Part shown: positions 1-64,000 of the stretch, one piece after another
How positions within the stretch are numbered: the first letter of the stretch is position 1
Layout of the letters: the number at the start of each line of letters is the position of its first letter
DNA from: Tangfeifania diversioriginum
GTDB lineage: Bacteria; Bacteroidota; Bacteroidia; Bacteroidales; Prolixibacteraceae
Direction: 5' to 3'
DNA length: 64,000 nt
NCBI RefSeq assembly: GCF_900141875.1
Contig: NZ_FQZE01000005.1
Coordinates: 1 to 64,000 of the forward strand
Made by a program: the position numbers and the translations under genes
Notes under the pieces: model-generated
Told to the model about the DNA's origin: nothing
Database searches by the model: none
Seen by the model: only the letters and a program-made list of their open reading frames with translations

Positions 1-75
1 AACCAAGCAGCATTTAAAGAAAAGCGTATTAAATTTCTTGAGAATCAACTCGCACAATTAAACAACGTTGCATGA
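1..75 (+). CDS. C-terminal tail of an unidentified protein (partial)
   Basis: The first 25 codons are open in frame 1 and end in TGA at 73-75. The 24 visible residues are charged and helical (KEKRIKFLENQLAQLNNVA at the end), like the C-terminal helix of a transposase or a coiled-coil protein. The start and any domain lie outside the window, so no function can be given. Insertion-sequence debris begins about 225 bases downstream, which makes a mobile-element origin possible but unproven. Confidence 0.4.
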   Translation, partial: NQAAFKEKRIKFLENQLAQLNNVA

Positions 76-300
76 TTGTGTATAAGGTAGGTTAGCGCTA
101 ATATTTTGAAAAATCCCGGGCATGGGGTGGAATTCTTTTGAAATATTCAATTCTCAGCGGGGTAAAAATCAACTAATTCATTTTTTGTCAGTTTTTTACG
201 GGTTTTTTAAGAATGTTCGAGGAGGCATCATCTGGAGAAACAGCGAATGAGGGGGCTTCATTCAAACTTCATTTGTAACCATTGTTTCATTTAAAAACGG
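76..300. other. non-coding stretch, nothing recognised
   Basis: No reading frame of useful length, no clear promoter box and no strong hairpin was found between the partial frame ending at 75 and the transposase remnant at 301. Confidence 0.4.
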
Positions 301-453
301 ATGGCAATGCATATAAAAACGGGCGAAAATAGGCAGGAACTGATGATGTTTTCCTATGACATGATGGTTTTACCAGACAACCCTGTTCGTTTAATTGATT
401 TGATGTGTAAAAAATTTATTTCGGATAACCCATGGCTTAAACAGGCTGTGTGA
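301..453 (+). pseudogene. N-terminal remnant of an IS1182-type transposase
   Basis: This 50-codon frame reads MAMHIKTGENRQELMMF, then PDNPVRLIDLMC, and stops at 453. The pattern 'GENRQ..LM.F ... DNPVR.ID' matches the conserved first ~45 residues of IS1182-family transposases as I know them. The family is normally more than 400 residues, so over 85 percent is missing, including the catalytic region. The stop lies inside the left terminal repeat of the palindromic element at 443-634, which suggests that insertion of this element or a deletion cut the gene. The family assignment rests on a short stretch. Confidence 0.55.
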
Positions 454-634
454 AAATATAATTTTTTACACCGTGGCTTCAGCCCGGTGATTAAAAAACA
501 TTAGAAAACTTGAGGCTTTAGCCGTTAAACTTCTGAACGTTAAAGGCTAAAGCCGAATTTCATTCATCATGAAGTCACCGGGTTAAAACCCGGTGCAAAA
601 ATTACTTTCTTTTCATCCTGTTTTCAGACAGCCT
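443..634. mobile_element. MITE-like element built of nested palindromes
   Basis: The ends are imperfect terminal inverted repeats: AGGCTGTGTGAAAAT at 443-457 and GTTTTCAGACAGCCT at 620-634, 13 of 15 positions complementary. AGGCTGTCTGAAAA-type ends are common in insertion sequences. Inside are three palindromes: 469-489 (CACCG..CGGTG with an inner GGCT/AGCC), GGCTTTAGCC 514-523 pairing with GGCTAAAGCC 545-554, and the perfect CACCGGGTTAAAACCCGGTG at 576-595. No protein is encoded. No target-site duplication is visible. A REP-like repeat cluster is the alternative reading. Confidence 0.5.
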
Positions 635-909
635 TTGAAGGTCGGGGCTATTTTTTGTGGCTTCTTCCCACCATTATCAAGAAAACAAAAACCTGACTGA
701 TTAGTTACGTTTTGCGAGTAGGCCGGACATTTGCAGGTTTTGCACGAGGTGGTTGACAGCACAAAAATGACAAGCACTACTCCTGCCAAATTTTTTTTCA
801 GCAAAAAATGTGTTGGGGCAGCAGGGTTTTTTACATGGTGCCGGTATTTATTCTGATTAATTCGAATTAACCAAGATTGAAAAAACGTCAAAATGAATGC
901 ATTTCCCAT
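613..909 (-). CDS. small Cys-rich lipoprotein
   Basis: The frame contains a clear lipoprotein signal, LAGVVLVIFVLSTTSC, followed by CKTCKCPAYS, a motif I recognise from small predicted lipoproteins of Bacteroidota; no function is known to me. With the ATG at 909 an unlikely 35-residue extension precedes the signal. A TTG at 804 would give MLKKNLAGVV..., a textbook lipoprotein start, and is probably the real one. The last codons (GCLKTG, stop at 613-615) lie in the right terminal repeat of the palindromic element, so the native C-terminus has probably been replaced. Confidence 0.5.
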   Translation of the reverse strand: MGNAFILTFFQSWLIRINQNKYRHHVKNPAAPTHFLLKKNLAGVVLVIFVLSTTSCKTCKCPAYSQNVTNQSGFCFLDNGGKKPQKIAPTFKGCLKTG

Positions 910-1130
910 AATATTTTACTTCGTCAAATGTTGTCCTTCCTTTTTTCAAAAGCGAAAAAAATGACCAATTATTATAGCTATTTGAAAAAATAAATTTAAA
1001 ATTGCATAAACTTTAATAAAAAGCAAGCCTATGAGAAAAGCACAAAAAGATTTTAGCAACCATCGCGGGTTATCAATACTCCCCTGTTGAAAATAAAGGT
1101 GTAGAGCGAGTTATTTTATTCCACATTTAG

Positions 1131-1162
1131 TTTGTACATTGCGGATAAATTTTATACGTTTG
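1131..1162 (+). promoter_or_regulatory. Bacteroidota-type promoter of the giant surface protein gene
   Basis: TTTG at 1131-1134 is followed after 20 bases by TACGTTTG at 1155-1162, matching the known -33 TTTG / -7 TAnnTTTG consensus of the primary sigma factor in this phylum. It leaves a leader of about 100 bases before the ATG at 1269. Confidence 0.7.
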
Positions 1163-1268
1163 TAATGTTTTGCAATTTAGGAAAGACAGTTTTGTCTGAA
1201 ATTATGATTAAAAGATTAAATATTTTAAAATCAATCAATCAATTAAGTTCAATTTAAAAAGAAATGCT

Positions 1269-4200
1269 ATGAGAAAAACATTTACTCAGCTTATTAGTAC
1301 AATGCTGTTTGGTATGTTGGTATTACTGACACCTTACGGATTACGGGCTCAGGATGAAGCCCAAACCACGCTGGAGACTTTTGCGGAAGAGGCCAGCGCC
1401 TGTTATAATGAATCCAACTCTTATGAAGTGGAGATCTCAGTACGCGATTTTCAGAAAATTAAGGAATTGGAATTGTACCTGGCTTATGACGGGGATATTT
1501 TCAATTTTGAAGATTTTGTGCCGGAAGCTACCGAGCTTTCAGGGATTTCGGTTACTGAATTACCCGGAGACACATTGCTTTTTCAGTGGTCTTCTACGAC
1601 ACCTGTCGATATTGCCAACGATCCTGAAAGGGCAGTTATAGGGAAACTTCAGTTTAGTATTGACAATTTCCCGTTAAATACGGCATTTGAATATCCTACT
1701 GCATTGACATGGGATGCCGATAAAAGTGAATATCTGTATGAAGATTCCGGTGATGAACAGGTTCTTACAGGTGAATTTACCAACGGTAGCCTTACTGTTA
1801 CAGTTGCTGAAGATTTGCAGGTTATTACCGTAACACCTGATCCTGCTGTTTGTTATAACAGTACTGTAGATGTAACAGTTGAACCGGATGGTTTTGAGTA
1901 TTCGTTTAACGGACAGTCATATACTGACAATAATGTTGGAAACTCTTCACCCGGAGAGAACACAGTTCAGGTGAGAGACGAAAATGGTTGTATTTCACTT
2001 TTAACTACTTTTACCATTAATGCACCCGAACCGGTTACTTTCGAATGGTTAGTGGAAGATGCAAAATGTTTTGAAGGAAATGGCGAAATACAGTTTTACA
2101 ACGTTACGGGTGGTACACCTGATTATACCTATTATGTTATTCCCGATGAAGACATTGATGATGTAAGGTATGACTGGTTTTACGGGGACAAAACGATGTT
2201 GGACAATTTTGCTTATTCAACCAATCAGTTACTTAGAAAATCTGGTTCTTATTGGATTGCTGTGCAGGATGTAAATAATTGCGTCAAATTATTTGATGTA
2301 AACGAAAGTTTGACAAACAGATGGGAACAAGTTTATATTGATCAACCTGAATCTATCGGAGCTACTGCCGTTGCTACTGCAGATGTTTCCTGTTTTGGCC
2401 AAGAAGATGGTGAAATTACTGCAACAATGGGTACCGGTGGAACTCCATGGAATGATGGAGCAGGAGACTACTATAAAGTTTCATTGAACGGTGGTATTCC
2501 TTTAGAGGTTGCCTCAGGTGCTACAACAGTTTTTGATGAACTGCCAGGTGGTACGCACACAGTGGCCGTAATGGATATGTATTGCACGGAAACAATTACC
2601 GTAGAAATACAAGAACCTTTGGACGCTGCATTTTCTTTGGATTATGAAGATGTTGCTTGTGTTGATAGTCCGAATGGACAAATCTGGATTGAAGAAGTTT
2701 GGTGGCTCGACCCGGCAGGGAATGATACGCTCACCGACTTAACAGGATGGACTTTTGAAGTTTTCGGGCCTGGTGCTGTAAGCGAAGGAACAGCCGATGT
2801 TGACGGAGGTATTGTTGACGGATTGGCTCCCAATAATTACAGTGTGTTTGTAAGCGACCCGAATGGCTGTGTTTACGAATACAGTAATCCTGACGGTAGT
2901 GGAAACAAAGTACCTGTTATGTCTCCTGAATTGATAGATTTTGATGTAATTCCGGAGCATGTTGTATGTCAGGGAAGTGCAACCGGAAAAATTACGGTAA
3001 CCAGCCTTTCAGGAGCTGTTAATTATGAACTCAGTACTGATGGTACCAACTGGCAGGAAGAACTTATATTTGAAGACCTGACTGCCGGAGTTTATACTGT
3101 ACAAGTTAGGGATGCTGATAATTTGGATGCTTGTGTTATTTCGCAGGATGTAACAATTGAGGAGCCAGAAGTAGCACTTGATCTTTCAGTTGACAACATT
3201 TACGCTCCGACCTGCGATGGTGGGAACGATGGAAATGCCACAGCATTCGCTCAAGGTGGCTGGCCATTCTACGATGCGAATGATAACCCTTATTATGAAT
3301 ATTCACTTGATGGTTCTCCTTACTGGGTAGGTAATCCTACTTTTGCGGTAACCGAAGGTTCACATACATTGACAGTCAGGGACTCCATGGGATGCGAAGT
3401 TCCGGTTGAATTTGTTGTGGATGATGTTCAACCTATTGAGATTGAAGTAACTACTCCGGAAACAGATCCTGAGATTTACTGTTTTGACGGGTCAACTAAT
3501 GTTTTGGTTTCTTTTATTTCCGAAGCAAACGACTTTGATGATGAAGAATACACCTATAAATATTCCGCATCATCTGATATGTCTGATGCTCAGACTTTAG
3601 TACTGAGTGGTACAGATATGACTTTCTTGTCTGCCGGAACCTGGTATTTTACAGCAGAAGACCCCAATGGTTGTGTTTCTGCTCCTTATGAATTGGAAAT
3701 CGAAGAAGGGGAAGAGCTTGAAGTACTCGAAATGGTTCCTGAAGATGCAACCTGTTTTGGCTACTGGGACGGTTCCATTACCATTAAAATGACAGGCGGA
3801 AGTCCGTTTTTGACAGGAGACCGTTACAAGTATATTATTAAAAACAACTACGCTGCATTAAGCAACCCTGATAATGAATGGTTGCCATTCTATAACGATG
3901 ACGTTGAGAATGACAGTACATTAACTGTGATGCTTCAAAAAGGATCCTACTGGATAGCTGTTAAAGATTCATGTGATATGGTAGCAGAGGCCTTCCAAAT
4001 TGAAGGGTTTGATGCAATTGAAATTGCCGAAGCTGAAGTTGGTCCTGTTACATGTTATGGTGACGATGACGGTTATATTGATTTAACCGGTTCGGTTACA
4101 GGTGGCAATGAAGCAGAGGGTTACCTTTATTCTTTATCTCAGGTAGGAGAAGGAACTTCTTTGATCGTTGAAGACCAGGAAAGTCCGGTATTTGATGAAC

Positions 4201-7200
4201 TTGTAGCTGGTACTTATATGATTAGTGTAACTGATGCAAATGGTTGCCCAGCTGCTACAGAAACTTACAATGTACTTTCACCTGCTCCTTTAGATGTTCA
4301 GTTCGACAGCCTCTATGTTAGCTGTAACGGCGCAGAAGATGGTGAGATTTTTATTGACATTTCTGGCGGCACAGGTGGAACCTACGGACTTGGTGGTCAG
4401 GAAACAGACGATGAATACAGTACTGATGGAAATAAATACCGTGTTGTAATTAATAATACCGACTCTGAAGGCATTAGTTATGGCGAATATGCATTTGCTG
4501 ATGATGTGGATTCAAAAATATTCCAAGTAGCAGCAGGTGAATATGAAGTTATCGTTTACGATGCTAATGATTGTATGTTTGGTCCTACAATTATCTCTAT
4601 TGAAGAACCCGAAGCATGGGATGTTACTACTGATTTTGCATTCCCAAGTGATTGTGGCGAGGAAGACGGTTCAGTTTCAGTTACCGTAAATGACGGTGGC
4701 TGGGTAGATTTAGGCATGGGATACCAGTTTAAACTGAATGACGGTGAATGGACTGACGTTGTCAATGAAGGAGAATATACATTCGACAATGTAGGTTTTG
4801 GCACACATACTATTTACGTTCAAAATGACACAGCAGCTATCGAAGGGGCAGTTGATCCTGCCATAAACGAAACACGTTGTATTTACTCTGAAACAGTAGT
4901 TATCAGCGAAGCTTCTCCGTTTGACTATGATGTGGAGGTTAAGAACGTATCTTGTCATGGCGGTGCTGACGGGCAATTTATCATTACCAACGTTACCGGA
5001 GGACAGGGAACTGAAGGTTACCAATTCCAACTTGTAAATTCCGAGAATCCGACTGTTGATGAAGACATGTGGTTGCCACTTGATGAAGAAGGCGATCCTG
5101 TATGGGTTACTGAGTTCACATTCGACACTTTAACTTATGGTCACCATACACTTTACATCAGAGATGATGCAGGTTATACACTTTCAAAATGTCAGGCTGC
5201 TGAATCATGGCATATTCGTCAACCCGATAGTCTTGAGATCGTTGAAACCATGTGGATAAACGATGTTACATGTAATGGTGGAAGCGATGGGAGATTTGAG
5301 ATAATTGTAGAAGGTGGAACCCCACCTTATAAATATGCTTACACCGAATCACAGGTGGTTTCACCAGAACATCCATACCAGAATATGCCCGACCTTGAAG
5401 ATGAAAGCCTATGGCAGCCGGAAGAACCCGTATTTACAGGAGTTGAAGCCGGAACATTTATTGCCTGGGTAGTTGATGCTAATGGTTGCTGGATTGGTGG
5501 AGAAATTCGTCCGAACGGACAGACTATTGATAACCACCGTGTTGTTATTGCTGAACCTGAAATGATTGTCAGTGCAGATACAGTAGTAACAAATGCAACG
5601 TGCTACGGAGAGGCCAATGGTTCAATCGTGCTGAATAGTGTGACTGGAGGAAATGGAGCTCCATTTACTTATGAAGTTACAGGTACTATTTACGATGGTA
5701 CAGATACAACTTATGTATTTGACGACGCAGAATATGACGGAGTTACTGATGAGTTAACAGGCTTGTATGCAAGCATGGACGATACTTCCAACTATGTTGG
5801 ACCGGAAGATATGTATTTTATCTATGCAATTGATGCCAGTGGTTGCAGGCAACTTGTTGATTCTACTTATATTACCCACCCAGAAGAGTTTATTATTGAC
5901 CTTGTTGTTGATGAAGATGCCTTTATTTGTGCAAACGACCTGGCTGGTATAGTTGACATCATCACTGTAAGCGGTGGAACAGGAGTTCCTGAATATCAGG
6001 TTTACAGAGATGGAGCATTGGTTAGAAACTGGACATCTAATGCTTCCCATGTTGTTGAAGCTGGGCACACTTATAAAGTTGTTGCTAAGGATGAAAATGA
6101 ATGTATAGCTGAAGTGGAAAAATACATCGAAAGTCCGGAACCTATAACATTCGATGTAATTAACACAAGTTGCTACGGTGATGAGTTCGGTTCTGCAAGA
6201 ATAGAAGTTCAGGGTGAAAGTGATCGTGAGTTCCGTGTTATTTATACTGTAACTGAGAGTGATATTCCAGTTGAGACAGATACCACTGAATGGTTCACAG
6301 CAGAGATCAATATTAACAATTTTGTATTTGATGGTGAAAATATAGATGATGTTCACTATGAAATTACAGTAGAAGACAATTTCGGTTGTAAATCTGAAAT
6401 GGGGGTATTCACATTCGATCCTGTCCAAACTCAGATTATACTAACAACGGAAGTTGACGATAATATGATTACCGCTTCAGCAATTGGTGGTACAGTTGTT
6501 ACCTCCAGTGATTATCAATACGCAATAGCACCTGCCGGTTTCGAAGGTGATTTGACATGGATGGATGACAACATTATGACAGTTGATTCATTTAATACAT
6601 GGGTTGTTTATGTGCGTGATAACAACTGGTGCTGGACAACTGATACTTTAGAATCTGTAGGTTTCACATCATTGACAATTGCCGAAGTTCAGGGTGAAGG
6701 AGATGATTCACCGGTTTTAGATGACGTTGTGGGTGTAACTGGTACTGTTACTGGTATTGCTGAAGGCGAAGGATTCTTTATGCAGGATGCCAATGCAGCC
6801 TGGAGCGGAATCTGGGTAGCTTATGTTGATGCAGCTGACCTTGCCATTGGCGATGGTGCTGAAGTTGTTGGTGTTGTTGCCGAAGTAGCAGACGTAACTA
6901 CTATTCAGGCAACAGAAGTTACTGCAGTTGATGCACAGCTGGAAGTTGAACCACTTGTTGTTGAACCTATGGAAGCAGAAAATGAAATGTACGAAAGTGT
7001 CCTCGTTACTGTTGAGGGTGCACGTGCAACTGCTGCTGACGAAGGTAACGGTGAATGGACTATTTTCACTGAAACTGACAACGATGTTGTTGTGAATGAC
7101 TGGTTATATGTTTACGCACCAGAAGAAGGTAATTTCTACGATGTTACCGGTGTTGTAAACGGAAGACTCGATGCATTTAAAGTAGAACCAAGAATGGAGG

Positions 7201-7475
7201 CTGATATTGTTGACTTAACTGCAACTCCGGCCGACATGATTACTAAAAATATTGAGTTCAACGTTTATCCGAACCCATTCGATGGCCACATCAAAATTGA
7301 GAATAGCGATAAACTCACAAGAGTTGTTATTACCAACATTGCTGGTCAAAGAGTAATGGATGTTGAATATCCAAGTCAGGAAATCCGTACTGCAAATCTG
7401 GTTAGCGGTGTGTACGTTGTAAGTATGTTTACTGAAGACGGACTCGCCAAAACAGAGAGGATTGTTAAAAGGTAA
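1269..7475 (+). CDS. giant SprB-repeat surface protein with T9SS signal
   Basis: 2068 residues. A Sec signal peptide (residues 1-28, ending GLRAQ) is followed by a cohesin-like beta domain (about 43-177, LELYLAYDGDIFNFEDF). Then come about 15 SprB-type repeats of roughly 80-110 residues (about 180-1790), each starting with a (V/A)(T/S)C.G..DG.I motif and a following GG, for example VSCHGGADGQF and VTCNGGSDGRF. An OB-fold-like domain (about 1800-1930, IAEVQGEGDDSPVLDD...GFFMQD) resembles the YhcR/ExeM type. A type A T9SS sorting domain closes the protein (about 1990-2068, VYPNPFDG, ending ERIVKR). SprB repeats are known from gliding adhesins such as Flavobacterium SprB; adhesion at the cell surface is inferred. 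It stands alone between its own promoter and two terminators. Confidence 0.9.
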   Translation: MRKTFTQLISTMLFGMLVLLTPYGLRAQDEAQTTLETFAEEASACYNESNSYEVEISVRDFQKIKELELYLAYDGDIFNFEDFVPEATELSGISVTELPGDTLLFQWSSTTPVDIANDPERAVIGKLQFSIDNFPLNTAFEYPTALTWDADKSEYLYEDSGDEQVLTGEFTNGSLTVTVAEDLQVITVTPDPAVCYNSTVDVTVEPDGFEYSFNGQSYTDNNVGNSSPGENTVQVRDENGCISLLTTFTINAPEPVTFEWLVEDAKCFEGNGEIQFYNVTGGTPDYTYYVIPDEDIDDVRYDWFYGDKTMLDNFAYSTNQLLRKSGSYWIAVQDVNNCVKLFDVNESLTNRWEQVYIDQPESIGATAVATADVSCFGQEDGEITATMGTGGTPWNDGAGDYYKVSLNGGIPLEVASGATTVFDELPGGTHTVAVMDMYCTETITVEIQEPLDAAFSLDYEDVACVDSPNGQIWIEEVWWLDPAGNDTLTDLTGWTFEVFGPGAVSEGTADVDGGIVDGLAPNNYSVFVSDPNGCVYEYSNPDGSGNKVPVMSPELIDFDVIPEHVVCQGSATGKITVTSLSGAVNYELSTDGTNWQEELIFEDLTAGVYTVQVRDADNLDACVISQDVTIEEPEVALDLSVDNIYAPTCDGGNDGNATAFAQGGWPFYDANDNPYYEYSLDGSPYWVGNPTFAVTEGSHTLTVRDSMGCEVPVEFVVDDVQPIEIEVTTPETDPEIYCFDGSTNVLVSFISEANDFDDEEYTYKYSASSDMSDAQTLVLSGTDMTFLSAGTWYFTAEDPNGCVSAPYELEIEEGEELEVLEMVPEDATCFGYWDGSITIKMTGGSPFLTGDRYKYIIKNNYAALSNPDNEWLPFYNDDVENDSTLTVMLQKGSYWIAVKDSCDMVAEAFQIEGFDAIEIAEAEVGPVTCYGDDDGYIDLTGSVTGGNEAEGYLYSLSQVGEGTSLIVEDQESPVFDELVAGTYMISVTDANGCPAATETYNVLSPAPLDVQFDSLYVSCNGAEDGEIFIDISGGTGGTYGLGGQETDDEYSTDGNKYRVVINNTDSEGISYGEYAFADDVDSKIFQVAAGEYEVIVYDANDCMFGPTIISIEEPEAWDVTTDFAFPSDCGEEDGSVSVTVNDGGWVDLGMGYQFKLNDGEWTDVVNEGEYTFDNVGFGTHTIYVQNDTAAIEGAVDPAINETRCIYSETVVISEASPFDYDVEVKNVSCHGGADGQFIITNVTGGQGTEGYQFQLVNSENPTVDEDMWLPLDEEGDPVWVTEFTFDTLTYGHHTLYIRDDAGYTLSKCQAAESWHIRQPDSLEIVETMWINDVTCNGGSDGRFEIIVEGGTPPYKYAYTESQVVSPEHPYQNMPDLEDESLWQPEEPVFTGVEAGTFIAWVVDANGCWIGGEIRPNGQTIDNHRVVIAEPEMIVSADTVVTNATCYGEANGSIVLNSVTGGNGAPFTYEVTGTIYDGTDTTYVFDDAEYDGVTDELTGLYASMDDTSNYVGPEDMYFIYAIDASGCRQLVDSTYITHPEEFIIDLVVDEDAFICANDLAGIVDIITVSGGTGVPEYQVYRDGALVRNWTSNASHVVEAGHTYKVVAKDENECIAEVEKYIESPEPITFDVINTSCYGDEFGSARIEVQGESDREFRVIYTVTESDIPVETDTTEWFTAEININNFVFDGENIDDVHYEITVEDNFGCKSEMGVFTFDPVQTQIILTTEVDDNMITASAIGGTVVTSSDYQYAIAPAGFEGDLTWMDDNIMTVDSFNTWVVYVRDNNWCWTTDTLESVGFTSLTIAEVQGEGDDSPVLDDVVGVTGTVTGIAEGEGFFMQDANAAWSGIWVAYVDAADLAIGDGAEVVGVVAEVADVTTIQATEVTAVDAQLEVEPLVVEPMEAENEMYESVLVTVEGARATAADEGNGEWTIFTETDNDVVVNDWLYVYAPEEGNFYDVTGVVNGRLDAFKVEPRMEADIVDLTATPADMITKNIEFNVYPNPFDGHIKIENSDKLTRVVITNIAGQRVMDVEYPSQEIRTANLVSGVYVVSMFTEDGLAKTERIVKR

Positions 7476-7497
7476 TACCGAATTGATTGATTAAAAA

Positions 7498-7523
7498 GGG
7501 GGAAGCGTTGCTTCCCCTTTTTT
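7498..7523 (+). terminator. intrinsic terminator after the surface protein gene
   Basis: GGGGAAGC and GCTTCCCC form an 8-bp GC-rich stem with a GTT loop, followed directly by six T, 23 bases after the stop codon. Confidence 0.85.
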
Positions 7524-7533
7524 ATTGCCTTTA

Positions 7534-7572
7534 AACCTTCAAGGTATTCTTAATCCTTGAAGGTTTTTTTAT
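7534..7572 (+). terminator. second, tandem hairpin terminator
   Basis: AACCTTCAAGG (7534-7544) and CCTTGAAGGTT (7555-7565) form a perfect 11-bp stem with a 10-base loop and a long T tract. It follows the first terminator and lies just before the nitroreductase gene, so it may insulate that gene from readthrough. Confidence 0.7.
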
Positions 7573-7603
7573 TTTTGTTAAAATATCATTAGAAATAATT
7601 CAA

Positions 7604-8347
7604 ATGGAAGTTTTAAATAATCACGTTACCATACGAAAGTTTAAAAACAAACCTGTTGATCCCAAATTGCTGGAAAGTATTTTATACTCAGGAACACGGG
7701 CCTCAACAACCGGAAATATGCAGGTTTACAGTGTTTTGGTTACTCAGGAAGAAGATCGAAAACAAAAACTTGCGCCACTACATTTTAATCAGCCGGTGGC
7801 CGTTAATGCCCCCGTATTGTTAACTTTTGTGGCAGATTTTAACCGTTTTTCCCAATGGTGCACAATGAATAAAGCAAAACCTGGTTACGCCAATTTCATC
7901 TCCTTTTTCACTGCAGCCATCGATGCACTGCTGGTGGCACAAAATGTAAGTGTGGCTGCTGAAAACAATGGACTGGGAATTTGTTATCTGGGCACCACAA
8001 CTTATAATGCTAAGGAAATTATTGATGTTTTAAACCTGCCCAAACTAACTTTTCCGGTAACTACTGTTGCGCTTGGCTATCCGGATGAAAAACCGGATTT
8101 GACTGACCGGTTGCCTTTGGAAGCTGTTGTTCATCACGAGAAATACAGTGATTATTCCGAGAAGAATATTCGTGAGTTTTATGCTTATAAGGAGAGTCTG
8201 ACAGAAATGCAGCAGTTTGTTAAAGAAAATCAAAAGGAGACGCTGGCTCAGGTTTTTACCGATGTGAGGTACAAAGAGGAAGATAACCTGTTTTTTTCCG
8301 AAAAAATGTTACAGGTATTACGTGATCAGGGATTTTTGAATGACTGA
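7604..8347 (+). CDS. nitroreductase family FMN oxidoreductase
   Basis: 247 residues, the size of the NfsA/Frp branch of the FMN-dependent nitroreductases, which reduce nitro compounds, quinones or flavins with NAD(P)H. The N-terminus carries the typical HVTIRKFKNKPVD motif, where the RKF arginine contacts FMN, followed by RASTTGNMQVYSVLV. A central segment NNGLGICYLGTTTYNAKEI and VALGYPDEKP match the family's second flavin region. No signal peptide, so cytoplasmic. It stands alone after the tandem terminators and converges on the LytTR regulator with 4 bases between stops. The physiological substrate cannot be told. Confidence 0.85.
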   Translation: MEVLNNHVTIRKFKNKPVDPKLLESILYSGTRASTTGNMQVYSVLVTQEEDRKQKLAPLHFNQPVAVNAPVLLTFVADFNRFSQWCTMNKAKPGYANFISFFTAAIDALLVAQNVSVAAENNGLGICYLGTTTYNAKEIIDVLNLPKLTFPVTTVALGYPDEKPDLTDRLPLEAVVHHEKYSDYSEKNIREFYAYKESLTEMQQFVKENQKETLAQVFTDVRYKEEDNLFFSEKMLQVLRDQGFLND

Positions 8348-8351
8348 AATT

Positions 8352-9080
8352 TTAGTCAGCCAATTTTTCATTTATAAATTTCAGAAAATCCTGACGGTAG
8401 CTGTTTCCTACAGGTAGCTTTTTCCCATTGATTTGCACCATATTTCCTTCAAGCAATTCAATCTTATCGATTGAAATGATGTAAGATTTATGAATGCGGT
8501 AAAACTGGTTGGGAGGTAAAAGTTCCAGCATTTTTTTCATGGAAAGGTTGGTGATTATTTTTCGGTTTTGCAGGTGTACCTGTATGTAATCACCCAAACC
8601 TTCAATGTATTCAATTTCAGTGAATTTTACTTTGTACGTTTTTTTGTTCGATTTAATAAATACAAAAGCATTTTCCGGCGGTGATTCCTGAAAATCTTTT
8701 CCGGGTTTATTCTTCAACAGGAACATTTCATGCGCTTTAAAAAAAGCTTTGCTGAATCGTTCAAAAGAGAATGGTTTTTTCAGGTAATCAATGGCATCCA
8801 GTTCAAAACCTTCGAGTGCATAATCGGAATAGGCGGTGGTGAAAATTACCATGGGGGGCTGTTTTAAGTTTTTTAGGAATGAAATCCCTGACAGTTTTGG
8901 CATATTAATATCAAGAAAGATTAAATCCACTTCATTTTCCTGTAAAACCCCATTTGCACAAATGGCATCGTGGCATTTGCCTGCAATTTTCAGTTGCGGT
9001 ATTTTTAAGGCATATTGCTCAATTACATTTTGTGCCAGCGGTTCGTCATCAATAATCAATGCTTTAATTTCCATTTTCAA
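8352..9080 (-). CDS. LytTR-family response regulator
   Basis: 242 residues. The receiver domain (about 4-120) has the acidic pair D11/D12 in LIIDDEP, the phospho-acceptor D57 in LIFLDINMP and the conserved lysine in DYLKKPF. The C-terminal LytTR DNA-binding domain (about 140-240) has NKKTYKV...IEYIEGLGDYIQVH and FYRIHKSYIIS. LytTR regulators act on promoter DNA after phosphorylation. The start overlaps the end of the sensor kinase gene by 17 bases, so the two are translationally coupled and form one system. The target genes are unknown. Confidence 0.93.
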   Translation of the reverse strand: MKMEIKALIIDDEPLAQNVIEQYALKIPQLKIAGKCHDAICANGVLQENEVDLIFLDINMPKLSGISFLKNLKQPPMVIFTTAYSDYALEGFELDAIDYLKKPFSFERFSKAFFKAHEMFLLKNKPGKDFQESPPENAFVFIKSNKKTYKVKFTEIEYIEGLGDYIQVHLQNRKIITNLSMKKMLELLPPNQFYRIHKSYIISIDKIELLEGNMVQINGKKLPVGNSYRQDFLKFINEKLAD

Positions 9081-10134
9081 TAAGTTTTAGCTGTAGGTTT
9101 ACTGAATAGATATTGTTTTCGCCCGAAATTTCCAATGCATAATCATTCGGGCTGTATAAATGCTTCAATCTGCGTTTTACATTTTTTACACCAATGCCAC
9201 CTGTTTTTTTGATTTGGGTTTCAGGTGGATCAAAATTGTTTTCAATATAAAAATGAAGGGCCCCGGATTTACTGAAATCAAAAAATATACGGATAAAATC
9301 TTCATTGTTTCCAGGCAACCCGTGTTTAAACGCATTATCGATGAATGGCTCGAAAAGCAACGGGGCGATTTTGGCCGAAGGTATTTCTCCTTTAATCTCA
9401 TACGAAATTTTCACTTCCTCAGGTGCGCGGATTTTTTGCAGCTCAATAAAGTTGTTTACAAATTCTATTTCTTTTTCAAGGGCAATGTAATTTCCTCTCG
9501 ATTCATAAATAATATGCCGCATTAAATCGGATAAACGCAAAATCAGCCCGGGCACTTTGTCGGATTTCACAAGCGCCAGCGAATAGATATTATTCAGCGA
9601 GTTAAAAAGAAAGTGAGGATTTAGCTGGCCTTTTAGCGTTTTAAGTTCCGCTTCCAGTTTCTGTTGCTCAATGCGGGCAAGTTTTAAATTTAAATCCTGC
9701 AATGCAATCCATTCTTTTATAAATTTCAAAAACGATGTAAAAGCTACATAAATGAGTGTGGCGAAAAAGTAAGCCGAGTGAAGGTTCGAGTCATAGGAAG
9801 TGAAACGTTCGCCAAAATCGAGAATATTCCTGAGCGGCAAAATAAATAAAAACTGGATGGTTAAGCTGGAAACGGTTAATAATATAATGAGCCAGAAAAT
9901 ATAAAAAACATAATTTTTCTTTTTCAGAAACCGGGGAATCAGCACGTAAAGGTTGACATAAACGCCCATTGCAAATCCAAAATTTGCGATTAATGCTTTG
10001 GCAATTATAGCAACATCGAAGTGGACGCGCTTTTCGTTGAAATAGAAAAAAAACAACATTATACCGATGCTAACCAACCAAAACAGAATGTGCCCTGCAA
10101 TTTTCAGCCGATGATATAATTTTGTTTTTTCCAT
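9064..10134 (-). CDS. LytS-type membrane sensor histidine kinase
   Basis: 356 residues. Four predicted membrane helices (about 12-31, 45-66, 76-99, 119-138) without a large outer domain are followed by a coiled stretch (ALQDLNLKLARIEQQKLEAELK) and the His_kinase domain with H174 in LKGQLNPHFLFNSLNNI. The ATP-binding N box is IDNAFKHGLPG and the glycine box GGIGVKNVKRRL. This is the partner of the LytTR regulator downstream. Lack of a periplasmic domain suggests that it senses within or near the membrane; the signal is unknown. Confidence 0.93.
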   Translation of the reverse strand: MEKTKLYHRLKIAGHILFWLVSIGIMLFFFYFNEKRVHFDVAIIAKALIANFGFAMGVYVNLYVLIPRFLKKKNYVFYIFWLIILLTVSSLTIQFLFILPLRNILDFGERFTSYDSNLHSAYFFATLIYVAFTSFLKFIKEWIALQDLNLKLARIEQQKLEAELKTLKGQLNPHFLFNSLNNIYSLALVKSDKVPGLILRLSDLMRHIIYESRGNYIALEKEIEFVNNFIELQKIRAPEEVKISYEIKGEIPSAKIAPLLFEPFIDNAFKHGLPGNNEDFIRIFFDFSKSGALHFYIENNFDPPETQIKKTGGIGVKNVKRRLKHLYSPNDYALEISGENNIYSVNLQLKLIENGN

Positions 10135-10316
10135 TCAGTTTTACTTTGGCCTGCGTTTTTAAAAAATTGCACCGTCCTTTTAGGGCGGTTAAAAAGAGTA
10201 GTTAATTCTATGAGTATATTTTGAAAAATTTTGTAACATATAAAGCTACAAATTTTTTCAAAATGTTACCTTCCGTGCTCATTTCTTAACCACCACTAAA
10301 TTTCACCATTGTAATA
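10135..10316. other. intergenic region with an 18-bp AT-rich inverted repeat
   Basis: ATTTTGAAAAATTTTGTA (10218-10235) pairs with TACAAATTTTTTCAAAAT (10247-10264) with one mismatch around an 11-base loop. A smaller hairpin ACCGTCC/GGGCGGT lies at about 10171-10190. Both lie between the stop of the glycosyltransferase and the kinase start, both genes on the minus strand, so one may terminate the former or regulate the latter. Confidence 0.4.
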
Positions 10317-11027
10317 TTAAATCCGGTCACGTTTTTGGGTGATTTTTTTGAAATAGTATAAAAACGGATTGCTGTATTTTAAATTTTTCCAGGGCCGGCT
10401 GGAGTGGGGAAGGTGCAAAACCCTCACGCCCTTTGCCAGGTAATTATTGAACCCCATTTTTTTGGATTGACGGCTAATCGACACGTCAAACCAATCCTTT
10501 TTTTGCGATAATTCAGTAAAATTAAATGCACTGAGAAATGGAACCGACAGCAACGTGCAACAGAAACTCAGGCTGTGAGAGGTATTCACAATTTTGTCGC
10601 TTTTCTTTTTTTCAAAATTGTAAGGGAAGTTGTAGTTGCCTTTTTTATCGGTTGTGATGGCTCCAACCAGACCCGGATTTTCAGCTGTTTCGTTTATCTT
10701 CAGCAGCTCGGTAATCGTGTCAGGTTTAATAATTACATCCGACTCGATGATGATTAGTGGCAGGTTTTTTTTCAACGCCTTTTCCTGTGCCATTTCCAAC
10801 ACTAGTTTGTAATTGGGCGACGGGTTTGTTGTAACTTCTTCAAGATGAATCAGGTTGAAGTTTAGTTTCTTCCTTGTTTTTTCGAGCAGATCTTTGGTTG
10901 CCCTTTCGCTAAAATCATTAAAAACATAGTAGTTGTTTTCACAACCCGACTGGCAAATGGCCTCAATTGTTTTTAAGGTTGTTTCGGGCGAATTTTTTAC
11001 CGGCGTTATTACAATTGCTTCTGACAT
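10317..11027 (-). CDS. family 2-like glycosyltransferase
   Basis: 236 residues. The N-terminus EAIVITPVKNSPETTLKTIEAI is the nucleotide-binding strand-loop-helix of a GT-A fold. IIIESDVIIKPDTITEL supplies a DxD-like acidic site for metal and sugar nucleotide, and KKDWFDVSISRQSKKMGF fits the acceptor-side segment of GT2 enzymes. It is shorter than many GT2 proteins and has no membrane helix, so it is probably cytoplasmic or peripheral. No polysaccharide genes are nearby, so donor and acceptor are unknown. Confidence 0.75.
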   Translation of the reverse strand: MSEAIVITPVKNSPETTLKTIEAICQSGCENNYYVFNDFSERATKDLLEKTRKKLNFNLIHLEEVTTNPSPNYKLVLEMAQEKALKKNLPLIIIESDVIIKPDTITELLKINETAENPGLVGAITTDKKGNYNFPYNFEKKKSDKIVNTSHSLSFCCTLLSVPFLSAFNFTELSQKKDWFDVSISRQSKKMGFNNYLAKGVRVLHLPHSSRPWKNLKYSNPFLYYFKKITQKRDRI

Positions 11028-11303
11028 TTTATATCGTTAATAGCTGCAAAGTTAGGCCGTGAAACGGAATTTCTGCTTAATTCTTCAAAAATAACATCTA
11101 TCCCGTTTAATTCATGAAAAATATTTTACATTATTAAAGTCTACTTGGTTAAGCGGATGCATAAAAAATACAAAAAAAAATATTTTTCTCAAGTGCGTTT
11201 ATTTTAATGCATCTGCTTCGTTGCGAAACCCTTGAAATAGACAACTATATCAATGGGTTCCGACGTCTTATCTACATCAAACTAAACGCATGAATAAAAC
11301 TGG
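11028..11303. other. intergenic region with a long imperfect hairpin
   Basis: No gene is seen. AAGCGGATGCAT (11151-11162) pairs with ATGCATCTGCTT (11207-11218), with one G-U position and extension through the A/T runs on the inner side. It lies between two minus-strand genes and could terminate the SDR gene or be a remnant repeat. Confidence 0.35.
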
Positions 11304-12068
11304 CTATGTTTCGTTTCTGTTAAAATCGCGCGAGTAGGCCTGGTCGGTTGGCATCACAAGTATATCGTCGATATTAACATGTTTAGGGCGCGTTACAACG
11401 AACAGAATGGTTTCCGCCACATCTTCGGCATTCAATGGCGTATAACCTTTGTAAACCTCTCGTGCGCGTTCCTCGTTGCCTTTATACCTGACAAGGGCAA
11501 ACTCGGTATCGACCGCACCCGGACAAACCGAGGAAACTTTAAGGCCGTGTTTCAAAAAATCGAGCCGCAATCCTTTGGTAAGCGATTGCACGGCATGTTT
11601 GGTGGCACAGTAAACATTTCCCATGGGGTACGTTTCTCTTCCGGCAATGGATGAAATGTTCACAATATGGCCTTCGCCTCTTTTAACCATTTGTTGCGAA
11701 ACAAGCCGTGTAATGTACAACAAACCTTTAATATTGGTGTCTATCATTCGTCCCCAGTCGTCAGTTGCCCCGTCAGCAATGGAAGAGAAACCCACCGCAA
11801 GTCCGGCATTGTTTATTAAAACATCAATGTTTTTCCAGTTGTCCGGAAGGCTGTTAATGGCTTGTTCTGTTTCAGCCGAATTTCTAATATCAAATTTTAA
11901 TGTCAACACTTCTGAACCGGATTCATGCTGAATTTTTTCCTTCAGGTCCGAAAGTCGATCCTCCCTTCTTCCTGTTAGAATGAGGTTAAAATTGTTTTCA
12001 GCCAGCAGGTTAGCTGTTGCCTCACCAATTCCCGATGTTGCGCCTGTAATTAATGCTATTTTTTTCAT
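11304..12068 (-). CDS. short-chain dehydrogenase/reductase (YdfG-like)
   Basis: 254 residues, a classical SDR. The Rossmann motif TGATSGIGEA is at 8-17 and is followed by LTGRREDRL, whose arginines favour NADP(H). NNAG, catalytic Ser in NISSIAG, and the YxxxK pair in VYCATKHAV complete the active site. Known relatives of the YdfG type reduce 3-hydroxy acids such as serine or malonic semialdehyde. It is transcribed divergently from the PurL-like gene. The exact substrate cannot be told from sequence. Confidence 0.9.
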   Translation of the reverse strand: MKKIALITGATSGIGEATANLLAENNFNLILTGRREDRLSDLKEKIQHESGSEVLTLKFDIRNSAETEQAINSLPDNWKNIDVLINNAGLAVGFSSIADGATDDWGRMIDTNIKGLLYITRLVSQQMVKRGEGHIVNISSIAGRETYPMGNVYCATKHAVQSLTKGLRLDFLKHGLKVSSVCPGAVDTEFALVRYKGNEERAREVYKGYTPLNAEDVAETILFVVTRPKHVNIDDILVMPTDQAYSRDFNRNET

Positions 12069-12169
12069 TTTGTTGATATTTAGAAAAATACACGATTTTA
12101 ACTGGTAGTGAAAATTTTACCCGAAGTTAAAAAAAACATTAAAACGTATGGATAAATCATGTTCTTAAT

Positions 12170-12177
12170 TACCTTTG
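12170..12177 (+). promoter_or_regulatory. -7 promoter box of the PurL-like gene
   Basis: TACCTTTG matches TAnnTTTG. A clear -33 TTTG is lacking. The box covers the TTG at 12175, so that TTG is not a plausible start codon; the ATG at 12211 fits. Confidence 0.5.
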
Positions 12178-12210
12178 CTGACACTATTTTTACCAGAAAA
12201 ATCAGGCATT

Positions 12211-13251
12211 ATGAGTGAAGTTTTAAATCAAGAAACAGCGTTTTCAATTGATTCTGTTCCTGAACCTAAAGACATTGAAAATGTAATATTTTCGCTGATG
12301 GTGAATCCAAACCTGTCGAGCATTAATTATTTCAACGACTTTAGTGAGGTGCCAATTTCTCCTGATGCCATTGGCGCAGGGGATAACGATGAAATCGGCC
12401 TTTTTGATCTCGATTCCAATGGGTCGGCACTGGCAATGAGTACTCATGCCTTTCATCACCACCTGCAAAACAACCCGCAAAAAGCTACTGAAATCTTAAT
12501 TTCGCGGGCTACCCGCAAAATGTTATGTATGGGTGTTAAACCAGTGGCAATCAGTGCTTTTTTGTACCATATTAACTTTGCCGATCCTAATGGGCAAAAT
12601 GTTGCTTCCGGCGCCAAAAAAGGCCTGGAAAACGCAGCACAAAAATTCAACCTGAAAATTTCGGATCGAAAAATCAGGTTCGACCATTTTTCAGGTCACG
12701 GCCCCGTTCCGGCAACAATTATTATCAGCATGATTGGTACAGTTGAAAACAGGGAAACAATTACCACTCACGCGCTTAAGAAAAAGGGCAGTAACATTTT
12801 TTTGATTGGGCACTCTGTGGATGATATCGGTTCTTCGGAATACCTGGAATTCTACCATGGAATTGCAGATTCACCCTTGCCTGCTTTCAACATAAATAAT
12901 GAAATTCAGATACATAAAGCCCTGAAAGAGCTTCATCAGTTAAACTTACTTCAAAGCGCAAGCCCGATTGGTAAAGGAGGTTTATTTTTTACCCTGTTGA
13001 GGGCCGCGATTCCAAACGGACTGGGTTTTGATATTACCACTGCTGCCGAAACACGTTTGGATTCCTTTTTATTTGGCGAAGCTATGGGGAGAATTTGTGT
13101 GGAGATTGAATCTGATAAGGAAGATGAGTTTGTGGATATCATGTCCGAACAGAATATCCCGTTTTTCACACTCGGCCATGTCACAAAAGGCGAAATCCGC
13201 ATTGACGATGAATCATTGGGATATATCGATAAAATGACATCTGGTTTATAG
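12211..13251 (+). CDS. AIR synthase-related (PurL-like) protein
   Basis: 346 residues from the ATG at 12211; an upstream TTG at 12175 lies within the promoter box. The fold is that of the PurM/PurL ATP-dependent family: an N-terminal half with DAIGAGDNDEIGLF and a C-terminal half with FLIGHSVDDIGSSEYLEF, then SPIGKGGLFFTLLRAAIPNGLGFDI and LFGEAMGRICVEIE. These correspond to the C-terminal half of formylglycinamidine ribonucleotide synthase (PurL). It is about half the length of small PurL and lacks a glutaminase domain, so it is probably a paralogue with a separate role and not the purine enzyme. The gene precedes ubiE by 71 bases. Confidence 0.7.
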   Translation: MSEVLNQETAFSIDSVPEPKDIENVIFSLMVNPNLSSINYFNDFSEVPISPDAIGAGDNDEIGLFDLDSNGSALAMSTHAFHHHLQNNPQKATEILISRATRKMLCMGVKPVAISAFLYHINFADPNGQNVASGAKKGLENAAQKFNLKISDRKIRFDHFSGHGPVPATIIISMIGTVENRETITTHALKKKGSNIFLIGHSVDDIGSSEYLEFYHGIADSPLPAFNINNEIQIHKALKELHQLNLLQSASPIGKGGLFFTLLRAAIPNGLGFDITTAAETRLDSFLFGEAMGRICVEIESDKEDEFVDIMSEQNIPFFTLGHVTKGEIRIDDESLGYIDKMTSGL

Positions 13252-13322
13252 GAATTCGAAAATTATCATCTTTTGAAATTCTTTTTCAGAGAAGTGTAGT
13301 TGAAAGAATTTATCAAAAATTA

Positions 13323-14054
13323 ATGTCAGCAGTTCCTTACAAAAATTCAGCGCTAAGCAAAAAAGGACAGGTGGAAGAAATGTTCGACAGCATTTCGCAC
13401 CGTTACGATTTGCTGAACCATTTGCTGTCGGTGAATATTGACAAATTGTGGCGCAAAAAAGCAATTAAATTGCTTGCTCCGCATCATCCCGAGAAAATTC
13501 TTGATATTGCCACGGGCACTGCCGATTTTGCACTTGCTGCAACCCGGCTGAACCCCAAAAAAATTACAGGGATCGACCTGTCCGAAGGCATGCTGAAAAT
13601 AGGCCGGCAGAAAATTGAAAAAAAAGGATTGACAGGAAGTATTGAATTATTGAAAGCCGATTCAGAAGCACTTCCTTTTGATGATGCCACTTTCGATGCC
13701 GCAGTTGTTGGCTTTGGCGTGCGTAATTTTGAAAACCTTGAAAAAGGGCTGTCAGAAATTCAGAGGGTACTGAAGCCCGGCGGAGTTTTCATCGTCCTTG
13801 AATTTTCGCGGCCGCGTAAGGCATTTTTCAAACAGCTGTACTTTTTTTATTTCAATAATATTTTACCAATGCTTGGCCGGCTGGTATCAAAAGACAACAG
13901 TGCTTACACTTATTTGCCGGAATCGGTGCGCGAATTTCCGGATGGTGACGATTTTGTTTCCATCCTGGAAAAAACCGGATACCACAAATGCAGCTGGCAC
14001 CCTCAAACTTTTGGCATTGCCTCGATATATAAAGCTCAAAAACCCGAAAATTGA
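13323..14054 (+). CDS. ubiE: demethylmenaquinone C-methyltransferase
   Basis: 243 residues. It transfers a methyl group from SAM to demethylmenaquinone, the last step of menaquinone synthesis; in Bacteroidota, which use menaquinone, the MenG activity applies. Signature regions are KKGQVEEMFDSISHRYDLLNHLLS, the SAM motif ILDIATGTADFAL, VVGFGVRNFENLE, and FIVLEFSRPRKAFF, all typical of UbiE/MenG at normal length. It stands before porT with a 62-base gap. The product supplies the quinone used by the terminal oxidases encoded further along. Confidence 0.95.
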   Translation: MSAVPYKNSALSKKGQVEEMFDSISHRYDLLNHLLSVNIDKLWRKKAIKLLAPHHPEKILDIATGTADFALAATRLNPKKITGIDLSEGMLKIGRQKIEKKGLTGSIELLKADSEALPFDDATFDAAVVGFGVRNFENLEKGLSEIQRVLKPGGVFIVLEFSRPRKAFFKQLYFFYFNNILPMLGRLVSKDNSAYTYLPESVREFPDGDDFVSILEKTGYHKCSWHPQTFGIASIYKAQKPEN

Positions 14055-14116
14055 ATTAAAATACAATAAAAAATCACTTTATTTGTTTCTGAATAAAATG
14101 GATTGATTTTAGCCAG

Positions 14117-14899
14117 GTGAGAAAAATTTTTACTGTCATATTTTTAGTGCTCATTGCCGGGAACCTACTTGCCCAAAAGCAGAAAGTGAACCACATGACA
14201 ACTTTCGACGACAAGTTGCTTCATTTTGGATTTACCCTTGGAATGAACACGCTCGATTTTGGGATTGTGCATTACAACCCAATTGGCAGTAATCCCGATT
14301 TTACTACACCTCCGGCCAACACCTGGTATCCTGATGAAGAACGAATAACAGGGAATCATTTTGTAAGAGCTGATATTGAAGAAGTTATTCCAGGTTTTAC
14401 CGTTGGAATCGTTTCCAGTTTGCGGCTTACCCGCGATTTGAACCTGCGCTTTTTGCCCGGGTTATCGTTTGGAGAACGGATTCTTACCTATAACCAGTTG
14501 GTTGTTGATTACACCACAAGCGGATTTTCAAACCGAACTTACGATTACTCCGTAAAATCCACTTTTCTCGATTTCCCTTTGCTGATAAAGTACAAAGCCC
14601 GGCGAATCAATAACGACAGGCCTTATGTTATATTTGGCGGAGCATACCGGCAGGACATTTCGCGCACTGGCGGAGAGGACTTGGTCAGGTTAACAAACGG
14701 AGGTTTTTATGCTGAAATTGGTGCAGGATGGGATCATTATTTCACATTTTTCCGGTTTTCAGTTGAAGCGAAAGTGAGTTTAGGGCTCAATAATCAGTTG
14801 GGAGATCCGCCTCAAGGCGATAATCAGAGAAAATATTACACGCATGCGTTTGAAAGTTTGCGTTCCAATATTTTCACCCTTTGTTTCCATTTTGAATAA
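14117..14899 (+). CDS. porT: PorT family protein, type IX secretion component
   Basis: 260 residues with a signal peptide (1-20, ending GNLLAQ) and a short outer-membrane beta barrel; alternating strands end in NIFTLCFHFE, a terminal aromatic typical of barrels. The family PorT is required for T9SS secretion in Porphyromonas and Flavobacterium. DDKLLHFGFTLGMNTLDF is the characteristic N-terminal strand. The start is GTG; the nearest ATG upstream is followed by a stop. The position directly after ubiE and before a TrmH methyltransferase and a TamA-like gene is one I know from other Bacteroidota and supports the call. Confidence 0.85.
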   Translation: MRKIFTVIFLVLIAGNLLAQKQKVNHMTTFDDKLLHFGFTLGMNTLDFGIVHYNPIGSNPDFTTPPANTWYPDEERITGNHFVRADIEEVIPGFTVGIVSSLRLTRDLNLRFLPGLSFGERILTYNQLVVDYTTSGFSNRTYDYSVKSTFLDFPLLIKYKARRINNDRPYVIFGGAYRQDISRTGGEDLVRLTNGGFYAEIGAGWDHYFTFFRFSVEAKVSLGLNNQLGDPPQGDNQRKYYTHAFESLRSNIFTLCFHFE

Positions 14900-14904
14900 G
14901 TTTA

Positions 14905-15672
14905 TCAAAACGTTTTCCGCCTTTTAAACTCTGAACAAATAATGGCTGCTGTTGCGCCAACATTCAACGACTCAGGGCCATCGTTTTCATTGTGAAATCG
15001 GGGAATACTCAATTTTCGCTTAACTTTTGCTGCCAATTCAGGGCTTATTCCTTTCCCTTCATTTCCCAAAATAACTACTGCTTTTTCGGGAAGTTGTGTA
15101 TTGTAAATGTTTTCACCGTCAATAAAAGTGCCCATTACCTCAGCTTGCGATTGCGTCGCAATTTCAGCCAGTTGAGCAAAGGGAGTGTAAATGGCTTTCA
15201 CCCTGACGAAAGATCCCATTGATGCCTGGATTACTTTGGGGTTGAATATGTCGGCAGTGTCGGGTGAGCAATAAATTGTTTTTGCTCCAAACCAGTCGCA
15301 TGTGCGCATGATTGTGCCTAAGTTTCCCGGGTCCTGAATGCCGTCCAAATAAAAAGTGAAAGTACCCAATTGGGCAGGAATAATATTATCTTTTGGCAAA
15401 GCGCAAAGAGCCAAACATTCCTGCGGACTTTTTAAATGGCTTGCTTTTTTTATTTCGTCGATTGAGGCTTCACCAACAATATCAGCTTTATTGATTCGTC
15501 CTGAATTGTTTTCCAGAAACTGTGCGGTTCCGAAAAGCTGGGTTACATGAAGCGAAGAATCGAGCACTTCCAGTACATTTTTTTCGCCTTCAACTAAAAA
15601 CAGCTGATGCTTTTGCCTGTATTTTTTATGGGCAAGCGATTTAATGAGTTTTATTGTATTTTTGCTAATCAT
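14905..15672 (-). CDS. TrmH/SpoU family RNA 2'-O-methyltransferase
   Basis: 255 residues from the ATG at 15672 (MISKNTIKLIKSLAHKKYRQ is the usual start of the family; an ATG at 15693 would add seven residues). An N-terminal substrate-binding domain (to about 95) precedes the SPOUT knot with motif 1 LDGIQDPGNLGTIMRTCDWF, motif 2 VVILGNEGKGIS and motif 3 SLNVGATAAIICSEF. These enzymes methylate a ribose in rRNA or tRNA with SAM; the target nucleotide is not predictable. It converges on porT with 5 bases between stops. Confidence 0.9.
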   Translation of the reverse strand: MISKNTIKLIKSLAHKKYRQKHQLFLVEGEKNVLEVLDSSLHVTQLFGTAQFLENNSGRINKADIVGEASIDEIKKASHLKSPQECLALCALPKDNIIPAQLGTFTFYLDGIQDPGNLGTIMRTCDWFGAKTIYCSPDTADIFNPKVIQASMGSFVRVKAIYTPFAQLAEIATQSQAEVMGTFIDGENIYNTQLPEKAVVILGNEGKGISPELAAKVKRKLSIPRFHNENDGPESLNVGATAAIICSEFKRRKTF

Positions 15673-15778
15673 TTTTTTAATTATTCCTTGCAAAATAAAT
15701 GTTTTAAAGTTACTGTTTCCATCTAAAACACTTCATTATTTTTGTGAGAAACAGACATGGTAAATTTAACTCGGTATT

Positions 15779-18103
15779 TTGAATAAGAGAAATCTGTCAA
15801 ATAGTGCATTTGTGGGAAAAATAATTGCATTTGTAATTGCAATTTTTTTGTTCTCTTGCACTCCTGTGAAATTTGTTCCGCAGGATGAATATCTTTTAAA
15901 TAAAGTAAATATTGAAGTTGAAAAATCAAACATCAATAAAGAAGAAGCCAAATCGCATATCCGGCAAAAGGAGAATTACAAAATCCTTGGGTTTGCCAAG
16001 TTTCACCTGTGGCTCTATAATTTATCTTCAAAGAAAAAAGAGGAAGATTGGTTGAAGCGTATTGGCGAGCCACCGGTTGTTTACGACGAGGCCCTGGTAC
16101 TTGCCTCACAGGAGCGACTGAAGCAGTATTTAGGAAACAAGGGGTATTTTAGGGCCAGTGTTGACACCGAAGTTGAGTTTAAAGAAAACAAACGGAAAGC
16201 CAATGTAAAATATAAAATTAAAACCGGCGATCAGTACAAGATTAAGGCTCTGAATTACCACATTTCCGACTCCACGTTAAAAGCACATTTTTATAAAGAT
16301 TCATCAGAAATATTGATTACGCCGGGAACCCCGTTTGATTTTAACAGGCTTGAAGAACAGCGGGAAGACATTGTGGATTTTTACCGGAACAAAGGCTATT
16401 TCTATTTTAATAAAGATGATGTGAGTTATATTGCTGACAGCAGCAGGTTTGAAAAAGAGATTGTTCTCGATTTGTTTATTGGGCAGGATTCATCGAAAAG
16501 TTATCAACCGCAGTATCTTAATGATTTTACCATTTCAGTATTGCCGGGGTCAGGGCCGGTAACTTCGGGAGTGGGTTCGGAAAGTAATTTTTCGGATACC
16601 ACAAGGCTCGACAATCTCACGTTATACCAAAATTCTGAGCTTTTTTACCGTCCTTCTTTATTTGAAAACCTTTTGCAAATGGAAAGCGGCTCTTTGTATC
16701 GTTTGGATGATGCAAGGAGTACTTTTAATGCTTTTAACCGTTTGCGTCGGTTTCGTTTTATTGATGTTCAGTTTAACAAACCTGTTCATTTGCAGGACAC
16801 CAATTTGTTAAATTGCAACATACGGTTGGCCCCTTTGAGCAAACAGGCAGTTTCGTTCGATATTGAAGGAACAAACACTTCGGGCAACCTGGGAGTGGCC
16901 GGAAATATTAATTACCGGCACAGAAACCTGTTCAGGGGTGCCGAACTTTTTCAGCTGAATTTTAAGGGGGCAATCGAACGTCAGCAGCGAGTGGTGGATG
17001 AGGTGTCTGAATATTTTAACACCCGCGAGCTGGGGGTAGAATCGAAGTTGACTTTTCCTAAACTAATCGGGCCAGGACAGGCAATTAATGCGTTTCGTGA
17101 TGTATTGCCTCAAACCGTTGTAACACTTGGTTATAATTTTCAACGAAGGCCGGAATATACCCGAACAATTTCGAATGTGAAATTTGGGTACAACTGGAAA
17201 ACATCGGAATACCTGGATCATACCTGGAACCTTGTTGACTTTAACCTTGTAAATCTTTACCAGTTCGATCCGGGCTTTATCAATTTCATTAAAGACCTGT
17301 ACATTAAAAGTAGTTTTACCGACCATCTGATTATGGCAATGAACTATTCGCTGGTTTACAATACCCAACAATTGGGGACAAAGAAAAGCTACACTTATTT
17401 TCGGTTCAATGTGGAGTCGGCAGGAAATTTACTCGGATTGTATTCATCTGTCACCAACAGGACCAAAAATCAGGAAATTGACAGTTTGGGGGTAGTTTCA
17501 TCAAGTTATTACAGGTTGCTGAGCACCCGTTTTGCCCAATACGTAAAATCTGATGTTGAATTCAGGTATGGTTATACAATTGATAAATACAACACAGTGG
17601 TTGGCCGTGCGTTTTTAGGGGCTGCCCTGCCGTACGGTAATTTTGATGTTTTGCCTTTCGAAAAGAAATATTTTACCGGTGGTGCCAATGGTATCAGAGC
17701 CTGGCAGGTGCGTTCCCTGGGGCCGGGCACTTATAATGCTCCTGAAGATGCTTACCCTAACCAGTCGGCTGATATTAAGCTGGAAGTGAATCTGGAGTAC
17801 AGGTATAACCTCATAGGATTTTTAGAAGGGGCACTGTTTTTAGATGCCGGAAATATCTGGGCTATAAACAGTAAGGATAATCGACCCGGCGCACTGTTTA
17901 AACTGAACAGTTTTTACAGGCAGCTGGCTTTGGGAACCGGCACCGGGTTTCGTTTCGATTTTAACTATTTTATTTTTCGCGTCGATGTGGGAATGAAACT
18001 TCGTGATCCTTCCCAACCCACAGGCAATGGCTGGATTATAGGACACAGAAGATACACCAGCGACGATTTTAATCTCGCATTTGCAATAGGTTATCCATTC
18101 TGA
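15779..18103 (+). CDS. BamA/TamA family outer membrane lipoprotein (TamL-like)
   Basis: 774 residues from a TTG start; a GTG twelve codons in is an alternative. The signal ends in a lipobox, AIFLFSC27, so the protein is a lipoprotein as well as a barrel, the arrangement of TamL in Bacteroidota. POTRA-like domains occupy about 30-230 (GNKGYFRASVDTEVEF; YRNKGYFYFNKDDVSY). A 16-strand Omp85 barrel follows, with GGANGIRAWQVRSLGPG, the conserved (V/I)RG(F/Y)-type loop in variant form, and a C-terminal strand ending AFAIGYPF. It inserts or assembles outer-membrane proteins. TamB, its usual partner, is not in the window. Confidence 0.88.
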   Translation: MNKRNLSNSAFVGKIIAFVIAIFLFSCTPVKFVPQDEYLLNKVNIEVEKSNINKEEAKSHIRQKENYKILGFAKFHLWLYNLSSKKKEEDWLKRIGEPPVVYDEALVLASQERLKQYLGNKGYFRASVDTEVEFKENKRKANVKYKIKTGDQYKIKALNYHISDSTLKAHFYKDSSEILITPGTPFDFNRLEEQREDIVDFYRNKGYFYFNKDDVSYIADSSRFEKEIVLDLFIGQDSSKSYQPQYLNDFTISVLPGSGPVTSGVGSESNFSDTTRLDNLTLYQNSELFYRPSLFENLLQMESGSLYRLDDARSTFNAFNRLRRFRFIDVQFNKPVHLQDTNLLNCNIRLAPLSKQAVSFDIEGTNTSGNLGVAGNINYRHRNLFRGAELFQLNFKGAIERQQRVVDEVSEYFNTRELGVESKLTFPKLIGPGQAINAFRDVLPQTVVTLGYNFQRRPEYTRTISNVKFGYNWKTSEYLDHTWNLVDFNLVNLYQFDPGFINFIKDLYIKSSFTDHLIMAMNYSLVYNTQQLGTKKSYTYFRFNVESAGNLLGLYSSVTNRTKNQEIDSLGVVSSSYYRLLSTRFAQYVKSDVEFRYGYTIDKYNTVVGRAFLGAALPYGNFDVLPFEKKYFTGGANGIRAWQVRSLGPGTYNAPEDAYPNQSADIKLEVNLEYRYNLIGFLEGALFLDAGNIWAINSKDNRPGALFKLNSFYRQLALGTGTGFRFDFNYFIFRVDVGMKLRDPSQPTGNGWIIGHRRYTSDDFNLAFAIGYPF

Positions 18104-18228
18104 AAAAAAAGAATTACTTTTTTATTTTCTGCTTTTGCAATGAATTATTTTTTTGCATTTTTAGCCCCGCTTTGCTTATTGAATGTAAGTAAACAGAGTA
18201 GAAATTATTTAATTAATTCCAGGGTAAA

Positions 18229-19590
18229 ATGGCAGATCTTCCTTCTAATCGTGATTCATTTGGTTCAAAGTTTGGCGTTATTGCAGCCACTGCCGGTTCG
18301 GCAATAGGACTGGGAAATATTTGGCGATTCCCGTACGTTGCAGGTGAGAATGGCGGAGCTGCCTTTATAATTATGTACCTGGGGTTTATTGTAGCCATCG
18401 GTATTCCGGTGATGCTTTCTGAATTTACCATTGGGCGCAGTGCACAGAAAAATGCTTTTGGCTCATTCCGAAAACTGGCTCCCCGCCGGCCGTGGTATCT
18501 CATCGGTTTAATGGGAGTGGTTGCTGCGTTTATGATTTTAGCATTCTACACCGCCGTTGCAGGTTGGACGCTCGAATATATTTACCAGTCTGTAATTAAT
18601 GGTTTTGCCAGCAAATCGCCCGAGCAACTCAGCGGAATGTACGATTCATTTATCGGAGGAACATGGCGGCCTTTACTGTGGTTTTTTGTTTTTATGGGAT
18701 TAACTGCAGCAATAATAATGGCAGGCGTACAGAAAGGGATTGAAAAATACACCAAGATTTTAATGCCTGTTTTGTTGATACTGCTGCTGGCGCTGGTAAT
18801 TCGTTCAGTGACTCTGCCGGGAGCCGAAAAAGGTATTGCCTTTTTATTCCAGCCCGATTTTAGTAAAATAACGCCTTCTACTGTGCTCGAAGCTTTAGGG
18901 CAGGCTTTTTTCTCCCTAAGCATTGGGATGGGAACTTTAATAACTTATAGTTCTTATATTCAAAAGAATGACAATTTGGGTACAACAGCTTTTTCTGTTG
19001 CTTTTGCCGATACTTTTATTGCCATAATGGCCGGCCTGGCCATTTTCCCTGCTGTATTTGCATTTGGTATTGAGCCCGGGTCAGGCGAAGGACTTGTTTA
19101 TATTACCCTGCCTAATATTTTTCAGCAGATGCCGGGCGGATATTTCTTTTCTCTCATGTTCTTTGTTCTTCTCGGGGTTGCTGCACTCACATCAACAATT
19201 TCGGTTTTGGAGGTTATTGTTGCCTTTTTTGTTGAAGAACTTAACTTGAAACGAAAAGCAGCAACATGGCTGGCCACATCTTCGGTTTCTGTGCTGGGAA
19301 TAATGTGTGTGCTTTCTTCAAGTTCGATGTCAGATTTTACTATTTTCGGGTTTACCGTTTTCGGGCTGATGGACTTTGCTTCGGCAAATATCCTGTTGCC
19401 TTTAGGAGGTTTGTTTATAGTTCTGTTTGTAGCCTGGTTCCTGGGACGCGATAAAGTCAAAATCGAATTGTCGAATAATGGCTCATTAAAAGCAGGATAC
19501 ATTCCCCTGTTCATGTTCATCATTAAATTTATTGCACCGTTGGCCATTGCATTCATCTTTTTACAGGGGGTTGGGCTAATCAATTTTTAA
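18229..19590 (+). CDS. sodium-dependent NSS family transporter
   Basis: 453 residues with about 11 membrane helices, the usual length of bacterial neurotransmitter:sodium symporters of the LeuT fold. Helix 1 has GSAIGLGNIWRFPYVAGENG, which holds the two sodium sites and the substrate backbone contacts; helix 6 region is LGQAFFSLSIGMGTLITYSSY. Members import amino acids with sodium. The substrate is unknown. No partner genes; the next gene is 110 bases on. Confidence 0.92.
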   Translation: MADLPSNRDSFGSKFGVIAATAGSAIGLGNIWRFPYVAGENGGAAFIIMYLGFIVAIGIPVMLSEFTIGRSAQKNAFGSFRKLAPRRPWYLIGLMGVVAAFMILAFYTAVAGWTLEYIYQSVINGFASKSPEQLSGMYDSFIGGTWRPLLWFFVFMGLTAAIIMAGVQKGIEKYTKILMPVLLILLLALVIRSVTLPGAEKGIAFLFQPDFSKITPSTVLEALGQAFFSLSIGMGTLITYSSYIQKNDNLGTTAFSVAFADTFIAIMAGLAIFPAVFAFGIEPGSGEGLVYITLPNIFQQMPGGYFFSLMFFVLLGVAALTSTISVLEVIVAFFVEELNLKRKAATWLATSSVSVLGIMCVLSSSSMSDFTIFGFTVFGLMDFASANILLPLGGLFIVLFVAWFLGRDKVKIELSNNGSLKAGYIPLFMFIIKFIAPLAIAFIFLQGVGLINF

Positions 19591-19700
19591 GGTTTGGATT
19601 TTCTTTTTGAACCTGTTTTTTTATAACCGTTTTTGCATTTAAGCTACAAAAGTTATAACTTGAGTAGGCTTGTTAATTTTTTCATCCCATTAATGCAAAA

Positions 19701-20816
19701 ATGGAGAAACCCTTTCGGCAATTGGTAAAAGAATATTTTCGTTTTTCAAAAAGCGACAGAAGCGGAATTATAGTTTTGGTGGTTATTATTTTGTTGTTGA
19801 TTTCGGGAATAATTATTGTCAGTAATTTTAACCTGAAGGCTGACTATGATTTTTCCGAATTTAAAGAAGCCCTTGAAGAATGGGAACGCACGAAAAAACG
19901 TGAATTGGATTCAAAAAGACTTTTTACATTTAATCCCAATACTATAACGAAAGAACAGCTCGACTCACTTTCCATTCCTGAATTTGTGAAAAATAATTTG
20001 CTGAGCTACCGATCGGCCGGCGGAAAATTTGAATCCCCAACAGATTTGGCCAAAATATATGGAATGAATGACAGCATTTTCAAGCTCATAGAAAAATTTA
20101 TAGTAATCCCGGAAAGTGTTCCCCGTGAGGAGCAACCTAAACCAGCCGATACCCGGGAATTACCAAAGTCTTATACCGGAACATTCGACCCCAATTCAGC
20201 CGACTCAATCACTTTGTCCGAATTTGGGTTCAACAACTTTCAGGCCTCCAACCTGATAAGTTACCGCAAAAGCGGCGGCTTTTTTTCTACGTCTGAGGAT
20301 GTCTTGAAAATTTATGGAGTTGACTCCGCTTTCTTCAACATCATTAAGGAAAATATACAGATTAAAACTGTCCCCAAAAATGATTTTACTAAAAATGAAG
20401 AAAAAACAGTTCGCGTCATAAAAGTTGAATTGAATTCTGCCGGTAAAGCCGAACTGATGCAGTTACCCGGAGTAGGGGAAGTGTTTGCCGAACGGATTTT
20501 GAAATACCGTGATTTGCTTGGTGGCTTTTACAAAAAAGAACAACTGCTTGAAGTTTATAACTTTCCGGAGGAAACCTACAGCAATATTGCTGATAATATT
20601 GTGGCCGATTCGTCCAGGATTAAAAAAATACGTGTGAACTTTGCAGAATATTCTGATTTATTGCGGCATCCATATTTTGAGAATGAACATGTTGAAGCAT
20701 TGCTCGATTATCGTGAAAAAAATGGCCCTTTTAGATCATTTGACCAGCTAATTCAAAGTTTGCCAGGTGACTCCGTTGTTTTCGATGCGGTAAAAGTTTA
20801 CATCAGCTGTCGTTAA
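19701..20816 (+). CDS. membrane-anchored protein with four helix-hairpin-helix repeats
   Basis: 371 residues. A cytoplasmic basic N-terminus is followed by one membrane helix (about 21-42) and four ComEA-type HhH units at about 76-130, 158-215, 240-295 and 300-368. Each has the pattern (F/L)NPN..(D/T)...L..L.....A..L..YR...G.F. The third, LPGVGEVFAERILKYRDLLGGF, is the most canonical DNA-binding hairpin; the others have lost glycine positions. ComEA-like HhH proteins bind DNA during uptake, but here the role is unknown and the repeats may bind protein or be structural. Confidence 0.75.
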   Translation: MEKPFRQLVKEYFRFSKSDRSGIIVLVVIILLLISGIIIVSNFNLKADYDFSEFKEALEEWERTKKRELDSKRLFTFNPNTITKEQLDSLSIPEFVKNNLLSYRSAGGKFESPTDLAKIYGMNDSIFKLIEKFIVIPESVPREEQPKPADTRELPKSYTGTFDPNSADSITLSEFGFNNFQASNLISYRKSGGFFSTSEDVLKIYGVDSAFFNIIKENIQIKTVPKNDFTKNEEKTVRVIKVELNSAGKAELMQLPGVGEVFAERILKYRDLLGGFYKKEQLLEVYNFPEETYSNIADNIVADSSRIKKIRVNFAEYSDLLRHPYFENEHVEALLDYREKNGPFRSFDQLIQSLPGDSVVFDAVKVYISCR

Positions 20817-20867
20817 AAAAGATTAAATCAATAAACCATTTAGGTTTTATTATTTTTTTCCATTAAA

Positions 20868-20898
20868 TTTGAATTAGTAGGAATAATTTCTAAATTTG
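20868..20898 (+). promoter_or_regulatory. promoter of rpsU
   Basis: TTTG at 20868-20871, 19 bases, then TAAATTTG at 20891-20898, an exact match to the Bacteroidota consensus. It gives a leader of about 25 bases before the ATG at 20930. Confidence 0.75.
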
Positions 20899-20929
20899 CG
20901 CCTCAATTTTTAAAAAAAGGAGTAGAAAA

Positions 20930-21121
20930 ATGATTGTTATTCCGGTAAAAGAAGGCGAAAACATTGAAAGGGCCTTAAAAAGATTTAAGCGCAAATTTGA
21001 AAAGACGGGAGTCGTAAAAGAACTACGTGACCGTCAGAAGTATACAAAACCTTCGGAAAGAAGAAGGGAAGAGTTAAAGAAAGCTGCTTATATAGAGAAT
21101 TTGCAACGTCAGGAAGACTAA
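20930..21121 (+). CDS. rpsU: 30S ribosomal protein S21
   Basis: 63 residues, full family length. The sequence MIVIPVKEGENIERALKRFK and the basic C-terminus KPSERRREELKKAAY are diagnostic of S21, a small-subunit protein near the anti-Shine-Dalgarno end of 16S rRNA. It has its own promoter and is followed 36 bases later by xerC, with hpf after that, an order conserved in the phylum. Confidence 0.95.
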   Translation: MIVIPVKEGENIERALKRFKRKFEKTGVVKELRDRQKYTKPSERRREELKKAAYIENLQRQED

Positions 21122-21157
21122 AATAGTAGTGGTTCCTGATATTAGTGCAGAAGATTA

Positions 21158-22042
21158 ATGGAGTATCAGGAATCGTTTATCAACTATTTGAGGTATGAGA
21201 AGAGGACATCCCCTCATACCGTGGTGGCTTACAAAAAAGACCTCGATCAATTTGTGTGTTTTATCACCGAAATGGTCGGGGAATTTGATGTTAATAAGGT
21301 CGATTCAAAACTTGTCCGCACGTGGATAGTGAGCTTGATGGAGAAACAATTGTCACCCCGTTCGGTTAACAGAAAAGTTTCCACCGTTAAGGCTTTCTTT
21401 CGCTTCCTGATGAAAGAAAAAATAGTTGAAACCAATCCCGCAGTTAATCTCCCGCTGCCAAAGGTTAGAAAAAAATTACCCGGTTTTGTTGAAGAAGAAA
21501 GCCTGCATCATTTGCTTGACGATGGGTTTTTCCCGGGCGACTTCAGGGGCGTGCGCGATAAACTGATAGTAGCCCTGCTTTATGCAACTGGAATTCGACT
21601 GGCAGAATTAATGCAACTCAAAGGTTCCAGCTTTGATACGAAGAATTATCTTATAAAGGTGCTGGGAAAAAGACAAAAAGAAAGAATAATTCCCTACCCA
21701 AGAGAAATGAACAATTTGCTGTTCGAATACCTTGAAATAAGAAACAGGGAAATTGGTTATTTCCCGGATATTTTATTGGTTACTGAAAAAGGAAAGCCCG
21801 TTTACGAAAAACTAATTTACAGAGTGGTGAAAAAAAGTTTGGAATATGTGACATCATTTGAGCAAAAAAGCCCTCATGTTATACGTCATTCGTATGCAAC
21901 GCACCTGTTAAACAAAGGTGCCGACCTGAATGCCGTTAAAGAACTTTTGGGGCATTCAAGTTTGGCTGCCACTCAGATTTATACGCATACTACATTTGAG
22001 AAATTGCATGATATTTACAAACAAGCCCATCCAAGGGGCTAA
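21158..22042 (+). CDS. xerC: tyrosine recombinase XerC/XerD
   Basis: 294 residues. The N-terminal SAM-like core-binding domain spans 1-95 (FINYLRYEKRTSPHTVVAYKKDL) and the catalytic domain 105-290. Catalytic residues visible are Arg in ATGIRLAEL, HxxR in HVIRHSYATHLLN, His in LGHSSLAATQIYTH, and the nucleophile Tyr in that last motif. XerC/D resolves chromosome dimers at dif. Position between rpsU and hpf is the chromosomal xer locus of Bacteroidota and not a phage integrase site. Whether it should be named XerC or XerD cannot be decided by eye. Confidence 0.88.
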   Translation: MEYQESFINYLRYEKRTSPHTVVAYKKDLDQFVCFITEMVGEFDVNKVDSKLVRTWIVSLMEKQLSPRSVNRKVSTVKAFFRFLMKEKIVETNPAVNLPLPKVRKKLPGFVEEESLHHLLDDGFFPGDFRGVRDKLIVALLYATGIRLAELMQLKGSSFDTKNYLIKVLGKRQKERIIPYPREMNNLLFEYLEIRNREIGYFPDILLVTEKGKPVYEKLIYRVVKKSLEYVTSFEQKSPHVIRHSYATHLLNKGADLNAVKELLGHSSLAATQIYTHTTFEKLHDIYKQAHPRG

Positions 22043-22054
22043 AAAAGTGTTACT

Positions 22055-22357
22055 ATGGAAATAATTATTAATTCAGTACATTTTACAACTGATAAAAAGT
22101 TGGATGAGTTCGTTAATAAAAAAGTTGGAAAACTCGACACCTTCTTCGATGGTATTATTAACGCTGAGGTAACATTAAAAGTCCTTAAACCCGAAGCCGC
22201 CGGGAATAAAATTTCTGAGATAAAACTCTCAATCCCGGCCAATGGTTACTTATTTGCAAAGAAACAGGCAGATACATTTGAAGAAGCAACCGATTTGGCT
22301 GTTGATGCAATTCGGAAACAATTGACTAAATATAAAGAAAAACTTAAAAACCAATAA
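22055..22357 (+). CDS. hpf: ribosome hibernation promoting factor, short form
   Basis: 100 residues, the short HPF/YfiA fold (beta-alpha-beta-beta-beta-alpha): MEIIINSVHFTTDKKLDEFVNKKVGKLDTFF, then LSIPANGYLFAKKQADTFEEATDLAVDAI. It binds the 30S subunit in slow growth and stabilises inactive ribosomes. It begins 12 bases after xerC. No C-terminal dimerisation domain of the long form is present. Confidence 0.92.
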   Translation: MEIIINSVHFTTDKKLDEFVNKKVGKLDTFFDGIINAEVTLKVLKPEAAGNKISEIKLSIPANGYLFAKKQADTFEEATDLAVDAIRKQLTKYKEKLKNQ

Positions 22358-22405
22358 TATTTAATTTTTTGGTTGTCGTTTTTTAGATTTTTAAAATAAT
22401 ATTTT

Positions 22406-22413
22406 TACATTTG
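22406..22413 (+). promoter_or_regulatory. -7 promoter box upstream of the tRNA-tuf block (distal)
   Basis: TACATTTG, followed by CACACC. No TTTG lies at the usual spacing. A similar TACTTTTG-CACC occurs at 22571-22578, so the tRNA-tuf block may have two tandem promoters. Confidence 0.4.
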
Positions 22414-22482
22414 CACACCCATTTTAGGGGCGTTCCAGAAACAGCTGAATTTAAAGTAGTTTGATGGTTTTGGCAATATTTC

Positions 22483-22505
22483 AGGTTGAAATATTTTAAA
22501 AAATC
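22483..22505 (+). terminator. AT-rich hairpin between the two promoter boxes
   Basis: AATATTTCA and TGAAATATT form a perfect 9-bp stem with a tight GGT loop at about 22474-22500, followed by an A-rich run with few T. It could end a short transcript from the box at 22406 or be structural. It is weak as a terminator. Confidence 0.3.
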
Positions 22506-22570
22506 TGAACAAAAAATACATTGAGATTCAGTAAGACAAAATTTTGTCATTCTGTTTTTGTAAAATTTTG

Positions 22571-22578
22571 TACTTTTG
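22571..22578 (+). promoter_or_regulatory. -7 promoter box of the tRNA-Gly/tRNA-Thr/tuf block (proximal)
   Basis: TACTTTTG matches TAnnTTTG and lies 28 bases before the tRNA-Gly gene. Upstream TTTG motifs at 22543-22546 and 22557-22560 are off the ideal spacing. Confidence 0.55.
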
Positions 22579-22605
22579 CACCGCGTTTTTACCGGGATGC
22601 AATTT

Positions 22606-22678
22606 GCGGGAGTAGCTCAGTTGATAGAGCATTAGCCTTCCAAGCTAAGGGTCGCGGGTTTGAATCCCGTCTCCCGCT
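22606..22678 (+). tRNA. tRNA-Gly (anticodon TCC)
   Basis: GCGGGAG pairs with CTCCCGC as acceptor stem. D arm GCTC..GAGC, anticodon stem TTAGC/GCTAA with loop CTTCCAA (anticodon TCC), T arm GCGGG-TTTGAAT-CCCGT. The discriminator base is T; CCA is not encoded. It heads the block that continues with tRNA-Thr and tuf. Confidence 0.95.
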
Positions 22679-22741
22679 CAAAAATATGAGATTGAAGTTT
22701 TAAGTAGAGTACTTTTAACTTCTTTCTCTTTGTGTATTTAA

Positions 22742-22813
<72 letters not shown>

Positions 22814-22848
22814 CAATTAATTTAGATAATAATTAAAATTTTGGAGTT

Positions 22849-24036
<1,188 letters not shown>

Positions 24037-24068
24037 TCTGTTACAATCGCAGAGATAAAAAATAATAG

Positions 24069-24091
24069 TCCCGGGCAGTTATAGCCCGGGA
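24069..24091 (+). terminator. GC-rich hairpin after tuf
   Basis: TCCCGGGC (24069-24076) and GCCCGGGA (24084-24091) form a perfect 8-bp stem with loop AGTTATA. Only a weak T run (TTGTT) follows, so it may be a partial terminator, a processing site or a 3'-end stabiliser for tuf mRNA. Confidence 0.5.
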
Positions 24092-24097
24092 TTGTTC

Positions 24098-24159
24098 ACG
24101 GAAGAAACTCATTCTGTTGGGAGTGAAAAATGTTGTAAGTTCGAGTCTTACCTTCCGTA
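24098..24159 (+). pseudogene. tRNA-like relic, probably of tRNA-Trp
   Basis: ACGGAAG (24098-24104) pairs perfectly with CTTCCGT (24152-24158), and GTAAG-TTCGAGT-CTTAC (24135-24151) is a canonical T arm, followed by discriminator A. Between them are only 30 bases: an ACTC/GAGT stem that resembles a D arm, then GAAAAATGTT. A complete anticodon arm is missing. tRNA-Trp usually stands between tuf and secE in Bacteroidota, so this looks like its decayed copy. Loss of decoding function is inferred; a different folding with CATTC/GAGTG as a stem is possible. Confidence 0.6.
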
Positions 24160-24179
24160 CAAAAGACGAAGAGTATAAT

Positions 24180-24371
24180 ATGAAACTAAAAATATACTTG
24201 CAAGAGGCCTACAATGAACTCATTCATAAAGTTACATGGCCTACTTGGAAAGAGCTGCAAAACAGCGCATTGGTTGTAATGGTTGCTTCCTTTATTATAT
24301 CACTCTTGATATTCGTTATGGATCTGTCATTCAGAAACATAATGGATTTTATTTATGGATTATTTTATTAA
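24180..24371 (+). CDS. secE: protein translocase subunit SecE
   Basis: 63 residues from the ATG at 24180, MKLKIYLQEAYNELIHKVTWPTWKEL, the amphipathic helix and the WP(T/S) motif of SecE, then one membrane helix (about 30-48). SecE clamps SecY in the Sec channel. A longer frame starting upstream would run through the tRNA-like relic and is not credible. It precedes nusG by 19 bases, as in most bacteria. Confidence 0.93.
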   Translation: MKLKIYLQEAYNELIHKVTWPTWKELQNSALVVMVASFIISLLIFVMDLSFRNIMDFIYGLFY

Positions 24372-24390
24372 TAGAAACCTGTAGGTCAAA

Positions 24391-24939
24391 ATGAGCGAGA
24401 ATACAAAAAAATGGTATGTTCTTCGAGCTATTGGTGGTAAGGAGAAAAAAGTAAAAGAATATATCGATAACGAAATCGCTAATGGAGATCTGAAGGGTTT
24501 TGTTGAACAGGTTTTAATACCAACTGAAAAGGTTTATCAAATCCGGAATGGGAAAAAAGTCAGCAAAGAGCGAAACTTTTTCCCGGGATACGTTCTCATC
24601 GAAGCTTCGTTAGTGGGTGAAGTTACACACCTGCTTAGAAATATTCCCAATGTAATTGGATTTCTTGGTGACACCAAAGGTGGAGATCCGGTTCCTATGA
24701 GGCAAAACGAAGTGAACAGAATTCTCGGACGAGTTGATGAACTTGCCGAAACGGGTGAGGAGCTGAATATTCCTTTTGTTGTTGGAGAAACCGTAAAAGT
24801 TATCGACGGACCATTCAACGGCTTTAACGGAACCATTGAAGAAATCAATGAAGAGAAGAAAAAGCTGCAGGTAATGGTGAAGATTTTTGGACGTAAAACG
24901 CCTTTGGAACTTAGCTTTATGCAAGTGGAGAAGGAATAG
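24391..24939 (+). CDS. nusG: transcription termination/antitermination protein NusG
   Basis: 182 residues. The NGN domain (about 6-105) begins KKWYVLRAIGGKEKKVKEYI and contains RNFFPGYVLIEA; the KOW domain follows (about 125-180, VGETVKVIDGPFNGFNGTIEEIN). It binds RNA polymerase and links it to the ribosome or Rho. It sits between secE and rplK as usual. Confidence 0.96.
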   Translation: MSENTKKWYVLRAIGGKEKKVKEYIDNEIANGDLKGFVEQVLIPTEKVYQIRNGKKVSKERNFFPGYVLIEASLVGEVTHLLRNIPNVIGFLGDTKGGDPVPMRQNEVNRILGRVDELAETGEELNIPFVVGETVKVIDGPFNGFNGTIEEINEEKKKLQVMVKIFGRKTPLELSFMQVEKE

Positions 24940-24960
24940 TAACGCATTATTAATTTTATT

Positions 24961-25404
24961 ATGGCGAAAGAAGTTGCTGGATTAATTAAATTACAGATTA
25001 AAGGTGGAGCGGCAAACCCGTCACCACCGGTGGGACCAGCATTAGGTGCCAAGGGAGTTAATATAATGCAGTTTTGTAAACAGTTTAATGGTCGTACACA
25101 AGACCAGGCCGGTAAATTACTTCCGGTAATTATCACTGTTTACAGCGATAAATCATTTGATTTCATTATAAAACAACCTCCCGTAGCTGTACAATTGCTC
25201 GAATCAGCAAAAATCAAAAAAGGTTCTCCGGAACCTCATGTCAACAAAGTAGCTGCCGTAACCTGGGAACAGGTTCGCGATGTAGCAGAAGGAAAAATGG
25301 CTGACTTGAATTGTTTTACTGTTGAATCGGCAATGAAAATGGTAGCTGGAACTGCCAGAAGTATGGGAATTACCGTAAAAGGTAAAGCCCCATTCAAAAA
25401 TTAA
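24961..25404 (+). CDS. rplK: 50S ribosomal protein L11
   Basis: 147 residues. [34 protein letters not shown] is the conserved N-terminal domain (written here as overlapping parts [20 protein letters not shown]), and the C-terminal rRNA-binding domain ends [13 protein letters not shown]11 forms the GTPase-associated centre with L10 and L7/L12, encoded just downstream. Confidence 0.97.
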
Positions 25405-25420
25405 ATTAAATCTTTTTAAG

Positions 25421-26128
25421 ATGGGCAGAATTACGAAGAATAAAAAAGCTTCTCTTGATAAACTCGACAGATCGAAAACTTACGCGATTGACGAAGCGTC
25501 TAAACTGGTAAAGGAAATTACATTTACCAAATTCGATGCTTCAGTTGATTTGGACATTCGGTTGGGAGTTGACCCAAGAAAAGCTAACCAGATGGTTAGA
25601 GGCGTAGTTTCGTTACCCCATGGAACTGGAAAAGAGATTAAAGTGCTGGCTTTGGTGACCCCCGATAAAGAGGAGGAAGCCAAACAAGCAGGTGCTGATT
25701 ATGTTGGTTTAGATGATTATATCGATAAAATCAAAGAAGGCTGGACGGATGTTGACGTGGTAATTACCATGCCCCCGGTTATGGGGAAAGTTGGCCAGCT
25801 GGGACGTGTATTAGGCCCACGCGGTTTAATGCCTAACCCCAAAAGTGGTACAGTAACAATGGATATTGGTAAAGCTGTGTCAGAAGTTAAACAGGGAAAA
25901 ATTGATTTTAAAGTCGATAAATTTGGTATTGTGCACACTACAATTGGTAAAGTTTCCTTTTCTCCGGAAAAGATTAAAGAAAACGCCATTGAGTTCATCA
26001 GTACCATTAACAAATTAAAACCAACAGCAGCAAAAGGTACTTATATCAGAAGTATTTTTCTCTCCAGTACTATGAGCCCTGGTATTAAAGTTGAACCCAA
26101 GTCAGTTGTGACTATAAAAGCGGAGTAA
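25421..26128 (+). CDS. rplA: 50S ribosomal protein L1
   Basis: 235 residues, full length. It has the L1 signature [21 protein letters not shown] in variant form ([20 protein letters not shown]) and the N-terminal [16 protein letters not shown] segment. L1 forms the mobile stalk at the E site and commonly represses its own operon. It follows rplK by 16 bases and ends 2 bases before rplJ. Confidence 0.97.
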
Positions 26129-26130
26129 AA

Positions 26131-26649
26131 ATGAAACGTACAGAAAAAGAAGTAATTATCAATGACCTGCAAGAGCAGATCAACACGTACAGCCATTTTT
26201 ACTTAACTGACATTAGTGGTCTGAATGCTGAAGATACCAGTAATTTGAGGAGACTATGTTTTAAACAAGAAGTAAAACTGGTTGTTGCAAAAAACACACT
26301 ACTTCGTAAAGCACTCGAAAATTCTGAGAAAAACGCAGAAGAGCTTTACGACGCGCTTAGTGGAAACACCACAGTAATGTTCACTGAAACCGGGAATGCT
26401 CCTGCAAAACTGATTAAAGATTTCAGAAAAAAGCACGACAAGCCACTGCTCAAAGCAGCATTTGTCGAGGAGTCAATTTATCTCGGCGAAAATCAACTCG
26501 ACGCTCTCGTTTCTGTGAAGTCGAAAGACGAACTTATTGCCGATGTGGTTTCCTTATTACAGTCACCAATGAAAACAGTGCTTTCGCAACTGCAATCAGG
26601 TGGTGATACAATACACGGTGTTCTTGAAACACTGAAAGAAAAAGAATAG
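26131..26649 (+). CDS. rplJ: 50S ribosomal protein L10
   Basis: 172 residues. KEVIINDLQEQINTYSHFYL and LVVAKNTLLRKALE match the N-terminal rRNA-binding part; the C-terminal helix (LLQSPMKTVLSQLQSGGDTI) carries L7/L12 dimers. Only 2 bases separate it from rplA, so there is no room for a classical L10 leader between the two genes. Confidence 0.96.
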   Translation: MKRTEKEVIINDLQEQINTYSHFYLTDISGLNAEDTSNLRRLCFKQEVKLVVAKNTLLRKALENSEKNAEELYDALSGNTTVMFTETGNAPAKLIKDFRKKHDKPLLKAAFVEESIYLGENQLDALVSVKSKDELIADVVSLLQSPMKTVLSQLQSGGDTIHGVLETLKEKE

Positions 26650-26683
26650 TTTTTTAGAAATAAATTTTATAAAGTAAATAAAA

Positions 26684-27064
26684 ATGGCAGATTTAAAACA
26701 ACTTGCAGAAGAGTTAGTAAACTTGACTGTTAAAGAGGTTAACGAATTAGCTGATATCCTTAAAGAGGAGTACGGAATTGAGCCAGCCGCAGCAGCAGTT
26801 GCAGTTGCAGGCCCGGCAGCAGGTGGTGGAGAAGGCGAAGCCGCTGAAGAACAAACCGAATTTGATGTTGTATTGAAAGCAGCTGGTCAGTCAAAATTAG
26901 CAGTAGTTAAGCTCGTGAAAGAATTAACTGGTCTTGGCCTCAAAGAAGCCAAAGCAGTTGTTGATGAAGCTCCAAAAGCAATTAAAGAAAAAGTTTCCAA
27001 AGATGAGGCAGAAGCCCTTAAGAGTCAGTTGGAAGAAGCAGGAGCCGAAGTTGAAGTTAAATAA
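26684..27064 (+). CDS. rplL: 50S ribosomal protein L7/L12
   Basis: 126 residues. An N-terminal dimerisation domain (1-35, [20 protein letters not shown]), an Ala/Gly-rich hinge (about 44-60, [15 protein letters not shown]) and a C-terminal factor-binding domain ([20 protein letters not shown]). The stalk recruits translation GTPases. It is followed by an attenuator hairpin before rpoB. Confidence 0.97.
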
Positions 27065-27096
27065 TTCGCAATCAGACCTTTTAAAAGAGGTTGTAT

Positions 27097-27134
27097 GGTT
27101 TAGAATCTTGCGCAGCAGGATTCTAAACCTTTTT
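27097..27134 (+). terminator. attenuator hairpin between rplL and rpoB
   Basis: GGTTTAGAATC (27097-27107) and GATTCTAAACC (27119-27129) form a perfect 11-bp stem with an 11-base loop and a TTTTT tail. Placement between the ribosomal-protein genes and rpoB is that of the partial terminator that sets the ribosomal protein to RNA polymerase ratio in other bacteria. Confidence 0.8.
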
Positions 27135-27172
27135 GTGTATTTATATTTTATATAATTAACCTGTATAAATAC

Positions 27173-30100
27173 ATGTCAGTAAATACAAAAAACGAGAGGA
27201 TTAATTTTTCCTCAACGCAAACCAGGTTTGATTACCCTGACTTTTTAGAAGTACAAATTAAATCATTTAAGGATTTCTTCCAGTTAAACACCACGCCCGA
27301 AAAGCGGAAGGAGGAAGGATTGTCACGTGTATTCGAGGAAAATTTCCCGATTACTGATACACGTAATAATTTTGTACTCGAGTTTCTCGACTACCAGGTC
27401 GATCCGCCGCGATACTCTATTAACGAGTGTATTGAACGTGGTTTAACCTTCAGCGTGCCGGTAAAGGCAAAGCTGAAACTGTACTGTACCGACCCGGAAC
27501 ACGAAGATTTCGATACGGTAGTGCAGGATGTTTATCTGGGAACAGTGCCATACATGACCGAAAGAGGTACCTTTATTGTTAATGGTGCCGAAAGGGTTAT
27601 TGTGTCGCAGTTGCACCGCTCACCGGGTGTATTCTTTGGTCAGAGTTTACACGCCAACGGTACAAAACTGTACTCGGCACGTATTATCCCGTTTAAAGGT
27701 TCGTGGATTGAGTTTGCAACCGACATTAACAGTGTCATGTTTGCATACATCGATCGTAAAAAGAAATTGCCTGTTACTACACTTTTACGTGCAATCGGCT
27801 ACGAAAGCGATAAGGATATTCTTGAAATATTCAATCTTGCCGACGAAGTAAAAGTTTCGAAAACCGGTTTGAAAAAAGTTATTGGCCGCAAACTTGCTGC
27901 CCGCGTGCTTAAATCGTGGGTTGAAGACTTTGTGGACGAAGACACCGGCGAGGTAGTTTCAATTGAACGTAACGAGGTAATTATCGACCGGGAAACAATC
28001 CTTGAAGAAGATCATATTGAAGATATTCTCGAATCAGGTGTAAAAACAATCTTGCTTCATAAAGATGATCAGAGGCAACAGGATTATGCAATTATTTACA
28101 ATACATTGCAAAAAGACCCCTGTAACTCTGAAAAAGAAGCGGTGCTTCACATCTACAGGCAGCTGCGAAACGCAGAACCGCCTGATGAAGCCACTGCCAG
28201 GGATGTCATTGATAAACTCTTTTTCTCCGATAAAAGATACGATCTCGGAGAAGTTGGCCGTTACCGGATTAATAAAAAATTAGGCCTCGAAGTGGAGGCT
28301 GAAAACCGGGTTTTGACCAAACAGGATATCATTGAAATTATCAGGTATCTGATTCAATTGGTGAATTCAAAAACCGATGTAGATGATATCGACCACCTGA
28401 GTAACCGCCGTGTGCGTACTGTGGGCGAACAAATGTACAACCAGTTTGGCATTGGGTTGGCACGCATGGCACGCACAATTCGTGAGCGAATGAATGTTCG
28501 CGATAACGAGGTTTTTACTCCAATTGATTTGATCAACTCAAAAACGCTTTCCTCGGTTATTAATTCATTTTTTGGGACCAACGCATTGTCTCAGTTTATG
28601 GATCAAACCAACCCGTTGGCAGAGATGACGCACAAGCGTCGTATGTCGGCACTTGGACCAGGCGGTTTGTCCCGCGAGAGGGCAGGTTTCGAGGTGCGCG
28701 ATGTGCACTATACACACTACGGAAGACTGTGTCCGATTGAAACACCTGAAGGACCAAACATTGGTTTGATTTCTTCATTATGCGTGTTTGCAAAAATTAC
28801 AGACCTTGGTTTTATTTCCACTCCCTACCGTAAAGTCGAAGACGGTAAAGTTGACCTTTCGGATGAAGGAGCTGTTTATTTAACAGCAGAAGAGGAAGAA
28901 GGCCGGATAATTGCACAGGCAAATGCGCCTATCGATGCAGATGGTTATTTCCTGAACCAGAAAGTAAAATCCAGACTCGACGGTGACTACCCATTAATTG
29001 ACAAGGAAGAAGTTAACCTGATGGATGTTGGACCGAATCAGATTGCTTCGGTTGCAGCTTCGTTAATTACCTTCCTGGAGCACGATGATGCCAACCGTGC
29101 ATTAATGGGATCGAACATGATGCGTCAGGCAGTACCGCTCCTGAGACCTGAATCTCCTATTGTGGGAACAGGGTTGGAAGGAAGGGCTGCAGCCGACTCA
29201 CAGGTGCTTATAAAAGCCGAGTTCGACGGGGTGATTGAGTTTGTTGATGCCACACAGATTATTGTTCGTTACGATGTAACTGACGATGATCGTTTTGTTA
29301 GTTTCGACCCAGAGGTTGTAACTTACGAATTGCAGAAATATTCCAAAACAAACCAGGGAACTACTGTCGATTTAAAACCGATTGTAGAAAAAGGCGAAAG
29401 GATTACAAAAGGTCAGATTTTATCCGAAGGTTATGCCACTGAAAAAGGTGAACTGGCGCTGGGCCGTAACCTGATGGTGGCATTTATGCCCTGGCAGGGA
29501 TACAACTTCGAGGATGCGATTGTAATTTCAGAACGCATTGTCCGCGAAGATGTTTTTACATCCGTTCATGTTGATGAGTACAGCCTTGAGGTTCGCGATA
29601 CAAAACGAGGGTTGGAAGAATTTACTTCTGACATTCCGAACGTAAGCGAAGAAGCAACTAAAAACCTCGATGAAAACGGTCTTATTCGCGTGGGGGCAAA
29701 TGTGAAACCGGGTGATATTCTCATCGGTAAAATTACTCCCAAAGGAGAATCGGATCCTTCACCCGAGGAAAAACTGTTGCGCGCAATTTTTGGCGATAAA
29801 GCCGGCGATGTGAAAGATGCATCACTTAAAGCTTCTCCTTCACTTTCAGGTGTTGTTATCGACAAAAAACTGTTCTCGAGAGTTGCAAAAGATAAAAAAG
29901 GCAAAACGGCTACCAAAGCACTTCTTGATCAGATTGACGAAAAATTTGACAACGAAATTGCCGCTTTGCGTGGCCGCCTCGAAGATAAATTATTTACACT
30001 CGTAAGCGGGAAAACTTCGCAGGGTGTTAAAGATTATTTCGGCACCGAGATAATTCCCAAAGGGGTTAAGTTTACCCTGAAACAGCTTCAGGAAATTGAT

Positions 30101-30985
30101 TACCTGTCGGTTAATCCATCAAAATGGACAACTGACAAGCAGAAAAACGAATTGATTTTCAGGGTGATCAATAACTACATCATGAAGCACAAGGAAGCAG
30201 AAGCAATCGCACGCCGCGAAAGATATAATGTCACCATTGGTGATGAGCTTCCTGCAGGAATCATTCAGCTTGCCAAAATATTTATTGCCAAAAAACGCAA
30301 ACTTCAAATTGGTGATAAAATGGCCGGACGCCACGGGAACAAAGGTATTGTATCACGCCTGGTGCGCCAGGAAGATATGCCATTCCTTGCGGATGGTACT
30401 CCTGTTGATATCGTACTCAACCCACTTGGTGTACCTTCAAGGATGAACCTCGGTCAGATTTATGAAACTGTTCTGGGATGGGCCGGAAAAGAATTGGGCG
30501 TTAAATTTGCAACCCCGGTTTTTGATGGTGCCACACTGGAAGAAATTACAGAATATACCGATAAAGCCAAAGTTCCCAGTTTCGGGAAAACAGTGCTTTA
30601 TGATGGTGAATCCGGTGAGCCGTTCGACCAGCATGCTACAGTTGGTGTAATTTACATGATGAAACTGGGGCACATGGTGGAAGATAAAATGCATGCCCGT
30701 TCTATTGGTCCCTACTCACTTATTACCCAGCAACCTTTGGGTGGTAAAGCGCAGTTTGGTGGCCAGCGTTTTGGTGAAATGGAGGTATGGGCACTCGAAG
30801 CATTTGGTGCTTCTCATATTCTTCAGGAAATCCTTACCGTTAAGTCGGATGATGTTATGGGAAGGGCAAAAGCTTACGAAACAATTGTTAAAGGAGAACC
30901 GATGCCCCAACCTGGAATTCCTGAATCGCTCAACGTACTGTTGCACGAATTGAGAGGCCTGGGTCTCAGTATTAAGATGGAATAA
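27173..30985 (+). CDS. rpoB: RNA polymerase beta subunit
   Basis: 1270 residues, the usual length in Bacteroidota. Landmarks: the rifampicin region around [33 protein letters not shown] (here [20 protein letters not shown]) with D, H and R at wild-type-like positions, [27 protein letters not shown] in the form [16 protein letters not shown], and the C-terminal [20 protein letters not shown]. It follows the attenuator by 39 bases and precedes rpoC by 51. Confidence 0.98.
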
Positions 30986-31036
30986 AATTTCATCTTCATT
31001 TTATTGGTTCTGTTATAATGATTTTTAATTCAAATT

Positions 31037-34000
31037 ATGGCATTCAGAAAAGATAACAAAGCAAAAGGTGGTTTCTCGAAAATTTCGATCAGTCTGGCTT
31101 CACCGGAAGAAATTCTGGAACGGTCATTCGGCGAAGTTTTGAAACCCGAAACAATAAATTACAGAACTTACAAACCCGAACGGGACGGCTTGTTTTGCGA
31201 GCGTATTTTTGGCCCTGTCAAAGATTACGAATGTCATTGCGGGAAATACAAACGTATCCGGTACAAAGGAATCGTTTGCGACCGCTGTGGTGTTGAAGTT
31301 ACAGAGAAAAAAGTTCGTCGCGAACGCATGGGCCACATTGCACTGGTTGTGCCGGTGGCTCATATCTGGTACTTCCGTTCGTTACCGAATAAAATAGGCT
31401 ATTTACTTGGCCTCCCAACCAAAAAGCTCGATTCAATTATTTATTACGAACGTTACGTGGTAATAAATGCGGGGGTAAAAGCAGAAGACGGCGTGAAACA
31501 GCTCGACTTTTTAACCGAAGAAGAGTACCTCGATATTGTGGATACCCTCCCGAAAGACAATCACATGCTCGACGATGAAGACCCGAATAAATTCATCGCC
31601 AAAATGGGAGCTGAGGCGCTTTACGAGATTTTGAGCAGAATCGATTTGGATGATTTGTCATTCACATTGAGGCACAAAGCCAATACCGAAACTTCTCAGC
31701 AACGTAAAAACGAAGCATTGAAACGTCTTCAGGTTGTTGAAGCATTCAGGGCAAGTAAAAACCTCAATCGCCCGGAATGGATGATTGTAAGAGTTGTTCC
31801 TGTTATTCCTCCCGATTTGAGGCCACTGGTTCCGCTCGATGGCGGGAGGTTTGCCACATCTGACTTGAATGACCTTTATCGCCGGGTAATTATACGTAAT
31901 AACCGTTTGAAAAGGTTGATCGAGATTAAAGCACCCGAGGTAATCCTGAGAAACGAAAAACGAATGCTCCAGGAAGCTGTTGATTCGTTATTCGATAATT
32001 CAAGAAAATCGAATGCTGTAAAAACGGAAAATAACCGTGCCCTGAAATCACTCTCCGATAGTTTGAAAGGGAAACAAGGCCGCTTCCGCCAAAACCTGCT
32101 GGGTAAACGTGTTGACTATTCTGCACGTTCAGTAATTGTGGTGGGGCCAAAATTGAAAGTACACGAATGTGGGTTGCCAAAAGACATGGCCGCTGAGTTG
32201 TACAAGCCTTTCATTATCCGGAAATTAATTGAAAGAGGCATCGTGAAAACCGTTAAATCAGCTAAAAAAATAGTTGACCGGAAAGATCCCGTAGTTTGGG
32301 AAATTCTGGAAAATGTGTTGAAAGGTCATCCGGTAATGCTAAACCGTGCACCTACATTGCACCGGTTGTCAATCCAGGCATTCCAGCCTGTTTTGATTGA
32401 GGGTAAGGCAATTCAGTTGCACCCGCTGGTTTGTACCGGGTTTAATGCCGACTTCGACGGCGACCAAATGGCTGTTCACCTTCCATTGGGCAATGCTGCC
32501 ATACTGGAAACACAGCTGCTGATGCTTGCTTCGCATAACCTGATGAACCCTGCAAACGGAGCACCTATTCAGGTTCCGTCGCAGGATATGGTTCTTGGTT
32601 TGTACTACATGACCAAACCACGTAAAGGTTCGAAAGGGGAAGGAATGACTTTTTATTCGCCTGAAGAGGTGATGATTGCTTATTCAGAAAGAGCTATCGA
32701 CCTGCATGCTATCATCAAAGTGAAAGTGAAAGACATCGATGAAAACGGTGAGATTTTTAAACACATTATTGAAACTTCGGTAGGACGTGTTATTTTTAAT
32801 GAATACGTTCCGATCAAAGCAGGATACATTAATCAGCTGCTTACCAAAAAGTCGTTGAGGACTATTATTGCCGATGTTTTCAAGAAATGCGGAAATGCTG
32901 AAACCGTAACTTTCCTCGATGCAATTAAGGACCTGGGATACAACATGGCTTACAGAGGTGGCTTGTCGTTTAACCTCGACGATGTTATTATTCCCGAAGA
33001 TAAAGAAACAATTGTTGGCACTGGTTATCAGGAAGTTGAAGAAATTATCAGCAATTACAACATGGGATTTATTACCAACAACGAGCGCTATAACCAGGTA
33101 ATTGATATCTGGACACATGCCAACTCGAAACTTACCAACTCGGTAATGAAAACCATTAGTACTGACAAACAGGGTTTCAACTCTATTTATATGATGCTCG
33201 ACTCAGGTGCCCGTGGTTCGAAAGAACAGATCAGGCAGCTGTGCGGAATGAGGGGATTGATGGCCAAGCCACAAAAATCCGGCTCAACGGGTTCGCAAAT
33301 TATTGAAAACCCGATTCTGGCAAACTTTAAAGAAGGGTTGTCCGTACTTGAATACTTTATTTCAACACACGGTGCCCGTAAAGGACTTGCTGATACCGCA
33401 CTGAAAACTGCTGATGCCGGTTATCTTACCCGTCGTTTGGTTGATGTTTCGCAAGATGTAATTATTTCAGAAGAAGACTGCGGAACACTGCGCGGATTGG
33501 TTGCTACTGCCATTAAAAACAACGAAGAAGTTGTTGCATCGCTCTACGAACGTATTGTTGGAAGGACTTCTGTTCACGATATTTTCCATCCGTTGAATGG
33601 CGATTTAATTGTAAAATCGGGCGATACCATTACTGAAGAAGTAGCTGCTGCTATTGATGAATCGCCGATTGAGAGCGTGGAAATTCGTTCAGTACTTACC
33701 TGCGAATCAAAAGTAGGGGTTTGCTCGAAATGTTACGGAAGAAACCTGGCTACCGGCGACTTGGTTCAGAAGGGAGAATCTGTTGGTGTAATTGCTGCAC
33801 AGTCAATTGGTGAGCCCGGAACACAGCTTACACTCCGTACGTTCCACGTTGGTGGTATTGCAGGTAACATTTCAGCACAATCTACTGTAGAAGCCCGTTA
33901 CGACGGATATGCAGAAATTGAAGAGCTGCGGGCAGTAGAACAGAAATCTGAAGATGGCAAAACCCTTGATATTGTAGTGAGCCGTTTGGCCGAACTCAAA

Positions 34001-35299
34001 ATTATTGATAAGAATACCAAAATTCCGTTGTCAACCCATACCATTCCCTACGGTTCAAAATTGTATGTGAAAAATGGCGAGGAGATAAGGAAAGGGAAAC
34101 TTATTTGTGAGTGGGACCCGTTCAATGGTGTAATTATTACCGAATTTGATGGTAAAATTGAGTTTGAGAACTTAATCGATGGAATTACTTACCGCGAAGA
34201 ATCGGACGAACAAACCGGTTACAGTGAAAAAGTAATTATCGAAACAAAAGATAAAACAAAGAACCCGACACTCAAAATTATGGACAAAGAGGGATCGATG
34301 ATCCGCTCTTACAACTTACCTGTAGGTGGCCATATTGCTGTGTCGCAGGGACAAGCAGTGAATGCTGGTGAAGTTCTCGTGAAAATACCACGTGCTGCCG
34401 GTAAAGCAGGCGATATCACTGGTGGTCTGCCACGTGTAACCGAGCTTTTTGAAGCACGTAACCCATCCAACCCCGCCGTGGTTTCCGAAATCGACGGAGA
34501 GGTTTCACTGGGTAAAATCAAGCGTGGTAACCGCGAAATTATCATTACCTCAAAAGGCGGTGATGTCAAGAAATACCTCGTGCCGCTTTCAAAGCAGATA
34601 CTGGTACAGGAAAACGACTACATCAGGGCTGGTACCAAGTTATCCGACGGTGCTACAACTCCTTCCGATATTCTCGGTATTAAAGGTCCAACTGCTGTTC
34701 AGGAATACATTCTTAACGAAGTTCAGGATGTGTACCGCATGCAGGGGGTAAAAATTAACGATAAGCATTTTGAAGTGATTATCCGCCAGATGATGCGGAA
34801 AGTAACCATCGAAGACCCGGGTGATACACGATTCCTTGAAAAACAGGTTGTTGACAAAAACGAATTTGTTTCGGAAAACGACTGGATATGGAATAAGAAG
34901 GTCATTGTGGAACCCGGTAATGCTGAAGGATTAAAAGCAGGTCAGATTATTTCGGCCCGCAGGCTCAGAGATGAAAATTCGCAACTCAGGAGAAAAGATA
35001 AAAAACTGGTTGAAGCAAGGGATGCCATCCCTGCAACATCAAGTCAGAATCTTCAGGGAATTACCAAAGCAGCGTTGCAAACGCGCAGCTGGTTATCGGC
35101 CGCATCGTTCCAGGAAACTACAAAAGTACTGAACGAAGCAGCTATTAACGGTAAAACCGATTATCTCGACGGGTTGAAAGAAAACGTGATTTGTGGCCAC
35201 CTCATTCCGGCTGGAACCGGACTGAAAGAATACAAAAACCTGATTGTAGGCTCAAAAGAAGAATACGACAGGTTGGTGGATACAAGAAAAAATGATTAA
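31037..35299 (+). CDS. rpoC: RNA polymerase beta' subunit
   Basis: 1420 residues. The N-terminal zinc-binding cysteines are in [25 protein letters not shown]; the catalytic magnesium site is [10 protein letters not shown] near residue 470; the trigger-loop and bridge-helix regions ([38 protein letters not shown]) and the second zinc site ([16 protein letters not shown]) are present. The last gene of the core block before a DUF3467 gene. Confidence 0.98.
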
Positions 35300-35310
35300 G
35301 TACAATTATT

Positions 35311-35637
35311 ATGGATGAGAAAAAACAAAAACAACAGCAATTGAATATTGAACTGAGTGAAGAAGTTGCACAGGGGATTTACTCTAACCTTGCAGTTATC
35401 ACACACTCCAGTTCAGAATTTGTGGTTGACTTTGTACGGATAATGCCGGGCGTTCCCAAGGCAAATGTGAAATCGCGGGTAATACTTACCCCGGAGCATG
35501 CCAAGCGGTTGCTGCTGGCGCTGCAGGATAACGTTAAAAAGTTTGAAGCGCAGCACGGGCCTATAAAAAATATAAAGCCCGGATCCGACCCATCCATGCC
35601 GCCAATGAACTTTGGCGGGCCTACGGCACAGGCATAA
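35311..35637 (+). CDS. DUF3467 domain protein
   Basis: 108 residues, nearly all one DUF3467 domain: LNIELSEEVAQGIYSNLAVITHSSSEF, VVDFVRIMPGV and VILTPEHAKRLLLALQDNVKKFEAQHG. The function is unknown. In Bacteroidota it commonly follows rpoC, as here (11-base gap), so it is probably cotranscribed with RNA polymerase. No signal peptide, so cytoplasmic. A terminator follows 15 bases after the stop. Confidence 0.88.
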   Translation: MDEKKQKQQQLNIELSEEVAQGIYSNLAVITHSSSEFVVDFVRIMPGVPKANVKSRVILTPEHAKRLLLALQDNVKKFEAQHGPIKNIKPGSDPSMPPMNFGGPTAQA

Positions 35638-35652
35638 TTTTAAGAGAATAGT

Positions 35653-35687
35653 AAAAGAGGGAGTTCATTTTTTGAACTCCCTCTTTT
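35653..35687. terminator. bidirectional terminator between rpoC operon and cysK
   Basis: AAAAGAGGGAGTTCA (35653-35667) and TGAACTCCCTCTTTT (35673-35687) form a perfect 15-bp stem with a five-T loop. A-run and T-run flanks let it end both the rpoBC-DUF3467 transcript and the converging cysteine synthase transcript. Confidence 0.88.
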
Positions 35688-35689
35688 GG

Positions 35690-36601
35690 TTAGTACAATC
35701 CATCAACGGAGAGGTATCTTTCTCCCACGTCATAACTAAATGTGAGTATTCGTGAACCTGCCGGCAATTCCTTAATTTTTTTTGCCACTGCAGCCAATGA
35801 TGCCCCTGAGGAAATACCTACAAACAGGCCTTCCTCCCGGGCTGCTTTCCTGGAATATTCAAAAGCTTCTTCCTTTGATACTTCCACCGTGCCATCAAGC
35901 AGGTCTTTAATCAGTGTGTCAGGCATAAAACCGGGACCAATGCCCTGGATTTGATGCGGACCGGGATCTCCACCTCCAATCACCGGGCTGTCGGAGGGCT
36001 CAACAGCCAGTACTTTTAGCTTTGGGAACTCCTTTTTCAGCACTTCAGCCACCCCGCTGATATGGCCTCCTGTTCCTACGCCGGTAATCAAATAATCGAT
36101 TCCTTCCGGGAAATCATCAATAATTTCTTTGGCTGTTTTTTTACGGTGAGCGTCGATGTTTGCCGGATTCGTAAATTGCGAAGGGATCCAGGAATCTTTG
36201 ATTTCAGTGGCCAGTTCTTCAGCTTTGGCAATCGAACCTTTCATCCCTTTTTCTTTCGGGGTGAGTTTCAGTTCGGCTCCCAGCGCCATCAATACCTGGC
36301 GACGTTCTATTGTCATCGACTCAGGCATGGTAAGGATGAGACGGTAACCTTTCACTGCTGCCACCAGTGCCAGGCCAATTCCTGTGTTTCCCGATGTTGG
36401 CTCAATAATTACCGAACCGGGTTTTAACAGTCCCTTCTTTTCGGCATCTTCAATCATCGACAGGGCAATTCTGTCTTTTATGCTCCCGCCGGGATTGAAC
36501 TTTTCAACTTTTACCCACACTTCAAAATCGGCAGGAAAAAGACGGGTCATTTTTACATGAGGCGTGTTGCCAATGGTTTCTAAAATGTTGTTTGCCTTCA
36601 T
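35690..36601 (-). CDS. cysK: cysteine synthase A (O-acetylserine sulfhydrylase)
   Basis: 303 residues, a PLP fold type II enzyme that makes cysteine from O-acetylserine and sulfide. PLP lysine K42 lies in [30 protein letters not shown] binds substrate; [16 protein letters not shown] holds the phosphate loop; [10 protein letters not shown] is the C-terminal serine motif. It is a single-gene unit that converges on the rpoC operon. The upstream region up to 36822 contains the terminator of the cyd operon. Confidence 0.93.
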
Positions 36602-36629
36602 AATTTTCTTTTTAAACGGTTAAAACAAA

Positions 36630-36658
36630 AAGGCCTTCCCATTTTCTGGGAAGGCCTT
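36630..36658 (-). terminator. terminator of the cyd operon
   Basis: AAGGCCTTCCCA and TGGGAAGGCCTT form a perfect 12-bp stem with a 5-base loop. Read on the minus strand it is followed by TTTTGTTTTAACC. It lies about 165 bases past the stop of the small gene downstream of cydB. Confidence 0.75.
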
Positions 36659-36758
36659 CGTTTATATAATTAATAATTGAATTTCAATTTATTATACAAT
36701 CAACACCTTCCCGGTTTTTCGGAAACAGTAACAAATAATATTACACAAGGTGTTCATC

Positions 36759-36774
36759 ATATTGCCGGCAATAT
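36759..36774. promoter_or_regulatory. 16-bp perfect palindrome
   Basis: ATATTGCCGGCAATAT is self-complementary with no loop, which suggests a dimeric protein site more than an RNA hairpin. It lies in the 221-base gap between cysK and the small gene after cydB. No regulator can be named. Confidence 0.3.
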
Positions 36775-36822
36775 ATGTAATTTTTATTACTTCTAAATAA
36801 GAAGAGGCAAAAAAATTAGATT

Positions 36823-36951
36823 TTATTCCTGTTGCTCCTCTTCATTTTCCAGTTTCGCGCCGTATTTTTTCACGGCCCATTTAACTGCATAGTAGGAAAT
36901 TACTATGATAACAGGCCAGCTCAGCATCCATAATATAGGTGTCGTGTACAT
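36823..36951 (-). CDS. CydX-like small membrane protein of the bd oxidase operon
   Basis: 42 residues from the ATG at 36951: MYTTPILWMLSWPVIIVISY is one membrane helix, followed by KWAVKKYGAKLENEEEQQE. An ATG at 37014 would add a 21-residue extension that looks like intergenic DNA. Position directly after cydB and the single helix with a charged tail are those of CydX-type accessory subunits, which stabilise the bd oxidase in E. coli. Sequence similarity to CydX is not evident, so this is a call from context. Confidence 0.65.
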   Translation of the reverse strand: MYTTPILWMLSWPVIIVISYYAVKWAVKKYGAKLENEEEQQE

Positions 36952-37065
36952 ATTTTTTAAATTTTCAATATTCAAATAGCAAAATACAATTAGATTCCAA
37001 TAAACAATGTTCAAACTCCAAACATTCAGCCAATGTAATTTGGATTTTGACTTTTGGAATTTCTA

Positions 37066-38196
37066 TTAATAAACATGCGATTCTTCTTTAATTTCCTGTT
37101 CTGTAATTTTTTCCCGGTTCATGGCGCGCCAAAAGTAGATAATGTAGGCCAGCACAAACGGAATCATTAGCGAAACGTAACTCATGGCCGTTAATGTAAA
37201 TTTGCTTGACGACGCATTTTGTATTGTTAACGACGACTGCAAATCGTAAGCCGATGGGTAAAATGCGGTGTTGTTGAATCCGGCCATAATAAACAGGGCA
37301 AAAACAGTGAGCACAGTTCCCGAGCCGGCAAACCAAAAACCTTTGGTGCTGTGCTTAAACATAGTGGAGATGATTCCCCAGAGTACACCTGCGATCCCAA
37401 CGAGTAAAATACCCGCAATTACCGGCATTTGAAGCAGGTTGTGCATGTATTTGTATTTTTCCATAAAAACCTCGCCCGTTTCCGGATTTACGGCAAACCC
37501 TTCTTTCAGCAGCAGCCATACCAGGAAGTACAGGAAGAAGATCAGGAATGTAGAGCCCGATAAAAAAAGTTGTTTTTGCGAACGGGCAACAATAAGATCA
37601 TGGTCAACTGTGAAAATAAAATACAACAGGCCAAGTACCCGTGCCAAAAAGAACACCGACAATCCAAGTGCCACATTGTGAAATGTGAAAACGGCTTCCA
37701 AACCACGATAGGGAGTTTGCCAGATTACCTGGTTCATATCGTTCAGTGAAAACTGTGCGCCGTTAAAAAAGGTGCCCACCGCTGTTCCTATTAAGATGGT
37801 GCCCAGCAAACCGTTAATAACCAGGAATATTTCGTAGGTTTTTGCGCCCAGGAAATTGGCTGGTTTTTTACGGAATTCGTAAGCTACTGCCTGAATAATA
37901 AAAGCTGCAAGAATGAGCAGCCAAACCCAGTAGGCCCCGCCAAAACTGGTAGCATAAAACAGTGGAAAAGAAGCAAAGAAAGCGCCGCCAAATGTAACCA
38001 GCGTGGTAAAAGTAAATTCCCATTTCCGGCCCAGGGTGTTGAGTAAAATAGACTTTTCGTTTTCGTTTTTTCCTATTCGGTAAATCAATGTTTGTCCTCC
38101 CTGAACAAAAGTGAGGAAAACAAAAAGCGCACCCAGTACTGAAATGATTACCCACCAGTATTGTTGCAATGCTAAGTATGATAAATTTTCGAACAT
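37066..38196 (-). CDS. cydB: cytochrome bd oxidase subunit II
   Basis: 376 residues with about nine membrane helices. The start YLALQQYWWVIISVLGALFVFLTFVQGGQTLIYRIG (here YWWVIISVLGALFVFLTFVQ) matches Bacteroidota CydB, with GGQ in the conserved first helix region. With CydA it forms the quinol oxidase that reduces oxygen at low concentrations without pumping protons. It starts 18 bases after cydA. Confidence 0.92.
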   Translation of the reverse strand: MFENLSYLALQQYWWVIISVLGALFVFLTFVQGGQTLIYRIGKNENEKSILLNTLGRKWEFTFTTLVTFGGAFFASFPLFYATSFGGAYWVWLLILAAFIIQAVAYEFRKKPANFLGAKTYEIFLVINGLLGTILIGTAVGTFFNGAQFSLNDMNQVIWQTPYRGLEAVFTFHNVALGLSVFFLARVLGLLYFIFTVDHDLIVARSQKQLFLSGSTFLIFFLYFLVWLLLKEGFAVNPETGEVFMEKYKYMHNLLQMPVIAGILLVGIAGVLWGIISTMFKHSTKGFWFAGSGTVLTVFALFIMAGFNNTAFYPSAYDLQSSLTIQNASSSKFTLTAMSYVSLMIPFVLAYIIYFWRAMNREKITEQEIKEESHVY

Positions 38197-38214
38197 AATT
38201 TGTTTCCTCCTTTT

Positions 38215-39771
38215 TTAGTGTTTCGGACCAATTTTAATTTGACGGAACATGATTTTCAGCTCGGCAATAAGCAAAACTGTAAACAGGGCAGCAAACAGCC
38301 AGAAAGTTACCTGCACCGAGCCTGCACTAATCCGGGTTACACCGGCCATGGTTGGCATTAAATCCTGTACTACCCAGGGCTGGCGTCCAACTTCTGCAAC
38401 AATCCATCCGGCCTGGCTGGCAAGGTATGCCAGCGGAATGGCAATGACAGCGAGCCGCAAAAACCACCGTTTTTCAGTTAATTGTCCTTTTATGAGGTAA
38501 AACAGCGACAATGCAAACAGCAGTACAAACATAAATCCGAGGCCAACCATCAGGTGAAAACTGTAGAAAGTGAGTGGTACATTGGGTATTAAATCGTTCA
38601 CATCTTCAAAATAGCCATATCCGAAATATTTAAAGTAATTCTTCTGGAAGTCGTCGCTGGTGAGTTCAGCTTTTAGTGAATTGGCCAGTTCTTCGTTCTT
38701 CGCTTTTTTAGCCTCTTTAAACTCTGACAGTTTTGCAATGGCCACTTTCCCGCGTTCAATTTTTTCATTTGCGGGCATGTAACCGTACTTTTCGTTGCCG
38801 TCGATTAAATCATGAACCCCGGGAACAAAGGCGTTCCAGTCGAGAAAAGCCATGTAAGAAAGAAAATTCGGGATTTCAATTTTCATGGAGAAATCCTTCA
38901 GGTTTTCATTGTCCGGGTCGGTTTCGGTCGATGAAAACAACCCTACTGCCACCAGCCCGGCTCCTTCGGAACCATTGTACAATCCCTCGATTGCCGCAAA
39001 TTTCATGGGTTGGTCGTTGGCAATGGTGCGGGTGGAGTTGTCGCCGGTAAGTACCAGGTAAACCGACGAAATGAGGCCGAAAACCGCTGCAATAAGAATA
39101 CTCTTTTTTGCCAGAACAATTTCGCGCTTTTTAAGAATAAACCATGCCGAAACGCCAATCACAAAAATTGAAGCCAACACAAACCCCGATGATGTGGCGT
39201 GCAGCCATTTATCAACTGCAACCTGCGAGAACAGGATATCCCAGAAACTTTCCATTTCGTTACGGGCCGTTTCAGGGTTGAAAACCATGCCTACCGGTTT
39301 TTGCATCCAGCCGTTGGCAACCAGTATCCACAAGGCCGACATGTTGGCCCCGATGGCGGTTAACCAGGTGGCCAGCAGGTGCGTTTTTTTGCTCACTTTG
39401 TTCCAGCCAAAAAACATAATGGCGATGAAAGTGGATTCCATGAAAAAGGCAAAAATGCCTTCGATAGCCAGCGGCGCACCAAAAATGTCGCCCACAAACC
39501 AGGAGTAATTCGACCAGTTGGTGCCAAATTCAAACTCAAGAATAATACCGGTGGCCACCCCAATGGCGAAGTTAATGCCGAACAGGGTCATCCAGAATTT
39601 GGTTATTCGTTTCCACTCCTCATTGCCTGTTTTTACATACAGCGTTTCCATAAACGCGATAATAAAAGTTATACCCAGGGTGAGCGGCACAAATAACCAG
39701 TGGTACATGGCCGTGAGTGCAAATTGTGCCCTCGACCAGTTTACTAATGATAAATCTGCAATTTCAACCAT
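38215..39771 (-). CDS. cydA: cytochrome bd oxidase subunit I
   Basis: 518 residues. The N-terminal helix has WSRAQFALTAMYHWLFVPLTLG, whose His ligates haem; FEFGTNWSNYSWFVGDIFGAPLAIEG and the Q-loop region with a charged insert (about 250-380) follow, and QPWVVQDLMPT lies near the C-terminus. The subunit holds haems b558, b595 and d and the quinol site. Order on the minus strand: DUF4492, cydA, cydB, small membrane protein. Confidence 0.95.
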   Translation of the reverse strand: MVEIADLSLVNWSRAQFALTAMYHWLFVPLTLGITFIIAFMETLYVKTGNEEWKRITKFWMTLFGINFAIGVATGIILEFEFGTNWSNYSWFVGDIFGAPLAIEGIFAFFMESTFIAIMFFGWNKVSKKTHLLATWLTAIGANMSALWILVANGWMQKPVGMVFNPETARNEMESFWDILFSQVAVDKWLHATSSGFVLASIFVIGVSAWFILKKREIVLAKKSILIAAVFGLISSVYLVLTGDNSTRTIANDQPMKFAAIEGLYNGSEGAGLVAVGLFSSTETDPDNENLKDFSMKIEIPNFLSYMAFLDWNAFVPGVHDLIDGNEKYGYMPANEKIERGKVAIAKLSEFKEAKKAKNEELANSLKAELTSDDFQKNYFKYFGYGYFEDVNDLIPNVPLTFYSFHLMVGLGFMFVLLFALSLFYLIKGQLTEKRWFLRLAVIAIPLAYLASQAGWIVAEVGRQPWVVQDLMPTMAGVTRISAGSVQVTFWLFAALFTVLLIAELKIMFRQIKIGPKH

Positions 39772-39776
39772 TTCAA

Positions 39777-40007
39777 TTATTTTGGTTTTGTTAATATTTC
39801 GAGTACATAGTCACTTCTTTCCTGGTCCGTTTTAAAATTTGTGTTCAGAAAATCAGGGAAAAAGAAAATTTTCAGAATGGCAAACATGATAAACAGTTTG
39901 ATTAAGATGATTATCCAAACCTGCCTGCCCCAGTTGCTCATATTTTTAAACCCGCTTAAATAGAATCTCCAGACACGCAGCAAAATATTCTCATTTTTAT
40001 TGTCCAT
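39777..40007 (-). CDS. DUF4492 small membrane protein upstream of cydA
   Basis: 76 residues from the ATG at 40007 (MDNKNENILLRVWRFYLSGF); a frame starting at 40115 adds 36 residues that look non-coding. One membrane helix, VWIIILIKLFIMFAILKIFFFPDF, follows an amphipathic start. DUF4492 proteins are known directly upstream of cydA in Bacteroidota, as here (5-base gap), and probably assist or are part of the bd oxidase. No biochemical role is known to me. Confidence 0.82.
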   Translation of the reverse strand: MDNKNENILLRVWRFYLSGFKNMSNWGRQVWIIILIKLFIMFAILKIFFFPDFLNTNFKTDQERSDYVLEILTKPK

Positions 40008-40358
40008 CCGTACTAAATAACTTTTTGAATTTATATTTTCAGCAGTTGATGGTAGTTCGATATTTAAAAGTTTGAAATTAAATAAAATATTGAAAACTGA
40101 AAACAGTACTTTCATTAATCACTAAATTAGTTGTCAGTATCAAACCAGAAATATGTTTTACAGCAATATTGGCAATTTTGATATTCAGATAGCGGATATA
40201 ACTCTCATATGACGCTTCTTTCCAAGATATTTAAAGTTATATATTCTACCTGTTCTGGCTTGAAAAATATTTGGTCACAAGTTTCATAATTAATCATTTG
40301 TTCGTTAAATTTGTTGTTGAAATGAAATTAAGTTTGTTTAAATCTAAAGCTAATTGAA
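40008..40358. other. divergent intergenic region with a -7 box
   Basis: The 351 bases between the DUF4492 gene and the FAD reductase are AT-rich. TAAATTTG at 40306-40313 fits the -7 box for the plus-strand gene at 40359, although no TTTG stands at the right distance. No -7 box was found for the cyd operon on the minus strand. Confidence 0.45.
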
Positions 40359-41735
40359 ATGGACAACAATAAAACACAAACCGATGTTTTGGTAATTGGA
40401 AGCAGTGCGGCAGGTTTGGTTGCGGCACTAACCGGAAAAAGAGTTTATCCGGATAAAAAATTTACGGTCACAACACAAAATCCCAAAACACTCATCCCGT
40501 GCGGAATTCCTTATATTTTTGGGTCGGTGGGAAGTTCTGATAATGATATTCTTCCGGCCGATAAAATGTTTGAGGCCAATGATATAGAAATGGTCGTGGA
40601 TATAGCCGAGGAGATTAACTTGAAAGAAAAAAATGTGCGGTTTAAATCGGGAAGCGTAATTGCTTACGATAAACTGGTTATTGGCACCGGCTCTACTCCA
40701 ATACACCCTGGCTGGTTGAAAGGTGCAGACCTGGAAAATGTTTTCAAGGTTCCCAAAAATAAAACTTACCTCGATGAAATGCACACGAAACTGACGGATG
40801 CCAAAAATATTGTAACCATTGGAGCCGGATTTATTGGTATCGAAATTTCAGATGAACTCCGAAAAGCCGGTAAAAATGTTACGATGGTAGAAAAATTGCC
40901 AAACATTTTGGGCATGGCTTTCGATAAAGATATTTCGGAAAGAGCTGAAAGTTTACTCACTGAAAGGGGAGTGAAAATTTTAACCGGAACACTTGTCTCG
41001 GAGATAACAGGAAATGGAAAAGCCGATGGTGTACTGCTCGATGATGGGCAAAAGATTGAAGCTGATGCAGTGATTTTGGCAATGGGCTACCAGCCCAACT
41101 CCAAACTGGCCGGAGAAGCTGGTCTTCCTGTTAGTAACAAAGGTTTTATAAAAGTTGATGATTACATGCGCACGGAAGATTCCAGCGTTTTTGCCGTGGG
41201 CGATTGTGCTGAAAAACGTGACTTTTTTACCCGCAAACCTTCGCCGGTAATGCTGGCATCAACAGCATGTGCCGAGGCTCGTATTGCCGGAATGAACCTG
41301 TTTAAACTGTCGGCTATTAAAACGTTTATCGGCACCATTTCAATTTTCTCTACTGCCATTGGCGAAACAGGATTTGGCGTTGCTGGAATTACCGAGACCC
41401 AGGCAGCAGCAGAGAATTTCGATTTTATAACAGGCACTTTCGAAGGCATCGACCGGCATCCCGGTGCTTTGGAAGATACGCATAAACAGTTTGTAAAACT
41501 TGTGGTTGGAAAGGAAGCCGGGGTAATTTTAGGCGGCGAAGTGTATGGCGGCCTTTCGGCGGGTGAATTAACCAATACACTGGGAATCATCGTTCAGAAT
41601 AAAATGACGCTGAATTCACTGCTTACTGCTCAATTTGGCACACATCCGTTGCTTACAGCCTCACCTGCAGGATATCCGCTGGTGAAAGCAGCCGAAAATG
41701 CCGCATCAAAAATTATGTTTACAGCAAGAAAATAA
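40359..41735 (+). CDS. FAD-dependent disulfide reductase/NADH oxidase family (CoA-disulfide reductase-like)
   Basis: 458 residues. FAD-binding VLVIGSSAAGLVAAL at 10-24; active-site Cys48 in TLIPCGIPYIFG, the single redox cysteine typical of CoA-disulfide reductase, NADH oxidase and NADH peroxidase; NAD-binding IVTIGAGFIGIEISDEL; second FAD contact FAVGDCAEKRDFF; then the dimerisation domain. These enzymes reduce CoA disulfide, oxygen or peroxide with NAD(P)H through a cysteine sulfenate or CoA. Substrate not decidable. The start of the DUF4405 gene lies 22 bases on, so the two are probably cotranscribed. Confidence 0.85.
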   Translation: MDNNKTQTDVLVIGSSAAGLVAALTGKRVYPDKKFTVTTQNPKTLIPCGIPYIFGSVGSSDNDILPADKMFEANDIEMVVDIAEEINLKEKNVRFKSGSVIAYDKLVIGTGSTPIHPGWLKGADLENVFKVPKNKTYLDEMHTKLTDAKNIVTIGAGFIGIEISDELRKAGKNVTMVEKLPNILGMAFDKDISERAESLLTERGVKILTGTLVSEITGNGKADGVLLDDGQKIEADAVILAMGYQPNSKLAGEAGLPVSNKGFIKVDDYMRTEDSSVFAVGDCAEKRDFFTRKPSPVMLASTACAEARIAGMNLFKLSAIKTFIGTISIFSTAIGETGFGVAGITETQAAAENFDFITGTFEGIDRHPGALEDTHKQFVKLVVGKEAGVILGGEVYGGLSAGELTNTLGIIVQNKMTLNSLLTAQFGTHPLLTASPAGYPLVKAAENAASKIMFTARK

Positions 41736-41757
41736 TAAATTTTTCATCTACCTGAGT

Positions 41758-42549
41758 ATGTTAAAAATGAAACCGGTAACACGTCAAAAAGTTAATATTG
41801 TAATAGACATTTTAATGTTTGTGGTGATGGCAGCATTGGCTGTTATCGGTTTTCTTATTCGTTACACATTAATTTCAGGTGAAGCGCGGTGGGAAAAATT
41901 CGGCAGTAATATTGAAATGACCCTGTTTGGCTTAGACCGTCATCAATGGGGTTTCATCCACCTTGTATTGGGGGTAATGTTAGCAGTGCTTCTTGTATTG
42001 CATATTGTGTTTCACTGGAAGCAAATAATTTGCCTTTTCAGACGGTTAACTCCCCTGCGACCTCAAAGGTATGCATTGGTTTCGGCTATAACAGTTGTGA
42101 GCTTGCTGATTCTCATTTCTCCTTTCTTCCTGAAGGTTGAATTGGGCGAATCTATCCGCGGACAAGGCGAAAGGGGTGGCCGGAATGTTTCCCGGACTTC
42201 TGGTGCGTATTTACCTTCCGAATCCGAAGACAGAACACCGCTTTCATCAGAAGTATTAAATGAATTGCCACAAACACAAGCAATACACCAAAACCAAAAT
42301 CGAAGACATGGAGAGGCTCGAATGCTCGAAATAAAAGGCTACCACACAATTGGCACACTTGCCAAAAATTATAATGTTTCAGCAGCCAAATTAAAGAACA
42401 CCTTAAATATTCCGTCAGATGTTTCATCAAATGAGCGTTTGGGCCGTATCCGCAGGATTTATGGATTTTCTATGCGTGAGGTTGAAGAATGTATTCTGGC
42501 ATTGCAACACTCAACGGGTGACCAGACTCAGCATAACAACAGTCAATAA
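41758..42549 (+). CDS. DUF4405 membrane protein with C-terminal helical domain
   Basis: 263 residues from ATG 41758 (ATG 41767 also possible). Three membrane helices at about 14-36, 60-85 and 103-123. Histidines in RHQWGFIHLVLG and LLVLHIVFHWKQ fit the haem-b-type DUF4405 fold. A low-complexity linker (about 130-190, many N, Q, R, S) leads to a compact C-terminal domain, EIKGYHTIGTLAKNYNVSAAKLKNTLNIP, which looks like a helix-turn-helix or SAM-like fold and appears with DUF4405 in other Bacteroidota. A redox membrane role is inferred from haem-type histidines and the upstream FAD enzyme. Confidence 0.65.
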   Translation: MLKMKPVTRQKVNIVIDILMFVVMAALAVIGFLIRYTLISGEARWEKFGSNIEMTLFGLDRHQWGFIHLVLGVMLAVLLVLHIVFHWKQIICLFRRLTPLRPQRYALVSAITVVSLLILISPFFLKVELGESIRGQGERGGRNVSRTSGAYLPSESEDRTPLSSEVLNELPQTQAIHQNQNRRHGEARMLEIKGYHTIGTLAKNYNVSAAKLKNTLNIPSDVSSNERLGRIRRIYGFSMREVEECILALQHSTGDQTQHNNSQ

Positions 42550-42840
42550 AGCCCAAACGATTTTTTCTGTTGGCTGGAAATTCGAATACAACTTCCTGTT
42601 TGTTTTGGCTATGAACAGTAAAGCTGGTTTTTCAGTACCCGGAAGTAGTGCTTCCCGGAGTTGAAGTAAAAATAAAAAACCGCTGCAACATTCTATAAAA
42701 ATTACATCTCCCTTAAACTTTCATTCTATAAAATGGTTTATTGTGAAACACATCTTATTTGCCTGAACTTTTCATGAATTATTCGGGTTACAATATTTGA
42801 GTTAGAATTTGAATGAGTTTGGTTATTTTTTGAAAGGGGT
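42550..42840. other. intergenic region before the haem-copper oxidase operon
   Basis: 291 bases without a convincing gene. CCGGAAG/CTTCCCGG at about 42640-42657 forms a short bulged hairpin that could end the DUF4405 transcript. No exact TAnnTTTG box was found before 42841; TTAGAATTTG at about 42802 has one base too many. Confidence 0.4.
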
Positions 42841-43677
42841 ATGTTTTTTATGAGAGATATTTTTTTGAAGAAGATTAATCGCACCGGGGCGCTCTTCACA
42901 TTTTTGTTAATTCCTTTTTTTATTTTTGGGCAGGCAGCTGTAAATCCGGCTGTAAACTCCGAAGACGTTGAAATTGGGGTAGTTGAGCACCTCGATGAAT
43001 TTTTGCCCGACAGCATTTCGTTAATTAATGAAAATGGTGAGCAGGTTTGGTTGTCCGATGTAATTGATAAGCCCACTGTAATCAACTTCGTTTATTATCG
43101 TTGTCCCGGAATTTGCAGCCCGCTAATGGAAGCAGTAGCCGGGGTAATGAATAAATCGGAACTGGTGGCCGGTGAAGATTACCAGGTATTAACCATCAGT
43201 TTTGATCCGGTGGAGACGATTGATTTGGGCATCCGAAAGAAAAATAATTACCTCGGGTTAATGTCGGATGAGAAAGCTGCTGAAGCTGAAAAAGGCTGGC
43301 TTTTTTATGTGAGCGACAGCGCAAGTATTAAGCGTGCTACCGAAGCAACAGGTTTCAGGTACCGGAAAACCGGCAACGATTACTTGCACGCGGCATCACT
43401 TACGGTAGTCAGTCCCAAAGGAAAAATCACCCGCTACCTGAACGGGATGCAATTTTTGCCGTTTGAATGGAAAATGGCTATTGTGGAAGCGTCAAAAGGG
43501 CAGTCGGGACCTACAATGAATAAAGTTTTACGGTTTTGTTTTACCTACGATCCTGCCGGTCAGTCTTATGTGTTGAACTTTACAAAGGTTGGCGGAGCGG
43601 TAATAATGTTTTTCGCAGTGGTATTATTACTATATTTGGTATTGAAACCGAAGAAAAAAGCTAAATATTTAAACTAA
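42841..43677 (+). CDS. SCO1/SenC family copper chaperone
   Basis: 278 residues. N-terminal signal or anchor (about 17-31), then a thioredoxin-like SCO domain with C88 and C92 in YRCPGICSPLM and H183 in NDYLHAASLTVV, the three copper ligands. A C-terminal membrane helix (about 250-270) is an addition over the usual SCO architecture. SCO proteins deliver copper to the CuA site of oxidase subunit II, which is encoded four genes downstream, and the gene starts this operon. Confidence 0.92.
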   Translation: MFFMRDIFLKKINRTGALFTFLLIPFFIFGQAAVNPAVNSEDVEIGVVEHLDEFLPDSISLINENGEQVWLSDVIDKPTVINFVYYRCPGICSPLMEAVAGVMNKSELVAGEDYQVLTISFDPVETIDLGIRKKNNYLGLMSDEKAAEAEKGWLFYVSDSASIKRATEATGFRYRKTGNDYLHAASLTVVSPKGKITRYLNGMQFLPFEWKMAIVEASKGQSGPTMNKVLRFCFTYDPAGQSYVLNFTKVGGAVIMFFAVVLLLYLVLKPKKKAKYLN

Positions 43678-43684
43678 ACTGAAT

Positions 43685-45295
43685 ATGCAATCTACAAATG
43701 CTGTAAATCAGGCAAACTATTTGGAATACCGCGGGCGGTTCAAAGGTTTGTTCGGATGGATTTTTTCAACCGACCACAAGCGTATCGGATTACTTTACCT
43801 CTACTCAATGGCTGTTATGTTTTCGGTAGGGGTGTTGCTGGGGTTAGCCATGAAACTTGAACTGCTGGCCCCCGGCAAAACCATTATGGATGCCCAGGAT
43901 TACAATGCCACATTCACGGTTCACGGTGTTATTATGATTTTTATGGTAGTGGTTCCGGGGCTACCGGCTGTGTTCGGGAACTTCCTGCTGCCCATAATGA
44001 TTGGTGCCAAAGACGTGGCCTTTCCAAAACTTAACCTGCTCTCGTGGTGGTTTTATGTGGCAGGTGTATTTTTGGTTTTGGCTGCTTTGCTGTTTGGCCC
44101 CGGAACTCCGGATACCGGCTGGACGTTTTATGCACCCTACAGTTTTAAAACCGGAACTAATATGCTGCCGGCTATTTTCGGGGCTTTCATTCTCGGTTTT
44201 TCTTCCATATTGACGGGACTGAATTTTTTGGTTACCATCCACCGGATGCGTTGCCCGGGGTTGAAGTGGAGTAAACTTTCTTTGTTTGTATGGACGCTTT
44301 ACGGAACGGCCTGGATTCAGCTGCTTGCCACTCCGGTTGTTGGTATTACGCTAGTTTTGGTTGCGCTCGAACGCCTTTTCGGAGTTGGAATATTCGATCC
44401 GGCACTTGGCGGCGACCCGATTCTTTACCAGCACCTGTTCTGGATTTATTCCCATCCGGCTGTTTATATAATGATTCTTCCGGCCATGGGAGCTATTTCC
44501 GAAATTATACCCACATTTTCGCAGAAGCATATTTTTGGATACAAAGCAATTATTGCTTCAACTATGGCTATTGCTTTTGTGGGTTACCTTGTTTGGGGGC
44601 ATCACATGTTTACCGCCGGAATGAGCGGAACAGCCCAATACTATTTTTCATTGCTTACTTTTCTGGTTGCAATACCCAGTGCAATAAAAGTATTCAACTG
44701 GATTTCTACCATGTATAAAGGGTCGATAAATATTCAAACTCCTTTTTACTGGGCGATTTCTTTTATTTTTGTATTTATGATTGGCGGGTTAAGCGGACTC
44801 GTTTTGGGGGCGCTCGCTGCCAATATTTATGTGCACGATACAGCTTTTGTGGTGGGCCACTTTCACTACATTGTTTTTGGCGGTACTGGCTTTGCCTTTT
44901 TTGCCGCCATCCATTATTGGTTTCCGAAAATATTTGGCCGCATGTACGACAAAGCCTGGGCCAATATCGGCTGGATAGTTTTTACTATTGGCTTTTTAAC
45001 ACTCTATTCACCCATGTTTTATTTGGGTATGATGGGCATGCCAAGACGTTATTACGATTACCTGGAAGAATTTCATGGCGGAAATATTTTAAGTACTTTC
45101 GGATCATGGATACTTGCAACGGGTTTTATCATTATTATAGTAAATCTTGTGCGATCTGCGCGAAGGGGTGAAAAAGCGGAAATGAATCCCTGGAAAGGAA
45201 AGACCCTGGAGTGGACTGTTCCTTCGCCGCCGCCGGTTGAAAATTTTGATGAAATTCCGGAAATAGCTGAAGATGACGGACCGTACAACTATTAA
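43685..45295 (+). CDS. ctaD: cytochrome c oxidase subunit I
   Basis: 536 residues, about 12 membrane helices. Haem a ligand His in FTVHGVIMIF and VGHFHYIVFGG; CuB ligands in SHPAVYIMILPAMGAISEI (with the Tyr crosslink) and WGHHMFTAG; GLSGLVLGA fits the K-channel helix. Type A haem-copper oxidase catalytic subunit that reduces oxygen with cytochrome c electrons and pumps protons. It follows the SCO gene by 7 bases. Confidence 0.97.
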   Translation: MQSTNAVNQANYLEYRGRFKGLFGWIFSTDHKRIGLLYLYSMAVMFSVGVLLGLAMKLELLAPGKTIMDAQDYNATFTVHGVIMIFMVVVPGLPAVFGNFLLPIMIGAKDVAFPKLNLLSWWFYVAGVFLVLAALLFGPGTPDTGWTFYAPYSFKTGTNMLPAIFGAFILGFSSILTGLNFLVTIHRMRCPGLKWSKLSLFVWTLYGTAWIQLLATPVVGITLVLVALERLFGVGIFDPALGGDPILYQHLFWIYSHPAVYIMILPAMGAISEIIPTFSQKHIFGYKAIIASTMAIAFVGYLVWGHHMFTAGMSGTAQYYFSLLTFLVAIPSAIKVFNWISTMYKGSINIQTPFYWAISFIFVFMIGGLSGLVLGALAANIYVHDTAFVVGHFHYIVFGGTGFAFFAAIHYWFPKIFGRMYDKAWANIGWIVFTIGFLTLYSPMFYLGMMGMPRRYYDYLEEFHGGNILSTFGSWILATGFIIIIVNLVRSARRGEKAEMNPWKGKTLEWTVPSPPPVENFDEIPEIAEDDGPYNY

Positions 45296-45309
45296 AAACT
45301 GAATCAATA

Positions 45310-45930
45310 ATGGAAAAGGTTACACACGCACCTCACGACCATTACGATGCAGAAGCATCAAAAATAGGAATGTGGCTGTTTATTTTTACCGAGCTTTTGC
45401 TTTTTGGCATTCTCTTCGTCATTTATTCCGTTTACCGCTACCTGAACCACGATGCGTTCCATTTGGCAGCCGCGGAGCTCGACACGTTTACAGGTGCTGT
45501 TAATACACTCATTTTGCTTGTTAGCAGTATGACTATTGCCATGTCGGTAACTGCACTTCAGAAAAATAATAAACCGCTGACGCTGTTGCTCAACGGAATT
45601 ACTTTTGTTATCGGTGTGGTTTTCCTGGTGAATAAATACTTTGAGTGGGGGGCTAAATTTGACCACGGTATTTTTCCGGGCTCTGCTACCCTGGCCGAAA
45701 CATTGAGCCAGGGTGAGATTTTATTTTTTGGCCTCTATTTTATTATGACCGGGCTGCATGCACTGCACATTATTATCGGCCTTGTTTTTATTGCCGTGGT
45801 AATGTGGAAAGTAGCCAGAGGAAAGGTTCATGCCGGGAGATCAGCTCTGCTCGAAAACTCCGGGCTCTACTGGCACCTGGTCGATATTATCTGGATTTTC
45901 CTTTTTCCGTTGTTTTATCTAATTGTTTAA
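45310..45930 (+). CDS. cytochrome c oxidase subunit III
   Basis: 206 residues with five predicted membrane helices. ASKIGMWLFIFTELLLFGILF, the Glu-containing HH..AE-type region FGLYFIMTGLHALHIIIGL and C-terminal YWHLVDIIWIFLFPLFYL are typical of the five-helix CoxC family. It supports proton uptake and stability of subunit I. It lies 14 bases after ctaD. Confidence 0.93.
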   Translation: MEKVTHAPHDHYDAEASKIGMWLFIFTELLLFGILFVIYSVYRYLNHDAFHLAAAELDTFTGAVNTLILLVSSMTIAMSVTALQKNNKPLTLLLNGITFVIGVVFLVNKYFEWGAKFDHGIFPGSATLAETLSQGEILFFGLYFIMTGLHALHIIIGLVFIAVVMWKVARGKVHAGRSALLENSGLYWHLVDIIWIFLFPLFYLIV

Positions 45931-45941
45931 ACCTATTTTTT

Positions 45942-46226
45942 ATGTCAGACGAAAAAACCCATATTGTGCCCTACCGCGTTTATGCTTTCGTACTTGTAGC
46001 ATTGGTGGTTTTAACTTTTTTATCAATTGCCATAACCGGTTACGACCTGGGTAAATATACTGTTGCAGGTGCATTGATTTTTGCAGTAGTGAAATCTTTT
46101 TTAGTGCTCACCTATTTTATGCACCTCAAGTACGATAAGCCATACATTAAAATAATGGTAGGTTTTGTCTTTGCAATTCTTGTAGTAACCATAGTTGTCA
46201 CATTTTTAGATTATTTATACCGATAA
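45942..46226 (+). CDS. cytochrome c oxidase subunit IV
   Basis: 94 residues from the ATG at 45942 (MSDEKTHIVPYRVYAF). Three membrane helices at about 15-33, 39-60 and 68-90; VVKSFLVLTYFMHLKYDKPY is the CoxD/COX4-pro signature. It is a small accessory subunit. It starts 11 bases after subunit III and ends 4 bases before subunit II; a longer frame that begins within subunit III is only an extension. Confidence 0.9.
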   Translation: MSDEKTHIVPYRVYAFVLVALVVLTFLSIAITGYDLGKYTVAGALIFAVVKSFLVLTYFMHLKYDKPYIKIMVGFVFAILVVTIVVTFLDYLYR

Positions 46227-46230
46227 AACC

Positions 46231-47175
46231 ATGTACAGTTCTGAAATTACACAGGCGTCTAATTTTGTGAAGGGTGTCGATCTTACTTTTCTGGTAATAC
46301 TGGGAATTTCATTTTTCTTTCTGATTTCCCTTACTGTTTTAATGATAGTTTTTATTTACAAGTACAACCGCAAGAGGCATCCGGTTGCAAAACAAATTGA
46401 AGGAAGTACAAAATTGGAAATAATATGGACCGTAATCCCCCTTCTTTTAACCTTGCTGATGTTTTATTTCGGCTGGGCGGGCTACAAGCCCATGACAAAA
46501 GTGCCTGACGATGCCATGGAAGTTACCGTTTACGGGCGAATGTGGAACTTTTCTTTTGAGTACGAAAACGGTAAACGTACCGATACACTTTTCCTACCCA
46601 AAGACAAGCCGGTGAAACTGAACCTTGTGGCAATGGACGTGTTGCACAGCCTTTATATTCCGGCTTTCAGGGTAAAACAGGACATGGTTCCCGGGAAAGA
46701 AAATAATTTTATGTGGTTTGAACCGCAAAAAGAAGGTACTTATGAATTGTTTTGTGCTGAATATTGCGGGCTGCAACACTCCTATATGTATTCTTATGTG
46801 AATGTGATGGAAGACACTGCTTTCCAGTCGTGGATTGCCGATACCACACAGGTATTGGCTGAAAATATCGATTCGCCCACAGCCACCGGTAAGCGGATAA
46901 TGCAAAATATTGGCTGCTTTGCCTGCCATTCACTGGATGGTTCCCGTTTGGTAGGTCCCTCTTTTAAAGGAATATGGGGAGAAGAAATTACCGTGGTGAC
47001 AGACGGCGAAGAACGGCAGGTAGTTGTTGATGAGGAATATGTCCGCCGTTCGATTTACGAACCCAATGCCGATGTGGTTGACGGGTTCAACAAAGGACTG
47101 ATGCTTTCCTACGAAGGCCAGCTTTCCGAAGAAGATGTCAACAATATTATTGAATACCTCAAAACAGTGAATTGA
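46231..47175 (+). CDS. cytochrome c oxidase subunit II fused to cytochrome c
   Basis: 314 residues. Two membrane helices (about 20-44 and 63-82), then a cupredoxin domain with CuA ligands H139, C175, C179, H183 and M186 in CAEYCGLQHSYM. A C-terminal mono-haem cytochrome c domain (about 215-314) carries C229-F-A-C232-H233 and a distal methionine near 291 in KGLMLSYEGQL. The fusion marks a caa3-type oxidase. It is placed last of the subunits, after IV, with its stop overlapping the next start. Confidence 0.95.
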   Translation: MYSSEITQASNFVKGVDLTFLVILGISFFFLISLTVLMIVFIYKYNRKRHPVAKQIEGSTKLEIIWTVIPLLLTLLMFYFGWAGYKPMTKVPDDAMEVTVYGRMWNFSFEYENGKRTDTLFLPKDKPVKLNLVAMDVLHSLYIPAFRVKQDMVPGKENNFMWFEPQKEGTYELFCAEYCGLQHSYMYSYVNVMEDTAFQSWIADTTQVLAENIDSPTATGKRIMQNIGCFACHSLDGSRLVGPSFKGIWGEEITVVTDGEERQVVVDEEYVRRSIYEPNADVVDGFNKGLMLSYEGQLSEEDVNNIIEYLKTVN

Positions 47176-48038
47176 ACATTTTGAAACACTTCCTGAAAAT
47201 TATTGTTGAACTGGGCAAAGTGCGAATCGCTTTGCCCGTTGCTTTGTCTGCACTTGCGGGTTTTGTTTTGTACAAGGGCGAAATAAACAGTCAGGCCTTG
47301 CTGATGGCTTTGGGCGTATTTTTAATGGCCTGCGCCTCGGGAACATTAAATCACTGGCAGGAACGAAAAACCGACGCTAAAATGCCCCGCACACAGTTGA
47401 GGCCACTTCCTTCGGGCAGAATTACTTCACTGCAGGGATTTATGGTAGCTTTGGGTTATGCAGCTGCCGGTTCATTCATTTTACTATTTTCGAATCCATT
47501 AACTGCCCTGGTTTTGAGCTGGGCCACCCTGGCATCCTACAACCTTATTTATACCCCGCTCAAAAAGGTAACTGCTTTTGCAGTAATTCCGGGTTCGCTG
47601 GTGGGGGCGCTTCCGCCACTCATTGGCTGGACGGCTGCCGGTGGGCAGATTTTTTCAGAAACGATACTCATTGTCGCCACTTTCTTTTTTATCGGTCAGA
47701 TTCCACATTTCTGGCTGCTTTTAATGCTTTTTGGCGACCAGTATAAACTGGCAGGTCTTCCCAGCCTGACCGATATCTTTTCTGAAGTGCAGCTAAAACG
47801 TGTTACTTATGCCTGGGTGCTTACCACAATTGCATCAGCTTTCTTGGTTCTTTTCTTTGTTTTTACCAGTCGCATTTTGTTATTTATTTTACTTGCCTAT
47901 GTGCTGTTTCTGATGATTTCACTCAGCCGCTCGGTTATATTCAGGGAGAATTTTAAGGTGCTTCAGGCATTCTACCAGCTCAACTTTCTTTACCTTTTTA
48001 TGATGCTGTTTTTAATTGCAGAAGGTTTGTTGCGCTGA
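47172..48038 (+). CDS. cyoE: protohaem IX farnesyltransferase
   Basis: 288 residues, about nine membrane helices, UbiA-fold prenyltransferase that makes haem O, the precursor of haem A for the oxidase encoded upstream. SGTLNHWQERKTDAKMPRT contains the NxxxDxxxD-type motif (N..ER.TDAKM.RT), and FIGQIPHFWLLLMLFGDQYK the second acidic region. The start is TTG, overlapping the stop TGA of subunit II by 4 bases (TTGA), so it is translationally coupled. CtaA (haem A synthase) is not in the window. Confidence 0.93.
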   Translation: MNILKHFLKIIVELGKVRIALPVALSALAGFVLYKGEINSQALLMALGVFLMACASGTLNHWQERKTDAKMPRTQLRPLPSGRITSLQGFMVALGYAAAGSFILLFSNPLTALVLSWATLASYNLIYTPLKKVTAFAVIPGSLVGALPPLIGWTAAGGQIFSETILIVATFFFIGQIPHFWLLLMLFGDQYKLAGLPSLTDIFSEVQLKRVTYAWVLTTIASAFLVLFFVFTSRILLFILLAYVLFLMISLSRSVIFRENFKVLQAFYQLNFLYLFMMLFLIAEGLLR

Positions 48039-48064
48039 CGCAAAATACACACCAATAAATTTTA

Positions 48065-48988
48065 TTAAGCCTTTTGGGTATTTATCAATTCGAACAATAC
48101 GCCTTCACGCAGTGCATAATCGGTTTGAATGATTCGCCTGATTCCAATGGCTGAAATAAGTTTCCGGATAAGTATCATGGCGGGAACAATCAAGTCGATT
48201 CGCACATTGTCCATCCCCTTCATTTTCAGGCGTTCTTCGCGGGTCGATGCTATTAAGCTGTCATACACCCGATTGAAATCAGGAAGTGAAATTTCCTGCC
48301 GTATCCGCTGTTTTTCGCCGGGGTTTACTTTATCGATGAGGTCGGCAATGGTGTCAAAAGCACCGGCACAGCCAATTAACCATTGCACGCTGCGTTTTTT
48401 GCAGTTTTCAATTGCAGCTGCGTGCCGGGAGGTAAAGTAATTTTCAAGTGTTTTAATTTCTTCTGATTTTAATGGATTTGAGAGCGAAAACTGGTTGATT
48501 ACCCGCGCCATGCCGGTTGGTTGGCTGTCTTTCCAGATGAGCTGGTTTTTCTCGGCCATAATCATTTCGTTGCTTCCACCCCCGATATCGAGCACAACAG
48601 TTGGGGCATTTATTTTTTCAAATGCCAGCAATACACCTTCAAAAATTAGCTGCGCCTCATTTTCGCCTGTAACAATTTTGGTCACCCAGCCGGTTTGAGA
48701 ACTGATATTTTCAAGCAGTTCAATTTTATTTTTTGCATCGCGGATGCCCGAAGTGGCCACAAATCGCACCTTTTCGGCATGTAATTCTGAAATTATTTTT
48801 TTGAAAACCCTGAGGCACTCCAGTACCCGGTTGGTTGCTTCACTGCTGATTTCATTTTGTTGAATTTTGCCGTCGCCCAGCTGAACCAGTTGCTTGCTCT
48901 GGTGAAGAATGGTGAATGCACGATTTTTAATTTCTGCCACCAGCAGGTTACAAGTGTTGGTTCCCAAATCGATTACAGCAACTCGCAT
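48065..48988 (-). CDS. Ppx/GppA family phosphatase
   Basis: 307 residues, the two-domain ASKHA fold. AVIDLGTNTCNLLVAEI is the first phosphate loop and VVLDIGGGSNEMIM the second; SGIRDAKNK and GCAGAFDTI complete the site. Family members hydrolyse polyphosphate or pppGpp; the short form without C-terminal domains, as here, cannot be assigned to either. It converges on cyoE with 26 bases between. Confidence 0.88.
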   Translation of the reverse strand: MRVAVIDLGTNTCNLLVAEIKNRAFTILHQSKQLVQLGDGKIQQNEISSEATNRVLECLRVFKKIISELHAEKVRFVATSGIRDAKNKIELLENISSQTGWVTKIVTGENEAQLIFEGVLLAFEKINAPTVVLDIGGGSNEMIMAEKNQLIWKDSQPTGMARVINQFSLSNPLKSEEIKTLENYFTSRHAAAIENCKKRSVQWLIGCAGAFDTIADLIDKVNPGEKQRIRQEISLPDFNRVYDSLIASTREERLKMKGMDNVRIDLIVPAMILIRKLISAIGIRRIIQTDYALREGVLFELINTQKA

Positions 48989-49074
48989 ATAGTAAATTTA
49001 TGAAATTGGATGCATATTTTAAAATTCTGATTCAATTTCCTACGTATTAAAATGAAATTTGGGGATTTAAAAAA

Positions 49075-49746
49075 TCAGGGCAAATGATGTAGTACTCCAA
49101 AATCGAATGGTGACCATACAGCTGTTTTAATTCCGGTTTTTTTCAAAGCATTATTAGCCCAAACGTTGCAGGTAAAAAAAATCGTAAACTTTCCGTTGGC
49201 TTCATAAAAATCATCCTGGCATGTGTAACCCGGGAAATCGAGTTTCTGTAATTCACCGGTTGCATTTTTTTTAAAGGAGGAATCGATGTAGTTGTTTAAA
49301 GCGTGGAGTTGCCCGTCGCAGATTTCCACTTCCTTCCAGTTGTTAAACGAGCGGCCCAGTGAGGTAACATGCATGGCCGTTTCCGTTTTCAGGAACAGTG
49401 CCCTGAATGCAACCGGAAAAGTCAGATCCGACCACTCGGGGGTTTTTATATAAAATTCCTTGTCGCCCCAGCCAAACGCAACAAACCGGGTGCCTGCAGC
49501 TAACTGTAACTGTGAACGCAAATCAGGGTCAACATTTTCAACGGGCAAAATGATGTCGAGGTGAACGCCGTTGGTTGAAACAAAAATTTTATGCTCGGGG
49601 CGGCAGTTTTTTTCTGACGGGTGCGTGGGCAGAACCGAAAGCAGCAGGGCTGCGGCAAAGTAAAGCACTGGTAAACCAATCAGCAAAGCCAATCCATTTT
49701 TCAATGGCTTGACCCATTTTTTGATATTTCTGCTATTCCACACCAT
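49075..49746 (-). CDS. DUF2459/TIGR02117 family protein
   Basis: 223 residues. One N-terminal membrane helix (about 17-38) or uncleaved signal, then the DUF2459 domain with STNGVHLDIILPVE, AFGWGDKEFYIKTP, HVTSLGRS and a C-terminal TCNVWANNALKKTGIKTAVWSPFDFG. The invariant Asn/His/Asp and Cys-Asn positions suggest a papain-like (NlpC-type) fold, but no activity is known to me. It is anchored in the membrane with its domain in the periplasm. It lies 40 bases past the glucosaminidase gene on the same strand. Confidence 0.85.
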   Translation of the reverse strand: MVWNSRNIKKWVKPLKNGLALLIGLPVLYFAAALLLSVLPTHPSEKNCRPEHKIFVSTNGVHLDIILPVENVDPDLRSQLQLAAGTRFVAFGWGDKEFYIKTPEWSDLTFPVAFRALFLKTETAMHVTSLGRSFNNWKEVEICDGQLHALNNYIDSSFKKNATGELQKLDFPGYTCQDDFYEANGKFTIFFTCNVWANNALKKTGIKTAVWSPFDFGVLHHLP

Positions 49747-49786
49747 GTTTTAAAGATAAAAAGAATGGAGTAGAACCTTCAACCGA

Positions 49787-50725
49787 TTAGTTCCGTTTTC
49801 TTTTACGTAAATTAATTATTTCCCCTGTGGAAGGCTGGTCGCCAAAATCCATCCGATTGCGGCGATAAAGTGGTTTCAGCCTGATGCCATACCTTTGTGA
49901 AATAAAGTGCATGGTTTCGCCTGCCGAAACCGTGTGGGTGAGCTGGTCTTTTGATGTTCTCCGGTCTTTTCGTTCAATGTAAACCACCTCGCGTGGTTGC
50001 GGGCGGTAACCTTCGGCGGAGTCGTTAAATTTGTAAAGCTGCCAGGGTTTCATGTCCAGTTCCTGGGCAATAATTTCGTAGGTATCGCCTTTTTTTGCAA
50101 TTACGGCTTCCAGCCCGTTTATTTCAACTATTTCGTGCGCCTGAAAAGGATTAATGGTAACACCGGAGTTCATTCCTTCGTTGAGTGGCCTGTTTTCGTT
50201 GTAGGCCAAAAGCGGGCTGAAACTCTCTTTGTAATCGAGGCGGTACAGTTTGTTGTCTTCAATAATTTTAATCAGGCGTTTGTCATAGTCGCGCGCCGTG
50301 GCGTAGCCGGCCTGTTTAAGGCCTTTGGCCCAGCCCACATAATCGTCGGGTGCCAGCTGAAAAAGAAAGGCATAGCGTGGGTTCGACATCAAAAAGTTGG
50401 AGTGGTCGATGTACGAATCTTCCACCGATTTGTATTTCCGGAAACATTCGTTTTTTGCATCGTCGTCGTAGTAAACTTTCCCGCCTTTCCAGTTTCGCTT
50501 GCATTTGATGCCAAAATGGTTGTTCGATTTTCGCGAAAGTTCGCTGTTTCCGTTTCCCGATTCCAGCACAGCCTGGGCCATTTTTATACTTGCCGGTATT
50601 CCGCTTCGGCCCATTTCTTCAATGGCAAGCAGTTGGTATTTAGTTATATACTGCTGGCGGGTTGATTGCGGACGGGCAATTAACCCGGTAAAGAAAATGA
50701 ATATGATTAGAAGAATATATTTCAT
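49787..50725 (-). CDS. glucosaminidase (FlgJ-type) with LysM repeats
   Basis: 312 residues. Signal peptide 1-21 (ending IARPQS); Glucosaminidase domain about 25-165 with ASIKMAQAVLESGNGNSELSRKSNNHFGIKC, the catalytic Glu being in LESGNG; then NECFRKYKSVEDSYIDHSNFL and GWAKGLKQAGYATARDYDKRL (cited in parts). Two LysM modules: about 205-255 (AKKGDTYEIIAQELDM) and 264-308 (HTVSAGETMHFISQRYGI). It cleaves peptidoglycan glycan strands outside the inner membrane, with LysM binding the wall. Confidence 0.92.
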   Translation of the reverse strand: MKYILLIIFIFFTGLIARPQSTRQQYITKYQLLAIEEMGRSGIPASIKMAQAVLESGNGNSELSRKSNNHFGIKCKRNWKGGKVYYDDDAKNECFRKYKSVEDSYIDHSNFLMSNPRYAFLFQLAPDDYVGWAKGLKQAGYATARDYDKRLIKIIEDNKLYRLDYKESFSPLLAYNENRPLNEGMNSGVTINPFQAHEIVEINGLEAVIAKKGDTYEIIAQELDMKPWQLYKFNDSAEGYRPQPREVVYIERKDRRTSKDQLTHTVSAGETMHFISQRYGIRLKPLYRRNRMDFGDQPSTGEIINLRKRKRN

Positions 50726-50874
50726 CCTTTGTTGATTTCTTATTTTGCGTTAAAAATAATTTCTTCTGTTGCTTTTTTTATGATAATTGCATTTTTTTAT
50801 GAACAGTTCAACGTGAATTTCGTTTGTCGCTTCTTTTCAACAATTTTACATGCGTTCATTTTTTTGAAAAATTG

Positions 50875-50882
50875 TACATTTG
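50875..50882 (+). promoter_or_regulatory. -7 promoter box of cdd
   Basis: TACATTTG matches TAnnTTTG. It covers the TTG at 50880, so translation must start at the ATG at 50898. Confidence 0.5.
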
Positions 50883-50897
50883 AGCAAAATCACTGGT

Positions 50898-51380
50898 ATG
50901 GAAACGAAAGAATTACGGATTTTCGTATATGAATATAAATCGGTGGACGAATTGCCTGCCGAAGATCAAAAATTAGTGAAGATTGCCCGCGAAGCTGCCA
51001 AAAATGCCTACGCACCTTATTCAACCTTTTATGTAGGGGCTGCGTTACTTTTGGAAAACGATGAAATTTTCAGCGGAAATAACCAGGAAAACGCGGCTTA
51101 TCCGGCAGGACTTTGTGCTGAGCGGGTGACCCTTTTTTATGCCAATGCCACCTATCCTGATGTGGCCGTGAAAACACTGGCCGTAACCGCCATTAATGGG
51201 GCAAATATTGTTGACGGGCCGGTAAAGCCCTGCGGCTCCTGTCGCCAGGCACTGGCAGAAGCCGAGTTTCGTTTTGGTAAACCCATACGAATCATTCTCG
51301 ACGGAAAGAAAAAAATCCATGTTTTGGCGGGAGTTGAAGATTTGCTGCCATTTGCGTTTAAACCGGAATCACTGGACTGA
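50898..51380 (+). CDS. cdd: cytidine deaminase
   Basis: 160 residues from the ATG at 50898. A homotetrameric-type zinc deaminase: CAER (zinc Cys and catalytic Glu) in AAYPAGLCAERVTLFYAN and PCGSCRQAL with the other two zinc cysteines. It converts cytidine and deoxycytidine to uridine forms in pyrimidine salvage. The 3' end overlaps the convergent pseudouridine synthase gene by 23 bases. Confidence 0.95.
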   Translation: METKELRIFVYEYKSVDELPAEDQKLVKIAREAAKNAYAPYSTFYVGAALLLENDEIFSGNNQENAAYPAGLCAERVTLFYANATYPDVAVKTLAVTAINGANIVDGPVKPCGSCRQALAEAEFRFGKPIRIILDGKKKIHVLAGVEDLLPFAFKPESLD

Positions 51381-52068
51381 ATTTGTTTTCCCTGAATAGT
51401 TTTAATAATTCGTTCCATACCGGGTCATCCGGGGGGTCGGCAACAATGGTAACCTGCGTTTTCTTCACCGGGTGGATAAATTCAAGTTTGCGGGCATGCA
51501 GGTGGATGCCTTTATTTTTATTGGAACGCGGGAAGCCATATTTCAAATCGCCTTTAATGCGCATATTAAGCGTGCCCAGCTGAACACGTATTTGATGATG
51601 CCTTCCGGTCAGTAATTCTACTTCGAGCAAATGGTAGCGTTGCAAACTTGCCACATGGCGGTAATTTAACTTTGCAAGCTTGGCTCCCGGGATTGGTTTG
51701 GGGTAAGCAAAACTTTTGTTTTTGGTGGTGTTTTTTTTGAGGTAATGTTCCAGCGTATCGGCAAATTTGGGCGGGCGTTTATTCACAACGGCCCAATAGG
51801 TTTTTTTTATCTGGCCACGCTCTTTAAACAATTTGTTCAGCCGTTCGAGTGCTTTGCCGGTTTTGGCCAGAACCATTACTCCGCTGGTAGGTCGATCGAG
51901 CCGGTGTGGCAGTCCCACAAAAACATTCCCGGGCTTGTTGTACTTTTTTTTCAGATATTCCTTCATGTCGTCCACCAGGGTACGCTCATTTGTGATATCC
52001 GATTGCACCAACTCACCACAGGCTTTGTTTATCGCAATAATATGATTGTCTTCGTAAAGTACTTCCAC
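51358..52068 (-). CDS. RluA-family pseudouridine synthase
   Basis: 236 residues. DNHIIAINKACGELVQSD is the usual N-terminal strand; catalytic Asp lies in LPHRLDRPTSGVMVLAKT; LLTGRHHQIRVQLG is the C-terminal RNA-site motif. It has no S4 domain, which groups it with the short RluA/RluD-like (TruC/YqcB type) enzymes that modify tRNA or rRNA uridines. Target unknown. panB lies 25 bases downstream on the same strand in upstream order; cdd overlaps its 3' end. Confidence 0.9.
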   Translation of the reverse strand: MEVLYEDNHIIAINKACGELVQSDITNERTLVDDMKEYLKKKYNKPGNVFVGLPHRLDRPTSGVMVLAKTGKALERLNKLFKERGQIKKTYWAVVNKRPPKFADTLEHYLKKNTTKNKSFAYPKPIPGAKLAKLNYRHVASLQRYHLLEVELLTGRHHQIRVQLGTLNMRIKGDLKYGFPRSNKNKGIHLHARKLEFIHPVKKTQVTIVADPPDDPVWNELLKLFRENKFSPVIPV

Positions 52069-52093
52069 TTTAAACCCCGAATTTTAAACTTCC

Positions 52094-52909
52094 TCAATAC
52101 TGCTCTTTCTCACTCGGGAAATCTTGCGATTTCACATCTTTTATGTATGAACCCACAGCTCCTTTTATTTCGGCTGCCAGGTTGTGGTAACGGCGTAAAA
52201 ACCGGGGCGAAAATTGTTGGGTAATGCCAAGCATGTCGTGAATAACGAGTACCTGACCGTCCACCTGGTTGCCGGCGCCAATTCCAATAACAGGAATTTT
52301 TAGCTTTTCAGCCACTTTCCCGCCCAGTTTCGCCGGGATTTTTTCCAGCACAACCGAGAAACATCCCGCCTCTTCCAGCAGTTTGGCATCGTTGATCAGT
52401 TTTTCAGCTTCTTCTTCCTCTTTTGCACGTACTGTGTAGGTCCCGAATTTATGGATAGATTGCGGCATCAAACCTAAATGTCCCATCACCGGAATTCCGG
52501 CCGATATTATCCGGTTTACCGATTCGATAACTTCCGAACCGCCCTCGAGTTTTACAGCGTCGGCAGCCGTTTCTTTCATTATGCGGATGGCCGAAATTAA
52601 AGCTTCGCGCGAATTACCCTGGTACGTTCCAAATGGTAAATCCACAACCACCAGTGCGCGATTAACGGCTCTTACTACCGATGCCCCGTGATAAATCATT
52701 TGGTCGAGGGTGATGGGCAGCGTGGTTTCATGGCCAGCCATTACATTGGAAGCCGAATCGCCTACCAGAACCACATCGAGGCCCGCTTCATCAACGAGGC
52801 TGGCCATACTGAAATCGTAAGCAGTGAGCATGGCAATTTTTTCACCCCTCAGTTTCATTTCCGATAACCGGTGAGTGGTCACTTTTTTTATTTCGTTGTG
52901 TACCGACAT
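52094..52909 (-). CDS. panB: 3-methyl-2-oxobutanoate hydroxymethyltransferase
   Basis: 271 residues, full length. The enzyme moves a hydroxymethyl group from methylene-tetrahydrofolate to ketoisovalerate in pantothenate synthesis. Motifs: [38 protein letters not shown] (cited in parts, [17 protein letters not shown]), [19 protein letters not shown] and [16 protein letters not shown], which hold magnesium and the oxoacid. It is the first gene of a likely operon with the pseudouridine synthase gene. Confidence 0.97.
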
Positions 52910-52933
52910 TTTTATTGATATTTAATTTCTATA

Positions 52934-52965
52934 CAAAAGTAACCAAAGGTTTTTACCTCCGCAAC
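52934..52965 (-). promoter_or_regulatory. promoter of panB
   Basis: On the minus strand TACTTTTG (52941 down to 52934) fits the -7 box, and GTTG (52965 to 52962) stands at the -33 position with a 20-base spacer. The start codon is about 25 bases on. Confidence 0.55.
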
Positions 52966-53078
52966 AGCAGCGGTTTCCGAAATGAAAAATCATATATGCT
53001 TAACTTTTATTAACCGGTCTGATATTCGGGGTTTAATGAAGTTTAGTTACTTTGTAATGTTAACGAAATGTTCAGGAA

Positions 53079-54377
53079 ATGAAAAGAATCGGATTTTCAG
53101 GAATGCTACTTATAATTGTGCTGATTTTTAGCCATTCGCACAGCTACGCTTCAGATGAAATTTTAACTGACAGCTTGTCGTATTTCAACTATTTTAAAAA
53201 GGAACTGAACACCGGGGTTGTTTACAGTTTACAACAAGAACGCGAACAAATTCGTACTGAAAATACAAACGATTTTGAAGAAATAACAGAAAATTATCTG
53301 CGGTTCCGGTGGGCCAACCGCAACTGGAATTTAGCGTTGTTTAAACAGGAGGTATGGGATTACAATTTTGAAATTGGCCCGTTTTACGGGAATGGTACAA
53401 TGCTCGACAGTTCGGCAACCCGAATAATTGATGCGGAACAAAAAATGACGGGAGTACGCGCAAAAGCAGCAGCCCGTTACAGCAGCCGTTTTTATTACGA
53501 TCTTAAAAATTACACCATTGTTAAAGTGGATGCTTGGGGAAGCTACGGCTTGCTGCGCAGAGATGCCACCGGCACGCATACCGATTCTGTTGGGCTGGAA
53601 TCTTCTTACTCCCAAAAATCGGATCTTTCGAAACTGAGGTATGGTTTTGAGGCAAAAGCAGGCTGGGGACGCGGAAGGTTAAATCCAATGAATCATTTCA
53701 TGATTGCACAATATCTTCTTGAAAAAAATTATGAAAGAAGGAACTTTTCTGACCGGGAGGTTGTGCTGCTGGCCCGCGAAATTGGCCGGATAAAACATGC
53801 AAGAGACGCCAGAACGGGGCACGACCCCGAAACGGAAGCCGGGCAGTTAACCGCTTTTATGAACCGGGAGTTGATGCTGGAATCCCCCGGAGCTGTTTTA
53901 TCCGACTGGGGAATGGGTGAATTTTTACCCCGTTTTGAAGGAACCCGGATGGAACTGGGACCGTTTTTCAATTATTTCAATCGCGAGCCCGATTTTATTT
54001 ACGGTGGGTACCTTAAGTTTGAAGATGCCAAATATTGTAGTTTAAAATGGAACCGAAACCTGAGTGCTTCACTGAGCTACAACAGATATAAACAGCGCGA
54101 CTGGATTTTACTGGAAACAGAACTGGGCTGGAGTTTTTATCCCAACCTGAAATCCAGTTTCGATTTTGGACTGAAATATATCCCGGGTGTAATTGTGAAT
54201 GACATGGACGATTTTGGCGCTGTCCGCCACAATTTCATTCCTTACGTGAATTACTACTCGCAGCTAAATTCCAATTACCGGATGGATTTGGCTTTTTCGT
54301 GGCGGATTGCTGAAAACGATACATTTGTGTTGCCCGGGCCGGAAGTTTCGGTTTCGTTTTATAGAAGCAGGTATTAA
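53079..54377 (+). CDS. predicted outer-membrane protein with central helical insert
   Basis: 432 residues, signal peptide about 1-25 (ending SHSYA). The rest alternates aromatic and polar residues as in a beta barrel and ends VSVSFYRSRY with aromatic C-terminal strands. A central segment (about 190-290) starts WGRGRLNPMNHFMIAQYLLE and continues with a helical stretch REVVLLAREIGRIKHARDAR, interrupting the barrel. The gene at 56491 shows the same layout. I do not know a named family; function is unknown. The stop overlaps the converging hepT stop by 4 bases. Confidence 0.7.
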   Translation: MKRIGFSGMLLIIVLIFSHSHSYASDEILTDSLSYFNYFKKELNTGVVYSLQQEREQIRTENTNDFEEITENYLRFRWANRNWNLALFKQEVWDYNFEIGPFYGNGTMLDSSATRIIDAEQKMTGVRAKAAARYSSRFYYDLKNYTIVKVDAWGSYGLLRRDATGTHTDSVGLESSYSQKSDLSKLRYGFEAKAGWGRGRLNPMNHFMIAQYLLEKNYERRNFSDREVVLLAREIGRIKHARDARTGHDPETEAGQLTAFMNRELMLESPGAVLSDWGMGEFLPRFEGTRMELGPFFNYFNREPDFIYGGYLKFEDAKYCSLKWNRNLSASLSYNRYKQRDWILLETELGWSFYPNLKSSFDFGLKYIPGVIVNDMDDFGAVRHNFIPYVNYYSQLNSNYRMDLAFSWRIAENDTFVLPGPEVSVSFYRSRY

Positions 54378-54796
54378 CTTTGAGTTTTCATAATCACTGT
54401 TTCCGCAAAACTTTTCAAATCATCGAGGTTATTTTCCACGATGTTAACAACGATATCCAGATTTATGGAACCATAATCATGCACAGCAAGATTGCGAAAC
54501 CCTGCCATTGCCTGCATTTTGCTGCTTAACTCCGGTGTTATTATTTTGTTCTTTTCAAGTTTAGTAAATGTATCCCTGTTGCTTTGGGGAAGTCCTAATT
54601 TATTAAGCTTAATTATTCTATTCCCTATGTCAATGGCGGTCTGGCAAGCCCTTTCAATATTTAAAATCACGGAATCCTGCCGGGTGAAATTTTCTCTGAA
54701 ATCATCCTGGTATTCTTCCTTTATTCTTTTTATGCACCGGTTAATTGTGGCTTGTTTATTTATCAGAATTTCGTCCAAATTTTTCTTTGTATTCAT
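54374..54796 (-). CDS. hepT: HepT-like HEPN toxin
   Basis: 140 residues, all-helical HEPN domain (DUF86 family). The RNase active-site motif RX4HXY is complete: R101, H106, Y108 in RNLAVHDYG. In the studied MntA/HepT systems the antitoxin AMPylates this tyrosine to silence the RNase, which otherwise cleaves RNA, tRNA in some cases. The gene overlaps the end of mntA by 41 bases, so both are translated together. An intact active motif suggests a live toxin. Confidence 0.88.
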   Translation of the reverse strand: MNTKKNLDEILINKQATINRCIKRIKEEYQDDFRENFTRQDSVILNIERACQTAIDIGNRIIKLNKLGLPQSNRDTFTKLEKNKIITPELSSKMQAMAGFRNLAVHDYGSINLDIVVNIVENNLDDLKSFAETVIMKTQS

Positions 54797-55169
54797 TTAG
54801 AATATCCTTCCTTGTTTCATTCAAATCAGCATACATTGAATACGTAGTAACTTCAAAATTGTCACATTCATACTCATTTTCAGTGTAAATGCGCTCTCCG
54901 TTCTCAACAACTTCGGCGCGCAACACAACCGATGCATCTTTTAAATCAACCAGGTCGATGTCGATATCGAGCAGAGAAGCTAACTCTTCCTGAATTTTCC
55001 ACTTCTCAACGGTTGAAATTTTTTCCCATGTCAAAAACGCAATGTCAATGTCACTGTCAGGTGTTAGCCTGTTTTCAGCAAAACTTCCGAAAATGTATAT
55101 CCCCAGCAACCCAGGAATTGCTTTTTTCAAAAAATTGGTAATCTTCCTTTCGGTTTGTTTTTTATTCAC
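54756..55169 (-). CDS. mntA: MntA-like nucleotidyltransferase antitoxin
   Basis: 137 residues, minimal nucleotidyltransferase. The motif GSx10DxD is complete: G28-S29 in IFGSFAENRL and D40/D42 in DSDIDIAF. A third carboxylate candidate is in LDIDIDLVDL (about 75). MNT antitoxins transfer AMP to the toxin's tyrosine. The gene precedes hepT with a 41-base overlap. The pair is flanked by the two outer-membrane protein genes and an acyltransferase, so it may have been inserted there. Confidence 0.88.
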   Translation of the reverse strand: MNKKQTERKITNFLKKAIPGLLGIYIFGSFAENRLTPDSDIDIAFLTWEKISTVEKWKIQEELASLLDIDIDLVDLKDASVVLRAEVVENGERIYTENEYECDNFEVTTYSMYADLNETRKDILNEYKEKFGRNSDK

Positions 55170-55208
55170 TTCAATCTGTTTTCAGTAAAAATAGTAAGAA
55201 ACATCGAT

Positions 55209-56318
55209 TTACACCCGCAGGAATATTTTTTTCTTGTACATGTAATAAAGCACCAGCCAGATAATTAAAAGGCTGCCGGGCAAAATTACCAGGTGGCTGT
55301 TATCACCCAGTGGTTGGGCCAGCCAGCCGAAAAAGAATTCCGAAATACGTTGTACGTTTATAATTCGGGTAAACAGGTACACAAAAATTGAATTCATCCC
55401 GATTACTCTGAAGTAGAAGAATATTTTGTGAATTCCCCAGTGGTCAACAATTAGGTAAAACAGTGCCATTAGCAGGAAGCTGATGCCACCTGTGAGCAGA
55501 TTGAATGTGGAAGTCCAGCAACTTTTTATGATGGGGTAGAATGTGGAAAGCCCCAGCGCCAGAATAATTGAACCTGCTCCCCACACTGCCAGGTAGCCGA
55601 TTTTTTGCCAGTCGGTTGAATCTTTTTTGCGCAGGATATTTCCTGCAATGGTTCCCATCAGTGTAATTCCGGTGGCCGAGAGGCTGCATAAAATTCCTTC
55701 GGGATCGAAAGTTCCGCCATACATTCTTCCGGGCAGGAGCAAACTGTCAATATATCCGTTAATGCAACCTTCGGGTGTGAGTACACCAGCTCCAAATCCG
55801 GGGACTGGAATTAACAGCTGAATAATTCCAAATCCGGTCAGGATGCTGACGAGCCAGATTATGCGGCTCCGAAACGATTTAAAATAGATGACGATGAGCG
55901 CGGCAAAAAAGTAGCCTATGCCAATTTGCCCGAGCACACTGGCAATGCGGCCGTCGCTGAAACCGCTGCGGAACGTGCCGTTATATAAAATTCCCAGCAG
56001 GATAAGAATAACCAATCTTTTTAAAGCCTTCAGAAAAAGTTTTCGTTTCGGGAAATTCTTTTCCAGTTTCGATTTTACCGAAAAGGGGATGGCCACTCCC
56101 GCAATAAACATAAACAACGGGAATATCAGATCGTAGAATTTGAAACCTTCCCACTCAACGTGGTGCATCTGGTTTTCGAGCCATCCGGCACCTGAAAGTT
56201 GAGCAATGGCAATGGCCAGTGCCCCGCCGCCGGTAATCCAGAACATATCGAAACCACGCAATACATCGAGCGAGTAAAGGCGTTTTTGGGGTTCGGTCCG
56301 CAATGATTTAGTCGTCAT
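55209..56318 (-). CDS. DUF5009 / HGSNAT-like membrane acyltransferase
   Basis: 369 residues from the ATG at 56318 (MTTKSLRTEPQKRLYSLDVLRGFDMF); an ATG at 56492 would add 58 residues of poor coding character. About ten membrane helices. SLDVLRGFDMF and FPLFMFIAGVAIPFSV are the signature of heparan-alpha-glucosaminide N-acetyltransferase-like proteins, which move acetyl groups across the membrane onto sugars. Relatives in Bacteroidota are often near glycan genes; none are seen here. Substrate unknown. Confidence 0.85.
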   Translation of the reverse strand: MTTKSLRTEPQKRLYSLDVLRGFDMFWITGGGALAIAIAQLSGAGWLENQMHHVEWEGFKFYDLIFPLFMFIAGVAIPFSVKSKLEKNFPKRKLFLKALKRLVILILLGILYNGTFRSGFSDGRIASVLGQIGIGYFFAALIVIYFKSFRSRIIWLVSILTGFGIIQLLIPVPGFGAGVLTPEGCINGYIDSLLLPGRMYGGTFDPEGILCSLSATGITLMGTIAGNILRKKDSTDWQKIGYLAVWGAGSIILALGLSTFYPIIKSCWTSTFNLLTGGISFLLMALFYLIVDHWGIHKIFFYFRVIGMNSIFVYLFTRIINVQRISEFFFGWLAQPLGDNSHLVILPGSLLIIWLVLYYMYKKKIFLRV

Positions 56319-56490
56319 TTTTATTCGGTTTAAATTGAGCCCCAAAATTAATAATCTTTTTCCGAAAGATAAGAAATTTAACAAGTGGCTCGTAATCTTG
56401 GATTTAGCATTTGTTAAGTATTTTTGATGATTGTTATTGGTTAGTTGGAATGAAGTTTGTTTTATAAAAGAAAACCAAAAAATCAAAATC

Positions 56491-57882
56491 ATGAAACGGT
56501 TTATTTTCCTTACATTTTTATTCGTTGCTGTTATTTTTTCTTCAAAAGCCCAGTTCGAAAATATCGATTTGTCGGAATATAAATTACCTGAAATTGAGCG
56601 GCATCAATTGGATTTTAATTTTAAAAACAATGCAGATTTTACTACTGATTCTTATCAGGATGATCGCAAGTTTTATTTTTTTGATTTGAATAACGAATTG
56701 AATGCAGATTATTCATATTTTTTGAATACCGATAAATTTCAAGTGGAAAGATGGATGAACCTAACTTCAGATCTTCAGTTGGACTGGGGAAAAACGAAAA
56801 ATTTGAAATTTGATAAGGACGACAGATATTACCATTCGTTAAGAGTTGGTTGTATTAGACGTGTTTATCCTCGTCATAATAAATGGTTCTTATCCTTGTC
56901 TCCGGAAATTAATGTTAACAGGTTTGTTTATTACAACAAGAACTTATCAAATTATGATGAAAGTTTGAGTGACAAAACGTATTCACAGGATTTGTATTTT
57001 GCTCCGAAGCTTGAATTTGGTGGAGGTTATGGTAGAATTGAACAGGTTGGGGATTTAAGAAGAGCGATTTATATTCTGGAAGACTTGGGAAAAAATGACA
57101 GATTGGAAAAAATCCCCGGTGAAAATGTGATTTACCAACTGGCAGATAAAGTTGCAGAACTTCGAAATCAGCGCTTTTTTGATTCCCGTTTGCGAAGAAT
57201 TTTTGAGATAAAAAGCCTCGACTCAACACTTACACAATTGGGGCTGGTTGATAAGACGGATGCAACTTATTTCACCTCTTTATACGACATGTGGAGTTAT
57301 GGAAACGAGATGAGATATTCAGGGACACGTATTCAGTTTGACCTGTTAGGAAGGATCGATTATCATTTCAGTAAAACCAGGACGGAAGATTATGATTTTC
57401 AACTTGAAAAGACAGTCACATCTGATAAAAATGATTTCAAAGATAAAGCAGTTGGTGGATCTGTTACGGTTGATTCTTATAAACCTATAAGGTTAAAATG
57501 GCAACGCCATTTTTCTTCAAAGTTATATTTTAATCACTTTTTTATTGATGATACAGATAATAGATTATTGAATGATTATAATACTTTAGCTGCCACAATT
57601 TCTTATGGGTATGATTGGTTTTTAAATACACGTACTCATGCATCATTTGGGGTAGTTGGCCGTTATTATAGATATGATTATAATGAAGGAGATGAGTATA
57701 ATAAAGACCATAACAGAGTCTTTGGTTCTTTTAATGGAGCCTTGCACTATTATTTTTCTCCACGGTTAAAAGCTTCGGTAAACTCGGTTTTGACCCTTAA
57801 TTGGAATGATAATCCTGATATTTCTACTAATAAACAAACCTTTCTTTCCAATCAACTAATAATAAACTATGCTATCTTTTGA
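56491..57882 (+). CDS. predicted outer-membrane protein, same layout as the one at 53079
   Basis: 463 residues from the ATG at 56491 (MKRFIFLTFLFVAVIFSSKAQ, signal 1-21; an ATG at 56431 overlaps the divergent gene and adds non-signal residues). Alternating strands rich in Tyr, Phe and Asn end in NQLIINYAIF, a barrel-like terminus. A central insert (about 170-245) begins GGGYGRIEQVGDLRRAIYILE and continues LADKVAELRNQRFFDSRLRR, parallel to WGRGRLN...AQYLLE...IKHARDAR in the 53079 gene. Base composition is clearly more AT-rich than its neighbours, a hint of transfer. Function unknown. Confidence 0.7.
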   Translation: MKRFIFLTFLFVAVIFSSKAQFENIDLSEYKLPEIERHQLDFNFKNNADFTTDSYQDDRKFYFFDLNNELNADYSYFLNTDKFQVERWMNLTSDLQLDWGKTKNLKFDKDDRYYHSLRVGCIRRVYPRHNKWFLSLSPEINVNRFVYYNKNLSNYDESLSDKTYSQDLYFAPKLEFGGGYGRIEQVGDLRRAIYILEDLGKNDRLEKIPGENVIYQLADKVAELRNQRFFDSRLRRIFEIKSLDSTLTQLGLVDKTDATYFTSLYDMWSYGNEMRYSGTRIQFDLLGRIDYHFSKTRTEDYDFQLEKTVTSDKNDFKDKAVGGSVTVDSYKPIRLKWQRHFSSKLYFNHFFIDDTDNRLLNDYNTLAATISYGYDWFLNTRTHASFGVVGRYYRYDYNEGDEYNKDHNRVFGSFNGALHYYFSPRLKASVNSVLTLNWNDNPDISTNKQTFLSNQLIINYAIF

Positions 57883-57918
57883 TATTACTTTTGTTTAGTT
57901 AGCTGTTTCCTGCCTTTT

Positions 57919-57935
57919 TGTCACCGGATTTGACA
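57919..57935. promoter_or_regulatory. inverted repeat upstream of dnaK (candidate activator site)
   Basis: TGTCA and TGACA flank a 7-base spacer, and a further half site TGTCA is at 57964-57968. The repeat lies about 65-80 bases upstream of a sigma-54-like promoter, where an enhancer-binding activator would sit. The HrcA-type CIRCE repeat was not seen. Confidence 0.5.
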
Positions 57936-57998
57936 AGCTGAAATCCGATTTCAGGCCATTTTGTGTCAGATTTTCGTTAAAACCATCATCTTTTCAGG

Positions 57999-58014
57999 TG
58001 GCACAATGATTGAA
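57999..58014 (+). promoter_or_regulatory. sigma-54-like promoter of dnaK
   Basis: TGGCACAATGATTGAA compares with the -24/-12 consensus TGGCACR-N4-TTGCW: the -24 box is perfect, the spacing exact, and only the C of TTGC is replaced by A. A start would lie near 58026, 36 bases before the ATG. Confidence 0.6.
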
Positions 58015-58061
58015 TAGTATGCATCGAAATTTTAGAAATAATTCATTAAAAAAATATACTA

Positions 58062-60005
58062 ATGGGAAAAATAATTGGAATAGACTTAGGAACTACCAAC
58101 TCATGCGTATCGGTAATGGAAGGTAATGAGCCTGTTGTAATCCCCAACAGCGAAGGAAAACGAACAACTCCTTCAATTGTGGCTTTTATTGAAAATGGGG
58201 AACGCAAAATTGGCGACCCCGCCAAACGTCAGGCTATTACCAATCCCGAGAAGACCGTTTCTTCAATCAAACGCTTCATGGGAGAAACCTACGACAGAGT
58301 ATCAAAAGAGGTAAGCAGGGTTCCGTACAAAGTAATTAAGGGAGATAATAATACGCCAAGGGTTCAGATTGATGACCGTAACTATTCACCGCAGGAAATT
58401 TCGGCAATGGTGCTTCAGAAAATGAAGAAAACTGCCGAAGATTACCTGGGACAGGAAGTGAGTGAAGCCGTAATTACTGTGCCTGCCTATTTTAGCGACT
58501 CACAACGTCAGGCAACAAAAGAAGCAGGCGAAATTTCCGGCCTCACAGTTAAACGTATTATCAACGAACCAACTGCCGCATCACTTGCTTACGGTTTGGA
58601 TAAGCAAGACAAAGACATGAAAATTGCCGTTTTCGACCTTGGTGGAGGTACTTTCGATATTTCCATCCTTGAGTTGGGCGACGGCGTTTTCGAAGTAAAA
58701 TCGACCGACGGTGACACGCACCTTGGGGGCGACGATTTTGACCAGGTGATTATTGACTGGCTGGCCGAAGAGTTTAAAAAAGACGAAGGCGTTGACCTAA
58801 AACGCGACGCAATGGCACTGCAGCGTTTGAAAGAAGCTGCCGAAAAAGCCAAAATCGAGCTGTCGAGCTCAACATCTACCGAAATTAACCTGCCCTACAT
58901 TATGCCGGTTGACGGTGTGCCAAAACACCTGGTGAAAACGTTATCACGCTCTAAATTCGAACAACTTTCTGATACGTTGGTGAATGCCACCATCGAACCA
59001 TGCCGCAAGGCACTGAAAGGTGCTGGAATTTCTGCCAGCGAAATTGATGAGGTTATCCTGGTAGGTGGTTCAACCCGTATCCCGGCCGTACAGGAAAAAG
59101 TAAAAAGTTTCTTCGGCAAAAATCCATCGAAAGGAGTAAATCCTGACGAAGTGGTTGCCGTTGGTGCAGCTATTCAGGGCGGTGTTTTAACCGGTGAAGT
59201 AAAAGATGTACTGCTGCTGGATGTTACCCCGCTTTCACTGGGTATTGAAACCATGGGCGGTGTAATGACCAAATTAATTGAGGCCAATACCACCATTCCA
59301 ACCAAAAAATCGGAAACATTTACTACTGCCGCTGATAACCAGCCTTCAGTTGAAATTCACGTGTTGCAGGGCGAGCGCCCAATGGCATCGGGGAATAAAA
59401 CCATCGGACGGTTCCACCTCGATGGAATTCCGCCAGCCCCGCGTGGAGTACCACAAGTTGAAGTGTCGTTCGATATCGATGCCAACGGTATTTTGCATGT
59501 TCACGCTAAAGACAAGGCAACAGGAAAATCGCAGTCAATTCGTATCGAAGCTTCTTCCGGCTTGTCGGAAGACGAAATTAAGCGGATGAAAGAAGAAGCT
59601 GAAGCCAATGCCGAAGCCGATAAACAGGCCAAAGAAAAAGTGGATAAAATGAACCAGGCCGACAGTTTGATTTTCCAGACTGAAAAACAGCTGAAAGATT
59701 ACGGCGACAAAATTCCGGCTGATAAGAAAAAGCCAATTGAAGATGCATTGGCCAAACTGAAAGAAGCGCATAAAAACCAGGATATAGCAGCTATTGATTC
59801 ATCAATGGAAGAACTGAACAAAGTATTCTCTGCTGCTTCTCAGGAAATGTACAATGCGCAGCAAGCCGAGGGTGGCCAGCAGGCAGGTCCGCAGGGCGGA
59901 CAGGCAGGACCACAGGGTGGTCAGCAGCAAGGCGGCCAGCAAGGTGGCGGCAATGATAAAGACGACGGTGAAGTAACCGACGTTGATTTTGAAGAAGTGA
60001 AATAA
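58062..60005 (+). CDS. dnaK: molecular chaperone DnaK (Hsp70)
   Basis: 647 residues. Nucleotide-binding domain with [16 protein letters not shown], the second phosphate loop [15 protein letters not shown] and [11 protein letters not shown]; substrate domain with [16 protein letters not shown]; helical lid; Gln/Gly-rich tail (about 605-632, [13 protein letters not shown]) ending DVDFEEVK. It folds and protects proteins with DnaJ and GrpE, neither of which is encoded nearby. Preceded by a sigma-54-like promoter and followed by a strong terminator. Confidence 0.98.
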
Positions 60006-60057
60006 GAAGCAGATATAACCTGAGGAAATCTACCCCGGGTAATTGCAAGATTAAATG

Positions 60058-60090
60058 AAGCCCTGCCAGTTTTGGCGGGGCTTTTTTTTT
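60058..60090 (+). terminator. dnaK terminator
   Basis: AGCCCTGCC and GGCGGGGCT pair (one T-G) around AGTTTT, followed by nine or more T. Confidence 0.85.
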
Positions 60091-60093
60091 GGG

Positions 60094-60224
60094 TTGAGCT
60101 GGTGACTCTCAGTCACCTGCTCAATAGAAAAAGCAGAGGCACTCCAATTTATTCACCAGCTGACCCGAAGTCAGCAGGTGAAAATGAGGCCGGTTGAGCT
60201 GATCATTACAGTTGACCTGCTCAA
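60094..60224 (+). repeat. three 31-bp palindromic repeats after the dnaK terminator
   Basis: Unit 1 at 60094-60124: TTGAGCTGGTGACT-CTC-AGTCACCTGCTCAA, a 14-bp stem with one central T-T mismatch. Unit 2 at 60152-60182 (TTCACCAGCTGAC, loop CCGAA, GTCAGCAGGTGAA) has the same length and a central A-A mismatch. Unit 3 at 60194-60224 (TTGAGCTGATC...TTGACCTGCTCAA) is less perfect. Units 1 and 3 are followed by ATA, A/T-rich bases and AAAGC or AAAAGC. A further unit is at 61786. Confidence 0.75.
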
Positions 60225-60240
60225 TAAAATTAAAGCTTTT

Positions 60241-61191
60241 TTATATCCTGATGTTCGTATCCACAATCCAGTTGGTGGGCTGTTTTTTCATGCGCTGCGG
60301 AATGTTTTTTAAAATCGAATCCTGCAGCACTTTTATCCGTCGCTCACCCGCATAATTTTTCAGGGTAACCACACTGATTTCGCGGGTCGGCTGATCTTCT
60401 GAAAACGCTTTGATTAAATCTTCCTGCTCTGCCGAAACATTAATGGTGGCCAGTTCCGGAATAAAAGTGATACCGCCCTTATTTTCCACAATCCGGCGCA
60501 GCGATTCTATTGAGTTGCTGCGGTAAACCAGATTTTGATTGGCCTGCTCCTGGTAGTTGATTTTGCAAATGGAGTTCACCTGGTTTTGGAAGCAGTTTCC
60601 TTCTTCAAGGTACCAGATTTCTTCCTCATTCAAATCGGCTATTTTGAGTTCATTTGTGTGGCAAAGCGGGTGATTGGGTGAAATGTAGGCATAAAACCGT
60701 TCGTAAAAAAGCGGTTTGAAATCGATTCCGATAGCACTTAACGGAGTGGAAAGAATGCCGCAATCGAGATTGCCCATTTTTAATTCATGAATAATTTCTT
60801 CTGTTTTAAGTTCGCTGATTTCAACCTGTAGCTGCGGGTAGTTTTTATTCAAATCGTTAATGAACATCGGAACAAGATAAGGCGCCAAAGTGGGAATAAT
60901 TCCAATTTTCAAATTGCCAGAGATTTGTTCCCCCATGTCGGTAGTTACTTTGTTCAGCTCCTGAAATTTCAGTAAAATGTCCACCGTTTTCTGGTAAAAC
61001 ACCTCACCTTCAGATGTTAACTCAAGCGGGCGTTTCCGGCGGTCGAGCAGCCGGAATCCAATTTCCTTTTCCAGCTTTGCGATTTGCAAACTTAATGCGG
61101 GTTGTGTGATTTGTAGTTTTTTTGCTGCAACAGAAAAACTGCCAAATTGAACCAATGTTTTTAAATATTCCAGCTGATTAATATTAAGCAT
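60241..61191 (-). CDS. oxyR: LysR-type regulator, OxyR-like
   Basis: 316 residues. N-terminal winged helix 1-60 (INQLEYLKTLVQFGSFSVAAKKLQITQPALSLQIAKLEKEIG in parts, e.g. FGSFSVAAKKLQITQPALS) and a periplasmic-binding-like effector domain 90-300. Cys in LDCGILST and in EGNCFQNQVNSICKINY (two cysteines about ten residues apart, near 199 and 208) fit the peroxide-sensing disulfide of OxyR. It is divergent from dps with an 88-base shared control region, which supports the call; OxyR activates dps in many bacteria. Confidence 0.87.
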   Translation of the reverse strand: MLNINQLEYLKTLVQFGSFSVAAKKLQITQPALSLQIAKLEKEIGFRLLDRRKRPLELTSEGEVFYQKTVDILLKFQELNKVTTDMGEQISGNLKIGIIPTLAPYLVPMFINDLNKNYPQLQVEISELKTEEIIHELKMGNLDCGILSTPLSAIGIDFKPLFYERFYAYISPNHPLCHTNELKIADLNEEEIWYLEEGNCFQNQVNSICKINYQEQANQNLVYRSNSIESLRRIVENKGGITFIPELATINVSAEQEDLIKAFSEDQPTREISVVTLKNYAGERRIKVLQDSILKNIPQRMKKQPTNWIVDTNIRI

Positions 61192-61198
61192 AAGTAAA

Positions 61199-61244
61199 CT
61201 TTATAGTTATATAAAGATAGAAAATATAATTAATAGTATCTTTG
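61199..61244. promoter_or_regulatory. oxyR-dps control region
   Basis: CTTTATA-GTTA-TATAAAG (61199-61216) is a perfect inverted repeat next to the oxyR start. AAAGATA (61213-61219) and TATCTTT (61237-61243) form a second one, and the latter lies in TATCTTTG (61237-61244), a TAnnTTTG -7 box for dps. No TTTG stands at -33, as is usual for activated promoters. Three ATAG steps at 61203, 61217 and 61233 resemble OxyR half sites. Confidence 0.5.
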
Positions 61245-61279
61245 AAGTATTGAATAACAAAACAAAAAAATCAATAATT

Positions 61280-61720
61280 ATGAGTACAAAAAATCAAAAA
61301 TTAGTTGACGAATTAAACGGCCTGCTGGCTGATTATCAAATTTTTTATCAGAATTTAAGAGGATTGCACTGGAATGTAAAAGGGGCCCAGTTTTTTTCAC
61401 TGCACGAAAAGTACGAAGAGCTGTACAACGAAACAGCCGATGTTGTGGACGAAATTGCTGAACGTATTTTAATGGTTGAAGGACAGCCATTGCACACGTT
61501 TGCCGACTATGTGAAAGTTTCCGATTTGAAAGAAGCCGGAACCGTTACAGATGGTAGCGAAGGCGTAAAGATTGTTCTCGACAACAGCCAGGCATTGCTG
61601 AAAAAATTGTACGAAGTACTTGAAACCGCCGACGGCGATGAAGGAACTTCAGCTTTGCTCGGTGATTTAATCGGAGCCACCGAAAAACGCATCTGGATGC
61701 TGAAATCGTGGCTCGGCTAA
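61280..61720 (+). CDS. dps: Dps family ferritin-like DNA protection protein
   Basis: 146 residues from the ATG at 61280; an upstream TTG at 61250 would lie at the transcription start and is not credible. Four-helix bundle with the Dps ferroxidase site: H in FYQNLRGLHWNVKGAQFFSLHEKYEELYNE (in parts, LRGLHWNVKGAQFFSLH), D and E in ADVVDEIAERI. Dps oligomers oxidise iron with peroxide and shield DNA. It is divergent from and probably activated by OxyR. A terminator follows. Confidence 0.95.
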   Translation: MSTKNQKLVDELNGLLADYQIFYQNLRGLHWNVKGAQFFSLHEKYEELYNETADVVDEIAERILMVEGQPLHTFADYVKVSDLKEAGTVTDGSEGVKIVLDNSQALLKKLYEVLETADGDEGTSALLGDLIGATEKRIWMLKSWLG

Positions 61721-61745
61721 TGACAAATAATAAGAAGAGTGAATG

Positions 61746-61775
61746 GCCTCGCAGTTTGCTGCGGGGCTTTTTTTA
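61746..61775 (+). terminator. dps terminator
   Basis: GCCTCGCAG and CTGCGGGGC form a 9-bp stem (one T-G) with a TTTG loop, followed by seven T. Confidence 0.88.
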
Positions 61776-61785
61776 TTCTCCAAAA

Positions 61786-61816
61786 TTGAGCAGGTGACTG
61801 AGAGTCACCAGCTCAA
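61786..61816 (+). repeat. fourth 31-bp palindromic repeat, after the dps terminator
   Basis: TTGAGCAGGTGACT-GAG-AGTCACCAGCTCAA is the exact reverse complement of unit 1 at 60094-60124. It too is followed by ATA and an A-run ending AAAGC, so by its tail it has the same orientation as units 1 and 3. Confidence 0.75.
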
Positions 61817-62072
61817 TAAAAAAAAGCATAACCCAAAAATTATTTACCGCCTTGCCCCTGAAAAATCTCATCAAATGCCTGATTCCCAACAATTATTTTT
61901 ATTTTTAACTACTGAAACCAAAAGCCGGCTCTTGCAAATTGGATATACACATACATGTATTTTTAGGACAATAAGAGGAAGAAGTATGAAGGTGATTGCA
62001 CTAAAAAAAAGGTTTTCGGTAGCAAATGAGTGCAATTCTCTTACCTTCAAGCTCCATTCAAACATTTAATTT
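61817..62072. other. leader region of the phosphatase gene with a bulged hairpin
   Basis: The 256 bases between the repeat and the phosphatase gene hold no convincing gene; an open frame across it starts inside the dps terminator and has no protein-like features. GAAGGTGATTGCACT (61988-62002) pairs with AGTGCAATTCTCTTACCTTC (62029-62048) around a 26-base loop and a five-base bulge, a possible mRNA leader structure or operator. Confidence 0.35.
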
Positions 62073-62735
62073 ATGAATAAACGACTTTTTGCAATTGGAG
62101 ATATTCACGGATGTTTTGATTCATTAAAGGAGTTGGTTGAAAACAAAATACAACTTCAAAAAAGTGACAACCTCATTCTGCTCGGTGACTACATTGACAG
62201 AGGAGATAAAAGCAAAGAGGTTATTGATTTTATAATGGAATTACAAAAAAAGGGGTTCAATATTATTCCACTTATGGGCAATCATGAAGCCATGCTACTC
62301 GATGCTTTAGAAGCCGAGAAAGATATCTCAAAATGGATTCAAAACGGTGGAGATAAAACATTGAAAAGTTTTGAAATCAATTCTTTGAAAGATGTTGAAT
62401 CCAAATACATTGATTTTTTTAAAGGTTTGAGGTGCTATTTCGCATTTGAAAATTTTCTTTTTGTGCATGCGGGTTTTAATGACAATGTACTTAATCCTTT
62501 TACAGATTATTATTCAATGCTATGGAAATGTAAAGAATCCTACGCAAATCCTTTGTTAGCAAATAAGACTATTATTCATGGTCATAATCTTATAAGTATT
62601 TCAAAATGTGAAGATAGAGTTCTCTCTAAACTTGATGTAATTAATATTGATACTGGCTGTGTATATAATGATAAAGAAGGTTTTGGAAGACTAACTGCAT
62701 ATGATTGTAATAATCAAAGAATACTTTTTGTTTGA
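62073..62735 (+). CDS. PP2A/ApaH-like metallophosphatase
   Basis: 220 residues. All metallophosphoesterase blocks are present: GDIHGCFDSLKELV, LGDYIDRGDKSKEVID, LMGNHEAMLLDAL, FVHAGFNDN, IIHGHNLIS. This is the serine/threonine phosphatase (PrpA-like)/ApaH subgroup that dephosphorylates proteins or cleaves dinucleoside tetraphosphates; the two cannot be separated by eye. DNA is more AT-rich than upstream. It lies 43 bases before the operator palindrome of the next gene pair, on the same strand, and may belong to the same accessory block. Confidence 0.88.
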   Translation: MNKRLFAIGDIHGCFDSLKELVENKIQLQKSDNLILLGDYIDRGDKSKEVIDFIMELQKKGFNIIPLMGNHEAMLLDALEAEKDISKWIQNGGDKTLKSFEINSLKDVESKYIDFFKGLRCYFAFENFLFVHAGFNDNVLNPFTDYYSMLWKCKESYANPLLANKTIIHGHNLISISKCEDRVLSKLDVINIDTGCVYNDKEGFGRLTAYDCNNQRILFV

Positions 62736-62772
62736 ATTGATATTATAGATATATTTGCGATTCGCGAATCGC
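62727..62772 (+). promoter_or_regulatory. promoter and operator of the winged-helix/nucleotidyltransferase pair
   Basis: TTTG (62727-62730), 19 bases, TATATTTG (62750-62757): an exact consensus promoter. The perfect palindrome GCGATTCGCGAATCGC fills 62757-62772, starting in the last base of the -7 box and covering the expected start point (about 62764). A protein bound there would block transcription. An overlapping TTCGCGAA-type repeat continues to 62775. Confidence 0.75.
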
Positions 62773-62790
62773 GAATTAATGATATTGATT

Positions 62791-63315
62791 ATGAAGAAGC
62801 ATAATGGAATGCGTCCACAAGATATTGTAGTTCTGTTGAAGATTATTTCAATAAGTGATGGTAAGTGGCGAAATATTGATATTGCAAATGCTATTGGAAT
62901 TAGTCCTTCCGAAGTTTCTGAAGCGTTAAACAGATGTAAGATTGCAAAACTAATTGATAGTAAAAAAAGAAAAGTTAATATCAATTCTTTTACCGAGTTT
63001 TTGGTTTACGGATTAAAATATGTTTTCCCTACTGAACCCGGAGCTATTGTAAAAGGAACTCCAACTGCTCATTCTGCATCGCCAATAAAAGAACATATTT
63101 CATCAGATGCTGATGTTTATGTATGGGCTAATGCAAAAGGGACTCACAGAGGTCAAGCCATTGAACCATTGTATAAAACGCTTCCCCAGATAGTTCAGGA
63201 GGATAAATTATTCTACGAGCTATTAACCATTCTTGATACCATTCGGGTTGGTCGCGTTAGGGAAATACAAATTGCAATCGAAGAATTAAACAAACGCTTA
63301 AAAAATGCCTGGTAA
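62791..63315 (+). CDS. winged helix-turn-helix protein of a two-gene module (candidate antitoxin/autoregulator)
   Basis: 174 residues from the ATG at 62791; ATGs at 62779 and 62809 are also possible, while a TTG at 62755 is inside the -7 box. The N-terminal winged helix (about 6-75) has MRPQDIVVLLKIISI and IANAIGISPSEVSEALNRCKIAKLID, a MarR-like recognition helix. The second half (FLVYGLKYVFPTEPG, VKGTPTAHSASPI, LLTILDTIRVGRVREIQ) is a conserved domain I recognise from homologues in other phyla but cannot name. It overlaps the nucleotidyltransferase gene by 11 bases. Role as repressor of its own operon is inferred. Confidence 0.75.
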   Translation: MKKHNGMRPQDIVVLLKIISISDGKWRNIDIANAIGISPSEVSEALNRCKIAKLIDSKKRKVNINSFTEFLVYGLKYVFPTEPGAIVKGTPTAHSASPIKEHISSDADVYVWANAKGTHRGQAIEPLYKTLPQIVQEDKLFYELLTILDTIRVGRVREIQIAIEELNKRLKNAW

Positions 63316-64000
63316 TAATATTCTAATGCTGCAAACTGTAGCCAGCGGTTTGGGAGAATTGAGAGACGAAATGGTTTTTGTCGGTGGTGCAGTTGCTGAA
63401 CTTTATGCCGATAATCCGGCAGCTTCGGAAATCAGACCGACTATTGATGTAGATTGTGTAATTGAGATTAGTTCAAGGCTTCAATTTGCACGAATGGAAG
63501 AAAATCTTAGAGCCAGAGGATTTACAAACGATACATCAGAAGGAGCACCGATATGCAGATGGATTTATAAAGACATTAAAGTAGATGTGATGCCAACAGA
63601 TTCAAGTGTTCTTGGATTCAGTAACCGGTGGTACGAGGAAGGAATTGAAATTAAAATATCAAAAATACTTCCCGATGGAACTGAGGTATTTGTATTTCCA
63701 CCGGAATATTATTTAGCTGCAAAATTTGAAGCGCACAAAGGTCGAGGTGGAAATGATTTACGCCAGAGTCACGATTTTGAGGATATCATTTATATGCTGG
63801 ATAATTGTTCAGAACTACTCGAAAGTATAACCAATGCAAATGAGAGTGTAAAAACATATTTAAATGAAGAATGTGCCAATCTGTTGAAAAATGATGGATT
63901 AACAGAAGGTATAGAAAGTGCTTTGCCTTATGGTTCAGAAGAGGAAGCTACAGAAATTATAATGGAACTAATCCAAAACATTGCAGATGAGAACCACTTA
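63305..64000 (+). CDS. nucleotidyltransferase-fold protein of the two-gene module (partial)
   Basis: 232 codons are open from ATG 63305 to the window end, without a stop. MVFVGGAVAELYADNP and RPTIDVDCVIEI give the GG...DxD nucleotidyltransferase motif, and IKVDVMPTD the third carboxylate, so the active site is complete. FPPEYYLAAKFEAHKGRGGNDLRQSHDFEDI is, in parts, like the K-x-x-A...DxxD region of AbiEii-type proteins (LAAKFEAHKGRGGND). AbiEii/MenT enzymes are toxins that modify tRNA; here activity and partner relation are inferred from the overlap with the winged-helix gene. Confidence 0.75.
   Translation, partial: MPGNNILMLQTVASGLGELRDEMVFVGGAVAELYADNPAASEIRPTIDVDCVIEISSRLQFARMEENLRARGFTNDTSEGAPICRWIYKDIKVDVMPTDSSVLGFSNRWYEEGIEIKISKILPDGTEVFVFPPEYYLAAKFEAHKGRGGNDLRQSHDFEDIIYMLDNCSELLESITNANESVKTYLNEECANLLKNDGLTEGIESALPYGSEEEATEIIMELIQNIADENHL

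Follow-up and report, generated by a model that had tools for sequence, protein, structure and literature searches.

The region ahead of dnaK in the window, the 64,000-nucleotide stretch of the 4.78-Mb genome of Tangfeifania diversioriginum analysed here, is probably a sigma-54-type promoter of a heat-shock regulon of the Bacteroidia, with an enhancer-binding protein (bEBP) that lacks a receiver domain, designated bEBP-A, as the candidate activator at helically phased boxes. The gene (58062..60005 on the plus strand, starting at ATG 58062) encodes a 647-aa protein with the Pfam HSP70 domain (PF00012, E 8e-264), whose best named match, from a Draconibacterium MAG, is 86% identical. Within the 179 bases that separate the upstream open reading frame (its stop ends at 57882) from the dnaK ATG, an earlier note on this DNA had recognised two motifs, TGGCAC-N5-TTGAA and TGTCA-N7-TGACA, and both hold, in letters and in position, on re-reading of the sequence. 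The core at 57999-58014 (TGGCACAATGATTGAA; TGGCAC-AATGA-TTGAA) consists of a -24 element, TGGCAC (57999..58004, plus strand, with GG at 58000-58001), which is conserved in relatives, and a -12 element, TTGAA (58010..58014, plus strand, with G -13 at 58012 and A -12 at 58013); the palindrome (TGTCACCGGATTTGACA) occupies 57919-57935. The GG of the -24 element and the G at -13 have the standard sigma-54 spacing (TGGCAC-N5-TTG, 57999-58012), and the bases at -13/-12 are GA instead of the consensus GC, so that the -12 box reads TTGA instead of TTGC, the one-base departure already pointed out in that note. Because GC at -13/-12 is missing here and in most of the relatives, the promoter is classified, from its sequence, as a variant of the sigma-54 type. 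A transcription start is predicted at 58025 (plus strand), 12 bases on from the -12 base at 58013 according to sigma-54 promoter spacing, and would leave a leader of 37 bases. No TAnnTTTG box, the -7 element of the Bacteroidota housekeeping promoter, is found between 57883 and 58061, and the claim that both this box and CIRCE are missing ahead of dnaK agrees with the situation among relatives, where neither is enriched: TAnnTTTG occurs in 15 of 98 related dnaK upstream regions against 16.4 in shuffles, and CIRCE in none of the 98, the window's own included.

Judged from related sequences, neither the core nor the palindrome is a chance occurrence. TGGCAY-N5-TTG is present in 92 of the 98 related dnaK upstream regions (0.16 in dinucleotide shuffles) and the palindrome TGTCA-N7-TGACA in 17 (0.04 in shuffles), and the degenerate pattern [TC]GG[TC]A[CT]-N5-TTG, in which GG and G -13 are fixed by the search pattern, matches 97 of the 98. 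In these 97 regions TTG is followed by A 62 times, by T 21 times, by C 13 times and by G once; the missing -12 C, absent from 84 of 97, is a trait of the relatives generally and not peculiar to this genome. In the loci of the named relatives, which are the best 80 of 578 and therefore weighted to close kin, a bias that the class draw described below lacks, the core stands ahead of 71 of 78 dnaK genes and of 1 of 242 other genes. The counts over 98 upstream regions are based on 98 of 110 dnaK loci, with ten minus-strand loci, L022 and L108 left out; eight of the ten minus-strand loci (all except L013 and L030) were restored in a larger set of 155, which was reduced to 144 non-redundant upstream regions by taking out four near-duplicates and seven regions without the strict core, six of which read CGGCA-N6-TTG and the seventh, L028, TGGCATAATCTCTG. 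Within this genome, TGGCAY-N4-ATTG has 20 matches and the reversed pattern, as a control, 19; the argument therefore depends on conservation and position and not on the frequency of the pattern in a single genome. Four of the 20 matches fall outside open reading frames of at least 110 aa, three of them ahead of dnaK, lon and a thioredoxin/glutaredoxin-like gene that precedes a second groES. The fourth intergenic match (G000:C68:12150-12163, L129) is located before a gene that is lipoprotein-like by eye and has no Pfam match. As a genome-wide finder the pattern was dropped, since it shows no excess over the reversed control and misses the grpE and groES sites of the same genome, which have differing bases.

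The earlier note had taken the palindrome for the upstream activator site. The palindrome is real and enriched, but it is part of a larger enhancer that the note had missed and that comprises a main box, TGCC-TTTT-TGTC (57911..57922, plus strand), 76 bp before the T of TGGCAC, and a second, weaker box, TGTC-AGAT-TTTC (57964..57975, plus strand), 23 bp before TGGCAC, which places it five turns of the helix away from the main box; the left half of the palindrome (57919..57935, no strand assigned) is shared with the main box. An inverted repeat, TGAAATC-C-GATTTCA, is also present at 57939-57953, between the two boxes. Among the 144 non-redundant dnaK upstream regions, the strongest dyad ahead of the core is the direct repeat TGTC-N4-TGTC (47 regions versus 0.4 in shuffles), followed by TGAC-N4-TGTC (30 versus 0.35), TGCC-N4-TGTC (24 versus 0.2) and TGTC-N9-GACA (20 versus 0.1). 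The combined box TG[TCA]C-N4-TGTC occurs in 103 of the 144, neither box type being found in 27, and in the loci of the named relatives it lies ahead of 52 of 78 dnaK genes versus 1 of 242 other genes.

The distances from box to -24 element cluster near 13, 24, 33, 44, 55, 66, 76 and 87 bp, and, when periods from 6 to 16 are compared, the strongest periodicity is found at 10.5 bp (R 0.806 for the 100 boxes no more than 100 bp from the -24 element), the maximum R of 10,000 uniform nulls being 0.31. When the set is thinned to at most two boxes per distance (n = 47), R is 0.70, a value that none of 10,000 nulls reaches, and boxes in reverse orientation (n = 19) give R 0.968 with a phase about 1 bp off. 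Control words are phased too (R 0.27-0.48, and 0.59 for TGTCA outside the box), so the phasing is in part a general property of the region. The second, weaker box lies at 23 bp in 29 of the 41 of its type within 100 bp, and its spacing to the main box is 52-54, or five turns, in 20 of 29 pairs; in some genomes TGNC-N4-TGTC boxes come as near as -51 to -40. These spacings indicate that the boxes, which go beyond the palindrome first noticed, lie on one face of the helix.

Similar sites precede other chaperone genes. TGGCA-N6-TTG is found ahead of grpE in 25 of 25 genomes of relatives (0.03 in shuffles), and a search of groES upstream regions for the dnaK pattern, proposed in the earlier note, recovered a looser site, TGG[CT]A-N6-[TAC]TG, at 16 of 23 primary groES genes (1.0 in shuffles). 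Of the seven misses, four have GTG and three have other bases at -12, behind TGGCAC or TGGTAC; a TTGGCA- or TTTGG[CT]A-type site is present at 22 of the 23, with TG at -14/-13 in 18 of these 22, and groES sites thus vary more at -12 than dnaK sites do. These counts cover 23 of 30 groES loci, those left out (L192-L198) being second copies and one strong match of G009, and second groES copies have a site directly upstream in only one case of seven. In this genome the sites read TGGCAAATTTTTTGTTAA at grpE, TGGCACAGAATATGATTA at groES and TGGCATGGCTATTGCCAG at lon, the product of which has a Pfam LON domain, and the thioredoxin/glutaredoxin-like gene ahead of the second groES has its own -24/-12-type site, TGGCACAACAATTGTTAC. 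The second groES and the thioredoxin/glutaredoxin-like gene before it are found at G000:C66:44146-45625 (L128, L197). Of 16 boxes ahead of grpE, 15 are 13-14 bp from the -24 element, on the same helix face as the dnaK boxes; those ahead of groES are mostly found at 124-127 or 133 bp, distances that do not match the phase of the dnaK boxes. No strict box is found at lon or the second groES of this genome.

The range of this arrangement was followed in a draw of 198 genomes of the phylum, each at least 95% complete, that comprised the window's own genome, 49 others of its class and 148 of other classes, the class being taken as GTDB Bacteroidia from the organisms among the named DnaK relatives. 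The gene rpoN, whose absence the earlier note had named as an argument against its reading, occurs once in this genome (G000:C33, E 1.3e-53) and in all 198 genomes drawn, which made a comparison of genomes with and without rpoN impossible. HrcA is matched in 111 of the 198, all of them among the 148 genomes of other classes and none among the 50 of the class, this genome included. The dnaK core TGG[CT]A-N6-TTG is present in 46 of the 49 other class members, and in all 49 if C is allowed for the first T, the remaining three reading CGGCA-N6-TTG. Among 40 genomes picked from the 148 of other classes, it is found in 4 of 21 without HrcA and 3 of 19 with HrcA. In this sample, the class is thus without HrcA and has a sigma-54-type dnaK promoter throughout. 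The pattern TGGCAC-N5-TTG also occurs at dnaK in L290, L291 and L292, which belong to another class (family f28, no HrcA match). HrcA/CIRCE and sigma-32 control the same heat-shock genes elsewhere. The Bacteroidia differ from the HrcA/CIRCE systems in that HrcA is matched in 0 of 50 class genomes and CIRCE in 0 of 98 dnaK upstream regions.

The proposed heat-shock activator, bEBP-A (414 aa, G000:C43:63710-64951), consists of an AAA+ domain with a GAFTGA loop, a linker helix and a Fis-type HTH, with no receiver domain. Its AAA+ domain matches PF00158 at E 6.4e-70, as expected of a protein that interacts with sigma-54, the GAFTGA loop is invariant in 15 aligned orthologues, and the HTH (PF02954, E 1.8e-13) spans residues 370-410. 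PF00158 is matched 11 times in the genome at E<=0.001; some of these matches are not bEBPs, since all 14 control genomes also match this family at the same threshold. bEBP-A is matched in all 50 class members at E 6.6e-120 or better; identity in the 49 others is 56-67%, and in two of these the match covers the first 315 residues only. Homologues at E<=1e-85 are present in 119 of 148 other-class genomes, the best (8.2e-118) being near the class worst and identity being at most 49% where full-length, among the matches listed; as homologues are common outside the class, distribution alone does not tie bEBP-A to the promoter.

A closer tie is provided by three genomes, G154 (100% complete), G026 (99%) and G033 (88%), each with one PF00158 match at E<=1e-20, which in each case is the bEBP-A orthologue (58%, 63% and 61% identity, respectively), the match running through the HTH. 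All three keep the dnaK site (CGGCACGGTGATTGAA, TGGCACGCTGTTTGAA and TGGCACAACTATTGAT, respectively), and the G033 upstream region keeps a full box, TGAC-ATTT-TGTC. Since sigma-54 requires a bEBP and one was detected in each genome, bEBP-A must be able to serve dnaK there, on condition that sigma-54 does use these sites and that no further bEBP has been missed, and it is from these genomes that binding of bEBP-A to the TGNC-N4-TGTC boxes is inferred. The gene lptE follows bEBP-A in 42 of 42 loci compared, some of which are two views of one genome, and the order bEBP-A-lptE-TPR-secG-groES-groEL is found in 7 of the 9 other genomes in which the sequence was followed well beyond secG; groESL is located elsewhere, not behind secG, in G154, G026 and this genome. 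Here, bEBP-A-lptE-TPR-secG lies about 86 kb from groES (C43:150774-151019).

PspF, the phage-shock activator, drives a stress regulon through sigma-54, and bEBP-A resembles it in having an AAA+ domain and a Fis HTH and no receiver. The two differ in that bEBP-A has about 100 residues between the AAA+ lid and the HTH, including residues 285-304 (EREILYKxLFDMKxDxxDLKK), which are largely invariant and might, as a guess, be the place of a regulatory contact. bEBP-A scores 275.7 bits against the PspF equivalog TIGR02974, for which the cut-off is 443.55, and reaches no cut-off among the 25 NCBIfam families shown. The AlphaFold model of bEBP-A is poor (mean pLDDT 67.4, below 50 at residues 75-109, 265-287 and 313-368) and carries no argument.

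Under the proposed mechanism, the sigma-54 polymerase would sit on TGGCAC-N5-TTGA as a closed complex, and bEBP-A, bound to the TGNC-N4-TGTC boxes that face the polymerase, would remodel it and bring about opening. Lacking a receiver domain, bEBP-A probably responds to a protein-folding signal that restrains or feeds it, perhaps chaperone titration at the linker, such that unfolded protein would free or stabilise bEBP-A. The closed complex and its opening rest on sequence and known sigma-54 biology, and the signal is a conjecture. The assignment of dnaK to RpoN and an enhancer-binding protein, made in the earlier note, gains support from the conserved core, the presence of rpoN and mapped starts in Flavobacterium psychrophilum (PMC9723704, in the portion available); sigma-54 use at this particular dnaK, its induction by heat and the identity of the activator are presumptive.

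Several of the observations above weigh against the proposal of bEBP-A at phased boxes: the -12 C missing from most relatives, the more variable groES sites, the dnaK upstream regions with neither box type, the off-phase groES boxes, the phasing of control words, the occurrence of bEBP-A homologues outside the class, its distance from groES in this genome and the lack of a strict box at lon and the second groES. Other explanations have to be considered as well. That the motifs are chance occurrences or belong to a housekeeping promoter is hardly credible: the short pattern is about as frequent in this genome as its reversed control (20 versus 19), and against this stand the comparison with shuffles (92 of 98 versus 0.16), that with other genes (71 of 78 versus 1 of 242), the lack of TAnnTTTG enrichment and the conservation of the core in the class draw, which already contradict this reading. 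It is unlikely that the promoter depends on sigma-54 but is served by another activator, for example bEBP-B (G000:C49, L162:7009-8181) acting from solution, with bEBP-A reserved for other genes. Of the 50 class members, 47 have a match to bEBP-B, which possesses, besides its AAA+ domain, a receiver, so that it could take a signal, and in G003, G024, G029 and G031 PF00158 matches resembling it in size (frames of 383-420 aa) are located 4-6.5 kb from dnaK or grpE. It was considered as the dnaK activator for these size-like matches and set aside, because G056, G154 and G217, whose dnaK sites persist, have no match to it at E<=1e-100; its loop is GAFTSA and, having no HTH or other DNA-binding domain by Pfam, it cannot explain the phased boxes. 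Among the matches listed, the frames of bEBP-B matches are in many cases shorter within the class (387-529 aa) than in other classes (mostly about 450-580 aa), and the HTH of bEBP-B may have been lost in Bacteroidia.

Slightly more doubtful is the reading in which some regulator other than a bEBP occupies the TGNC boxes and cooperates with a bEBP that works without a site of its own. Such a regulator would suit the strongest dyad, a direct repeat (47 of 144), since the sites of Fis-type bEBPs are usually palindromic, and also those boxes that are only 12-14 bp from the -24 element; the inverted partner TGACA is enriched too, however, and in G154, G026 and G033, each with one bEBP detected, the bEBP-A match spans the HTH, with the full box retained in G033. 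Activators without a DNA-binding domain do occur in Bacteroidetes, according to the available portion of PMC3372290, and this architecture, that of the FlgR-type activators, is shared by bEBP-B and not by bEBP-A, the activator preferred here.

Sigma-54-type promoters at chaperone genes of Bacteroidota are known in kind and already in print (PMC9723704, PMC12316311; both available in part). In F. psychrophilum, the mapped starts of dnaK, groES, grpE, htpG, clpB and lon carry a motif, SM4, that has been assigned to sigma-54, so that four of the genes treated here (dnaK, groES, grpE and lon) stand behind -24/-12 elements known from mapped 5' ends (PMC9723704). In contrast to the present analysis, that work deals with one species, and its accessible text names no enhancer sequence and no activator, mentions three PF00158 proteins that might serve distinct clusters, and does not list heat among the inducing conditions (PMC9723704). 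The predicted sigma-54 regulon of Bacteroidota has been reported to be enriched in the DnaK, DnaJ, GrpE, GroEL and GroES families in a survey of motif enrichment that, in its accessible part, differs from the present work in giving no enhancer or activator for the chaperone genes and no link to HrcA, and that lists E. coli sigma-54 promoters deviating at -13/-12 (PMC12316311). The same survey describes GrpE of B. thetaiotaomicron and F. psychrophilum and GroES of B. thetaiotaomicron as sigma-54 dependent, citing its reference 80, a Blattabacterium genome paper; the available portions of the B. thetaiotaomicron atlas (PMC10994844) and of a 2011 sigma-54 comparison (PMC3162934) contain no such statement. 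What appears to be new is the phased arrangement of the enhancer, the departure at -12 and the assignment of an activator; the boxes, their phasing and the activator are not named in the titles and abstract openings returned by a literature search that covered few subscription journals.

A broader proposition, for which the chances seem about even, is that throughout the Bacteroidia a single receiver-less bEBP and sigma-54 run the heat-shock response in place of HrcA and sigma-32, that the boxes, often promoter-proximal, must share one helix face, unlike classic distant enhancers, and that the conserved linker helix is the part of the bEBP by which unfolded protein is sensed. If true, this would explain why no class genome examined lacks rpoN, and it would offer a reason for the presence of rpoN in all 198 genomes searched; it would also be a further example of sigma-54 activation from sites that are close and helically phased. 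For the Bacteroidia, among which are many bacteria of the gut and the sea and for which no named heat-shock master regulator was found, the analysis yields one candidate activator, its putative DNA boxes and a proposed spacing rule. On the 3' side of dnaK (60241-61717), a gene for a LysR-family regulator and a divergent ferritin-like gene, Dps-type by eye, are located, which are perhaps an oxidative-stress pair.
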